A DNA stretch of 35,345 nucleotides from Cyanothece sp. BG0011 (GTDB lineage: Bacteria; Cyanobacteriota; Cyanobacteriia; Cyanobacteriales; Microcystaceae): contig NZ_PRLH01000101.1 in assembly GCF_003013815.1 (NCBI RefSeq), forward strand, positions 1 through 35,345, in the 5' to 3' direction. The first letter of the stretch is position 1, and each line of letters begins with the position of its first letter. A program made the translations under genes and the position numbers. Shown piece after piece: positions 1 to 35,345 of this stretch. The notes under the pieces were generated by a model that searched no databases, was not told the DNA's origin, and worked only from the letters and a program-made list of their open reading frames with translations.

Positions 1-158
1 ATAAAGAAAAGAAACCCAGAGATAAAACCATCGCCGAAAAATTCAATAATTATCGTTTCGCAGACTATAAAGAACAAGTCATTGACTTATTAACAAGGGT
101 TTGTACCGTTAGTGTAGAAACTATGAAGATTATTGAAGAAATGGAGAGTAATCAATAA
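1..158 (+). CDS. C-terminal end of an unidentified protein (partial)
   Basis: An open frame enters from the left edge and stops with TAA at 156-158, giving about 51 residues. The tail is hydrophilic and rich in Lys and Glu, and ends in IIEEMESNQ. No domain is recognisable. It stops 2 nt before the RelE/ParE-type toxin gene, so it may be the upstream member of the same transcript. The start lies outside the window and the family is unknown. Confidence 0.45.
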   Translation, partial: KEKKPRDKTIAEKFNNYRFADYKEQVIDLLTRVCTVSVETMKIIEEMESNQ

Positions 159-160
159 AT

Positions 161-502
161 ATGAGTCAAGAAAAATGGGAAATAAAAAAATATGTTACTG
201 AAACCAATCTATGTCCTTTTGATAACTGGTTTGAACAACTTGATATACAAACACAAGTTAGAATTGATGTTCGTCTTGATAGGGTTAGTTTAGGAAACTT
301 TGGAGACGCTAAAAGCGTAGGAGAAGGAGTTTATGAGTTAAGATTATTTTTTGGTTCAGGATATCGAATTTACTACGGTATAATAGGAAAAAAGATTATA
401 CTTCTTTTAACGGGAGGATCGAAAAAGAACCAAAATAAAGACATTAAAAAAGCAAAAAAATTCTGGAATGCTTATCAAAAAGAACAAGGAGGTACAGAAT
501 AA
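161..502 (+). CDS. RelE/ParE-superfamily toxin (addiction module killer protein)
   Basis: This 113-residue basic protein has the layout of the phage-Gp49/HigB-like branch of RelE/ParE toxins. An N-terminal segment (PFDNWFEQL) is followed by a helix with RIDVRLDRVSLGNFGD, the strand pair VYELRLFFGSGYRIYY, and the late strand IILLLTGGSKKNQNKDI. In this family the YELR..GYRIYY strands and the GGSKK loop form the conserved core. Toxins of this type cut mRNA on ribosomes or inhibit growth, and the partner blocks them. The antidote gene starts 1 nt after the stop codon, toxin first, as usual for HigBA-like modules. The family assignment is by motif; toxicity is inferred. Confidence 0.85.
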   Translation: MSQEKWEIKKYVTETNLCPFDNWFEQLDIQTQVRIDVRLDRVSLGNFGDAKSVGEGVYELRLFFGSGYRIYYGIIGKKIILLLTGGSKKNQNKDIKKAKKFWNAYQKEQGGTE

Positions 503-503
503 A

Positions 504-809
504 ATGCCAGTGAAAAACTATCAAGATGATCTTTTAAAAAGATTGTCTAATCCTCACTATGCTTCTCAATATTTAAAAGTAGCATTAGATGAAACCTTCA
601 AAGATGGCAATAAAGAAGCTTTTATCCTCGCTTTAAATAATATTATGCAGGCAAAAAAGATGTTTAAAAGCTTACCTGAAACCACTGAAAAATCACAAGA
701 AGAAATTGATCAAATTTTAGGTCAAAAAGAACAGTTAACTATAGAAAATTTACTATTTATCTTACAGTTAGTAGGGATAAGTATAGACTTTAAACCAATT
801 CTGGACTAA
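504..809 (+). CDS. HigA-like antidote of the RelE/ParE-type toxin
   Basis: This 101-residue protein is the expected antidote. The start at 504 is chosen over an upstream in-frame ATG at 468 because AAGGAGG lies at 486-492, inside the end of the toxin gene, at good spacing, and because it gives the usual antidote length. The N-terminus (YLKVALDE, then FILALNNIMQA) matches the addiction-module antidote family, in which a helical dimer region precedes a helix-turn-helix. The C-terminal part that should form the helix-turn-helix (about residues 62-98, ending in LQLVGISIDFKP) is divergent but keeps the characteristic final LGI-type segment. It probably binds the toxin and represses its own operon. 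DNA binding is inferred from the family. Confidence 0.75.
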   Translation: MPVKNYQDDLLKRLSNPHYASQYLKVALDETFKDGNKEAFILALNNIMQAKKMFKSLPETTEKSQEEIDQILGQKEQLTIENLLFILQLVGISIDFKPILD

Positions 810-868
810 ATTATTATGAAACAGGAATACTTTTTGAATAATACCAACTCTCAGAAATACCTAGAGAG

Positions 869-927
869 ATTGCTTCGGGGTATTTTTAGTAAAAGTTGAA
901 GCTTACTGTTTATATTACCCCTCGCAA
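869..927 (+). repeat. intergenic imperfect inverted repeat
   Basis: ATTGCTTCGGGGTAT at 869-883 faces ATTACCCCTCGCAAT at 913-927. It can fold into an imperfect stem with a loop of about 29 nt. It sits between the two TA modules and could separate their transcription, but there is no T-tract. Confidence 0.5.
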
Positions 928-957
928 TGACAAATCACTTTTGAAGTATTAAGCAAA

Positions 958-1248
958 ATGAATAAAGAAGATTTAATTAAGTTTTTAAAACAAAATTTAA
1001 CCGTAATTAAAAGTTATGGAGTAACGTCATTAGCTTTATTTGGTTCTTTTGCTAGAGATGAGGCAAAAAGTAGTAGTGATCTTGATTTGTTGGTGGAGTT
1101 TGAAGGAGTTGTTACTTTTGATAACTATATGGAATTAAAGTTTTTCTTAGAAGATAGTTTAGGGTTATCCGTTGATTTAGTTAGTCGCAAAATGCTCAAA
1201 CCTCAACTGCTTAAGTCAGTGGAAAAGGAGGCCATTTATGTCTCGTGA
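958..1248 (+). CDS. mntA: MNT-type nucleotidyltransferase antitoxin (MntA-like)
   Basis: This 96-residue minimal nucleotidyltransferase has the pol-beta signature GSFARDEAKSSSDLDLLVEF at about residues 29-48: GSF, then a DxD pair that binds metal. In MNT/HEPN modules the MNT protein neutralises the HEPN toxin, in studied cases by transferring AMP to a tyrosine of the toxin. The third carboxylate is probably the Asp in LSVDLVSR near residue 77. The downstream HEPN gene overlaps its last 11 nt, and the two form one operon. The length and motif fit the family well; activity on the neighbour is inferred. Confidence 0.88.
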   Translation: MNKEDLIKFLKQNLTVIKSYGVTSLALFGSFARDEAKSSSDLDLLVEFEGVVTFDNYMELKFFLEDSLGLSVDLVSRKMLKPQLLKSVEKEAIYVS

Positions 1249-1582
1249 TTTAAGGCTTTATTTTGATGATATATTAGTTAGTTGTGATAAGATTTTACGA
1301 TATAGTCAAGGACTGGACTATAAGACTTTTATAGAGGATGAATTAAGAGTTGATGCGACTTTAAGGAACTTACAAATTATTGGAGAAGCAGTTAAACAAG
1401 TCCCCAGAGAAATGAGAACTAAATATCCAAGGGTTGAATGGCGTAAAATTGCTGGTTTAAGGGATATTTTAGCCCATGCTTATTTTAGTTTAGAAAATGA
1501 AACCATTTGGGACATTATAAAAACAAAAATTATCCCCCTAAAGTCTGAAGTTGAAACCATCATTAATCAGGAATTTGAATAA
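1238..1582 (+). CDS. hepT: HEPN-domain toxin (HepT-like, DUF86)
   Basis: This 114-residue helical protein carries the HEPN RNase signature RDILAHAYF at about residues 75-83, that is R-x4-H followed by Tyr. In HepT the R-x4-H motif is the RNase site and the nearby Tyr is the residue AMPylated by the MNT partner. The N-terminal RDLRLYFDDI and the TLRNLQIIGEAVKQVP segment are typical of the DUF86 family. The start at 1238 is supported by AAGGAGG at 1225-1231 and overlaps the antitoxin gene. The stop lies 1 nt from the end of the convergent GAF gene, so the two transcripts meet without room for a dedicated terminator. Confidence 0.88.
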   Translation: MSRDLRLYFDDILVSCDKILRYSQGLDYKTFIEDELRVDATLRNLQIIGEAVKQVPREMRTKYPRVEWRKIAGLRDILAHAYFSLENETIWDIIKTKIIPLKSEVETIINQEFE

Positions 1583-1583
1583 T

Positions 1584-2300
1584 TTAACTATCATCATTTT
1601 CCTTTAATAAAACCTCTGCAACATCAGGAAAATGAACCTTCATACACTCATTACAAATACCATGAGTAAACTCAACATCGGAATGTTGTTCGATAAACGT
1701 TTCAACCGTTGACCAATAACCCTGATCGTTACGAATACCCTTACAATAAGAACAAATAGGTATTAAACCCTCCATCACTTTAATCTTATCTAAAGCGGTG
1801 GCTAATTGAGAAGATACCCGTCTTAACTCTAACTGCATCATAACTTGACGCGCGAGAGCATTTAAAGCATTGGTTTGGGACTCCGATAACTCCCTCGGTT
1901 GACGATCAATAACACAAAGAGTTCCTAAAGGTTGGTCATTGGGAGTTAATAAAGGAACCCCTGCATAAAAACGAATATAAGGGTCAACGATTACTAATGG
2001 GTTATCCTTAAAACGTTCATCTAAAAAAGTATCCTTGACAACCATCATCTCTTGGCTCAAAATACATTGAGAACAGAAAGAAACATCACGAGGCGTTTGA
2101 GCCACATTTAAGCCAACTTTGGCCTTAAACCATTGACGTTTTTCATCAACAAACGTGATTAAAGCAATGGGAACATCACAAATAAAGGCAGCTAGACGGG
2201 TAATATCGTCATAAGCTTGTTCAGACGGTGTATCTAAAATGTTATATTGTTTAAGTGCTTCTAATCGCTCCGATTCTTGAGCAGGGGTTTTGATTTTCAT
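1584..2300 (-). CDS. GAF-domain sensor protein with C-terminal CxxC pairs
   Basis: This 238-residue soluble protein has a GAF domain at about residues 25-165: LITFVDEKRQWFKAKVGL, then FCSQCI, FYAGVPL and GTLCVIDRQPR. The opening ERLEALKQYNILDTPSEQ is the usual lead-in to this GAF type, found in many sensor kinases and cyclases. A short coiled segment follows, then a C-terminal module IPICSYCKGIRNDQGYW with a second pair HGICNECM. Together these pairs could bind zinc. This tail is often seen attached to GAF or receiver domains in cyanobacteria. No kinase or cyclase domain is attached, so it must signal through a partner. The ligand is unknown. Confidence 0.85.
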   Translation of the reverse strand: MKIKTPAQESERLEALKQYNILDTPSEQAYDDITRLAAFICDVPIALITFVDEKRQWFKAKVGLNVAQTPRDVSFCSQCILSQEMMVVKDTFLDERFKDNPLVIVDPYIRFYAGVPLLTPNDQPLGTLCVIDRQPRELSESQTNALNALARQVMMQLELRRVSSQLATALDKIKVMEGLIPICSYCKGIRNDQGYWSTVETFIEQHSDVEFTHGICNECMKVHFPDVAEVLLKENDDS

Positions 2301-2502
2301 AGCCTGGTAAAGAGGACTTATTTTCTTAATGCTGTCTATAAATATTTTAGAAACATCTCATTGAGAAAATCTGCTACAGTCATTAATGCTTAACAATATT
2401 TAAGAGGATAACCCATAGTCATCAATTGAGCCATTCAATAAGCTATAGTTATCCGTAGTTTAAAATAAACTAATAATAAAGTCCCAATTTTAGCAGTTCT
2501 GA

Positions 2503-3885
2503 ATGTTACCTGAGTCAACCCTAAAACAACTCAAAAGCGCGTTACCAGACGGTCAATTACCCCCCAGTTACGGGGTTTACTTCAAAAATACCCTGGTTGC
2601 CCTTTGTCACGCCTTAGAAGACCATATACTAAACAGTACCCCCGATGATCCCCAACAACATCCTTTAGTGTTGGTCACGTTTCAACAGGGAAAATGGTAT
2701 TTACAAGAAGCCGATCGCTATTATGATATTGCCCAACGTTCTCGCCATATTGCGATCGCAGCGGTAGCCGAAAGTGGGTTTGACAGCCATAAAACAGGAA
2801 AATTAGACAATGTTTCTTTAGTCCATCTGAATCAAGAAGATCCCCTCATAGAAGAGTGGAATTTAATCATTTTAGCCCCAGGATACGCAGCCATGGTACT
2901 CTGTCGGGAACTGTCCCCCGAAGACTACCGGGCCGATACCCAACCCCAAACGGACACCGAACGCAAATTTTACGGACTTTGGACCTTTGATCCCCTTCCG
3001 GTTCAAGAATCAGCTAAGATTTTAATCGAAGGAATGCGGTCCTATAACCCAGAATTAGCTGATCAACTCAGCCAAATGCAAGCTAACATTGTTGAAACCC
3101 CCAGAGATGTCAACATCGATCTCACCGGAGTGGTTTCTCGTATCGTCACTTACCTGCAAACCTCTCAGCAACAGTTAGTGACCATTAACCGTCAAACCAG
3201 AGAACTGGTAGACTTAGAAGGGCAGGCCCGAAAATTAAACCGAAACTTGGCCGCTAGTAAGTTACAGGCATTCCTCCGTATGGCCCAACGAGTGGATGAA
3301 AAAGACACAGATAACCCCCTCGCTTCCTTGCAAGTATCAGCCCTCTCAGAAACCATCGGACAGTTATTGGACTTACCTACATTGAAACTGAGACGGTTAA
3401 GGTTAGCAGGGGCATTGTATCGCATTGGACTAGCAGAAGCCCCTAAAGAAGTGTTTACCCATACCCCCGAAACATTGAATGATTCGAGTTACGCTTTTTG
3501 GAGAGATCGGGCAATGTTGGGATCTCAGTTATTAGCCACTATGCCCGAATTAAAAGCCATTAAAGACATTGTAGGACACCAATTGGAACATTGGGACGGA
3601 AGCGGTAAACCCGACGGCTTAAAAGGGGAAGAAAACGGCATCGAAGCAAGGATATTAGGGTTAGTTGCCTACTTCCAGGAGTTAACCCAACCCAGAGGCG
3701 ATCGCCCTGCTTTGAGTTTAGGGGAAGCCTTAGAAAAATGCGAATCTTACAAAGAAACTTGGTTTGATCCAACGTTAGTTGATACTCTCGCTAACATTAT
3801 TCGATTAGTGGAAATGGGCTTAATGGCCTTACCCGATCGCCCCAGTCAACTGCCGGCTATTTGGTTAGAAGAAGCCACCCGATAA
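2503..3885 (+). CDS. DICT-domain protein with degenerate HD-GYP domain
   Basis: This 460-residue protein has an N-terminal DICT sensory domain at about residues 1-185, a domain found in cyanobacterial cyclases and two-component proteins. A helical linker (ITYLQTSQQQLVTINRQ) follows at about residues 210-265. The C-terminal domain resembles HD-GYP, with GHQLEHWDGSGKPDGLKGE near residue 361. In an active HD-GYP phosphodiesterase one expects an HD pair and GYP. Here the HD position reads LYRIGLAE and GYP reads GKP, so c-di-GMP hydrolysis is doubtful. It is likely a signalling adaptor or ligand sensor. No clear ribosome binding site precedes the ATG. Confidence 0.8.
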   Translation: MLPESTLKQLKSALPDGQLPPSYGVYFKNTLVALCHALEDHILNSTPDDPQQHPLVLVTFQQGKWYLQEADRYYDIAQRSRHIAIAAVAESGFDSHKTGKLDNVSLVHLNQEDPLIEEWNLIILAPGYAAMVLCRELSPEDYRADTQPQTDTERKFYGLWTFDPLPVQESAKILIEGMRSYNPELADQLSQMQANIVETPRDVNIDLTGVVSRIVTYLQTSQQQLVTINRQTRELVDLEGQARKLNRNLAASKLQAFLRMAQRVDEKDTDNPLASLQVSALSETIGQLLDLPTLKLRRLRLAGALYRIGLAEAPKEVFTHTPETLNDSSYAFWRDRAMLGSQLLATMPELKAIKDIVGHQLEHWDGSGKPDGLKGEENGIEARILGLVAYFQELTQPRGDRPALSLGEALEKCESYKETWFDPTLVDTLANIIRLVEMGLMALPDRPSQLPAIWLEEATR

Positions 3886-3894
3886 AACCCGTAG

Positions 3895-3915
3895 GGGTTT
3901 AATAATATTAAACCC
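3895..3915 (+). repeat. 21-nt perfect palindrome
   Basis: The 10-nt arm GGGTTTAATA, one central A, and its exact reverse complement. It is preceded by GTAG. The same design (10-nt arms, 1-nt centre) recurs at 7215, 7255, 17769 and 17878. It lies just after the DICT-HD stop codon and could act as a weak terminator stem. The short direct repeat AAACCCTATT follows. Confidence 0.7.
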
Positions 3916-3971
3916 TATTAAACCCTATTATTCAACCCGCTTAATTACAAAATAATATAAATTTAGAGGAG

Positions 3972-4532
3972 ATGATTGTGAATACAACTATCAATTTAAC
4001 GGAGATTCGTAGCGGAAAAATTAAAGACTTAGCCGGACTCGATTTATCGGCAATGGACTTATCGGGGGCTGATTTAACCGGCGCAAATTTATCGGGGGCA
4101 ACCCTACGAACCAACTTACGAGGGGCAGATTTAACCGGGGCTAATTTAACGGATGCAGACTGTCGGAGTGCTGATTTAAGAGGGGCTATTTTAGCGGATA
4201 TTCAAGGCCAAAATTTGAGTTTAGCAGGGGCTTTTTTAGCCGGTTCTGTGTTAAGTCATTTAGATTTAACCGGGGTTGATCTTCGGGGTTGTGATCTGCG
4301 AGGGGCAACCTTAACAGGGACGATTTTAATACAAGCGGATTTAAGTCATACTAACCTGTCAGGGGCGGATTTATCTCAAGCTGATCTCGAAGAGGCAATT
4401 CTTAATGGGGCCATTTTAAGAGGAACTAATTTAACCGCTGCTAACCTATTATGCGCCCAAATAGAACAAGTAATTATGGAAGGTACATTATTAACTAATA
4501 CTTGTGTGGAAGGGACTTCTTTGGAAAATTAA
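3972..4532 (+). CDS. pentapeptide-repeat protein
   Basis: This 186-residue protein is built almost wholly of A(D/N)LXX pentapeptides from about residue 18 on: DLSGADLTGANLSGATL, ADLTGANLTDADCRSADL, and so on. Such chains fold into a right-handed quadrilateral beta-helix. No signal peptide or membrane segment is seen. In other bacteria some members mimic DNA and protect gyrase; in cyanobacteria many members have no known role. AGAGGAG at 3965-3971 directly abuts the ATG at 3972 but is well spaced from an in-frame GTG at 3978, so translation may begin at GTG (giving MNTTINL). One repeat (TLRTNLRGADL) carries an extra residue. Confidence 0.88.
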   Translation: MIVNTTINLTEIRSGKIKDLAGLDLSAMDLSGADLTGANLSGATLRTNLRGADLTGANLTDADCRSADLRGAILADIQGQNLSLAGAFLAGSVLSHLDLTGVDLRGCDLRGATLTGTILIQADLSHTNLSGADLSQADLEEAILNGAILRGTNLTAANLLCAQIEQVIMEGTLLTNTCVEGTSLEN

Positions 4533-4533
4533 G

Positions 4534-4560
4534 AATTTAGAATTTAGAATTTAGAATTAG
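4534..4560 (+). repeat. heptamer tandem repeat AATTTAG
   Basis: Three exact copies of AATTTAG and a partial fourth lie just after the pentapeptide gene. It is a small heptameric repeat array like others in this window. Confidence 0.75.
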
Positions 4561-4589
4561 GAAAGTGGAACTCTTCTAATGTTCTAAAA

Positions 4590-5501
4590 TTAAGTAATTT
4601 TTATCTTTCCTTGCGTTACTAAAACAGAAGAGCCACCAACACAAATCTTGTTGATTTTCTCCTCTATTTTTTCGATTGTTACCTCTAGAAAACTGGGTCT
4701 TCCCATTTCAAACCCCTGTTCAATTCGCCAGTGAAATTGTCCATTCTTTTCGGTTTCACGAATGCCTAAATATCCCCCAAAAGCAGTGGCCGCTGAACCT
4801 GTAGCCGGATCTTCTGTCACCCCTAACCCTGGGGCGAACATTCTCGCCCTAATATTTGATCCTTCATGTTCGGGATCGAAACAGAAAACATATAAAGAAG
4901 AAGCCCAATTTTTTTCTAATAGTTGTTGCCAGCGATCGCTATTTAATTTTATTCGTTTTAATGCGTCTCTATTATGCAGAGGAACAAATAAAAAAGGCAG
5001 TCCACAAGAAACCGCTTGGGGAGAATAATTATCCTGTCTAAAATCTTCTGTTTTTAAGCTTAAAATTGATGCTAATTCTTCTATTGATGGGATGTCATCA
5101 GAAAATTCTGGTAATTGAGGTGAGGTTAATTCTGTATAAATGGGTTGCTTATTTTTAAATTTAATGGTAGTAGGAACTAAGCCGACTCCTTCCTCAAAAA
5201 TAATCTTACACTCATCATTTTTATCCATAGTGTTATCACTAATACCTAAAATATAAGCGGCCCCTAATGTTGGATGTCCGGCAAAAGGTAATTCTTGAGA
5301 GGGGGTAAAAATACGCAACTTTTTAGTGGTATTTTTAACAGTAGAAGGTAAGATAAAAACCGTTTCTGAAAAGTTAAATTCTGCTGCTATTTTTTGCATA
5401 ATTTCTGTCGATAATCCTTCTCCATTAGGAAAGACTGCCAGTTGATTACCGCCAAACATAGTATTAGTAAAAACATCAACGGTATAAAATGAATAAGTCA
5501 T
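4590..5501 (-). CDS. PhzF-family isomerase/epimerase-like protein
   Basis: This 303-residue protein has the two-lobed PhzF (diaminopimelate-epimerase fold) signature: [17 protein letters not shown] at the N-terminus, FNFSETVFI with the conserved catalytic Glu near residue 46, [12 protein letters not shown] near residue 73, and [16 protein letters not shown] near residue 230. PhzF proper isomerises a phenazine precursor. Cyanobacterial homologues outside phenazine operons have no established substrate, and no phenazine genes are seen here. The start [12 protein letters not shown] is typical for the family. It is transcribed as a single gene, convergent with the pentapeptide gene. Confidence 0.9.
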
Positions 5502-5515
5502 AATAATTAAAGTCT

Positions 5516-5581
5516 GTAGGGTGGGTTAGACGGCTATAATTTAGAGGATAACAAGAACATTATAATCCGTCGTAACCCACC
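5516..5581 (+). repeat. GTAGGGTGGG-headed hairpin element, copy 1
   Basis: GTAGGGTGGGTTAGACGG at 5516-5533 pairs with CCGTCGTAACCCACC at 5567-5581 with one bulged base. Related hairpins start at 5668, 16132 and 32522. It lies between the PhzF and Trm1 genes. Confidence 0.7.
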
Positions 5582-5627
5582 ATTTTAGTCTATCGGTTGG
5601 GTGATTTTTCCCAGAGTCAACAATCAT

Positions 5628-5783
5628 CATTAATTTTTCCGCAATTTCAATATACTGTTTTAAGTCTGTAGGGTGGGCAAAGTTGAGGTAATCTTTTAAA
5701 TGGTCAAAACTAATTATTAATTTTGCCCACCTTACTACTATTATTCATTAATTTTTCTGCAATTTCAATACATTGTTTTAAGT
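5628..5783 (-). repeat. duplicated trm1 3' tail flanking a hairpin
   Basis: The 38-nt segments 5628-5665 and 5746-5783 match at 35 positions. The second lies inside the end of trm1 and encodes LKQCIEIAEKLM. The first, beyond the stop codon, would encode LKQYIEIAEKLM. The GTAGGGTGGG-type hairpin lies between them. The former 3' end of the gene seems to have been displaced by insertion or local duplication. Confidence 0.75.
5668..5735 (+). repeat. GTAGGGTGGG-headed hairpin element, copy 2
   Basis: GTAGGGTGGGCAAAG at 5668-5682 faces TTTTGCCCACCTTAC at 5721-5735 with a 38-nt spacer. The right arm overlaps the last codons of trm1, so the element supplies the present stop codon and C-terminal residues of that gene. 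The 15 nt AGTCTGTAGGGTGGG is shared with the hairpin at 5516. Confidence 0.7.
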
Positions 5784-6867
5784 TAGCATTGGTTTTAATA
5801 GCTTGAGGATTAATATGAGTATTAGTAGCAGAAAAACCCTGATTTTGTAAAGCTTTGATAAGTTGCGATCGCTTGGGAATATCTAATTTTCCACGTCTTC
5901 CTATTTCTCCTAAGGTATAAAAATAAGGGGGAAAGTCTGACTCATCGATCATAATTGATAATAAATCAGTTACTGTTGACCATTTTAAATTAATTGCTAA
6001 TCTTTTCATGGTTTTTAAATACTCTTTATTATGTAGATTACCTAACCACATCGCTCCCGAAATGGTATAACTAAAATTTTTATTTTCTTGTTGATGATAA
6101 CAGTTTACTTTGCCTAACTGTTTATAAGAAATAGTTTGATATTCTCCGCAGTGATGACAATATCCCAGAAAACCATAGTTATCTAAATTGAGATTAACTT
6201 TAGGTAATAGACGTAACATAATTCGATAAGTTGAACCGCTAAAATAAGAAAAAATTGGCTCTATTCCTAACCCCATTGTTGATGCTTGTTGTAAGGTACT
6301 ACCGATAATTAATCGTAATACTTGTTCTTGGGCTGCTGGATGAGATCGACCATACGATCCATAATTTTGTAAACAGTTTTCGGGTAAATGACCGGTTCCT
6401 GTGCGTCCATCGGTACAAGTTAAATAGATTAAACCCCCTATTTTTGTTGCCCATAAAGCCGTACTTAAATAAGGATTAGGAGAACCAAAAGCATCTACAT
6501 CGACTAAGTCATAGTAATCTTTATTATTATAACATTCAAAAAAAATATTATTAGCATTTTTATAAGTTATTTTACCTTTATTATCTTGTAAGATAAACCC
6601 TAAATTATAGTCAAGTGTTGCTTTATTTTCAGGGTTACTATCATTTGCCCAAATAGAGTCCGCCTCACTTTCTAAATAATAACGAATGGAACGAACACCA
6701 CACCCCGTCATGACATCTAAAACCCTTAAGTTTCCTTGGTTTTGTTTATAAACTTTTGCGGCTAATGTTCCTAAATCTCTGGTTATTTTACTTTGGGGAC
6801 GATAGAAGGTATTACCCACAGTAAAATAGGCTTTTTCTTCACAGATTAAAAATTCATCATTCATCAA
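5710..6867 (-). CDS. trm1: tRNA (guanine-N2)-dimethyltransferase Trm1
   Basis: This 385-residue SAM-dependent methyltransferase methylates N2 of guanine in tRNA (G26 in eukaryotes and archaea). Visible motifs are VLDVMTGCGVRSIRYY (SAM loop, near residue 50), DLVDVDAFGSPNPYL (the Trm1 catalytic DxFGSP motif), LTCTDGRTGTG, and a C-terminal zinc-type region YCHHCGEY. Bacterial Trm1 is uncommon, but homologues occur in Aquifex and cyanobacteria. Two ATG codons stand at the start (MMNDEF); either could be used. The last residues (NNSSKVGKINN) look like a replacement tail, because a near-copy of the preceding 12 codons lies beyond the stop next to a hairpin repeat. Confidence 0.9.
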   Translation of the reverse strand: MMNDEFLICEEKAYFTVGNTFYRPQSKITRDLGTLAAKVYKQNQGNLRVLDVMTGCGVRSIRYYLESEADSIWANDSNPENKATLDYNLGFILQDNKGKITYKNANNIFFECYNNKDYYDLVDVDAFGSPNPYLSTALWATKIGGLIYLTCTDGRTGTGHLPENCLQNYGSYGRSHPAAQEQVLRLIIGSTLQQASTMGLGIEPIFSYFSGSTYRIMLRLLPKVNLNLDNYGFLGYCHHCGEYQTISYKQLGKVNCYHQQENKNFSYTISGAMWLGNLHNKEYLKTMKRLAINLKWSTVTDLLSIMIDESDFPPYFYTLGEIGRRGKLDIPKRSQLIKALQNQGFSATNTHINPQAIKTNANLKQCIEIAEKLMNNSSKVGKINN

Positions 6868-6900
6868 ACAATCTCATTAGATAATATTCAACATCATTAA

Positions 6901-7164
6901 TTATATTAAACCAGAACTTAAAGCTTTTTCTAAATAAGTTTTAAAATCTAATTTATTGATAATATTAAATTCATCAAGCATACGAGATATGACAACTAAG
7001 TGAGTTTTGCTGACTAGCTGATTGTCTAAATATTGAGGTAAAATAATTAAAGCACCATTAGGATGTTCAAAGACTTTTTGATTACCTTCTGTGGACAATC
7101 TTATAAAGTTTCAGTTCAAAATTATCTTTTCTAATTCATTGTATCTAATTTTAGAACAATTCAT
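6901..7164 (-). pseudogene. HicA-like small protein gene broken by an in-frame TGA
   Basis: The frame begins at ATG 7162-7164, preceded by AGAGGAG at 7174-7180 with ideal spacing, and reads MNCSKIRYNELEKIILN before a TGA at 7111-7113. The same frame then continues NFIRLSTEGNQKVFEHP through to TAA at 6901. The full frame would be 87 residues. The layout (basic N-terminal helix, GF/NF turn, VFEHPNGALIILP strands) resembles the HicA/dsRBD-like toxin fold, although the usual catalytic His after Gly-Ser is Gln here. No HicB partner is adjacent. A shorter product from TTG 7096-7098 is possible but lacks a ribosome binding site. The HicA label is tentative; the nonsense codon is directly seen. Confidence 0.6.
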
Positions 7165-7184
7165 ATTTAATAACTCCTCTTATA

Positions 7185-7311
7185 ATATAGCAATCAGCTT
7201 TCAGTTGTGAGAAAGGGTTTAACACTGTTAAACCCCTACAAATGGCTCTTGTAGGGACATAATATTATTATGTCCTAATTGGTTCTCATATATCATTCCT
7301 GATTGCTATAT
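7185..7311 (+). repeat. 127-bp element with 13-bp terminal inverted repeats
   Basis: ATATAGCAATCAG at 7185-7197 is matched exactly by CTGATTGCTATAT at 7299-7311. Inside are two 21-nt perfect palindromes: 7215-7235 (arm GGGTTTAACA) and 7255-7275 (arm GGACATAATA). No open frame is present. It resembles a miniature non-coding mobile element or a composite of dispersed hairpins. It lies between the broken HicA-like gene and dnaG. Confidence 0.7.
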
Positions 7312-7457
7312 AAATATTTTAACGGAGAAAATAGCATTCTTTAGAGTCAGATCATTTTTTTTGCTATCATAAGGATAATATTTATGTTACTTTCGTATAA
7401 AGTCTGAAGAAACTGTATTAAATGCTGTTGTAGGTAAAATAATTATTATCGAATTAT

Positions 7458-9392
7458 ATGAACTTTCCCCGTCTACATCCCGATACCCTTGAAGAAGTTA
7501 AAGAAAAAATCGATATTTATGAGGTGGTTTCTGACTATGTTGTTCTCAAAAAAAGAGGACAAAACTATGTCGGTTTATGTCCTTTTCACCAAGAAAAAAC
7601 CCCTAGTTTTACTGTAAACCAAAGTAAACAACTTTATTATTGTTTTGGTTGTGGAGAAGGGGGAAACGGCATTAAATTTTTAATGGAAATTGGACAACAA
7701 TCTTTTACTCAAGTTATTTTAGAATTAGCAAAACGTTATCAAGTTCCTATCAAAACATTAGAACCTGAAAAACGCCAAGAAATACAAAAAGAACTCTCAT
7801 TACGAGATCAACTATATGAAATTGTAGCTTTAACGAGCAATTTTTATGAACACGCATTACAGGAACCTTTAGGAGAAAATGCCCTTAATTATTTAACCCA
7901 AAAAAGACAATTTAAACACCAAACTATCCAACAATTTAACTTAGGTTATGCGCCGGGGGGATGGGAAACCTTATATCGTTATTTAGTAGAACAAAAACGT
8001 TATCCTATTGCATTAGTCGAACAAGCAGGACTCATTAAACCCAGAAAAAAAGGCAATGGTTATTATGATACATTCCGCGATCGCTTGATGATTCCTATTA
8101 AAGATATTCAAGGCCGGGTTATTGCGTTTGGGGGCAGAAGTTTGACCGATGAAGAACCCAAATATCTTAATTCTCCTGACACTCCCTTATTTAATAAAGG
8201 TAAGACTTTGTTTGCATTAGATCAAGCTAAAAATAGTATTCGTTCTTTAGATAAAGTGATTGTAGTAGAAGGTTATTTTGATGTTATTGCCCTCCATGAA
8301 GCAGGGATTACTAATACAGTCGCTTCTCTGGGAACAGCATTTAGTGAAAGTCAACTGAAACAGTTATTAAGATATACAGATTCAAAACAAGTTATCTTCA
8401 ATTTTGATGCAGATAACGCAGGAATTAAAGCAACCCAGAGAGCAATCACTGAAATAGAATCACTCATTTATTCGGGACAAGTTGATCTTAAAATTCTCAA
8501 TATTCCCGATGGAAAAGATGCCGATGAGTTTATCAAGTCTCATGAAAACGGATTTGAAAAATATCAAGAATTAATTGAGAAAGCCCCCTTATGGTTAAAT
8601 TGGGAAATTCAACAATTATTAATCAATAAAAACCTCAAACAAGCGGATCATTTTGAACAAGTCGCCCAAGGAATGGTTAAACTGTTAAATAAATTATCAG
8701 ATAGTAATCAACGGAGTTATTATATTAGCTATTGTGCGGAACTTTTAGCCCAAGGTGACGCTAGAATTTTACCCCTTTATATCAAAAATTTACAAACTCA
8801 GTTAAACAAACCTCTGACAAAATTGGCTCAGAAAAAACCAGCAAAAACTTTTATTAAACCTGAAACCAGTACAGAAAATAATTTATTGAAAGAAGCAGAA
8901 ACAATTTTATTGAAAATCTATATTCATTATCCTGAATGTCGTCAAGAAATATTTGATAAATTAGAAGAAAATAATCTTTGTTTTAGCTTATCAGACTATC
9001 GCATAATTTGGCACAATATACTAGAAATAGAACAAAATAACTTAGATACAAATAATGATAATAATGAGCAATTTATTTCTCAACTCGAAATGAAAATAAT
9101 AGAATCATCCCAAGTGATTAATAAAATAAATGACCTTTTGAATTTTCGAGAAATTGAACAATATGAAGATAGTAGTAGACTCAATTTAATCATTGATGCT
9201 GCTTTAATCTCATTAGAAAAAGTCAACTTAGAAAAATATTGTCGTTATTGTGAACAAAAATATAAACAAATTAATCCTCAAGAAGATCCCGTTAATTATC
9301 AATACTATTTAAATGAATATATTTCCAGTCGCCAAAAAATATTACAACTGCAACCACTAAGAAGCTTCTCTCAATTAGATATTCATGGTTAA
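7458..9392 (+). CDS. dnaG: DNA primase DnaG
   Basis: This 644-residue replicative primase makes RNA primers at the fork. Domains in order are: an N-terminal CHC2 zinc finger with C41, H44, C62 and C65 (CPFHQEKTPSF, YYCFGCGEGG); the catalytic core with FNLGYAPGGWETLYRYL and the TOPRIM centre VIVVEGYFDVIALHEAG (Glu near residue 270) plus FNFDADNAG (near 315); and a Lys/Gln-rich linker near residues 455-475. The C-terminal helicase-binding domain runs to the end. The start MNFPRLHPDTLEEVK is standard. It is monocistronic here, without the rpsU and rpoD neighbours seen in enteric bacteria. Confidence 0.97.
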   Translation: MNFPRLHPDTLEEVKEKIDIYEVVSDYVVLKKRGQNYVGLCPFHQEKTPSFTVNQSKQLYYCFGCGEGGNGIKFLMEIGQQSFTQVILELAKRYQVPIKTLEPEKRQEIQKELSLRDQLYEIVALTSNFYEHALQEPLGENALNYLTQKRQFKHQTIQQFNLGYAPGGWETLYRYLVEQKRYPIALVEQAGLIKPRKKGNGYYDTFRDRLMIPIKDIQGRVIAFGGRSLTDEEPKYLNSPDTPLFNKGKTLFALDQAKNSIRSLDKVIVVEGYFDVIALHEAGITNTVASLGTAFSESQLKQLLRYTDSKQVIFNFDADNAGIKATQRAITEIESLIYSGQVDLKILNIPDGKDADEFIKSHENGFEKYQELIEKAPLWLNWEIQQLLINKNLKQADHFEQVAQGMVKLLNKLSDSNQRSYYISYCAELLAQGDARILPLYIKNLQTQLNKPLTKLAQKKPAKTFIKPETSTENNLLKEAETILLKIYIHYPECRQEIFDKLEENNLCFSLSDYRIIWHNILEIEQNNLDTNNDNNEQFISQLEMKIIESSQVINKINDLLNFREIEQYEDSSRLNLIIDAALISLEKVNLEKYCRYCEQKYKQINPQEDPVNYQYYLNEYISSRQKILQLQPLRSFSQLDIHG

Positions 9393-9482
9393 GAAATCAC
9401 CCAAAAGCATGATTCTCTAGAAGGAAGTCATAGACCGAAATTTTATTTTATGGTGAGAATAATGTAAAGAATAAGACGAAAC

Positions 9483-9644
9483 ATGAAATTAATCGCCCTA
9501 AAGTTATTAACCCCGATTAAACAATGGTTTCATCATTATCTTGTTCAAGAAGTTCCGAGCAACTTATCATTTTGTGAATTTGATTGTCAAGAGACTTATT
9601 GCGATCGCCATGTTTGGCAAAATTGTGAAAAAATACAAAAATAA
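9483..9644 (+). CDS. small Cys-rich conserved cyanobacterial protein
   Basis: This 53-residue ORF starts MKLIALKLLTPIKQWF and continues with an acidic, Cys-containing second half: SFCEFDCQETYC and later VWQNCEKIQK. The four Cys residues (31, 35, 40, 48) and nearby Asp and His suggest metal or iron-sulfur binding, or disulfides. A comparable small protein with the pattern CEFDC, then C, then W..C is familiar from many cyanobacteria but has no assigned function. An imperfect hairpin follows directly after the stop codon. No strong ribosome binding site is seen, so the gene call rests on the Cys pattern and the fit between dnaG and the hairpin. Confidence 0.6.
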   Translation: MKLIALKLLTPIKQWFHHYLVQEVPSNLSFCEFDCQETYCDRHVWQNCEKIQK

Positions 9645-9674
9645 TCCCCAAGTATCTTGATTCTACCTGGGGAT
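9644..9674 (+). terminator. hairpin after the small Cys-rich gene
   Basis: ATCCCCAAGTA at 9644-9654 pairs with TACCTGGGGAT at 9664-9674 through a 9-nt loop, with one G-U pair on the RNA. It lacks a clear T-tract. It lies between convergent genes and could stop transcription from either side. Confidence 0.5.
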
Positions 9675-9714
9675 GTTCGTTAGATTAATAGATAAGATGA
9701 CATGAGAACTCTAA

Positions 9715-10152
9715 TTAATCAAGATATCCCATTAATAAAGCGGGATCATCGATATCATTAGGGGCAACAGGACGATTCCCCATGACGGTGTAAGTTTCAC
9801 TCACGTGTAAGTGACTCACCATAATGGGTCGATGTCCTGATATGGTTAAGGTGCTTGAGATTTCCATCCCACTGGCAACCACAGGACGAGATCCTCCCAC
9901 TGATTTATATGTACCAACGACCTTAAGATGACTTGCTTCTACGGGACGGTTTCCCGGAAGCAGTCCCGGTTCAGTAATTAACTGAATACCTTGTGCGCTT
10001 TTACTGGCCTGATCTTTGACAGATAAGGCACTGGTTTGCTTTTCTTCGGTGGCAGTAGAACGACTACTGCGGGTGGTTGTCTTGTTGGTGGTTGTGGTTT
10101 TTTGAGTTTCTGAGGTTTGAGTGCCGTTAGCTTCTGTTTTTTGGGCAGTCAT
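9715..10152 (-). CDS. GNRP-repeat protein of unknown function
   Basis: This 145-residue protein has a Thr/Ser/Lys-rich, probably disordered N-terminus (residues 1-50, including TTTTNKTTTRSSRSTA). Four consecutive repeats of 19-20 residues follow, each opening with G(N/S/H)RP(V/I): GNRPVEASHLKVVGTY, GSRPVVASGMEISSTL, GHRPIMVSHLHVSETY and a shortened GNRPVAPNDIDDPALL. The repeats alternate polar turns with beta-prone strands, suggesting a small repeat fold or solenoid. No signal peptide or membrane segment is seen. AGGAG lies about 10 nt before the ATG, supporting the start. I do not know a function for it. Confidence 0.75.
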   Translation of the reverse strand: MTAQKTEANGTQTSETQKTTTTNKTTTRSSRSTATEEKQTSALSVKDQASKSAQGIQLITEPGLLPGNRPVEASHLKVVGTYKSVGGSRPVVASGMEISSTLTISGHRPIMVSHLHVSETYTVMGNRPVAPNDIDDPALLMGYLD

Positions 10153-10566
10153 AATTATTTATCTCCTGGATATTATTATTATAAGCTTAGGGGATCAAGC
10201 ATACCGAAGACAATTCAAGGTTACCATTGAGAACAGGTTAGAAACTTGCCTCAAAAGAGTGATCTTCAATATATACCACGAATAGGCAAAAAACCCATCC
10301 GAGCTTAGTTTATAATAAACCCCTATACTCTTTTAGCCTAGTCATCTAGAAAAAACTTGACAATAGAAGCAGATGATAATTATTTTGTTAGTTAAAGATA
10401 GGTTTTATCGATACAAGAAATAAATGATTCTAATCATTGAGAATGGGTAACGTCCATGACGTTTTTAAATAGGCTTAACCGTCAATAATTAATAATAAAC
10501 CCTAAACTTAAAATAATAACTGATACTTGCTCACTAATAAGTATTTTAATTAAGACCCACCAACCT
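10153..10566 (+). other. intergenic region between divergent genes, no gene seen
   Basis: These 414 bp separate the divergent GNRP-repeat and K+ channel genes and should hold both promoters. A 13-nt palindrome with arm GTTTAT lies at 10308-10320, followed by CCCCTATAC. I see no RNA gene, coding frame or clear sigma-70 box pair. Confidence 0.4.
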
Positions 10567-11634
10567 ATGGCCGTTTATTCCTTTGAAGAAAAATATCGAC
10601 GTTTACGACAAGAATTACTCGGTGGGGCGATCGCATTGGGTGGGGTTTTTTGTTTAGGAACCCTTTGGTTTTATCTCATCGAAAAATGGACACTCACTGA
10701 AGCCGCCTATATGACCATGATCACCCTCTCCACTGTAGGGTTTTCAGAAGTCCGTCCCCTCGATGATAGCTCCCGACTGTTTACCATTGTGTTAATTTTG
10801 ATGGGAGTCATTACCATCGGTTATATTGTAAATCGTTTAACCGAAGCCTTGATTCAAGGTTACTTTCAAGAAGGCATTCGACAACGACAGGAGAGACGCT
10901 TGATAGACACCTTAGAACATCATTGTATTGTTTGCGGTTATGGTCGTACGGCCCGACAAGTCGCCCTAGAATTTCAGGCCGAAGACGTTCCTTTTGTGAT
11001 CATTGACTCGCGACCGGAACAAGTCGAAGAAGCGAAACAATTAGGGTATGTTGTTATCCAAGGGGATGCAACCCTAGATGAATGTTTGATCAACGCCAAA
11101 ATCGATAAAGCCGTGTGTTTAGTGTCTGCCTTAACCTCTGATGCTGAAAACCTCTACACGGTCCTGTCTGCTAAAACCCTAAACCCCAAAATTCGGGCGA
11201 TCGCCCGGGCCAGTACCGAAGAAGCGGTTTTAAAGCTACAACGGGCCGGGGCCGATGCGGTGGTGTCTCCCTATATTACAGGGGGTAAACGACTGGCTGC
11301 GGCTGCGTTGAGACCCCAAGTCATGGACTTTGTGGATGGGATCTTAACCGGCAGCGATCGCACCTTTTATATGGAGGAGTTTCTCCTGGACCCTAAGTTT
11401 TGTCCTTGTGTGGGGCAAACCCTCAGCGAAGCGAGACTCAGATTACAGTCTGGGGCCTTGGTGTTGGCTATTCGTCGCTCCGATGGCACCTTATTGGGGG
11501 GACCCACGGGAGAAACAGAACTCATGGCCGGGGACTTATTAATTTGTATGGGAACCCCTGAACAACTGCGACAACTCAATCAAATTTTAGGACCGATTAC
11601 CCCTTCTCCGGCACTGCGGCCACCAAGACATTAA
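10567..11634 (+). CDS. two-TM potassium channel with RCK (TrkA-N/TrkA-C) domains
   Basis: This 355-residue protein has an N-terminal pore module: TM1 (GGAIALGGVFCLGTLWFYLI, about residues 18-37), a pore loop with TLSTVGFSEVRPLD near residue 55, and TM2 (FTIVLILMGVITIGYIV, about residues 76-92). The cytoplasmic RCK_N Rossmann domain follows, with HCIVCGYGRTARQVA near residue 117 and FVIIDSRPEQVEEAKQLG. An RCK_C domain lies at about residues 250-345. The filter reads TVGFSE instead of TVGYGD, a variant seen in other bacterial channels of this type. It is likely a ligand-gated K+ channel of the plasma membrane. NAD(H) or Ca2+ could be ligands, but this is not shown by sequence. Confidence 0.92.
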   Translation: MAVYSFEEKYRRLRQELLGGAIALGGVFCLGTLWFYLIEKWTLTEAAYMTMITLSTVGFSEVRPLDDSSRLFTIVLILMGVITIGYIVNRLTEALIQGYFQEGIRQRQERRLIDTLEHHCIVCGYGRTARQVALEFQAEDVPFVIIDSRPEQVEEAKQLGYVVIQGDATLDECLINAKIDKAVCLVSALTSDAENLYTVLSAKTLNPKIRAIARASTEEAVLKLQRAGADAVVSPYITGGKRLAAAALRPQVMDFVDGILTGSDRTFYMEEFLLDPKFCPCVGQTLSEARLRLQSGALVLAIRRSDGTLLGGPTGETELMAGDLLICMGTPEQLRQLNQILGPITPSPALRPPRH

Positions 11635-11643
11635 AACATTCAT

Positions 11644-11686
11644 CAGTTATCAGTTACCAGTTACCAGTTATCCAGTTATCAGTTAC
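11644..11686 (+). repeat. heptamer tandem repeat CAGTTAY
   Basis: Six units of CAGTTAT or CAGTTAC in a row, with one extra C between units 4 and 5. It lies 9 nt after the K+ channel stop codon. Confidence 0.8.
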
Positions 11687-11735
11687 TTGTGCTGAGCTAT
11701 GTCGAAGTATCATTAAATTTATCGATCACTGTTAA

Positions 11736-11875
11736 CTGCTCACTGCTCACTGTTCACTGCTCACTGTTCACTGCTCACTGCTCACTGCTCACTGTTCACT
11801 GTTCACTGTTCACTGCTCACTGTTCACTGTTCACTGTTCACTGCTCACTGTTCACTGCTCACTGCTCACTGTTTA
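11736..11875 (+). repeat. 20-unit heptamer array CTGYTCA (STRR type)
   Basis: Twenty consecutive 7-bp units: nineteen are exactly CTGCTCA or CTGTTCA and the last is CTGTTTA. The C/T position alternates irregularly. It matches the short tandemly repeated repetitive (STRR) class described in cyanobacteria. The last two units run into the convergent histidine-kinase gene and supply its stop codon (TGA on the minus strand, from TCA at 11866-11868). An open frame across the array is an artefact of the period. Confidence 0.92.
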
Positions 11876-14376
11876 TGGTGATCAGCAGCAATGGAAATAA
11901 CTTGCCATAATTGAGAAATTTCTTGAGTCTGATCAGAAATCAAACAAGGAAAGACCGATAACCCTTCGATGGTATTAGCAGCTTGGGCGGTCTTCACATC
12001 TAAAATGACTAAAGGCAATGTTGAGAGTTCAGACGTTTGAGCCAGCGATCGCAAATAATCTTGAGGCTCCTCTAAAAACTGTCCGTCTAACACAATCACA
12101 TCAACGTCCCAAACACTGACTAATAAAGACCCTTGATCAAAATCATCCGCTTCTAAAATACGATGATTGGACTGAGATAATTGAGCAATTAACGTCCGTT
12201 CTATCCTCGACGTTAACGGTATATTCTCTTTGCTTTGTTCAGATACATTGGGAATTAAACTGAGAATGGTTAAAGAACGAGTTTCTGGGTTAACTTTGGC
12301 TTCTAGGGGTTTTAAACATTGTTCGAGGGTCCCTAAATCAGTGGGAACCTTGATAAACCCATCAGCGTGGCGGTGTTCTCCTAATAATTGATTCCCTTGG
12401 GTTTGTGTCACAAAAACCTGAATATTTCGGGTTTGCAGATCCGATTTCAGTAAGGTTAAAACGTCCCATCCTGATAATAGAGGGAGTAAGGGATTTAAGA
12501 AAATAGCGTAAGGTCTAAGTTGTCGGGCTTTTTCGACGGCTTCGGTGCCGGTTCGAGCAATGACCACACGATAGCCCAGTTGGGTTAACTTGTCCATCAG
12601 CGCGTCAATGGATTGGGGAATGGCATCAACGATGAGGATGACAGGATTAGAAGAGTGAGCAGGGAGCGATCGCTGTTCTTGGTCAGGAGACGGGGGTAAT
12701 AGTAAGGTAAATTGACTTCCTTGGCCTGCTTTGGACACAAAAGAAATGTCTCCCCCATGGGCTCTGGCTAATCGTTGAGTTAACACTAACCCTAACCCGG
12801 TTCCTTCAAATTGCCGGGTGAGGGGATTTTCTAATTGCTGAAACTTTTGAAAAATTAAATGTTGAGACTCTTCTGGAATACCAATGCCTGTATCCCAGAT
12901 AGTAAAGGCCAGCCAATCTTCCCAACGATTGACTTTTAACCCACATTTTCCTTCGGTTTGGGTAAATTTCATGGCATTGTCCAACAAATGCACTAACATT
13001 TGATGCAGTCGTAATTCATCGGCCAATAACTGTTGTAACCCAGGTTCAATCTCTAAACTAAAATCAAGGGGTTGGTCAGATTTACTTTGATATTTTTCTT
13101 TGATGGAATGATAAGCACGCTCACAAATTTCTCTAATATCCACAGGATTAAAGGATAATTTTAATTGTCCTGTTTCTAACCTTGTTAAGTCTAAGAGATC
13201 ATTCACCAAGGTCATCAGTTGACGGCCACTGCGATAAATTAATTGGGCATAATGAATTTGACGAGGGTTGAGATCACCGATCTTTTTTTCTTGGAGAAGG
13301 CTCGATAATCCAACCACTGCGGTTAGGGGTGATTTGAGTTCGTGGCTAATACAGGCTAAAAATTCATCTTTGAGTCGATTGAGTTGCACTAAATCGGCAT
13401 TTTTAGCGGCCAATTCTTGGCATAATTGCTGTTGTTGGGTGACATCTGTAGCGACAAAAATAGAAATGGGAATGGGCAGTTTATCGGTTGTTAAAGGGCA
13501 TTTAAGAAATTGCCACACTTTGTTTTGATCAGGTATAGGTGAAGGTCCCACGTCTAAGTTATGGTCAACGAGGGTCTCTGAGGGGTTATGACCCAGGGAC
13601 GATAGAGGAAAGTCCCAATTATCTCCTTGTGGGTTTAACCATTGATCGTAAGCTGTCTCGACTACTGAGGTTATCTTTTGCTTGATATCTGGATTAATGT
13701 TTACATTTCTGTTTTGGAGAGCTGGCCAGTCCATTGTTTCGTGGGGCAAAGGACAAGCGGTGGCGTTATCCGGTGGAATTAATTCGCCAATTTGTTCGCG
13801 CCAGGTTCGATTTTGTTGAATGATTTCTCCCTGGTGAGTTTGTAACATCACTGGTAAGGGGAGTTCTTCTAAGAGTTCTTTAATGAGGTTTTTGGCTGAG
13901 GCTAACTCTTGTTGAGGACTGGCGTTTTCTGCTAAAACGGCTTGCAGTAGTTGCCAACTATTGAGTAATCCTAAAAATTCTCCTCCCTGATTGACCAATC
14001 CGTAACTGGGTTGTTTGTCTAAGTAGGGGTTCGTGTTGAGGATATGAGCAAAATCAGAGACCCCAAGATGAGAGGGAATTAGGGTTAACGGACTGATACA
14101 ACTTTCCCAATCCCAGGGTACACCCGGCTCAAGAGAAGGCCTCCACCTTGACCTGTTTTTACCCTTACTTTGCACTGAAGCCGCCACCGGCTTATTCAAC
14201 AGGGCTAAGAGAATATCACGGCTAAAAAGTATGCCCAACGGAATTCCCTGTGCATTAACGACAACTACCCTATCATGACTCTGTTGGTTGGATTGAAACA
14301 GGTTTTGTAGTTGTTCGTAGGTAATGGGAGGGGTACAGACAGGGACTGAATAAAGAAATTGTTTGAGGGTAAGCAT
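11866..14376 (-). CDS. hybrid sensor histidine kinase (CBS-PAS-HisKA-HATPase-receiver)
   Basis: This 836-residue protein has two CBS-like segments at about residues 8-145 (VVVVNAQGIPLGILFSRDIL; YGLVNQGGEFLGLLNSW) and a PAS-like region with LPVMLQTHQGEIIQQN. The HisKA box FLACISHELKSPLTAVVG has His near residue 345. The ATPase lobe shows QMLVHLLDNAMKFTQ, WDTGIGIPEE and FEGTGLGLVL. The following receiver has Asn (FLNPLLPLLSGWDVL, near residue 629) where the phospho-Asp is expected, so it is probably inactive. A second receiver-like segment (VDVIVLDGQF) keeps an Asp. I use ATG 14376; a frame extension to GTG 14388 has no ribosome binding site. No membrane segment is seen. Confidence 0.88.
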   Translation of the reverse strand: MLTLKQFLYSVPVCTPPITYEQLQNLFQSNQQSHDRVVVVNAQGIPLGILFSRDILLALLNKPVAASVQSKGKNRSRWRPSLEPGVPWDWESCISPLTLIPSHLGVSDFAHILNTNPYLDKQPSYGLVNQGGEFLGLLNSWQLLQAVLAENASPQQELASAKNLIKELLEELPLPVMLQTHQGEIIQQNRTWREQIGELIPPDNATACPLPHETMDWPALQNRNVNINPDIKQKITSVVETAYDQWLNPQGDNWDFPLSSLGHNPSETLVDHNLDVGPSPIPDQNKVWQFLKCPLTTDKLPIPISIFVATDVTQQQQLCQELAAKNADLVQLNRLKDEFLACISHELKSPLTAVVGLSSLLQEKKIGDLNPRQIHYAQLIYRSGRQLMTLVNDLLDLTRLETGQLKLSFNPVDIREICERAYHSIKEKYQSKSDQPLDFSLEIEPGLQQLLADELRLHQMLVHLLDNAMKFTQTEGKCGLKVNRWEDWLAFTIWDTGIGIPEESQHLIFQKFQQLENPLTRQFEGTGLGLVLTQRLARAHGGDISFVSKAGQGSQFTLLLPPSPDQEQRSLPAHSSNPVILIVDAIPQSIDALMDKLTQLGYRVVIARTGTEAVEKARQLRPYAIFLNPLLPLLSGWDVLTLLKSDLQTRNIQVFVTQTQGNQLLGEHRHADGFIKVPTDLGTLEQCLKPLEAKVNPETRSLTILSLIPNVSEQSKENIPLTSRIERTLIAQLSQSNHRILEADDFDQGSLLVSVWDVDVIVLDGQFLEEPQDYLRSLAQTSELSTLPLVILDVKTAQAANTIEGLSVFPCLISDQTQEISQLWQVISIAADHHKQ

Positions 14377-14673
14377 TGAAGCTATCACGGAGGTGGTTTA
14401 GCAAAGAATATCGATGTATGGCTAAATTGAGTTTTAAATGTCGTTTTTTGAAAGAGGGGTGGCATAAACTGCTCAACATTCAAGCTTAATCCTGATGGTT
14501 GATTTCCCTTATAGTTGGGTAATAAGAAATATGCCTTTCCTTATTTTAATCAATATGTTCTTAGTTTTACGCCAGAGGGCTTGATCCCTTACAATTAATT
14601 ACAATTCTACGATGGGTTGATCTATTTTTATCTTCTTAATTATTAATTATTTGTTAACTGATCCCCGATCATG

Positions 14674-14735
14674 ATTAGACCGCAATTCCTCTACAACCTA
14701 ACGGGGTTAAAGTTGCAGTCTCCTTGCGGTCTAAT
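14674..14735 (-). terminator. 12-bp perfect inverted repeat downstream of rpsA
   Basis: ATTAGACCGCAA at 14674-14685 and TTGCGGTCTAAT at 14724-14735 are exact complements separated by 38 nt. The stem begins 12 nt after the rpsA stop codon. It lacks a T-tract, so it may protect or process the 3' end rather than be a classic terminator. The rest of 14377-14673 shows nothing clear beyond probable upstream signals of the kinase gene. Confidence 0.55.
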
Positions 14736-14746
14736 GAGCCGATTAC

Positions 14747-15760
14747 TTATTCTTCGTTTGCCGTCGCACTGGTTGCTAGTTCCTCTTGTTGAGGTTCCTC
14801 GCTCTCAGAGGCGGTCGGAACTTCCTCTACATTTTCTTCTGTGGGCATTTCTCTGCCTTCGGCTTCAGCTAGAAGTTTCTGACGATATTTTTCCGCCATT
14901 TCTTCTGCTTTTTCAAAGACTAAATCCCGATTTTTCAACATATCACCGGCTTCCGGTTCTAGTTGTTTGGTGGATAAAGAAATACGTCCTCTTTCGGCAT
15001 CGAGATCAATGATCATCACTTTCAGTTCGTCATTGACACCAAAGACACTGTGAGGGGTATCAATATGATCGTGGGATATCTCAGAAATGTGGAGCAGTCC
15101 ACTGACACCGCCAATATCGATAAATGCCCCGTAAGGCTTGATACCACGGACTGAACCAATGACCACTTGACCCACTTCTAAGCCGTTCATCTTCCGTTCT
15201 ACCAGCGCACGGCGATGGCTGAGCACCAGACGGTTACGCTCTTCATCCACTTCTAGAAATTTTAAGGGCAAGACTTCCCCGACTAAATCTTCTTTAGCTT
15301 CACGGGTACTAATATGAGATCCAGGAATAAAGCCCCGTAACCCTTCAATTCTCACCAAGGCACCGCCCCGGTTGGTGGCAAAGACATCAGACCGCACGGT
15401 GGCATCTTCTGCCTGGAGTTGGCGCACCCGCTCCCAAGCTCGCATATACTCAATACGACGAATGGATAGGGTTAACTGCCCATCTTCGTTTTCATCGGTA
15501 AGGATGAAAAATTCTCTTGTTTCGTTGGACTGGAGAACCTCTTCCGGGTCGTCCACTCGGTTAATTGACATTTCTTGGATGGGAATATAAGCAGCGGTTT
15601 TTGCGCCAATGTCAATTAATGCTCCTCTCGGTTCCATACTGAAAACCGTCCCAGGAACAATATCTCCAGGACTAAAATGATAATCGTATTTGTCGAGCAG
15701 GGCTGCGAAATCTTCGTGCGTGAAACCTATGTCTTTTGTTGTTGTTTTCTGAGTTACCAT
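14747..15760 (-). CDS. rpsA: 30S ribosomal protein S1
   Basis: This 337-residue protein binds mRNA and helps it onto the 30S subunit. Three S1 (OB-fold) domains are visible: PGDIVPGTVFSMEPRGALID, then ATVRSDVFATNRGGALVRIE, then GQVVIGSVRGIKPYGAFIDI with VSGLLHISEISHDHI. An acidic tail rich in Glu (EENVEEVPTASESEEPQQEE) ends the protein. Cyanobacterial S1 proteins are short, about 300-340 residues, unlike the six-domain enteric form. I chose ATG 15758-15760 (MVTQKTTTKDIGFTHEDF) because it matches the family start. The frame is open further to ATG 15847, which would add 29 residues (366 in all) and cannot be excluded. Confidence 0.95.
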   Translation of the reverse strand: MVTQKTTTKDIGFTHEDFAALLDKYDYHFSPGDIVPGTVFSMEPRGALIDIGAKTAAYIPIQEMSINRVDDPEEVLQSNETREFFILTDENEDGQLTLSIRRIEYMRAWERVRQLQAEDATVRSDVFATNRGGALVRIEGLRGFIPGSHISTREAKEDLVGEVLPLKFLEVDEERNRLVLSHRRALVERKMNGLEVGQVVIGSVRGIKPYGAFIDIGGVSGLLHISEISHDHIDTPHSVFGVNDELKVMIIDLDAERGRISLSTKQLEPEAGDMLKNRDLVFEKAEEMAEKYRQKLLAEAEGREMPTEENVEEVPTASESEEPQQEELATSATANEE

Positions 15761-16038
15761 GTACTTTTGTTTTCCTATATCTGAATCTCCAATCGTTGGC
15801 GGTGCCTCCTGTTGATGTACAGTTTCCAATTTTAGGGGGTCAGACATAAGAGCCTTTCCCTAAGCGAATGAACTGCCATGAAGAATATCCTTCTCACCAC
15901 AGGCGACAAGGACGGTCTTAGAAGATTGAGTGTAATTTGTTCAATCAGTGTCAGGATACAGATTCTTTATCATATCACTATTAAATTATAGTCGACGATT
16001 GCTAATTGTGAGAGATTGTTTAGATTAATTTTGTGGAT

Positions 16039-16116
16039 AGGGAACGGGGAACAGGGAATAGGGAATAGGGAATAGGCAAGGGTTCTCCCCCTCACAAAAG
16101 GGGGAGTTAGAGGGGG
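16039..16116 (+). repeat. heptamer array AGGGAAY plus C/G-rich hairpin
   Basis: Five heptamer units (AGGGAAC, GGGGAAC, then AGGGAAT three times) and a variant lie at 16039-16080. A hairpin follows with CTCCCCCT near 16085, a short loop, AGGGGGAG, and another AGGGGG near 16110. The intergenic region 15848-16287 has no gene that I can support. Confidence 0.75.
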
Positions 16117-16131
16117 TGGCAATAGTCGAAG

Positions 16132-16182
16132 GTAGGGTGAGTTAGATGGCGACAATGTTATAACAATCCATCGTAATCCACC
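16132..16182 (+). repeat. GTAGGGTGGG-type hairpin element, copy 3
   Basis: GTAGGGTGAGTTAGATGG at 16132-16149 pairs with CCATCGTAATCCACC at 16168-16182. The design and sequence match the element at 5516, including the extra G in the right arm. Changes are largely compensatory (GACGG/CCGTC versus GATGG/CCATC), as expected for a conserved hairpin. Confidence 0.7.
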
Positions 16183-16287
16183 AGGTTAATGGATCAGCTA
16201 AAATCATCTACAATATCCAATAATAGGCTTCATTAATTAACAATTAACCATTAATTAATTCAAAGTTTTGCATATTTTTTATTTTCT

Positions 16288-17726
16288 ATGAGATATCTAA
16301 ATTCTGGGGAAACTCTCCAAAATGGACGTTATACAATTAATTCTATTTTAGGGGCTGGTGGTTTTGGGGTGACTTATTTAGCAACAGAAACCCCATTAAA
16401 TCAGCAAATAGCCATTAAAACGTTAAATGCAACAGTACAAGGAAAGGAGAATTTTCTAGATTTACAAAATAAGTTTATTAAAGAAGCTTTTTTATTGGCA
16501 AAATGCAGTCATCCTCATATTGTGACGGTTCATAATGTCTTTGATGAGGACGGACTGTGGTATATGGTGATGGAATATATCAAAGGAGATGATTTAGCGG
16601 TTTATTTACAAAAAAATGGAGTGTTTAAAGAAGCGGATGCTTTACCCATTATTCAACAAATAGGAGAAGCTTTAACTTATATTCATGCTCAAGGTTTTTA
16701 ACACCGAGACGTGAAACCTCATAATATTTTATTGTCGAGAAATATTGCTAAATTGATTGATTTTGGTATAGCAAGAGAGTTTACCGCAGGAGAAACGAGA
16801 ACCCATACTAATTATAGAACCGATGGTTATGCACCCCCCGAACAATACGAAGAACGAGCAAAATGAGATGTTTATACAGATGTTTATTCTTTAGCTGCAA
16901 CCTTATATAACTTATTAACAAATCAGGTTCCGATTCCTGCACAGTTTCGTAGTTATGCAGCGTTACCTCCTCCCCAAAAGTTTAATAATAAAATAAGCGA
17001 TCGCACTAACAATGCTATTCTCAAAGGGATGGAATTACAACCCGAAAACCGCCCTCAAACCATTCAAGAATTGCTAGATTTATTATCATTATCCCCCCTT
17101 AGTAAGGGGGACAAAGGGGGGATAGATCTGTAAAAACACCACCCCGTAGAGACGTTATATATAACGTCTCTACACCTGTCAATAACGTCTCTACACCCTC
17201 ACAAAAAAAGGATGATTTAGCATCAGATAGAGGGGTAGATTATAGTAGGTTAAAAGACTTGTTAAAAGCAGGAAAGTGGAAAGCAGCAGATAAAGAAACA
17301 GCAAGAGTAATGTGTCAAGCAGCAAACCGCAGCAAGGAAGAATATTTAAGAGAAAAGGATATAGATAATTTTCCCTGTACCGATTTACGCACCATAAATC
17401 AGCTTTGGTTAGACTATAGTGGGGGTAAGTTTGGCTTTTCTGTCCAAAAGGAAATTTACCACCGCTTAGGAGGCACAAGAGACTATAATCAAGAAGTCTG
17501 GCAAACCTTCGGTGATACCGTGGGATGGAGCAAAGCAGGAAGCTGGTTGTACTACAGAAATATCACATATAATATATCAGATCCACAGGGGCATCTCCCT
17601 TATAGTGGGTGTGGTTGGGTTGGAAAGTTGGGTTTAGAGTGGTTGTGGGTGTTAGGAGGTGGATGGGAATGGAGAGGTATATTATATGTTGATTTGTTCT
17701 CTCGCGTCGAGACTTGTAGACTGTAA
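16288..17726 (+). pseudogene. Ser/Thr protein kinase-GUN4 fusion, inactivated
   Basis: The kinase frame starts MRYLNSGETLQNGRYTI, has the P-loop LGAGGFGVTYLA and the Lys strand IAIKTLN, and reaches HAQGF before TAA at 16699-16701. The same frame resumes with HRDVKPHNILL, LIDFGIARE and GYAPPEQY, meets a second stop TGA at 16864-16866 (just before DVYTDVYSLAATLY), and ends at 17131-17133. A GUN4 domain then lies in another frame, open from 17106: DYSRLKDLLKAGKW, DIDNFPCTDLRTINQLW and KFGFSVQKEIY, ending FSRVETCRL at 17726. Kinase-GUN4 fusions are known in cyanobacteria; GUN4 binds porphyrins. Two nonsense codons and one frameshift make it a pseudogene. The linker holds two palindromic repeats. 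Confidence 0.85.
17094..17173 (+). repeat. two palindromic repeats in the kinase-GUN4 linker
   Basis: CCCCCTTAGTAAGGGGG at 17094-17110 is a hairpin of a common cyanobacterial C/G-run type. A 28-nt perfect palindrome lies at 17146-17173, with arm GTAGAGACGTTATA; a further half-copy AACGTCTCTAC begins near 17184. The frameshift between the kinase and GUN4 frames falls within or beside the first hairpin. Confidence 0.8.
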
Positions 17727-17768
17727 CATATAAGGCTTGTAGAAATTTTTAATAATATGTTTGTGTAG

Positions 17769-17789
17769 GGGCATAATAATATTATGCCC
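17769..17789 (+). repeat. 21-nt perfect palindrome
   Basis: Arm GGGCATAATA, central A and exact complement, preceded by GTAGG. It belongs to the same design family as 3895, 7215, 7255 and 17878. Confidence 0.75.
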
Positions 17790-17877
17790 ATCATTTTATC
17801 TGTTGTTTATTAGGGGTTAATTATGATTAATATGTAATGATATTTGTCTTTAATGGTGTTGGGTTTAATGGTTGTGT

Positions 17878-17898
17878 GGGTTTAACAGTGTTAAACCC
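17878..17898 (+). repeat. 21-nt perfect palindrome next to a promoter repeat
   Basis: Arm GGGTTTAACA, central G and exact complement, followed by CCTACGGGAT. It differs from the palindrome at 7215 only in the central base. Its right half begins the 36-nt repeat shared with 18612. Confidence 0.75.
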
Positions 17899-17924
17899 CT
17901 ACGGGATGTATTGTATAATTATAA
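17889..17924 (+). promoter_or_regulatory. putative promoter in a repeat upstream of DUF433/PIN-like TA
   Basis: This 36-nt segment matches 18612-18647 at 33 positions. It contains TATAAT at 17914-17919, 29 bp before the antitoxin ATG, with a poor -35 (TTAAAC at 17891-17896, 17-bp spacing). The second copy stands in the same relation to the next TA operon. Promoter function is inferred from the perfect -10 box and this parallel placement. Confidence 0.6.
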
Positions 17925-17947
17925 CTATTGAGCTATCAAAAAAATTT

Positions 17948-18181
17948 ATGAAACAGTTTGCTGAATGGAAAAAAAATCTAATAATAAATGACAAGATAAT
18001 GGGAGGAGAAGCAGTTTTTCCTAATTCTAGGTTATCAGTACGTCACATTGGGGGAATGTTAGAAAAAGGAGAATCTTATGAGGTTATTTTAGAAGATTAT
18101 CCCTATTTAAGTCTTGAGGATCTCAAGTTTGCAGAAATGTATGTAAAAACTTATCCCCAGATAGAAACAGTCAAAAAATAA
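17948..18181 (+). CDS. DUF433 antitoxin
   Basis: This 77-residue protein begins MKQFAEWKKNL and contains the DUF433 core GGEAVFPNSRLSVRHIGGML, GESYEVILEDYP, then YLSLEDLKFAEMYV. DUF433 proteins are small winged-helix-like DNA-binding proteins that pair with PIN-like DUF5615 toxins. I chose ATG 17948 over the upstream in-frame ATG 17837 because the extra N-terminus would be encoded by repeat and promoter-like DNA and the family starts near here. The stop overlaps the toxin start by one base (TAATG). It probably neutralises the toxin and represses the operon. Confidence 0.85.
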   Translation: MKQFAEWKKNLIINDKIMGGEAVFPNSRLSVRHIGGMLEKGESYEVILEDYPYLSLEDLKFAEMYVKTYPQIETVKK

Positions 18182-18564
18182 TGAAATTCTTAATAGATGA
18201 GGATCTTTCTCCCAAAGTTGCACAACATCTTTGTAAACATTATTTGATTGATGCAGTAGCAGTGAGAGATAGAGGTTTATTGGGTAAAGATGATCGAACT
18301 GTTTTAAATTATGCGTTTAATGAAGATAGAATTTTAATAACAGCAAATATAGCAGACTTTGAAAGGTTTGCAACATTGATGGAAGTACATTCTGGAATTG
18401 TATTTTTGCAAGAAGGAGATTTATTAAGAGAGGAACAAAGTGAGGTAGTATCAAAAGCAGTAAAAGCGATAAAAGCAGAAATTAAAGCAGGAAGAGAAAT
18501 GATTAATCGTGTGCTTTATATTTCTATTACGGGAGCAATAATATTTCAAAACTTACCTTATTAA
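18181..18564 (+). CDS. PIN-like toxin (DUF5615 / Mut7-C-like)
   Basis: This 127-residue protein opens MKFLIDEDLSPKVAQHL, with the conserved acidic IDE.LS motif. It continues with DAVAVRDRGLLGKDDRTVL and RILITANIADFERFA, where TAN.DF supplies the next acidic residue, then HSGIVFLQEGD. This is the DUF5615 PIN-like family, presumed Mg2+-dependent RNases. It is paired with a DUF433 antitoxin by a one-base overlap, a common cyanobacterial arrangement. All expected acidic residues seem present, so it should be functional, unlike the kinase gene just upstream. RNase activity is inferred from the fold. Confidence 0.85.
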   Translation: MKFLIDEDLSPKVAQHLCKHYLIDAVAVRDRGLLGKDDRTVLNYAFNEDRILITANIADFERFATLMEVHSGIVFLQEGDLLREEQSEVVSKAVKAIKAEIKAGREMINRVLYISITGAIIFQNLPY

Positions 18565-18611
18565 TAATTATTGTATTTAATAGCATTATATGGGGTTTCT
18601 GGATTTAAAAC

Positions 18612-18647
18612 TGTTAAACCCCTACGGGATATACTGTATAATTAAAA
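18612..18647 (+). promoter_or_regulatory. putative promoter in a repeat upstream of the Doc module
   Basis: This is the second copy of the 36-nt repeat at 17889. TATAAT lies at 18637-18642, 32 bp before the antitoxin ATG. The preceding palindrome is degraded here (GGATTTAAAACTGTTAAACC), while the downstream half and the -10 box are kept. Confidence 0.6.
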
Positions 18648-18674
18648 TTGAACCCGACAAGGATTACAAAGATT

Positions 18675-18857
18675 ATGAATACTAAAGAAAAAATCATACA
18701 AGAAATTGAATCATTATCAGAGTCTAGCTTGACTGACATCTTAACCTACATTCAACAACTAAAAAAAGTAGAAACAAATACTAATGATATTTGGAACGCT
18801 TATTTAAACTCAAAACAAGAAAGAAAAGAGGTTTATCGTCGTCTTGCAGAATCCTAG
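18675..18857 (+). CDS. small antitoxin of the Doc module
   Basis: This 60-residue hydrophilic protein begins MNTKEKIIQEIESLSES, continues DILTYIQQLKKVE, and ends YRRLAES. An N-terminal helical segment followed by a charged tail is usual for antitoxins paired with Fic/Doc toxins, though it lacks a clear Phd fold and is closer to small DUF2281-like antitoxins. Start 18675 is chosen over ATG 18648 because AAGGA lies at 18659-18663 and the extension has no SD. The Doc gene overlaps its last 14 nt, so the two are translationally coupled. The antitoxin role is inferred from position. Confidence 0.7.
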   Translation: MNTKEKIIQEIESLSESSLTDILTYIQQLKKVETNTNDIWNAYLNSKQERKEVYRRLAES

Positions 18858-19236
18858 ATTTGTTACTATAGAAGAAGTAATTATGATTCATGATGACCAA
18901 ATTAAAAGTTTTGGCGGTAGCTTAGGAATTAGAGATTATGGGTTATTAAAATCAGCAGTTTTTCAACCACAAGTTAGTTTTAATGGTCAATTATTGCATC
19001 CTAATATTTATAGTCAAGCAGCAGCTTACTTGTATCATCTGACGATGAATCATCCTTTTGTTGATGGTAATAAAAGAACAGCATTTGCTGTTACTGATGT
19101 TTTCATTAGAATTAATCAATATTCTCTTAATATTAATGATATAGAAGCTTATGAAATGATGATGAAAGTAGCAACTAAAGTTTTAAGTAAACAAGAATTA
19201 ATTCTTTATTTGTTAGAGAGTATTATAGAAATTTAA
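18844..19236 (+). CDS. doc: Doc (death-on-curing) family toxin
   Basis: This 130-residue Fic-fold protein has the intact catalytic motif HPFVDGNKRTAFA near residue 66, matching HxFx(D/N)GNKR, and the leader FGGSLGIRDYGLLKSAV typical of Doc. Doc phosphorylates elongation factor EF-Tu and so stops translation. The start is TTG at 18844 (QNPRFVTIEEV), which fits the family N-terminus and lies 12 nt after GAGG; ATG 18883 would remove the conserved first strand. The FHA-kinase remnant starts 16 nt after its stop codon and may be co-transcribed. Confidence 0.9.
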   Translation: MQNPRFVTIEEVIMIHDDQIKSFGGSLGIRDYGLLKSAVFQPQVSFNGQLLHPNIYSQAAAYLYHLTMNHPFVDGNKRTAFAVTDVFIRINQYSLNINDIEAYEMMMKVATKVLSKQELILYLLESIIEI

Positions 19237-19252
19237 AACAACTAAACAAACA

Positions 19253-20368
19253 ATGGATAAAGTAACATTAACTATTATTGAAGGAAAATTAAAGGGACAA
19301 ACCTTTAAATTTTCTGAATATGATTTAAACACAGGAGATGAATTAAAATTGAGTGAAACTATATTTAAAGTCTCTATAGAAATAGAAAAGAAAATCGCTA
19401 CAACCTGGAAACCTGAAGCAATACAAGAACCGAAAAATTGAAACTTTTTAAACTTTCTGCAAAATCTCTTAAAACGCGCAAAAACAGAAGAAAAATTAAG
19501 TGATTTAAAAAACTATGAAATTATAAAAAAAATAGGAGAGGGAGGTTTTAGTGAGGTATTTTTAGCTAATAATAAAAATACAGGAGAAAATATTGCGTTA
19601 AAAATGCTTTTACCCCAAGTTGCTGCTAATGATTACGCAGTACAATCATTCTTAAGAGAAGCAGAAAATACCAAAGCTTTAAACCATCCCAATATTGTAC
19701 AATTACGAAACACAGGATACCATCAAGGAACCTTTTTCTTTACCCTAGAATACTGCAATGGGGGAACTGTTGAAGACTTATTACAGCAAAGAGGGGGTAA
19801 ACTAAATATTGAGGAATCTTTGAACATTATTTATCAAGTTTTGGATGCTTTAATCTATGCTCATCATGCAGAAATTCCCAACATAAAACAAGCAGATGGA
19901 AGCATCAAAAAAGGTCAAGGTTTAGTTCATCGAGATATTAAACCTAGTAACATATTTTTAGTAAAAAGTCAAGGAAAAATAACTGCAAAATTAGCAGATT
20001 ATGGATTATCAAAAGCCTTTGATTTAGCTGGTTTAAGCGGGCAAACTATGACAGGAAATAAAGCAGGGACACCCGTTTTTATGCCCCGTCAACAGGTGTT
20101 AAACTTCAAATATGTACAGCCAGAAGTGGATATTTGGGCAACCGCAGCAACCCTATATTATCTGTTAACAGGATGCTATTGCCGAGACTTAGATAATAAA
20201 GATCCTTTTTTAGCTATTTTACAAGATTCTCCTGTTTCTATTCATCAAAGAAATGTTAATATTCCCCAAGGTTTAGCTAATCTTATTGATCTCGCTTTAC
20301 AAGATCATCCTGAACTGCATTTTAAAGATGCCACAACCTTTAAACAAGCATTAATTAATAGCGTCTAA
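19253..20368 (+). pseudogene. FHA-Ser/Thr protein kinase gene, FHA core deleted and stop in frame
   Basis: The first 62 codons read like an FHA domain missing its middle: MDKVTLTIIEGKLKGQTFKF is joined directly to a domain end, YDLNTGDELKLSETIFKVSI. The GR, SxxH and NG elements that bind phosphothreonine are absent. TGA at 19439-19441 interrupts, and the same frame continues into a kinase: KIGEGGFSEVFLA, ALKML, GLVHRDIKPSNIFL, LADYGLSKAF (DYG in place of DFG) and GTPVFMPRQQV. It ends at 20368. The kinase domain has its catalytic Lys and Asp. A kinase restarting at ATG 19604 would lack the P-loop. The original order FHA-kinase is known in cyanobacteria. Confidence 0.75.
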
Positions 20369-20390
20369 TTTGTTAAAATAATTAAAACTC

Positions 20391-20536
20391 ACATCTTGCA
20401 CCAGTACATAAAAACTCAACAACAAAACAAATCAAATCAATTCTTAAGCCTTTAGAGTCAAAACTCACCCTGTTCCCTGTTCCCTATTCCCTGTTCCCTC
20501 TCTAAACTAGCTAGTTTTAGCGAAGGTGCAAGATAT
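20391..20536 (+). repeat. dispersed element with TGCAAGAT ends, copy 1 (variant core)
   Basis: The left end ACATCTTGCA (20391-20400) plus AGTACATAAAAACT matches the copies at 25447 and 30423. The right end carries AAACTAGCTAG, then CGAAGGTGCAAGATAT up to 20536, as at 30232. The core is different and includes four heptamers CTGTTCC/CTATTCC at 20470-20497. It ends 12 nt before the rnpB 3' end. Confidence 0.7.
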
Positions 20537-20548
20537 AAGTAAAAGAAA

Positions 20549-20958
20549 AGAGTTGGACATAAGCCGGATTCTGTTCAATGGAGAGTTATCTATCTAGGAC
20601 GTTTGTTACCAAACGCCTCATGCGGTACACCTAAAACGGGACAGGAAAAAGACCAACCTTTGTCCCTTCGACCTTGCTCCCAACCGGGGTTTACCGAGCC
20701 AGTACCTCACGATACTGCTGGTGCGCTCTTACCGACACCTTTGCAACCTTACCTCTGTCAGCTATCAATTATCAGTTTTCAGTCATCAGTAATTAACTGC
20801 TCACTATTCACTGTTCACTGAAAAAGGCGGTATTTTTCTGTGGCACTATCCTCACGCTCACGCGCACTGGGAATTATCCAGCAAGTCTGGTCTTTCGGGA
20901 GTCCGGACTTTCCTCGAAGGGGTTCAATTGACCCATTCGCAACTCTCGCGCCAACTCT
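20549..20958 (-). ncRNA. rnpB: RNase P RNA (bacterial class A)
   Basis: The minus strand carries the conserved RNase P core. The 5' end reads AGAGTTGGCGCGAGAGTTGC, followed by GAGGAAAGTCCGGACTCCCG (the universal GAGGAAAGTCCGGGC-like segment) and GATAGTGCCACAGAAA. Further on are GGTAAGAGCGCACCAGCAG and GAACAGAATCCGGCTTATG near the 3' end. It is the catalytic part of the enzyme that matures tRNA 5' ends. The ends are placed by the pairing AGAGTTGG/CCAACTCT and are good to a few bases. A TAAAAT -10 candidate at 20970-20975 overlaps the corA stop codon. The P12 region contains a repeat insertion. Confidence 0.93.
20759..20820 (-). repeat. repeat insertion within rnpB (P12 region)
   Basis: Between the conserved segments ACCGCC (5' side) and GGTAAGGTTGC (3' side) the RNA carries units such as CAGTGAACAGTGAATAGTGA and CTGATGACTGAAAACTGATA. 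These are diverged relatives of the CTGYTCA and CAGTTAY heptamers at 11644-11875. Confidence 0.75.
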
Positions 20959-20972
20959 TTTCTATTTCTATT

Positions 20973-22139
20973 TTAATCTTTTTTTGAAAGGGGAATGTTA
21001 GGACGGGAAAAGGGTTCAAACCACCCTCTCCGCCAAAAGAAGAAAATTAAGCCTCCTGCGATCGCAGCCATCAACCCTAAACAGCTAAAATAACCCCAAC
21101 GGGTCTTAAGTTCTGGCATATATTCAAAGTTCATGCCATAAACTCCGGCAATAAAGGTCAGAGGAATAAAAATCGTCGAAACCACGGTTAACACTTGCAT
21201 CACTTCATTCATTTTATTACTCATCGATGAGAGATAAGCATCCATTAAAGAAGAGGCTAATTCTCGATAGGTTTCGACGATATCTAAGATTTGAATGACG
21301 TGATCGTAACAGTCTCGAAAATATATTTGTGCTTCAGAACTAATTAGAGAACTTTCTCCCCGGACTAACATATTGGTCACATTTCTTAAGGGCCAAATGG
21401 CGCGACGTAGGGCTAATAATTCTCTTCTAATGACATAAATTTCTTTTAATTGATTGGTATTGGGAGCAATGGCTAATTCATCTTCTATATCTTCAATGCG
21501 ATCGCCATAATCTTCTAAAACGGGGAAATAACCATCAATAATGGAGTCTAACAATAAGTACATTAAATAGTCAGCCCCTTGTTGCCTGACTTTCCCTTGA
21601 TTGGCCCTAATTCTTTCTCTAACAATATCAAAACAATCTTCGATTTCTTCTTCTTGAAAGGTGAGTAAATATCTATTTCCTAACACAAAACTCACTTGTT
21701 CGCTTTCAAATCCTTCTTCGTCAGCATTGGGTCGAACCATCTGAACAATTAAGACTAATTGTTCGTTATAATCTTCTAGTTTCGGTCGTTGGGGGACGTT
21801 TACCACATCTTCTAATAGTAAAGGATGGAGCTGAAAAATTTCTCCAATTTGTTTGAGGACTTTCTCGCTTCCTAACCCTTGAACGTCCATCCAGGAAATG
21901 GTATTCGTTCCTAAATAGGGGGTTAATGCTTTGGGGGTGACATCGACTTTCCGAATCGCATGGGACTCATCATAATCAATTAAAACGATACGGGAAGGTT
22001 TAGCATCGGGTTCTATATTTAACTTTCCGGGTTCGCTACCGGGTTCATCAAAAAAGTAATCAAAATAATCAGATTCTTCTTCTTTTTCTAGTTCTTCTGG
22101 GTTTAATATTTGGGGGTCAGTAATGGGTGATTGAGTCAT
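20973..22139 (-). CDS. corA: CorA-type magnesium/divalent-cation transporter
   Basis: This 388-residue membrane protein has a long cytoplasmic domain (acidic N-terminus with EEESDYFDYFFDEPG) and two C-terminal membrane helices: TM1 VVSTIFIPLTFIAGVYGMNF with the signature GMN and loop EYMPEL, and TM2 FSCLGLMAAIAGGLIFFFW. CorA forms a pentameric Mg2+ channel gated by intracellular Mg2+. The length and motif fit the family. The 3' end abuts rnpB and holds its probable promoter. A GNAT acetyltransferase gene lies 13 nt upstream on the same strand, so the two may share a transcript. Confidence 0.95.
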   Translation of the reverse strand: MTQSPITDPQILNPEELEKEEESDYFDYFFDEPGSEPGKLNIEPDAKPSRIVLIDYDESHAIRKVDVTPKALTPYLGTNTISWMDVQGLGSEKVLKQIGEIFQLHPLLLEDVVNVPQRPKLEDYNEQLVLIVQMVRPNADEEGFESEQVSFVLGNRYLLTFQEEEIEDCFDIVRERIRANQGKVRQQGADYLMYLLLDSIIDGYFPVLEDYGDRIEDIEDELAIAPNTNQLKEIYVIRRELLALRRAIWPLRNVTNMLVRGESSLISSEAQIYFRDCYDHVIQILDIVETYRELASSLMDAYLSSMSNKMNEVMQVLTVVSTIFIPLTFIAGVYGMNFEYMPELKTRWGYFSCLGLMAAIAGGLIFFFWRRGWFEPFSRPNIPLSKKD

Positions 22140-22152
22140 AATTTATTTTCAG

Positions 22153-22665
22153 TTATAGTTTATCTTTTTTATAATCTAAATGTAGTCCCATAATAATTAA
22201 ATCTCTTTCGATATTATCCAATTGAGCTACTTTTGGCAAGTATCCCCATTGTTGAAAGTTGTATTTTTTGAATAAATTTAAACTGGGTTGATTATGGGCA
22301 AAAATAAATCCTAGTAAATTGGTTAATCCTAGCTTTGGACTTTTTTTTATGACATATTCTAAGAGTTTTTTTCCAATTCCTTGACCTCTATAATTTTCGG
22401 CAATATATAAACTGATTTCTGCTGTAGTTTTATAGGCCGGACGACCATAAAAATGTTGTAAACTGATCCAACCAATGATGTTATTCTCATTTTCTATGAC
22501 CCAAATGGGATAATGTTGATGATCTCTTTCTTGAAACCATTTTAAGCGACTTTCAACTGTTATTTTCTGTAAATCCCCTGTAGCAATACGACTGGGAATA
22601 CTCGCATTATAAATGTCAACAATGTCTTCTAAATCTTCTAATTTTGCTAGTCTTATTTTCTCCAT
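22153..22665 (-). CDS. GNAT N-acetyltransferase (phosphinothricin acetyltransferase-like)
   Basis: This 170-residue single-domain GNAT protein begins MEKIRLAKLEDLEDIVDIYN. It has the acetyl-CoA loop ENYRGQGIGKKLLEYVI (R/Q-x-x-G-x-G) near residue 97, preceded by AEISLYIA, and the C-terminal FAHNQPSLNLFKKYNFQQWG. The order and WISLQHFYGRPAYKTTAE resemble the PAT/YncA group, which acetylates small amines or Met-derived herbicide analogues. The true substrate is unknown. It lies 10 nt from the NYN gene upstream and 13 nt from corA, on one strand. Confidence 0.88.
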   Translation of the reverse strand: MEKIRLAKLEDLEDIVDIYNASIPSRIATGDLQKITVESRLKWFQERDHQHYPIWVIENENNIIGWISLQHFYGRPAYKTTAEISLYIAENYRGQGIGKKLLEYVIKKSPKLGLTNLLGFIFAHNQPSLNLFKKYNFQQWGYLPKVAQLDNIERDLIIMGLHLDYKKDKL

Positions 22666-22675
22666 ATTATCATTC

Positions 22676-23383
22676 CTATTTTAGTTTTATCATCAAATGA
22701 AACCGAGTTTTTTTGATAGTAAAAATATCCACAGATTGAACTAATTCACTGAGTTTTTTATAACCATAATTTCGAGAATCAAACGAGGGAGATAATTTGG
22801 TTAATTGTGAGCCAAATGGTCCGAGATGAACCCATTCTTCTTCGTCTGCTACAGAATCATAAGCACTTTTCAATAACTCTAATAGTTTTTTATTGGTTGT
22901 TATTTTTTGATTTTCGGAGGGTTGTTGATGGGCTAAAATATCAGTATAGATAAATTTGTTACAAGCAACCACAAAAGCTTCTGGTGTTTTAATTTTTTCT
23001 CCAAATCCATAAACAATCAGCCCAGATTCTCTGATTCGAGAGGCTAAACGAGTAAAATCACTATCACTAGAAACTAAACAAAATCCATCAAAATTTCCCG
23101 TATACAGTAAATCCATTGCATCAATAATTAACGCACTGTCAGTGGCATTTTTACCCGTTGTATATCGAAATTGTTGGATGGGTTGCAGTGCTAATTTATT
23201 AACTTTACCTTTCCAGCTATTTAATTGATTACTCGTCCAGTCCCCATAGATTCTTTTTACATTAGCCGTTCCATATTTAGCGACTTCTTGTAATAAAGCT
23301 TCAATAATATTTGCACTGACATTTTCAGCATCAATTAAAACCGCTAAACGTACGTTGCTGGAGCCATCCTCTAAGGTTTTCAT
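22676..23383 (-). CDS. NYN-domain protein with C-terminal LOTUS/OST-HTH-like domain
   Basis: This 235-residue protein has a PIN-like NYN (LabA/DUF88) nuclease domain at about residues 10-150: LAVLIDAENVSANII, ATDSALIIDAMDLLYTG and CLVSSDSDFTRLASRIRE hold the acidic metal-binding residues. The C-terminal part (about residues 165-235: LLELLKSAYDSVADEEEW, LTKLSPSFDSRNYGYKKL) looks like an OST-HTH/LOTUS domain, which binds RNA. Such proteins are probable RNases; the cyanobacterial relative LabA affects circadian output, but that does not define the role here. Acidic residues are intact. Confidence 0.88.
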   Translation of the reverse strand: MKTLEDGSSNVRLAVLIDAENVSANIIEALLQEVAKYGTANVKRIYGDWTSNQLNSWKGKVNKLALQPIQQFRYTTGKNATDSALIIDAMDLLYTGNFDGFCLVSSDSDFTRLASRIRESGLIVYGFGEKIKTPEAFVVACNKFIYTDILAHQQPSENQKITTNKKLLELLKSAYDSVADEEEWVHLGPFGSQLTKLSPSFDSRNYGYKKLSELVQSVDIFTIKKTRFHLMIKLK

Positions 23384-23535
23384 ATTAATAGGTTAGCAGT
23401 TGTTTGGCTATCAGGTTAATGAATATTGGTTAAAATGAACATGAATAAAAATTTCCTAGCTATGTCTAATTTCTAGTTTAATCTTAGTTCAGTGTTTAGA
23501 TAATTGCTGTTTTTATTGGTGTCAGTTTTTGATTA

Positions 23536-23958
23536 TTAAAGCTTTTGATCAATGGCTTTTTTATAAACTTTTTGAATCGCTTTAATGACTTTATCAAAAG
23601 CTGATTTAGGAGAGTCTTGAGCAGGATCAAGTAATTGTAATTTAGTTAATAGTTGGGCTTCTTGCATTTGAATATCCCCATCACTATAAACCAAAGCACT
23701 TAAGGCTTCTAATAATTCTTGATAGTCCTTGGTGGTAGGATTATCTCCTAAATATTCTTCTAACCATTGATAACATTGAGTCGGCTGAACCGGTTTTAAT
23801 TCTGATAAAAGAGACTTGAGATCCACGTCGTCAGATAAGCCTTGAGTCTGAGCCATTCGTTTTAAATAGTCTCTTTCTTCTACCTGAATAATACCATCAA
23901 TCCAAGCTGCACCAATGAGAATTTTTAGCAGTTGTTTCTTTTGAGTTTGAGTATTCAT
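23536..23958 (-). CDS. TerB-like domain protein
   Basis: This 140-residue all-helical protein has two matching halves of the TerB fold: KILIGAAWIDGIIQVEERDYL at the N-terminus and LEALSALVYSDGDIQMQEAQ near residue 90. Each carries the D/E-rich DG.I...E motif. TerB-like proteins are linked to tellurite and stress responses and to metal binding, but most stand-alone cyanobacterial copies have no tested role. It lies downstream of rsmB on the same strand, with 69 nt between them. Confidence 0.8.
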   Translation of the reverse strand: MNTQTQKKQLLKILIGAAWIDGIIQVEERDYLKRMAQTQGLSDDVDLKSLLSELKPVQPTQCYQWLEEYLGDNPTTKDYQELLEALSALVYSDGDIQMQEAQLLTKLQLLDPAQDSPKSAFDKVIKAIQKVYKKAIDQKL

Positions 23959-24027
23959 TATTAATGACTCTCGTTATTTTTTCTCTATTTTTATGATGAA
24001 ATATTTTTGAGATTAATTGGTATTCTC

Positions 24028-25386
24028 TCAACCTTTCTTTAACTTCACCATAAAAAAACCGTCCATATGATGTTCATGGGGTAAGATTTCGATCCCTTTT
24101 GATGATGTCACAAAGGGGGAAAAAAGCCAATCAGTTGAAGGGGGTTCTCTATTCCACTGAGGATGATGGGTTAAAAAGGTTTCTATGATCTGTTGGTTTT
24201 CCGTTGGGTTGAGGGTACAAGTGGCATAAACTAGGGTTCCTTGGGGTTTGACCCATTGGGCTGCTTGGGTTAAAATTTCTTGTTGTAAACGAGATAATTC
24301 TTGAATGTTTTCAGGGGTCTGTCGCCAACGAATGTCCGGGTGTCGATGAAGGGTTCCTAACCCGGAACAAGGAACGTCTACTAAGACGCGATCGCCTTGA
24401 TTGATCAATTGGCTTAAATGACGACTATCTCCCACTCTGGTTTGAATAGAATTTAATTGTAAGCGTTGGGCGTTTTGTTGCACTTTTTTGAGACGGGATG
24501 GGGTGCGATCGCAAGCGATAATGGTCCCCTGATCCCCCATTAACTCAGCAATATGGGTGGTTTTTCCCCCTGGGGCTGCACAAGCATCAATAATGGTTTC
24601 TCCGGGTTGGGGATCAAGCAAATAACTCACCAGTTGCGCGCTACTGTCTTGTATGGTCCAATGGCCCTGCTCAAACCCCGGTAAGGTTTGTATCCTTCCT
24701 ATTTTCCCCTGTAGTCTCAAGGTAGCAGGAAAGGGAGGCAAAGGAGTGGCGTTAACCCCTGCTTCGCTGAGTTGGGTTTGTAGGGTTTCAAGGGTGGTTT
24801 TTAAGGGGTTAACCCGGATGTCAATGGTAGGGGTTTGATTAAACCAATGACAGAGTTTTTCGGTGGTTGCTTCTCCCCATTGGTGAACCCACATTGCGAT
24901 CATCCAGTCAGGAAAACTAGATTGAATGGCAATTTTTTCGATGGGGTTAGAGGGTAAGATGAGGGGATCTTGACTGTCTTCACTGCTGCGAATATATTGC
25001 CGTAAAATGCCGTTAACCACCCCTGAAAGTCGGTTAAGTTGATACGCTTTCGCTAGGTTAACACTGGTATTAACCGCAGCCGAGGGAGGAATATGATCGA
25101 GATATCTTAACTGATAGAGTCCAATATGAAGAATCCGCCGTAAGTCTGGGGGTTGTTGTTGTGCCTTTTTTTTTCCCAGTTGATCGATTAAGGTGTCTAA
25201 GGTGCGTTGATGTCGAATGATACCATAGACGAGTTCTGTGCATAAACTGCGATCGCTAGGATTAAGATCACTTTGATTTAATCCTCTATTTAAAGCAATA
25301 TCAGTATAACTATTGTTTCGATCAATTTCTCGTAAAATGTCTAAGGCAAGTTGACGGGCGTTAGGATTTTTTTTAGAAGGAGACAT
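24028..25386 (-). CDS. rsmB: 16S rRNA m5C967 methyltransferase RsmB
   Basis: This 452-residue SAM-dependent enzyme methylates C967 of 16S rRNA. The N-terminal NusB-like domain (ARQLALDILREIDRNNSY, LCTELVYGIIRHQRTLD) is followed by the methyltransferase domain with DACAAPGGKTTHIAELMG (SAM loop, near residue 268), VLVDVPCSGLGTLHRHPDIR (PCSG near 341) and VYATCTLNPTENQ (catalytic TC near 388). Both Cys residues of the m5C mechanism are present. The start MSPSKKNPNARQLALDIL fits the family. Confidence 0.95.
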   Translation of the reverse strand: MSPSKKNPNARQLALDILREIDRNNSYTDIALNRGLNQSDLNPSDRSLCTELVYGIIRHQRTLDTLIDQLGKKKAQQQPPDLRRILHIGLYQLRYLDHIPPSAAVNTSVNLAKAYQLNRLSGVVNGILRQYIRSSEDSQDPLILPSNPIEKIAIQSSFPDWMIAMWVHQWGEATTEKLCHWFNQTPTIDIRVNPLKTTLETLQTQLSEAGVNATPLPPFPATLRLQGKIGRIQTLPGFEQGHWTIQDSSAQLVSYLLDPQPGETIIDACAAPGGKTTHIAELMGDQGTIIACDRTPSRLKKVQQNAQRLQLNSIQTRVGDSRHLSQLINQGDRVLVDVPCSGLGTLHRHPDIRWRQTPENIQELSRLQQEILTQAAQWVKPQGTLVYATCTLNPTENQQIIETFLTHHPQWNREPPSTDWLFSPFVTSSKGIEILPHEHHMDGFFMVKLKKG

Positions 25387-25446
25387 CTATAAAATAGGGT
25401 TTTATTTAGTTTCTTGAATTGTGACCCAAAAATCAAGGTTTTAACT

Positions 25447-25718
25447 GACATCTTGCATCAGTACATAAAAACTAAATAATTATGAAAAAGTAGTCAATTT
25501 TGAATCAGTTACCATCAAAATGAAATACTTTTGCCTGTCTTGGTGAGCGTTCCCTTGCGCAGATGCGAAGGCGCGGGGTCTCACCGCTCTTGCCTACCCC
25601 CACACCCCCCACACCCCCCACACCCCCCTTTATAAGGGGGGCAGGGGGGGTTAGGGGCAGGGGGGGTTAGGGGCAGGGGGGGTTAGGGGCAGGGGGGATT
25701 ATCGAAGGTGCAAGATAT
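25447..25718 (+). repeat. dispersed element with TGCAAGAT ends, copy 2
   Basis: The first 149 nt (25447-25595) match the reverse complement of 30275-30423 with about two differences. The ends are GACATCTTGCA and TGCAAGATAT (25709-25718), imperfect terminal inverted repeats. The core includes GGTGAGCG...CGCGGGGTCTCACC, which can fold. Between core and right end, a C/G-run block has been added. No protein is encoded. With the short flanks it fills the 25387-25722 gap between rsmB and the GGDEF/EAL gene. Confidence 0.82.
25600..25700 (+). repeat. C-run/G-run block with 16-bp repeats
   Basis: C-runs with the unit CACACCCCCC lead into a hairpin CCCCCCTTTATAAGGGGGG near 25623-25641. Three 16-bp units beginning TTAGGGGCAGGGGGG start at 25651, 25667 and 25683. 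The G-rich strand has many runs of four or more G, the usual pattern for G-quadruplex formation. Confidence 0.8.
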
Positions 25719-25722
25719 GAGT

Positions 25723-28221
25723 TTAACGCCCAACGCCAAACTCGTGACGACTTTTAATGTCTTGCATCACCCAATGGGTTGCTTGTTCGTTAGTCATGGG
25801 TTTAGCAAAGAAAAACCCTTGCCCTAATTCACAATTTAAACCCTGTAATTGATTAAATTGTTCCCGTGTTTCAATTCCTTCTGCTACGACATTCATGCCT
25901 AAGGTATGGGCTAAGTTAATAATCATGGGAACGATTGATTTATCAGAAATGCCCAATTGACTAATAAAAGAACGATCAATTTTTAAGGTATCAATGGGAA
26001 ATTCATGTAACCGACTCAACGATGAATAACCGGTGCCAAAATCGTCAATACATAATCCTAATCCTAAGTTTTTTAATTGTTTGACTCTTTGGTTTTCATT
26101 CTGAGCAGTTTCTAACAAGCAGGTTTCCGTAATTTCTAATTTTAATTGGCTTCCTTCAATGCCAGTGCTTTCTAACAATTGATTCAGTCTATCATCCCAT
26201 TTTTCTTGTTTTAGTTGTTGGGCTGAGACATTAACATTAATGACCAATTGTCCCGCTTTTGTGTTTAAATTTTGCCATGTTTGTAATTGATAGCAAGCTT
26301 GTTCTAATACCCACCATCCCAGAGAATTAATTAATCCAGTTTCTTCAGCAATGGGAATAAATTCCACAGGGGAAATATTTCCTTTCACGGGATGTTGCCA
26401 TCTCACTAAGGCTTCAAACCCCCTTAAATAACCTGTATTTAATTCAACAATAGGCTGGTAAGATAGGGAGAGTTTTTGGTTTTTAATGGCTTGTCTTAGG
26501 TCAGTTTCTAGTTGAATACGAGTTAAAGCGTCTGCTTTGATTTTAGGATTAAAGATGGCATAATTTTCTTTGCCTTGTGTTTTGGCTCGATACATGGCTA
26601 ACTGGGCATCTCTAACCATGATTTCAGGTTTTTGATAGTTGATTTTGTTGAAGTTAATCCCTATATAGCCTCGAACAAATACTTGATTATTGTTGATTTC
26701 AAAGGGAAAATGAATAATGTTTAAAATTCTTTTGGCAATTAAAATAATTTCTCGTGCTGATTGATTTTGCACTAACAAAATAAATTCATCTTCTCCTAAT
26801 CTGGCTAGGATATCTTCTGTTCTTAATTTATTTTGCAAGCGTTTGGTTATTTGAATGATTAGGTCATCATCTTGGGTAATATTTAAACTTTCATGTAACA
26901 GGTGAAGGTTATCTAAATGGATAAGAATGACAGCTAAGGAGTGACTATGATTCTCTAATAAAATGGTTTCTAACTGTTGATAAAACCATTGACGATTGGG
27001 TAAATAAGTAACCCTATCTCTTAAATTATTATTGGCTAACTCCTCTTCTTTCTGAAGATTATTTTCAATTTTGTGGGCAGTTCCTTGATAATAAAGAACG
27101 TCTCCATACTGATCATAAATTGCCCAAATGGTTTCTTCAATCTCAATCATTTCTCCCTGTTTACAATAGATTTGAGAGTGAAAGTTGAGAATCTCTCCAT
27201 CGGTTCTTAAACTGTTTAAAATACTATCCTGGTTTTGTGCCTCAACATAAAATTGATTAGCTCGATCATGAATCTTATCTAATAATTCTTGAGGACTATC
27301 GTAACCATATAGTTGGGCTAAAGCCGCATTAACATCTAAAAAATAACCGTCAGAACTGAGTTTAAAAATTCCCTGATTACTCTTTTCAAAAATCTTATAA
27401 TATTGTCGTTCTGCTTGAATTAAAGCTTCTTCTATTTGCTTACGTTTTGTAATATCACGAGACGTTGCTAATATCTCTTTTATGTCTCCCGTTTGTGGAT
27501 GAATGATTCCTTTGCCAATGGTTTCTATCCATAGATAATGGCCATCTTTATGACTCATACGATAAGTCACTGTAGCTAAGGATTTCTTTTGTTGTAATTC
27601 TTGATAAAATTGTTTAATTAAAGGTTGATCTTGAGGATGACAAAATGAAGCAATGGATCGACTAATTAACTCCTGGGGATAATAACCTAATAACTGATGA
27701 GAAACTTGAGAAACGTATTGATAAATTCCCTCTGGGGTGTGAGTTGTGACTAAATCTGGTAAGTTATCTAAAATGAAGGTATGAGGTTGTTGATGACTTT
27801 TAAACTGTTCTTGATTTCGCTTTTGTTGGGTGACTTCACGGGTAAGACAAAAAATCTCTTCAATCTCTCCTGTCTCTTGATTAGGAATCACTTTGGCTGA
27901 GGTTTCTAACCAGATATAATGTCCCCCATGATGACGCATACGATAAGTGATCGAATTAATATTCCATTGCTTTTTTAGTTTGTCATAAAATTGTCTAATT
28001 AAGTCGCAATCTTCAGGATGACATAAAACCTCTGCTGATTGTCCAATAAAATTGTGAATATCATACCCTAATAAAGACTTACAAGAGGGAGAAATATATA
28101 AATAGATACCTTCTCCCGTATGAAAACTGATTAAATCTGTTAAATGATCTAAACTTGTCTGATCATACTTCTCCCCTTTCTCAGAAACTGGTTCCCTTCT
28201 ATTTTCTTGACTGTTATCCAT
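25723..28221 (-). CDS. PAS-PAS-PAS-GGDEF-EAL cyclic-di-GMP signalling protein
   Basis: This 832-residue soluble protein has PAS1 (GIYLYISPSCKSLLGYD), PAS2 (GIYQYVSQVSHQLLGYY) and PAS3 (GIFKLSSDGYFLDVNAAL). A GGDEF domain has the signature reading RLGEDEFILLV (GEDEF), followed by an EAL domain with GFEALVRWQHP, NVNVSAQQL, CIDDFGTGYSSLSRL, LKIDRSFI and VVAEGIET. The EAL metal and catalytic residues look complete, so phosphodiesterase activity is likely. The altered GGDEF motif may be inactive or regulatory. PAS1 and PAS2 are close copies of each other, including HPxDxxLIxQFY, and look like an internal duplication. There is no membrane segment. Confidence 0.92.
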   Translation of the reverse strand: MDNSQENRREPVSEKGEKYDQTSLDHLTDLISFHTGEGIYLYISPSCKSLLGYDIHNFIGQSAEVLCHPEDCDLIRQFYDKLKKQWNINSITYRMRHHGGHYIWLETSAKVIPNQETGEIEEIFCLTREVTQQKRNQEQFKSHQQPHTFILDNLPDLVTTHTPEGIYQYVSQVSHQLLGYYPQELISRSIASFCHPQDQPLIKQFYQELQQKKSLATVTYRMSHKDGHYLWIETIGKGIIHPQTGDIKEILATSRDITKRKQIEEALIQAERQYYKIFEKSNQGIFKLSSDGYFLDVNAALAQLYGYDSPQELLDKIHDRANQFYVEAQNQDSILNSLRTDGEILNFHSQIYCKQGEMIEIEETIWAIYDQYGDVLYYQGTAHKIENNLQKEEELANNNLRDRVTYLPNRQWFYQQLETILLENHSHSLAVILIHLDNLHLLHESLNITQDDDLIIQITKRLQNKLRTEDILARLGEDEFILLVQNQSAREIILIAKRILNIIHFPFEINNNQVFVRGYIGINFNKINYQKPEIMVRDAQLAMYRAKTQGKENYAIFNPKIKADALTRIQLETDLRQAIKNQKLSLSYQPIVELNTGYLRGFEALVRWQHPVKGNISPVEFIPIAEETGLINSLGWWVLEQACYQLQTWQNLNTKAGQLVINVNVSAQQLKQEKWDDRLNQLLESTGIEGSQLKLEITETCLLETAQNENQRVKQLKNLGLGLCIDDFGTGYSSLSRLHEFPIDTLKIDRSFISQLGISDKSIVPMIINLAHTLGMNVVAEGIETREQFNQLQGLNCELGQGFFFAKPMTNEQATHWVMQDIKSRHEFGVGR

Positions 28222-28518
28222 AATTTTTGATCGACTATTTCTGGTTAATACGGTGGATGATGACCATAGGAAATCTTGAAAGAGGGAATTAAGTCTAAAT
28301 CTAAATGATTGTTATCTGTGAAATCTGATCTATAGGCTAACATAACTCATGGATTTTCTGTGGTCAGCAGGATGACTTTTTGTGTAAAGATTAGTTTGAT
28401 AATATGTAACTGTTTTTAATCATTCTTTGTGAATCTTAATGTTGTTTTTAGGTAAAAGTTATCAAAAATAAGCAACGATGAAAAAATAATTGATCTTCAA
28501 TGAGGAGTTAAATCAATT

Positions 28519-29235
28519 TTGCTCAAAAAAGAGACAGGAACTTTATACGGGGTGAGTGTAGGAACCGGTGATCCAGAATTAATTACCGTCAAAGGACAAC
28601 GGTTATTACAAGAAACTTCTGTCATTGCTTTTCCTCTGGGGGTGAAGGGTAAACCCGGTTTAGCTGAAACAATTATTGACCCTTGGATCAGGCCACAGCA
28701 AAAAAAATTACCCCTTCATTTTCCCTATCTTCAAGATGAACAGCAGTTACAACAAGCTTGGAAAGCAGCCGCCGCAACGGTATGGGACTATCTTGATCAA
28801 GGACTTGATGTGGCTTTTGCTTGTGAAGGAGATGTCAGTTTTTATAGTACCTTCACCTATCTGGCCCAAACCCTCAGAAAAAATTATCCTAGTGTCACGA
28901 TACAAACCATTCCGGGGGTTTCTTCTCCTATGTCTGCTGCTTCGGTATTAGGGATACCCTTAACCCTGGGTTCTCAAAATTTAGCCATTATCCCTGCTTT
29001 GTATCATCGGGATGAACTCGATCAAGTGTTGAGTTGGGCCGATGTCATTGTTTTATTAAAAGTGAGTTCCGTTTATTCTCAGGTTTGGGAGAAACTAGAA
29101 CAGTTAAACTTATTGGATCATGCTTTTATTGTAGAACGGGCGAACCAACCGGAAGAAAAAATTTATCGAAACCTCAGTGATCACCCACATTTAAACCTTT
29201 CCTATTTTTCTGTGATGATTATCCGTCAAAAATAA
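28519..29235 (+). CDS. cobI: precorrin-2 C20-methyltransferase
   Basis: This 238-residue SAM-dependent tetrapyrrole methylase of the cobalamin pathway (CobI/CbiL) adds the C20 methyl to precorrin-2. Motifs are TLYGVSVGTGDPELITVKG (the N-terminal SAM loop), VAFACEGDVSFYSTFTYL (GDxxFYS motif near residue 97) and TIPGVSSPMSAASVLGIPL. The start is TTG at 28519, preceded by TGAGGAGT at 28501-28508. The length matches the family. Other cob genes are not adjacent, and I see no cobalamin riboswitch in the 297 nt upstream. It appears monocistronic. Confidence 0.93.
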   Translation: MLKKETGTLYGVSVGTGDPELITVKGQRLLQETSVIAFPLGVKGKPGLAETIIDPWIRPQQKKLPLHFPYLQDEQQLQQAWKAAAATVWDYLDQGLDVAFACEGDVSFYSTFTYLAQTLRKNYPSVTIQTIPGVSSPMSAASVLGIPLTLGSQNLAIIPALYHRDELDQVLSWADVIVLLKVSSVYSQVWEKLEQLNLLDHAFIVERANQPEEKIYRNLSDHPHLNLSYFSVMIIRQK

Positions 29236-29423
29236 TAACGGGTTTCTGATCACGGGTGACTGCTCAATTAACATTTTTTAACATCCTGTAAACCTTGATA
29301 TAACGGGGCTTCAAACTTAAAAAACTAAAATGTATTCTTTGTTACAGCAGAAAATAACTTTATTATTAGTGGAAATTAGACTATAGTAAGAAGTAAGCCT
29401 TCCTAGTCACTTGGTAAATTTCT

Positions 29424-29678
29424 ATGAGTCCTATTACCCTAACGTCCCCTTCTCCTTCAGCCCCTTCTACCACTTACACTATCAGTATGATTAAAGACGA
29501 AGTCCGTCATCTAGTCGAGATGGGTATCGTTAGTCGTCAGCAACCTCTTTATGTTCTTTGTGAGTTTATTCCTCCCCGCGAGTGGGTGTGTGTCGAAACG
29601 GAATTAGAAAGATGTGAATATTTATTACGGGATCAAATTGGAGACCTGATGGCTTGTGAAAGTTGGGAAAGTGATTAA
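29424..29678 (+). CDS. DUF4327 family protein, copy 1
   Basis: This 84-residue cyanobacterial protein has a Ser/Pro/Thr-rich start and a conserved body: IKDEVRHLVEMGIVSRQQPL, LCEFIPPREWVCVETELER, then YLLRDQIGDLMACESW. It matches DUF4327, a family of small proteins restricted largely to cyanobacteria, with no known function. A second copy lies 306 nt downstream on the same strand. The shared core between them covers about 60 residues and makes a tandem duplication likely. Confidence 0.85.
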   Translation: MSPITLTSPSPSAPSTTYTISMIKDEVRHLVEMGIVSRQQPLYVLCEFIPPREWVCVETELERCEYLLRDQIGDLMACESWESD

Positions 29679-29782
29679 TTTTTTATTGTACCATTATTTT
29701 AATTTCCTTAACAAGTTCGATTGTTCTAGTAGTCACCAAAGTTTATCTTGTTGTCAATAAACCTTTTTGAATATCCTCTTTG

Positions 29783-29806
29783 AGTCCTAGTCCCCCGATT
29801 AGGACT
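29783..29806 (+). terminator. hairpin between the DUF4327 paralogues
   Basis: AGTCCTA at 29783-29789 pairs with TAGGACT at 29800-29806 around GTCCCCCGAT, followed by TAAATTTTG. It is a weak terminator candidate after copy 1. I see no other gene in 29679-29984; it probably also holds the promoter of copy 2. Confidence 0.45.
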
Positions 29807-29984
29807 TAAATTTTGATTATATCAAAAGGAATAATTCTAAAGGAAAATGGAATTTTTAGCACTTACTGACATAATTGGAGAGAAAATGTAATCAAGAATA
29901 CAAAAAGACTTTGCAGCTTTTCCTTGTACGTTCGATCATTTTAAGAGTCAGGGTCTTGATTTTAACTGGTTTGGTGTTCTACTT

Positions 29985-30227
29985 ATGAATCTTTCCACAG
30001 AATTTCCTGTTAGTTTTTCCCACTATTCTATCGATTTTATACAACAAGAAGCCCGTCATTTAGTGGATCGGGGTTTAATTAGCCGTCAACAGCCGATTTC
30101 TAGTTTATGCGATTATATTCCCCCTCGGGAATGGATCTGGGTTGAACACGAACTGGCCAAATTTGAGTATTTATTACGCGATCGCATCAGTGATCTCATT
30201 TGTTGTGAAACTTGGTCTAATGACTAA
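29985..30227 (+). CDS. DUF4327 family protein, copy 2
   Basis: This 80-residue paralogue of the upstream gene has IQQEARHLVDRGLISRQQPI, LCDYIPPREWIWVEHELAK, YLLRDRISDLICCETW and the same acidic end (SND). The N-terminus differs. The stop codon is followed 5 nt later by copy 3 of the dispersed TGCAAGAT-ended element. Function is unknown; small size and conservation suggest a binding or regulatory role. Confidence 0.85.
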   Translation: MNLSTEFPVSFSHYSIDFIQQEARHLVDRGLISRQQPISSLCDYIPPREWIWVEHELAKFEYLLRDRISDLICCETWSND

Positions 30228-30231
30228 ACTC

Positions 30232-30423
30232 ATATCTTGCAGCTTCGCTTAAACTAGCTAGTTTAGGAGGCAAGAGGCAAGAGCGGTGAGACCCCGCGCC
30301 TTCGCATCTGCGCAAGGGAACGCTCACCAAGACAGGCAAAAGTATTTCATTTTGATGCTAACTTATTCAAAATTGACTACTTTTTCATAATTATTTAGTT
30401 TTTATGTACTGATGCAAGATGTC
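30232..30423 (-). repeat. dispersed element with TGCAAGAT ends, copy 3 (inverted)
   Basis: Ends are ATATCTTGCA (30232-30241) and TGCAAGATGTC (30413-30423). Its 149 nt from 30275 to 30423 match copy 2 in the opposite orientation, and the other end keeps AAACTAGCTAG as in copy 1. At 192 bp it is the simplest complete copy. It lies between the second DUF4327 gene and the phasin-like gene. Confidence 0.82.
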
Positions 30424-30464
30424 AGTAAACAATAAAATGGTCTTAAACTTTCATTTTCAGAGGT

Positions 30465-30827
30465 TTAAGGCTTTTTTTTCTCTCTTAAGTATTCAAGTTC
30501 TTGTCTGAGGGTAATAATTTTTTCAGTGAGTTGTTGAATTTCTTGGTCAACATTAGCTTTCGTGTGGGTTGAAGACGCAGATCCTGGGGGATTTTTCGAG
30601 GATGATTGTTGTTTTAACCATTGATCGAGGAATTCACGGGCTTCTTGTTCAGTTATTTCCCCTTTTCTTGCCCATTCTTCGATTTTTTCCCTAATCTCTT
30701 GTTGCAGTTCCGATAAAGTTTGATTCCGTTTTTGGGCATCTTGGAGGGTTTCTAACACAGAAGCGGTGAAACCGACTCCCACTCGAAAAGATTGTTGTAG
30801 AAGTTGAAAGATAGTATCGGTATTCAT
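30465..30827 (-). CDS. phasin-like coiled-coil protein
   Basis: This 120-residue protein has an amphipathic N-terminal helix (IFQLLQQSFRVGVGFTASVL), a helical segment KIEEWARKGEITEQEAREFL, a Ser/Pro/Gly-rich linker (SSSKNPPGSASS), and a C-terminal coiled coil (QQLTEKIITLRQELEYLREK). The pattern, especially the line E.W..KGE.TE.EA, is that of small cyanobacterial phasin-like or PHA-granule-associated proteins. No polyhydroxyalkanoate gene is nearby. The assignment rests on overall shape and one motif and is moderate. It lies 53 nt downstream of the DGQHR gene on the same strand and could be co-transcribed. Confidence 0.55.
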   Translation of the reverse strand: MNTDTIFQLLQQSFRVGVGFTASVLETLQDAQKRNQTLSELQQEIREKIEEWARKGEITEQEAREFLDQWLKQQSSSKNPPGSASSTHTKANVDQEIQQLTEKIITLRQELEYLREKKKP

Positions 30828-30880
30828 ATTAAAGCAACATTATTATATATTATTTATCAGACATCATGACACAATGACCC

Positions 30881-32494
30881 TTAACTATCAACTAAAATGT
30901 TAGGTAAACCGACATTTTTAGGGTTGACAAAGTTTCCCTTAAAATCAATGGTTTTTTCTTCATTGGTCGCCGCATCTTTAATGGTTCTAGCTTCAGCTAA
31001 AGCCCGACGAAGTTCGGCCTTTTCTAAGTTATCTTTTACCCCACCCAATAAGTAAATTAATAAACGACTAGCTAATTTTTTACCTGATACTTGAATGCGT
31101 TTTTTCATCGGATCATAAAGTACACCATACCAAATAGATTGGGAGGTATCCATATAACTAAAACCGCCAATTTCATCAAAATAAATAAGTTTTTTTATAA
31201 GACTTTCTAGCTCAAAATTTTTACTAAATACTAAAAATCCTAAGGCTTGGGCTAAGGCAATTTGTCCCACAGGACGAAATAAAAAATTTCCTTCTCCTCC
31301 TCCTTTTTCATGGTTAAAACGTCTTAATTCATAGGTTTTAACCCCATGTTCTAATTGTCGATAACTCGGTAAATTTGCTAAGCCATCGAACAATTCAGAT
31401 AAAGAATTTAAGCCTTCTTCTATTTCTTCATCGTCGGGACGTAAAGAGATCAAATTCTTTTTGTCCTTACTTTTCCAATGAGGAAATTGATAGTTTAAAT
31501 AGCCCTCTGTCATATCTTGTAGTGCTTGTAATGTGGTTAAAACAGTGGATTTATTAGCAATAGTTGCACTATCCCAATTGACCCGAGAATTCCAGTCTTT
31601 TTCCTCTCGATCTTTTAACAGTGGATGGGTGATAGCGAGTCGTCTAGAAACAATAGCAAAGCCATCATCTTCGTTCAATAAAACTAACTGTCCCTTGCTT
31701 AAAGAAATGGCCATACGGTTAACATGAACGAATACGGATCTTACCCGTCTTCTTGCTTCTTCATAGGTTTCTCCTTTGATGACTGCGGGGATAATTTCAA
31801 TGCCGATCTTTTCTTTGGCTAAACTTTGTAAAGCAATGGGATCGAGCTCATATTCTTCTATTAATTCATCAAGGGTAATAGGGGTTCCTGTTGCTTTTTT
31901 TACCTTATTATAAACCTCTAATTTTCCTGTTTTTAATAACTCCATTAACCCTTGTATCCCCATTAGTCGATGTTGTCCATCTAGGGCAAAAATTGAATAG
32001 TTTTCTCCAATATTTAACAAACCGACACTATCATTCTTATCTAAAGATAGAAACTCATCTACACTGACTTTTGCACGGTTATTTATATCCCATTCTCCTG
32101 CATCAGGATTATTGACCCAATTTTGACTAATAACCACTAAAATAGGGGGGAATTTATGATTATTTAGAACCGCTAAATATTGGGCTAAATGTGCTTGTCT
32201 TGACCAATCTAAAGGGCGTTGTTGTAATTCTTCTACGGTTTCAGAATCACGGATAATATTGTTGCTTTTGGGGTCATATTTACGGCGAAATAAGGGTAAT
32301 TGTAAGGCAAAATGCACCCGACTGGCTAACCATTCTAAAGAGACTGATCCTAGATAACTTTGCGTAGTTCCCATCTGGGTTTTCTGCACAAAAAGCTGAT
32401 CTTGACGGGATAAATACCGTTCTAATAATAAAGCAAGTGCCTGTTTTTCTTCGCTTTCTTGTTGTTGCAGTTGTTTCGTAATATCTTGATCCAT
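30881..32494 (-). CDS. DGQHR-domain protein, DndB-like (537 residues)
   Basis: This is a large member of the DndB/DGQHR family. The motif FALDGQHRLMGIQGL lies near residue 170. N-terminal SYLGSVSLEWLASRVHFALQ and PPILVVISQNWV, and the later VFVHVNRMAISLSKGQLVLL (usual form: F.D.NR.A...S), match the family core. Residues 350-537 are an added C-terminal part not found in small DndB. DndB-type proteins act with or regulate the Dnd phosphorothioation genes. This gene is transcribed away from dndB, with 353 nt between them. Whether it belongs to the sulfur modification pathway or to a linked defence component is not determined by sequence. Confidence 0.75.
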   Translation of the reverse strand: MDQDITKQLQQQESEEKQALALLLERYLSRQDQLFVQKTQMGTTQSYLGSVSLEWLASRVHFALQLPLFRRKYDPKSNNIIRDSETVEELQQRPLDWSRQAHLAQYLAVLNNHKFPPILVVISQNWVNNPDAGEWDINNRAKVSVDEFLSLDKNDSVGLLNIGENYSIFALDGQHRLMGIQGLMELLKTGKLEVYNKVKKATGTPITLDELIEEYELDPIALQSLAKEKIGIEIIPAVIKGETYEEARRRVRSVFVHVNRMAISLSKGQLVLLNEDDGFAIVSRRLAITHPLLKDREEKDWNSRVNWDSATIANKSTVLTTLQALQDMTEGYLNYQFPHWKSKDKKNLISLRPDDEEIEEGLNSLSELFDGLANLPSYRQLEHGVKTYELRRFNHEKGGGEGNFLFRPVGQIALAQALGFLVFSKNFELESLIKKLIYFDEIGGFSYMDTSQSIWYGVLYDPMKKRIQVSGKKLASRLLIYLLGGVKDNLEKAELRRALAEARTIKDAATNEEKTIDFKGNFVNPKNVGLPNILVDS

Positions 32495-32521
32495 ATTAAT
32501 TATTTAACTATGTTCTTTTCG

Positions 32522-32547
32522 GTAGGGTGGGGAGTGCATCACCTTAC
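32522..32547 (+). repeat. GTAGGGTGGG-type short hairpin
   Basis: GTAGGGTG at 32522-32529 pairs with CACCTTAC at 32540-32547 (one G-U pair). It is a short member of the hairpin family also at 5516, 5668 and 16132. It lies 27 nt upstream of the 537-residue DGQHR gene. Confidence 0.6.
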
Positions 32548-32611
32548 AAGTTATACCTTAATCTTCAAACCAATTAATAGGGAATAGGGAACAGGCAACA
32601 GGTTTTTAGTA

Positions 32612-32737
32612 TCATAAAGGTTTGAAAGATAACTCCGATGGGGTTAGAGTGGTTAAGGGTATCGCTTAACCCAGTAACCAACGGGCAAAGTCTTCTGGGA
32701 AGCTTTCGACTAAGAATTTACAAATATTATCATACAT
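32612..32737 (-). pseudogene. N-terminal remnant of an Rpn/DUF4351-type nuclease-transposase protein
   Basis: On the minus strand from ATG 32735-32737 the frame reads MYDNICKFLVESFPEDF, then ARWLLG, followed by TAA at 32666-32668. It continues in the same frame with AIPLTTLTPSELSFKPL and stops again at 32612-32614. This is the characteristic start of cyanobacterial Rpn-family (PD-(D/E)XK) recombination-promoting nuclease/putative transposase proteins, which usually go on L.PTELSLEPIRAD. Only about 41 codons remain of a roughly 300-residue protein. The family call is by recall of that N-terminus. Confidence 0.55.
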
Positions 32738-32760
32738 TTTTCATTTTAAAACCCTTATGT

Positions 32761-32829
32761 AGTTTTATAAAACCCTAACAAAGTTTTTAAAAACATTATA
32801 CAAGTTTTAGATTATAATAGCCTTGTTTT
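32761..32829 (+). promoter_or_regulatory. 21-bp-periodic GTTTT array over a putative dndB promoter
   Basis: GTTTT occurs at 32762, 32783, 32804 and 32825, exactly 21 bp apart (two helical turns). The first two are 12-nt perfect palindromes: GTTTTATAAAAC (32762-32773) and GTTTTTAAAAAC (32783-32794). A related CATTTTAAAAC begins at 32742. TATAAT lies at 32813-32818, inside the array and 29 bp before the dndB ATG. This is the layout expected of a repressor array covering a promoter. Function is inferred. Confidence 0.55.
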
Positions 32830-32847
32830 AAATTTGGATAAGGCCAG

Positions 32848-33765
32848 ATGATGGGGTTTGAATATGTATTACCAGTGATTCGGGGGATACAAGGAGAACG
32901 GGAGTATTATGTTTCTATGTGTCCCTTGGGAATATTGCCGAAGTTGTTTCCTTTACCGGATGAGAGAATAACGCCGTTTCAACGGAGTCAGCGACGGTTA
33001 AATAAGAGCAGATCGAAGAAAATTTGTCAATATATTTTAGAAAATCGTTACAATTATGTCTTTTCTGCTATTACTGCCAGTATTGACGCGGATACGACGT
33101 TTGAAGCAGTGGGAGAGGTGGCCGAAATGCGAAAATTGGGCCGTTTGCGTATTCCCATGGAGGGGAGTTTAAGGATACATGACGGGTTACATCGCCGGGT
33201 TGCCTTAGAAATGGCCTTACGCGCTAACCCTCAGTTAAAATATGAAACCATACCCGTCATTTTATATATTGATACGGGTTTGCCACAGTGTCAACAACTG
33301 TTTATTGATCTTAACCGTTGGGGGGTTAAGTTACCTCTTAGTTTAACTATTCTCTATGATAATCGAAATGCGATCGCTTTGATGGTTCAAAAGGTAGCTA
33401 AAACCCTTAAGTTTTTTAATGATTATACTTATTTAGATGGGGATAGGATACCGAAAACATCAGATAAGTTATTGACGTTAACTCAATTATATCAAGCAAC
33501 AATTGAGTTATTACGGGATGTTGCTTTAGAAGATGATACACAAAACATTGACTTTGTTTTGTCTTATTGGCAAGAAGTGATTCATTATTTAGAAGCTAAT
33601 AAAAATGATGAAAATTTTGACAAGTTATTGTTACGGTTAGGGAAGTTTGGGAGATTATTATTAACTAATTATCCTAATAGTTGGAAAGAAAAATTACAAG
33701 GTTTGAATGTTTCAGAACTTTTGCTGAGTGGGCAAACTTTTTTAGATGATGATGTTCTCAAATAA
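32848..33765 (+). CDS. dndB: DNA sulfur modification protein DndB
   Basis: This 305-residue protein has the canonical DndB arrangement: YVLPVIRGIQGEREYYVSMC at the start, ILENRYNYVFSAITASID, GRLRIPMEG, the signature IHDGLHRRVALEMAL near residue 111, and QQLFIDLNRWGVKLPLSLTI. In studied systems DndB represses the dnd operon and tunes phosphorothioation. The signature here is DGLHR rather than DGQHR, a change in the family's defining motif. Two ATG codons open the frame (MMGFEY). It is convergent with the 401-residue DGQHR gene (29 nt between the stop codons), which separates it from dndC. Confidence 0.88.
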   Translation: MMGFEYVLPVIRGIQGEREYYVSMCPLGILPKLFPLPDERITPFQRSQRRLNKSRSKKICQYILENRYNYVFSAITASIDADTTFEAVGEVAEMRKLGRLRIPMEGSLRIHDGLHRRVALEMALRANPQLKYETIPVILYIDTGLPQCQQLFIDLNRWGVKLPLSLTILYDNRNAIALMVQKVAKTLKFFNDYTYLDGDRIPKTSDKLLTLTQLYQATIELLRDVALEDDTQNIDFVLSYWQEVIHYLEANKNDENFDKLLLRLGKFGRLLLTNYPNSWKEKLQGLNVSELLLSGQTFLDDDVLK

Positions 33766-33794
33766 GTCTTTATTTTGCCCACTTTATCCTGTTA

Positions 33795-35000
33795 TTAATA
33801 CAACTGAAATTGAGGATTAGGCGGTGACATCCAACCTAAATGAATTTTTACTTTATCCACTGCACTTTTAACACTTCCCATAGTTGCAGAAATTTTATAA
33901 GCTTTCGTCGGATCTTTAGGATTAGTCTCAACTCTAATAATATTACCATGCCAAATTTGACTACTGCATAACCAATCTAGTTGAGCTAATTGAGATACTT
34001 TTGAGCTATCAAAATGATTGTTTTCTTGATCATAAGTGAAATAAAGTAAACGCCCTAATACCTCTAAGCCAACGCTACGCCCTAATATACAAGTTTCTTT
34101 AAATTTTCTTACTTCCTCAACTGTTAAGTCTTTTGCTTCTGTTTCAAAAATATGTTTTGTTTGTTGGCATTCTGAGAAGAATTGATTCAAACCAACAACT
34201 AAAGCATTAGAAGATGTTTCAACATTCCAGTTTTCTAGCTCAGCTTTTGTATCATTTGCAAAAGCACAACTAACCATTTTTGCAAGATAATTTCGAGTAT
34301 AAAGTAGTTTATGTTTAGTTGAAGGAGATTTTTTAATTGTTTCAGTTTTATCTTTAAACATTGGTACGTTTTCCTGTACCGTTTTCATAATACCGATATA
34401 TCCTTCAAATTCTCCAAAAGATAATAAGAGTGAAGGATCTAATGTCCTACTTTGTGCCATATCTCGGAAGTCCATTTGACATTGCTTAAAATCTTTTTCC
34501 AAAACTAAAGTAATCGGAAAATCATTATCTCCAATTAATTCACCATTGGTACTTTCGATCAGTTCATGAATTGCCCTTTTTCGGTGTTGCCCATCAGTGA
34601 TATCTAATTTTACACCACGGGGAATTACAACTAGACAAAGTTCTCTAGCTAACTCAATCAATTCAATTCTATCAGGAGAAATATTAGCAGTAAGGGTTCC
34701 AAGAATCCAGGGTTTATTTTTTTGAATACGCTTGACAATATATTGTTTGACTTCTTCTGCATGGCCTTGCACTTCGGGACGATTTTTACCCGAATCAGGA
34801 TCATTATTTTCAGAATGTTTTGCTTGTAATAAAGTGGGTAGATCGTGAGCAGGTACATTAATCTGGATCATTGTTCGTTTTCCCTGACGAAACCGTAAAC
34901 CCAGATAACATTTTTTGCGATAAAACTTAGATAAATATGATTCTAAAGCCTGATTGAGAGAGTGACTAAGTTCTTTATGGTCGGAAATAGAGTCAAACAT
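33795..35000 (-). CDS. DGQHR-domain protein, DndB-like (401 residues)
   Basis: This is the third DGQHR protein of the locus. LDITDGQHRKRAIHELIEST lies near residue 138 with an intact DGQHR, and FRDMAQSRTLDPSLLLSFGE gives the following family segment. The N-terminus (KKCYLGLRFRQGKRTMIQI, NVPAHDLPTLLQ) and the long C-terminal half differ from the 305-residue dndB, so it is a distinct paralogue rather than a duplicate. It is divergent from dndC with 97 nt between them, well placed to control dndC. AT content and codon style match its neighbours. Role in phosphorothioation is inferred from location. Confidence 0.8.
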   Translation of the reverse strand: MFDSISDHKELSHSLNQALESYLSKFYRKKCYLGLRFRQGKRTMIQINVPAHDLPTLLQAKHSENNDPDSGKNRPEVQGHAEEVKQYIVKRIQKNKPWILGTLTANISPDRIELIELARELCLVVIPRGVKLDITDGQHRKRAIHELIESTNGELIGDNDFPITLVLEKDFKQCQMDFRDMAQSRTLDPSLLLSFGEFEGYIGIMKTVQENVPMFKDKTETIKKSPSTKHKLLYTRNYLAKMVSCAFANDTKAELENWNVETSSNALVVGLNQFFSECQQTKHIFETEAKDLTVEEVRKFKETCILGRSVGLEVLGRLLYFTYDQENNHFDSSKVSQLAQLDWLCSSQIWHGNIIRVETNPKDPTKAYKISATMGSVKSAVDKVKIHLGWMSPPNPQFQLY

Positions 35001-35001
35001 A

Positions 35002-35049
35002 TATGATAGTAATTTAGATTGTCGGGAAAATACTTACCCTTCTATCATA
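35002..35049 (+). promoter_or_regulatory. inverted repeat between the 401-residue DGQHR gene and dndC
   Basis: TATGATAG at 35002-35009 and CTATCATA at 35042-35049 are exact complements 32 nt apart in the 97-nt divergent region. The left arm begins 2 nt upstream of the DGQHR start codon. It could be an operator for either or both genes. Confidence 0.4.
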
Positions 35050-35097
35050 ATCACAGACTAAACTCTTAGGAATCCAGTAAACTACTGACTTTTGGGT

Positions 35098-35345
35098 ATG
35101 ACAAATATACAGACAACCCTCTTTCCCCCTCGCACTGTCACGGAATTAGTTGAAGCTATACAAAAGTTAACTACAGAAATTCAAGAGTTATATTGTGCTG
35201 ATGACATTCCCTTTGTCATTGGATACTCTGGGGGAAAAGATAGTACAGCAGTTTTACAGTTAGTTTGGAATGCGATCGCAGCCTTACCCGTTAAAAAACG
35301 TCATAAGAAAATTCATGTTATTACCACGGATACCCTAGTTGAAAA
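35098..35345 (+). CDS. dndC: DndC, phosphorothioation PP-loop protein (partial, 5' end)
   Basis: The first 82 codons of a gene that runs out of the window. FVIGYSGGKDSTAVLQLVWN contains the PP-loop SGGKDST near residue 45 that binds ATP, and IHVITTDTLVEN follows as in DndC, a PAPS-reductase-like, iron-sulfur-containing protein that works with DndA/IscS, DndD and DndE to put sulfur into the DNA backbone. The N-terminus (RTVTELVEAIQKLTTEIQEL) also fits DndC. dndD and dndE would be expected to the right, outside the window. No strong ribosome binding site is visible. Confidence 0.9.
   Translation, partial: MTNIQTTLFPPRTVTELVEAIQKLTTEIQELYCADDIPFVIGYSGGKDSTAVLQLVWNAIAALPVKKRHKKIHVITTDTLVE

Follow-up and report, generated by a model that had tools for sequence, protein, structure and literature searches.

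We analyzed the right-hand end of a 35,345-nucleotide stretch of Cyanothece sp. BG0011 DNA (here, the window), which is an entire contig and terminates within dndC. An earlier note on this DNA had described three linked genes for DGQHR proteins, on the minus, plus, and minus strands beside dndC, with the third placed between dndB and dndC. The open reading frames bear out this arrangement. We refer to the proteins of 537, 305, and 401 amino acids as LARGE, SMALL (or DndB), and MID, and the features are as follows.

30881..32494, minus strand: LARGE, 537-aa DGQHR protein with motifs DGQHRLMG and FVHVN; matches PF14072 and TIGR03187
32495..32847, no strand: LARGE/dndB divergent intergenic region, 353 bp, between the opposed gene starts
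32762..32773, no strand: palindrome GTTTTATAAAAC, candidate operator site 1
32783..32794, no strand: palindrome GTTTTTAAAAAC, candidate operator site 2, at a spacing of 21 bp from site 1
32848..33765, plus strand: SMALL, DndB of 305 aa with motif DGLHR; member of the true DndB clade, C terminus trimmed compared with relatives
33795..35000, minus strand: MID, 401-aa DGQHR protein with FRDMAQ; a clade of its own
35001..35091, no strand: MID/dndC divergent region, without a conserved dyad
35092..35345, plus strand: 5' part of dndC (84 codons), interrupted where the contig stops; translation probably begins at the ATG at 35098

The dndC fragment scored 98 bits in a profile search, and the search of its own genome found no other dndC piece, giving just a weak match of 24.6 bits. 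The earlier note had proposed looking for dndD and dndE to the right of the window; the contig ends in dndC, but both genes (dndD, 679 bits; dndE, PF08870, 151.6 bits) were found near the end of a different contig of the genome, C217. Within the genome, the final 150 bases of the window are found a single time. A join of the window contig (C180) to C217 by overlap was rejected, as the two share no exact end overlap and the last 1500 bases of the window match the loci L010 and G129, not the C217 piece. Because the alignment of the dndC start with L010 and G129 extends through its final base, decay of this gene is not demonstrated.

All three proteins passed the cut-offs of PF14072 (Pfam DndB, 29.1 bits), with scores of 50.6, 261.3, and 278.3 bits for LARGE, DndB, and MID, and of TIGR03187 (NCBIfam DGQHR, 58.85 bits), with 166.3, 179.5, and 68.0 bits, respectively. 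The profile searches that the earlier note had proposed therefore place the 537- and 401-aa proteins inside the DGQHR families. Its claim of a DGQHR-type motif in each protein agrees with these scores, although the 305-aa protein reads DGLHR; in alignments, DGQHR was invariant in 30 LARGE rows and 22 MID rows, while the middle residue of the motif varied among 21 DndB rows. An equivalent motif reads FVHVN in LARGE, FxDLN in DndB, and FRDMAQ in MID. The three proteins were the only PF14072 matches in the 5.6-Mb assembly (E 0.001), and PF14072 was the sole Pfam match in each of them (E 0.1), with no DUF262, HNH, DUF1524, or other nuclease domain in LARGE or MID at that threshold. None reached the 328 bits of the DndB equivalog model TIGR03233 (271.7 bits for the 305-aa, 60.5 for the 401-aa, and 18 for the 537-aa protein). 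A full-length relative of the 305-aa protein (in locus L048) scored 445.5 bits, and the window protein probably falls below the cut-off because it is trimmed. The DpdB model NF041060 (300 bits needed) gave 12 bits for MID (E 0.07) and no match at 0.1 for LARGE and DndB. Sequence searches for solved relatives gave none for MID or DndB at E 1 and just two matches for LARGE (E 0.14 and 0.95).

The DndB proteins of relatives measure 339 to 396 aa, the exceptions being L010, G129 (L056), and an 82-aa remnant in L072; MID, with 401 aa, has a normal DndB length, and the local 305-aa DndB is the trimmed one. Long extra C-terminal regions, ascribed previously to both proteins, hold for LARGE but not for MID; the additional length of LARGE consists of insertions within the core plus a C-terminal part (PF14072 match at residues 86 to 335, profile positions 35 to 216). 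In a tree of 72 proteins, including 12 of 37 LARGE, 28 DndB, and 25 MID sequences, LARGE and MID each formed one side of a branch in 100% of 200 bootstraps and DndB in 97%, ruling out recent duplication as the origin of the three genes. By this phylogeny, LARGE and MID are clades separate from DndB, to which the 305-aa protein belongs. The dN/dS ratios (LARGE, 0.088; DndB, 0.273; MID, 0.132; four neighbor genes, 0.143 to 0.215) are all well below 1 for the three genes and point to purifying selection, with DndB the least constrained.

Among 148 genomes of the order, many of them close kin so that the counts are not independent, LARGE was found in 89, dndC in 120, and both in 85, with strictly defined DndB in at least 32 (27 matches of >380 bits and five weaker ones added manually, in G000, G129, G057, G034, and G141). 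Wherever the genes shared a contig, LARGE was upstream of dndC and antiparallel to it (75/75 pairs), as was MID (33/33), while DndB was upstream and parallel in 31/31 pairs among the matches listed. For these counts, one fragment each of a broken LARGE was kept in G016, G081, and G127 (four fragment rows dropped), a second dndC-like match in G137 (132.7 bits) was excluded, and the MID list included seven places at 358 to 377 bits, perhaps a separate subtype, and a partial gene in G099. In this order, LARGE is the most constant DGQHR neighbor of dndC. The full arrangement, LARGE (minus), DndB (plus), MID (minus), and dndC (plus), recurs in relatives, which supports the linkage to dnd in other genomes that the earlier note had wanted checked and rejects MID as a one-off insertion; all three DGQHR genes were present in 13 of the 92 dndC loci examined. 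The 98 loci surveyed for MID and the nuclease described below, 92 of them with dndC, comprised the window, L010, 40 loci chosen for clustered DndB matches and not a random sample, 40 more, and 16 of the 20 loci of a held-out batch. A phage or plasmid origin was rejected: a viral contig collection held no confirmed LARGE or MID relative, phages searched with LARGE held no relative of it, and 72,556 plasmid records gave only distant DGQHR/DndB proteins (LARGE, 5 records; MID, 4).

New here are AGTTTTTAAAAACT palindromes before LARGE, frequently in arrays of two or more sites spaced by multiples of ca. 21 bp, i.e., two helical turns. The window pair, ca. 54 bp before dndB and ca. 268 bp from LARGE, is unique in the 5.6-Mb genome. 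The dyad GTTTT-N2-AAAAC occurred in 17 of 25 LARGE/DndB regions, compared with at most 2 in 30 shuffles, and 21 of the 22 exact copies of GTTTTTAAAAAC in 815,864 bases lay before or at the start of LARGE (list read by eye). Within the dnd loci fetched, exact sites occurred only at LARGE or dndB starts, 11 one-mismatch matches sat inside LARGE coding DNA, and no exact site was found in 20 LARGE-less dnd loci (of 35 such genomes). Two of the 37 main LARGE loci had no site and five had a two-mismatch site only; among 20 loci with LARGE alone, these numbers were eight (three with LARGE away from dndC) and three. Site spacings fell at 21n ± 1 bp in 16/17 cases with at most one mismatch and in 34/44 with at most two, counted in 52 of 57 upstream regions with near-copies removed.

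We then evaluated 40 held-out loci, dominated by family f33 and families already seen, which are new genomes rather than independent lineages. With at most one mismatch, 36 had a site upstream of LARGE, 1 downstream, and 0 inside (shuffles, 2.0). When two mismatches were allowed, the upstream count was 39/40; the site is not specific at this level, since 20/40 downstream and 21/40 inside regions also matched. Spacings agreed in 8/12 cases (the four misfits were 66 to 67 bp) and, with two mismatches, in 25/57. Two of these loci, L150 and L151, had dndC on another contig and only two-mismatch sites. The MID/dndC regions had no shared dyad, the top shared word containing the dndC start, and the Salmonella operator TACGN10CGTA was rejected as the control site here, being absent from 25 LARGE/DndB, 20 MID/dndC, and 5 LARGE/dndC regions. 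A DUF4351 remnant between the window palindromes and LARGE was unconfirmed by tblastn.

A conserved, roughly evenly spaced palindrome before LARGE therefore points to an unexplored control circuit. Our main reading, to which we give a probability of about 0.5, is that the locus would constitute the regulatory half of a cyanobacterial dnd island, in which LARGE and/or DndB repress the divergent promoter. The precedent is Salmonella DndB, described as a homodimer that represses dndBCDE via two TACGN10CGTA palindromes (PMC4507180); a DndB-like protein is also reported to bind ATP and GTP (PMC12704722). As NTP-dependent dimers, LARGE and/or DndB would bind the array and thereby repress the LARGE/dndB promoter or, where dndB and MID are missing, the LARGE/dndC promoter, so that phosphorothioation would be kept at a low level until a nucleotide or DNA signal relieves the repression. 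In G129, the site is kept at dndB and LARGE lies on another contig without a site; therefore, DndB may be the binder. More tentatively, MID could serve on the dndC side as an additional control or a read-out, in the position occupied in other genomes by a phosphorothioate-binding HNH nuclease. The divergent gene pairs and the conserved palindromes lend support to the "regulatory relay" suggested in the earlier note, the binding itself being what we infer.

The place of MID bears on another reading, which we regard as possible but rather unlikely, that LARGE and/or MID sense phosphorothioates and act as NTPase effectors, in the manner of the ParB-like N-terminal halves of DndI/SspE, together with a separate nuclease in cyanobacteria without DndFGH. 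Upstream of dndC, 28 of the 92 loci had MID, 22 had a phosphorothioate-binding (sulfur-binding) HNH nuclease, 42 had neither, and none had both (Fisher, 1.1e-4), which leaves room for the "added defence arm" that the earlier note had also suggested. TIGR03238 (dnd_assoc_3), which we take to be a DndFGH-associated family, was over its cut-off in 0/148 genomes (one subthreshold match, 21.2 bits), while a PbeA-type helicase was matched in 126/148. In many relatives a PbeABCD/CxC-ATPase module and dnd_assoc_4 adjoin LARGE (in L048 the order is PbeA, PbeC, Uma2, dnd_assoc_4, LARGE, DndB, MID, DndC, DndD, and DndE), and Cyanothece sp. BG0011 has PbeA-like genes outside the window, on C217 and C213. 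The invariant DGQHR of LARGE and MID is also consistent with effectors, as an R87A substitution within DGQQR of DndI is reported to abolish ATPase activity and reduce phage resistance (PMC11662687). However, LARGE and MID lack any Pfam match to DUF262, HNH, or other nuclease domains, MID has FRDMAQ instead of FxxxN, and the conserved palindrome at the LARGE promoter is what autoregulation would predict.

It is also conceivable, though we think it improbable, that the palindromes are the sites of another regulator or part of the promoter architecture, and that LARGE and MID are enzymes limiting the modification machinery directly (e.g., by NTP use) and merely carried along. The palindrome binder is a candidate only, and among 29 linked LARGE loci without intact DndB (manual count, with L072 and its DndB remnant included and three LARGE genes away from dndC excluded), 18 had a site with at most one mismatch and 11 did not; moreover, an NTPase or nuclease activity has been argued to be possible for DndB (PMC10853773). 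Against this, exact sites are restricted to LARGE or dndB starts in the fetched loci and the window pair is unique in its genome, as expected of a local autoregulator. Neutral paralog accumulation in a decaying island is very improbable, for despite a dndC cut off at the contig end whose remainder was not found in the assembly, dndD/E on another contig, and a trimmed, least constrained dndB, all three dN/dS ratios are well below 1, many genomes of the order share the gene arrangement, and two relatives match the dndC start through to its final base.

Repression by LARGE and/or DndB, our preferred reading, could be taken further, and we offer the following as doubtful: LARGE, not DndB, would be the core switch of phosphorothioation in Cyanobacteriales, autoregulated via helically phased palindromes, and MID would stand in, without being a nuclease, for the phosphorothioate-binding HNH endonuclease, giving "solitary" cyanobacterial dnd its own reader layer. 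It has been proposed that dnd arose in cyanobacteria, whose clusters, reported without dndFGH, were called incomplete and disordered (PMC8569181). The recurring order, a constant LARGE missed by DndB models, and a testable candidate operator suggest instead a fixed control layer; therefore, why phosphorothioation is partial, and what role it has without DndFGH, would become approachable by experiment.

Compared with known systems, the locus resembles that of Salmonella enterica DndB (TIGR03233/PF14072) in family, DG-HR motif, linkage to dndC-D-E, and promoter palindromes. It differs in having two further families beside the DndB-clade 305-aa protein, in its palindrome, AGTTTTTAAAAACT at ca. 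21-bp multiples rather than TACGN10CGTA, and in that its three proteins all score below the DndB equivalog cut-off. DndI/SspE (DUF262 plus HNH) shares a ParB-like NTPase motif (DGQQR versus DGQHR) within a phosphorothioation system, but LARGE and MID have neither a DUF262 nor an HNH/DUF1524 match in Pfam. The PbeABCD/CxC-ATPase module with dnd_assoc_4, a neighbor of LARGE in many relatives, is absent from the window. DpdB, part of the 7-deazaguanine Dpd system, has the DGQHR family in common, with just 12 bits for MID and no match at 0.1 for LARGE and DndB. The DGQHR family as a whole is ParB/sulfiredoxin-like, and the window holds three separate members of it.

All three DGQHR-family genes that the earlier note had described beside dndC, encoding proteins of 537 (LARGE, strand -), 305 (DndB, strand +) and 401 (MID, strand -) residues, were confirmed as open reading frames in the places it gave, and the three proteins alike exceeded the cut-offs of the Pfam DndB and NCBIfam DGQHR models. 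They were the only Pfam DndB matches in this 5.6-Mb cyanobacterial assembly, of which the window is one complete contig (C180). On this contig dndC is cut off after its first 84 codons, and a search of the assembly did not recover the remainder. The genes dndD and dndE, expected beyond the right end, are indeed in the same genome, but on contig C217 (with dndD 1.4 kb from the contig end), and the join of C180 to C217 is only putative. On C217, a PemK/MazF-type toxin gene (L011:15541-15882) sits between dndD and the contig end. The genome also has a second island (locus L013, C213:10000-22000) with a PbeA-like helicase (387 bits), a DndD-like ATPase (44.9 bits) and a 159-aa protein.

Two details of the initial protein descriptions had to be revised. 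The 305-aa protein, said to carry a DGQHR-type motif, reads DGLHR, and the middle residue of this position is variable across 21 aligned DndB rows. MID had been credited with a long C-terminal extension, but hhalign paired it with DndB over nearly the full length (E, 5.8e-15); it is the local DndB that is missing a C-terminal part typical of most relatives, as are the DndB proteins of L010 (a Crocosphaera MAG contig) and G129 (a genome of the same family). LARGE aligned around the DGQHR core with DndB (E, 1.5e-4; probability, 51%) and, less strongly, with MID (E, 5.5e-4; probability, 30%), and it retains FVHVN, with FRDMAQ at the corresponding place in MID. Because LARGE, DndB and MID each formed one group in a tree of 72 proteins, which took in 12 of 37 LARGE rows and in which long branches that meet were flagged, they look like old families, not recent copies. 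The existing generic models TIGR03187 and PF14072 cover all three, so that the families themselves are already represented in databases. At G016:C1:683962-693141, LARGE is in three separate pieces and therefore probably broken.

The proposed linkage of these genes to dnd was corroborated in relatives. Forty loci with PF14072 hits were fetched from this order, mostly picked because such hits cluster in them. The arrangement LARGE(-), DndB(+), MID(-), dndC(+), dndD(+) was found in nine of these (L044-L052, where dndE comes next) and also in L053; the window and L010 agree with it as far as they reach. Most of the L044-L053 loci have a CxC/PbeC-type ATPase on the far side of LARGE, and several have a PbeA-type helicase and dnd_assoc_4. 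L010, the nearest named relative found, shows the same gene order plus one extra ORF and, like the window, terminates inside dndC, while the locus of G129 (L056) has DndB, MID, dndC and dndD in a row. Further long DGQHR-like proteins (578-669 aa) fill the dndB-dndC slot at L062:10619-12628, L063:10978 and L077:7551-9287; the two that were scanned scored 25.7 and 23.9 bits to PF14072, below the cut-off, and one of the three adjoins an HNH protein.

A broader draw of 148 genomes contained LARGE in 89, dndC in 120, MID in 37 and strict DndB in 32, with LARGE and dndC together in 85. LARGE occurred without dndC in four genomes, whose completeness was 71, 75, 82 and 90%. On shared contigs, orientation was constant: upstream of and antiparallel to dndC for LARGE (75/75 pairs) and MID (33/33; median gap, 179 bp), upstream and parallel for DndB (31/31). 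The 75 LARGE-dndC contigs comprised 34 without strict DndB or MID (at least two of which, G101 and G107, have another DndB-like gene), 15 with DndB only, 14 with MID only and 12 with both. TIGR03238 exceeded its cut-off in 0 of the 148 genomes. In a 292-genome phylum draw, all 52 genomes with LARGE came from this same order.

The divergent LARGE|dndB region carries a candidate operator, a palindrome with the consensus AGTTTTTAAAAACT (63 distinct best sites, 97 loci). The pair in the window, listed below, has no counterpart elsewhere in its genome:

32762-32773, palindrome, first site of the pair
32783-32794, palindrome, second site of the pair

The dyad GTTTT-N2-AAAAC occurred in 17 of 25 LARGE|DndB regions and TTTTTAAAAA in 23 of 25, against at most 2 in 30 shuffles. 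A scan of dnd loci totalling 815,864 bases gave 22 occurrences of the exact 12-mer GTTTTTAAAAAC; read off the match list, in which several loci are close kin, 21 stand before or at a LARGE start, and the remaining one is at the start of dndB in G129, a genome that has its LARGE gene at another place. Allowing one mismatch gave 53 matches, with 11 one-mismatch ones within LARGE coding DNA and a few elsewhere, and in the window the frequency of such single sites was about the chance level. Repeated sites (≤1 mismatch) were spaced by 20-21, 41-42 and 63-65 bp; a multiple of 21 bp, give or take 1 bp, described 16 of 17 pairs (34 of 44 with two mismatches allowed). In L010, a DUF4351 ORF (2768-3130) lies between the palindromes and LARGE; window positions 32579-32723 had no good blastn match to it, the flanks alone matching. 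The spacing between palindrome and LARGE may thus be enlarged in this clade.

In 40 held-out LARGE loci outside the discovery set, a site with ≤1 mismatch lay upstream in 36 (shuffles: mean, 2.0; maximum, 5), downstream in one and inside in none; exact upstream sites were present in 21 (shuffles, 0.03). With two mismatches the contrast shrank (39 upstream, 20 downstream, 21 inside). Spacings fitted the 21-bp rule in 8 of 12 cases, or 25 of 57 at two mismatches. Dnd loci without LARGE had no exact site (0/20) and a single one-mismatch site. Three LARGE genes retrieved from places away from dndC had no site either, and L150 and L151, where dndC is on another contig, had two-mismatch sites only. 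Among linked LARGE loci, 18 of 29 without intact DndB had a site (≤1 mismatch) versus 21 of 25 with DndB.

In many genomes, another protein is encoded before dndC:

L055, L058-L061, L064, L065, L074, L076 and others, between dndB or LARGE and dndC: sulfur-binding domain plus HNH nuclease

One member matched SBDHga1 (8h0l) with an E of 6e-21; it scored 124 bits to NF045808, below the cut-off of 180, and HNH_2 was matched as well. Sulfur-binding HNH-type nucleases in dnd loci have been reported (PMC10853773). Across 92 dndC loci, 28 had MID, 22 the nuclease, none both and 42 neither (Fisher, 1.1e-4). The exclusion might have its cause in lineage no less than in function. In line with the earlier suggestion of an added defence arm, MID may take the place of an effector.

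Among the open-library matches listed, no paper dealt with LARGE, MID or the palindrome by its title or abstract start; cyanobacterial dnd configurations are shown in a supplementary figure of PMC8569181. New here are the constancy of the three families across the order, their split into distinct clades, and the palindrome.

MID faces dndC, and because no conserved site was found between them, it is gene order that makes MID a candidate regulator. Activation at the array is possible, since an inverted repeat near dndB acts positively in Streptomyces lividans (PMC6186775). Probably, LARGE and/or DndB would instead bind the palindrome array and repress the divergent promoter. LARGE is a putative binder, favored by the persistence of sites without DndB; DndB is also a putative one, as the site stays with dndB in G129, and neither L054 nor L075, the two other DndB loci that lack a LARGE gene, has a site. 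NTP binding is described for ParB-fold proteins, including a DndB-like one (PMC12704722). The analogy behind the proposed repression is Salmonella DndB, a dimeric repressor of dndBCDE that acts on two palindromes (PMC4507180).
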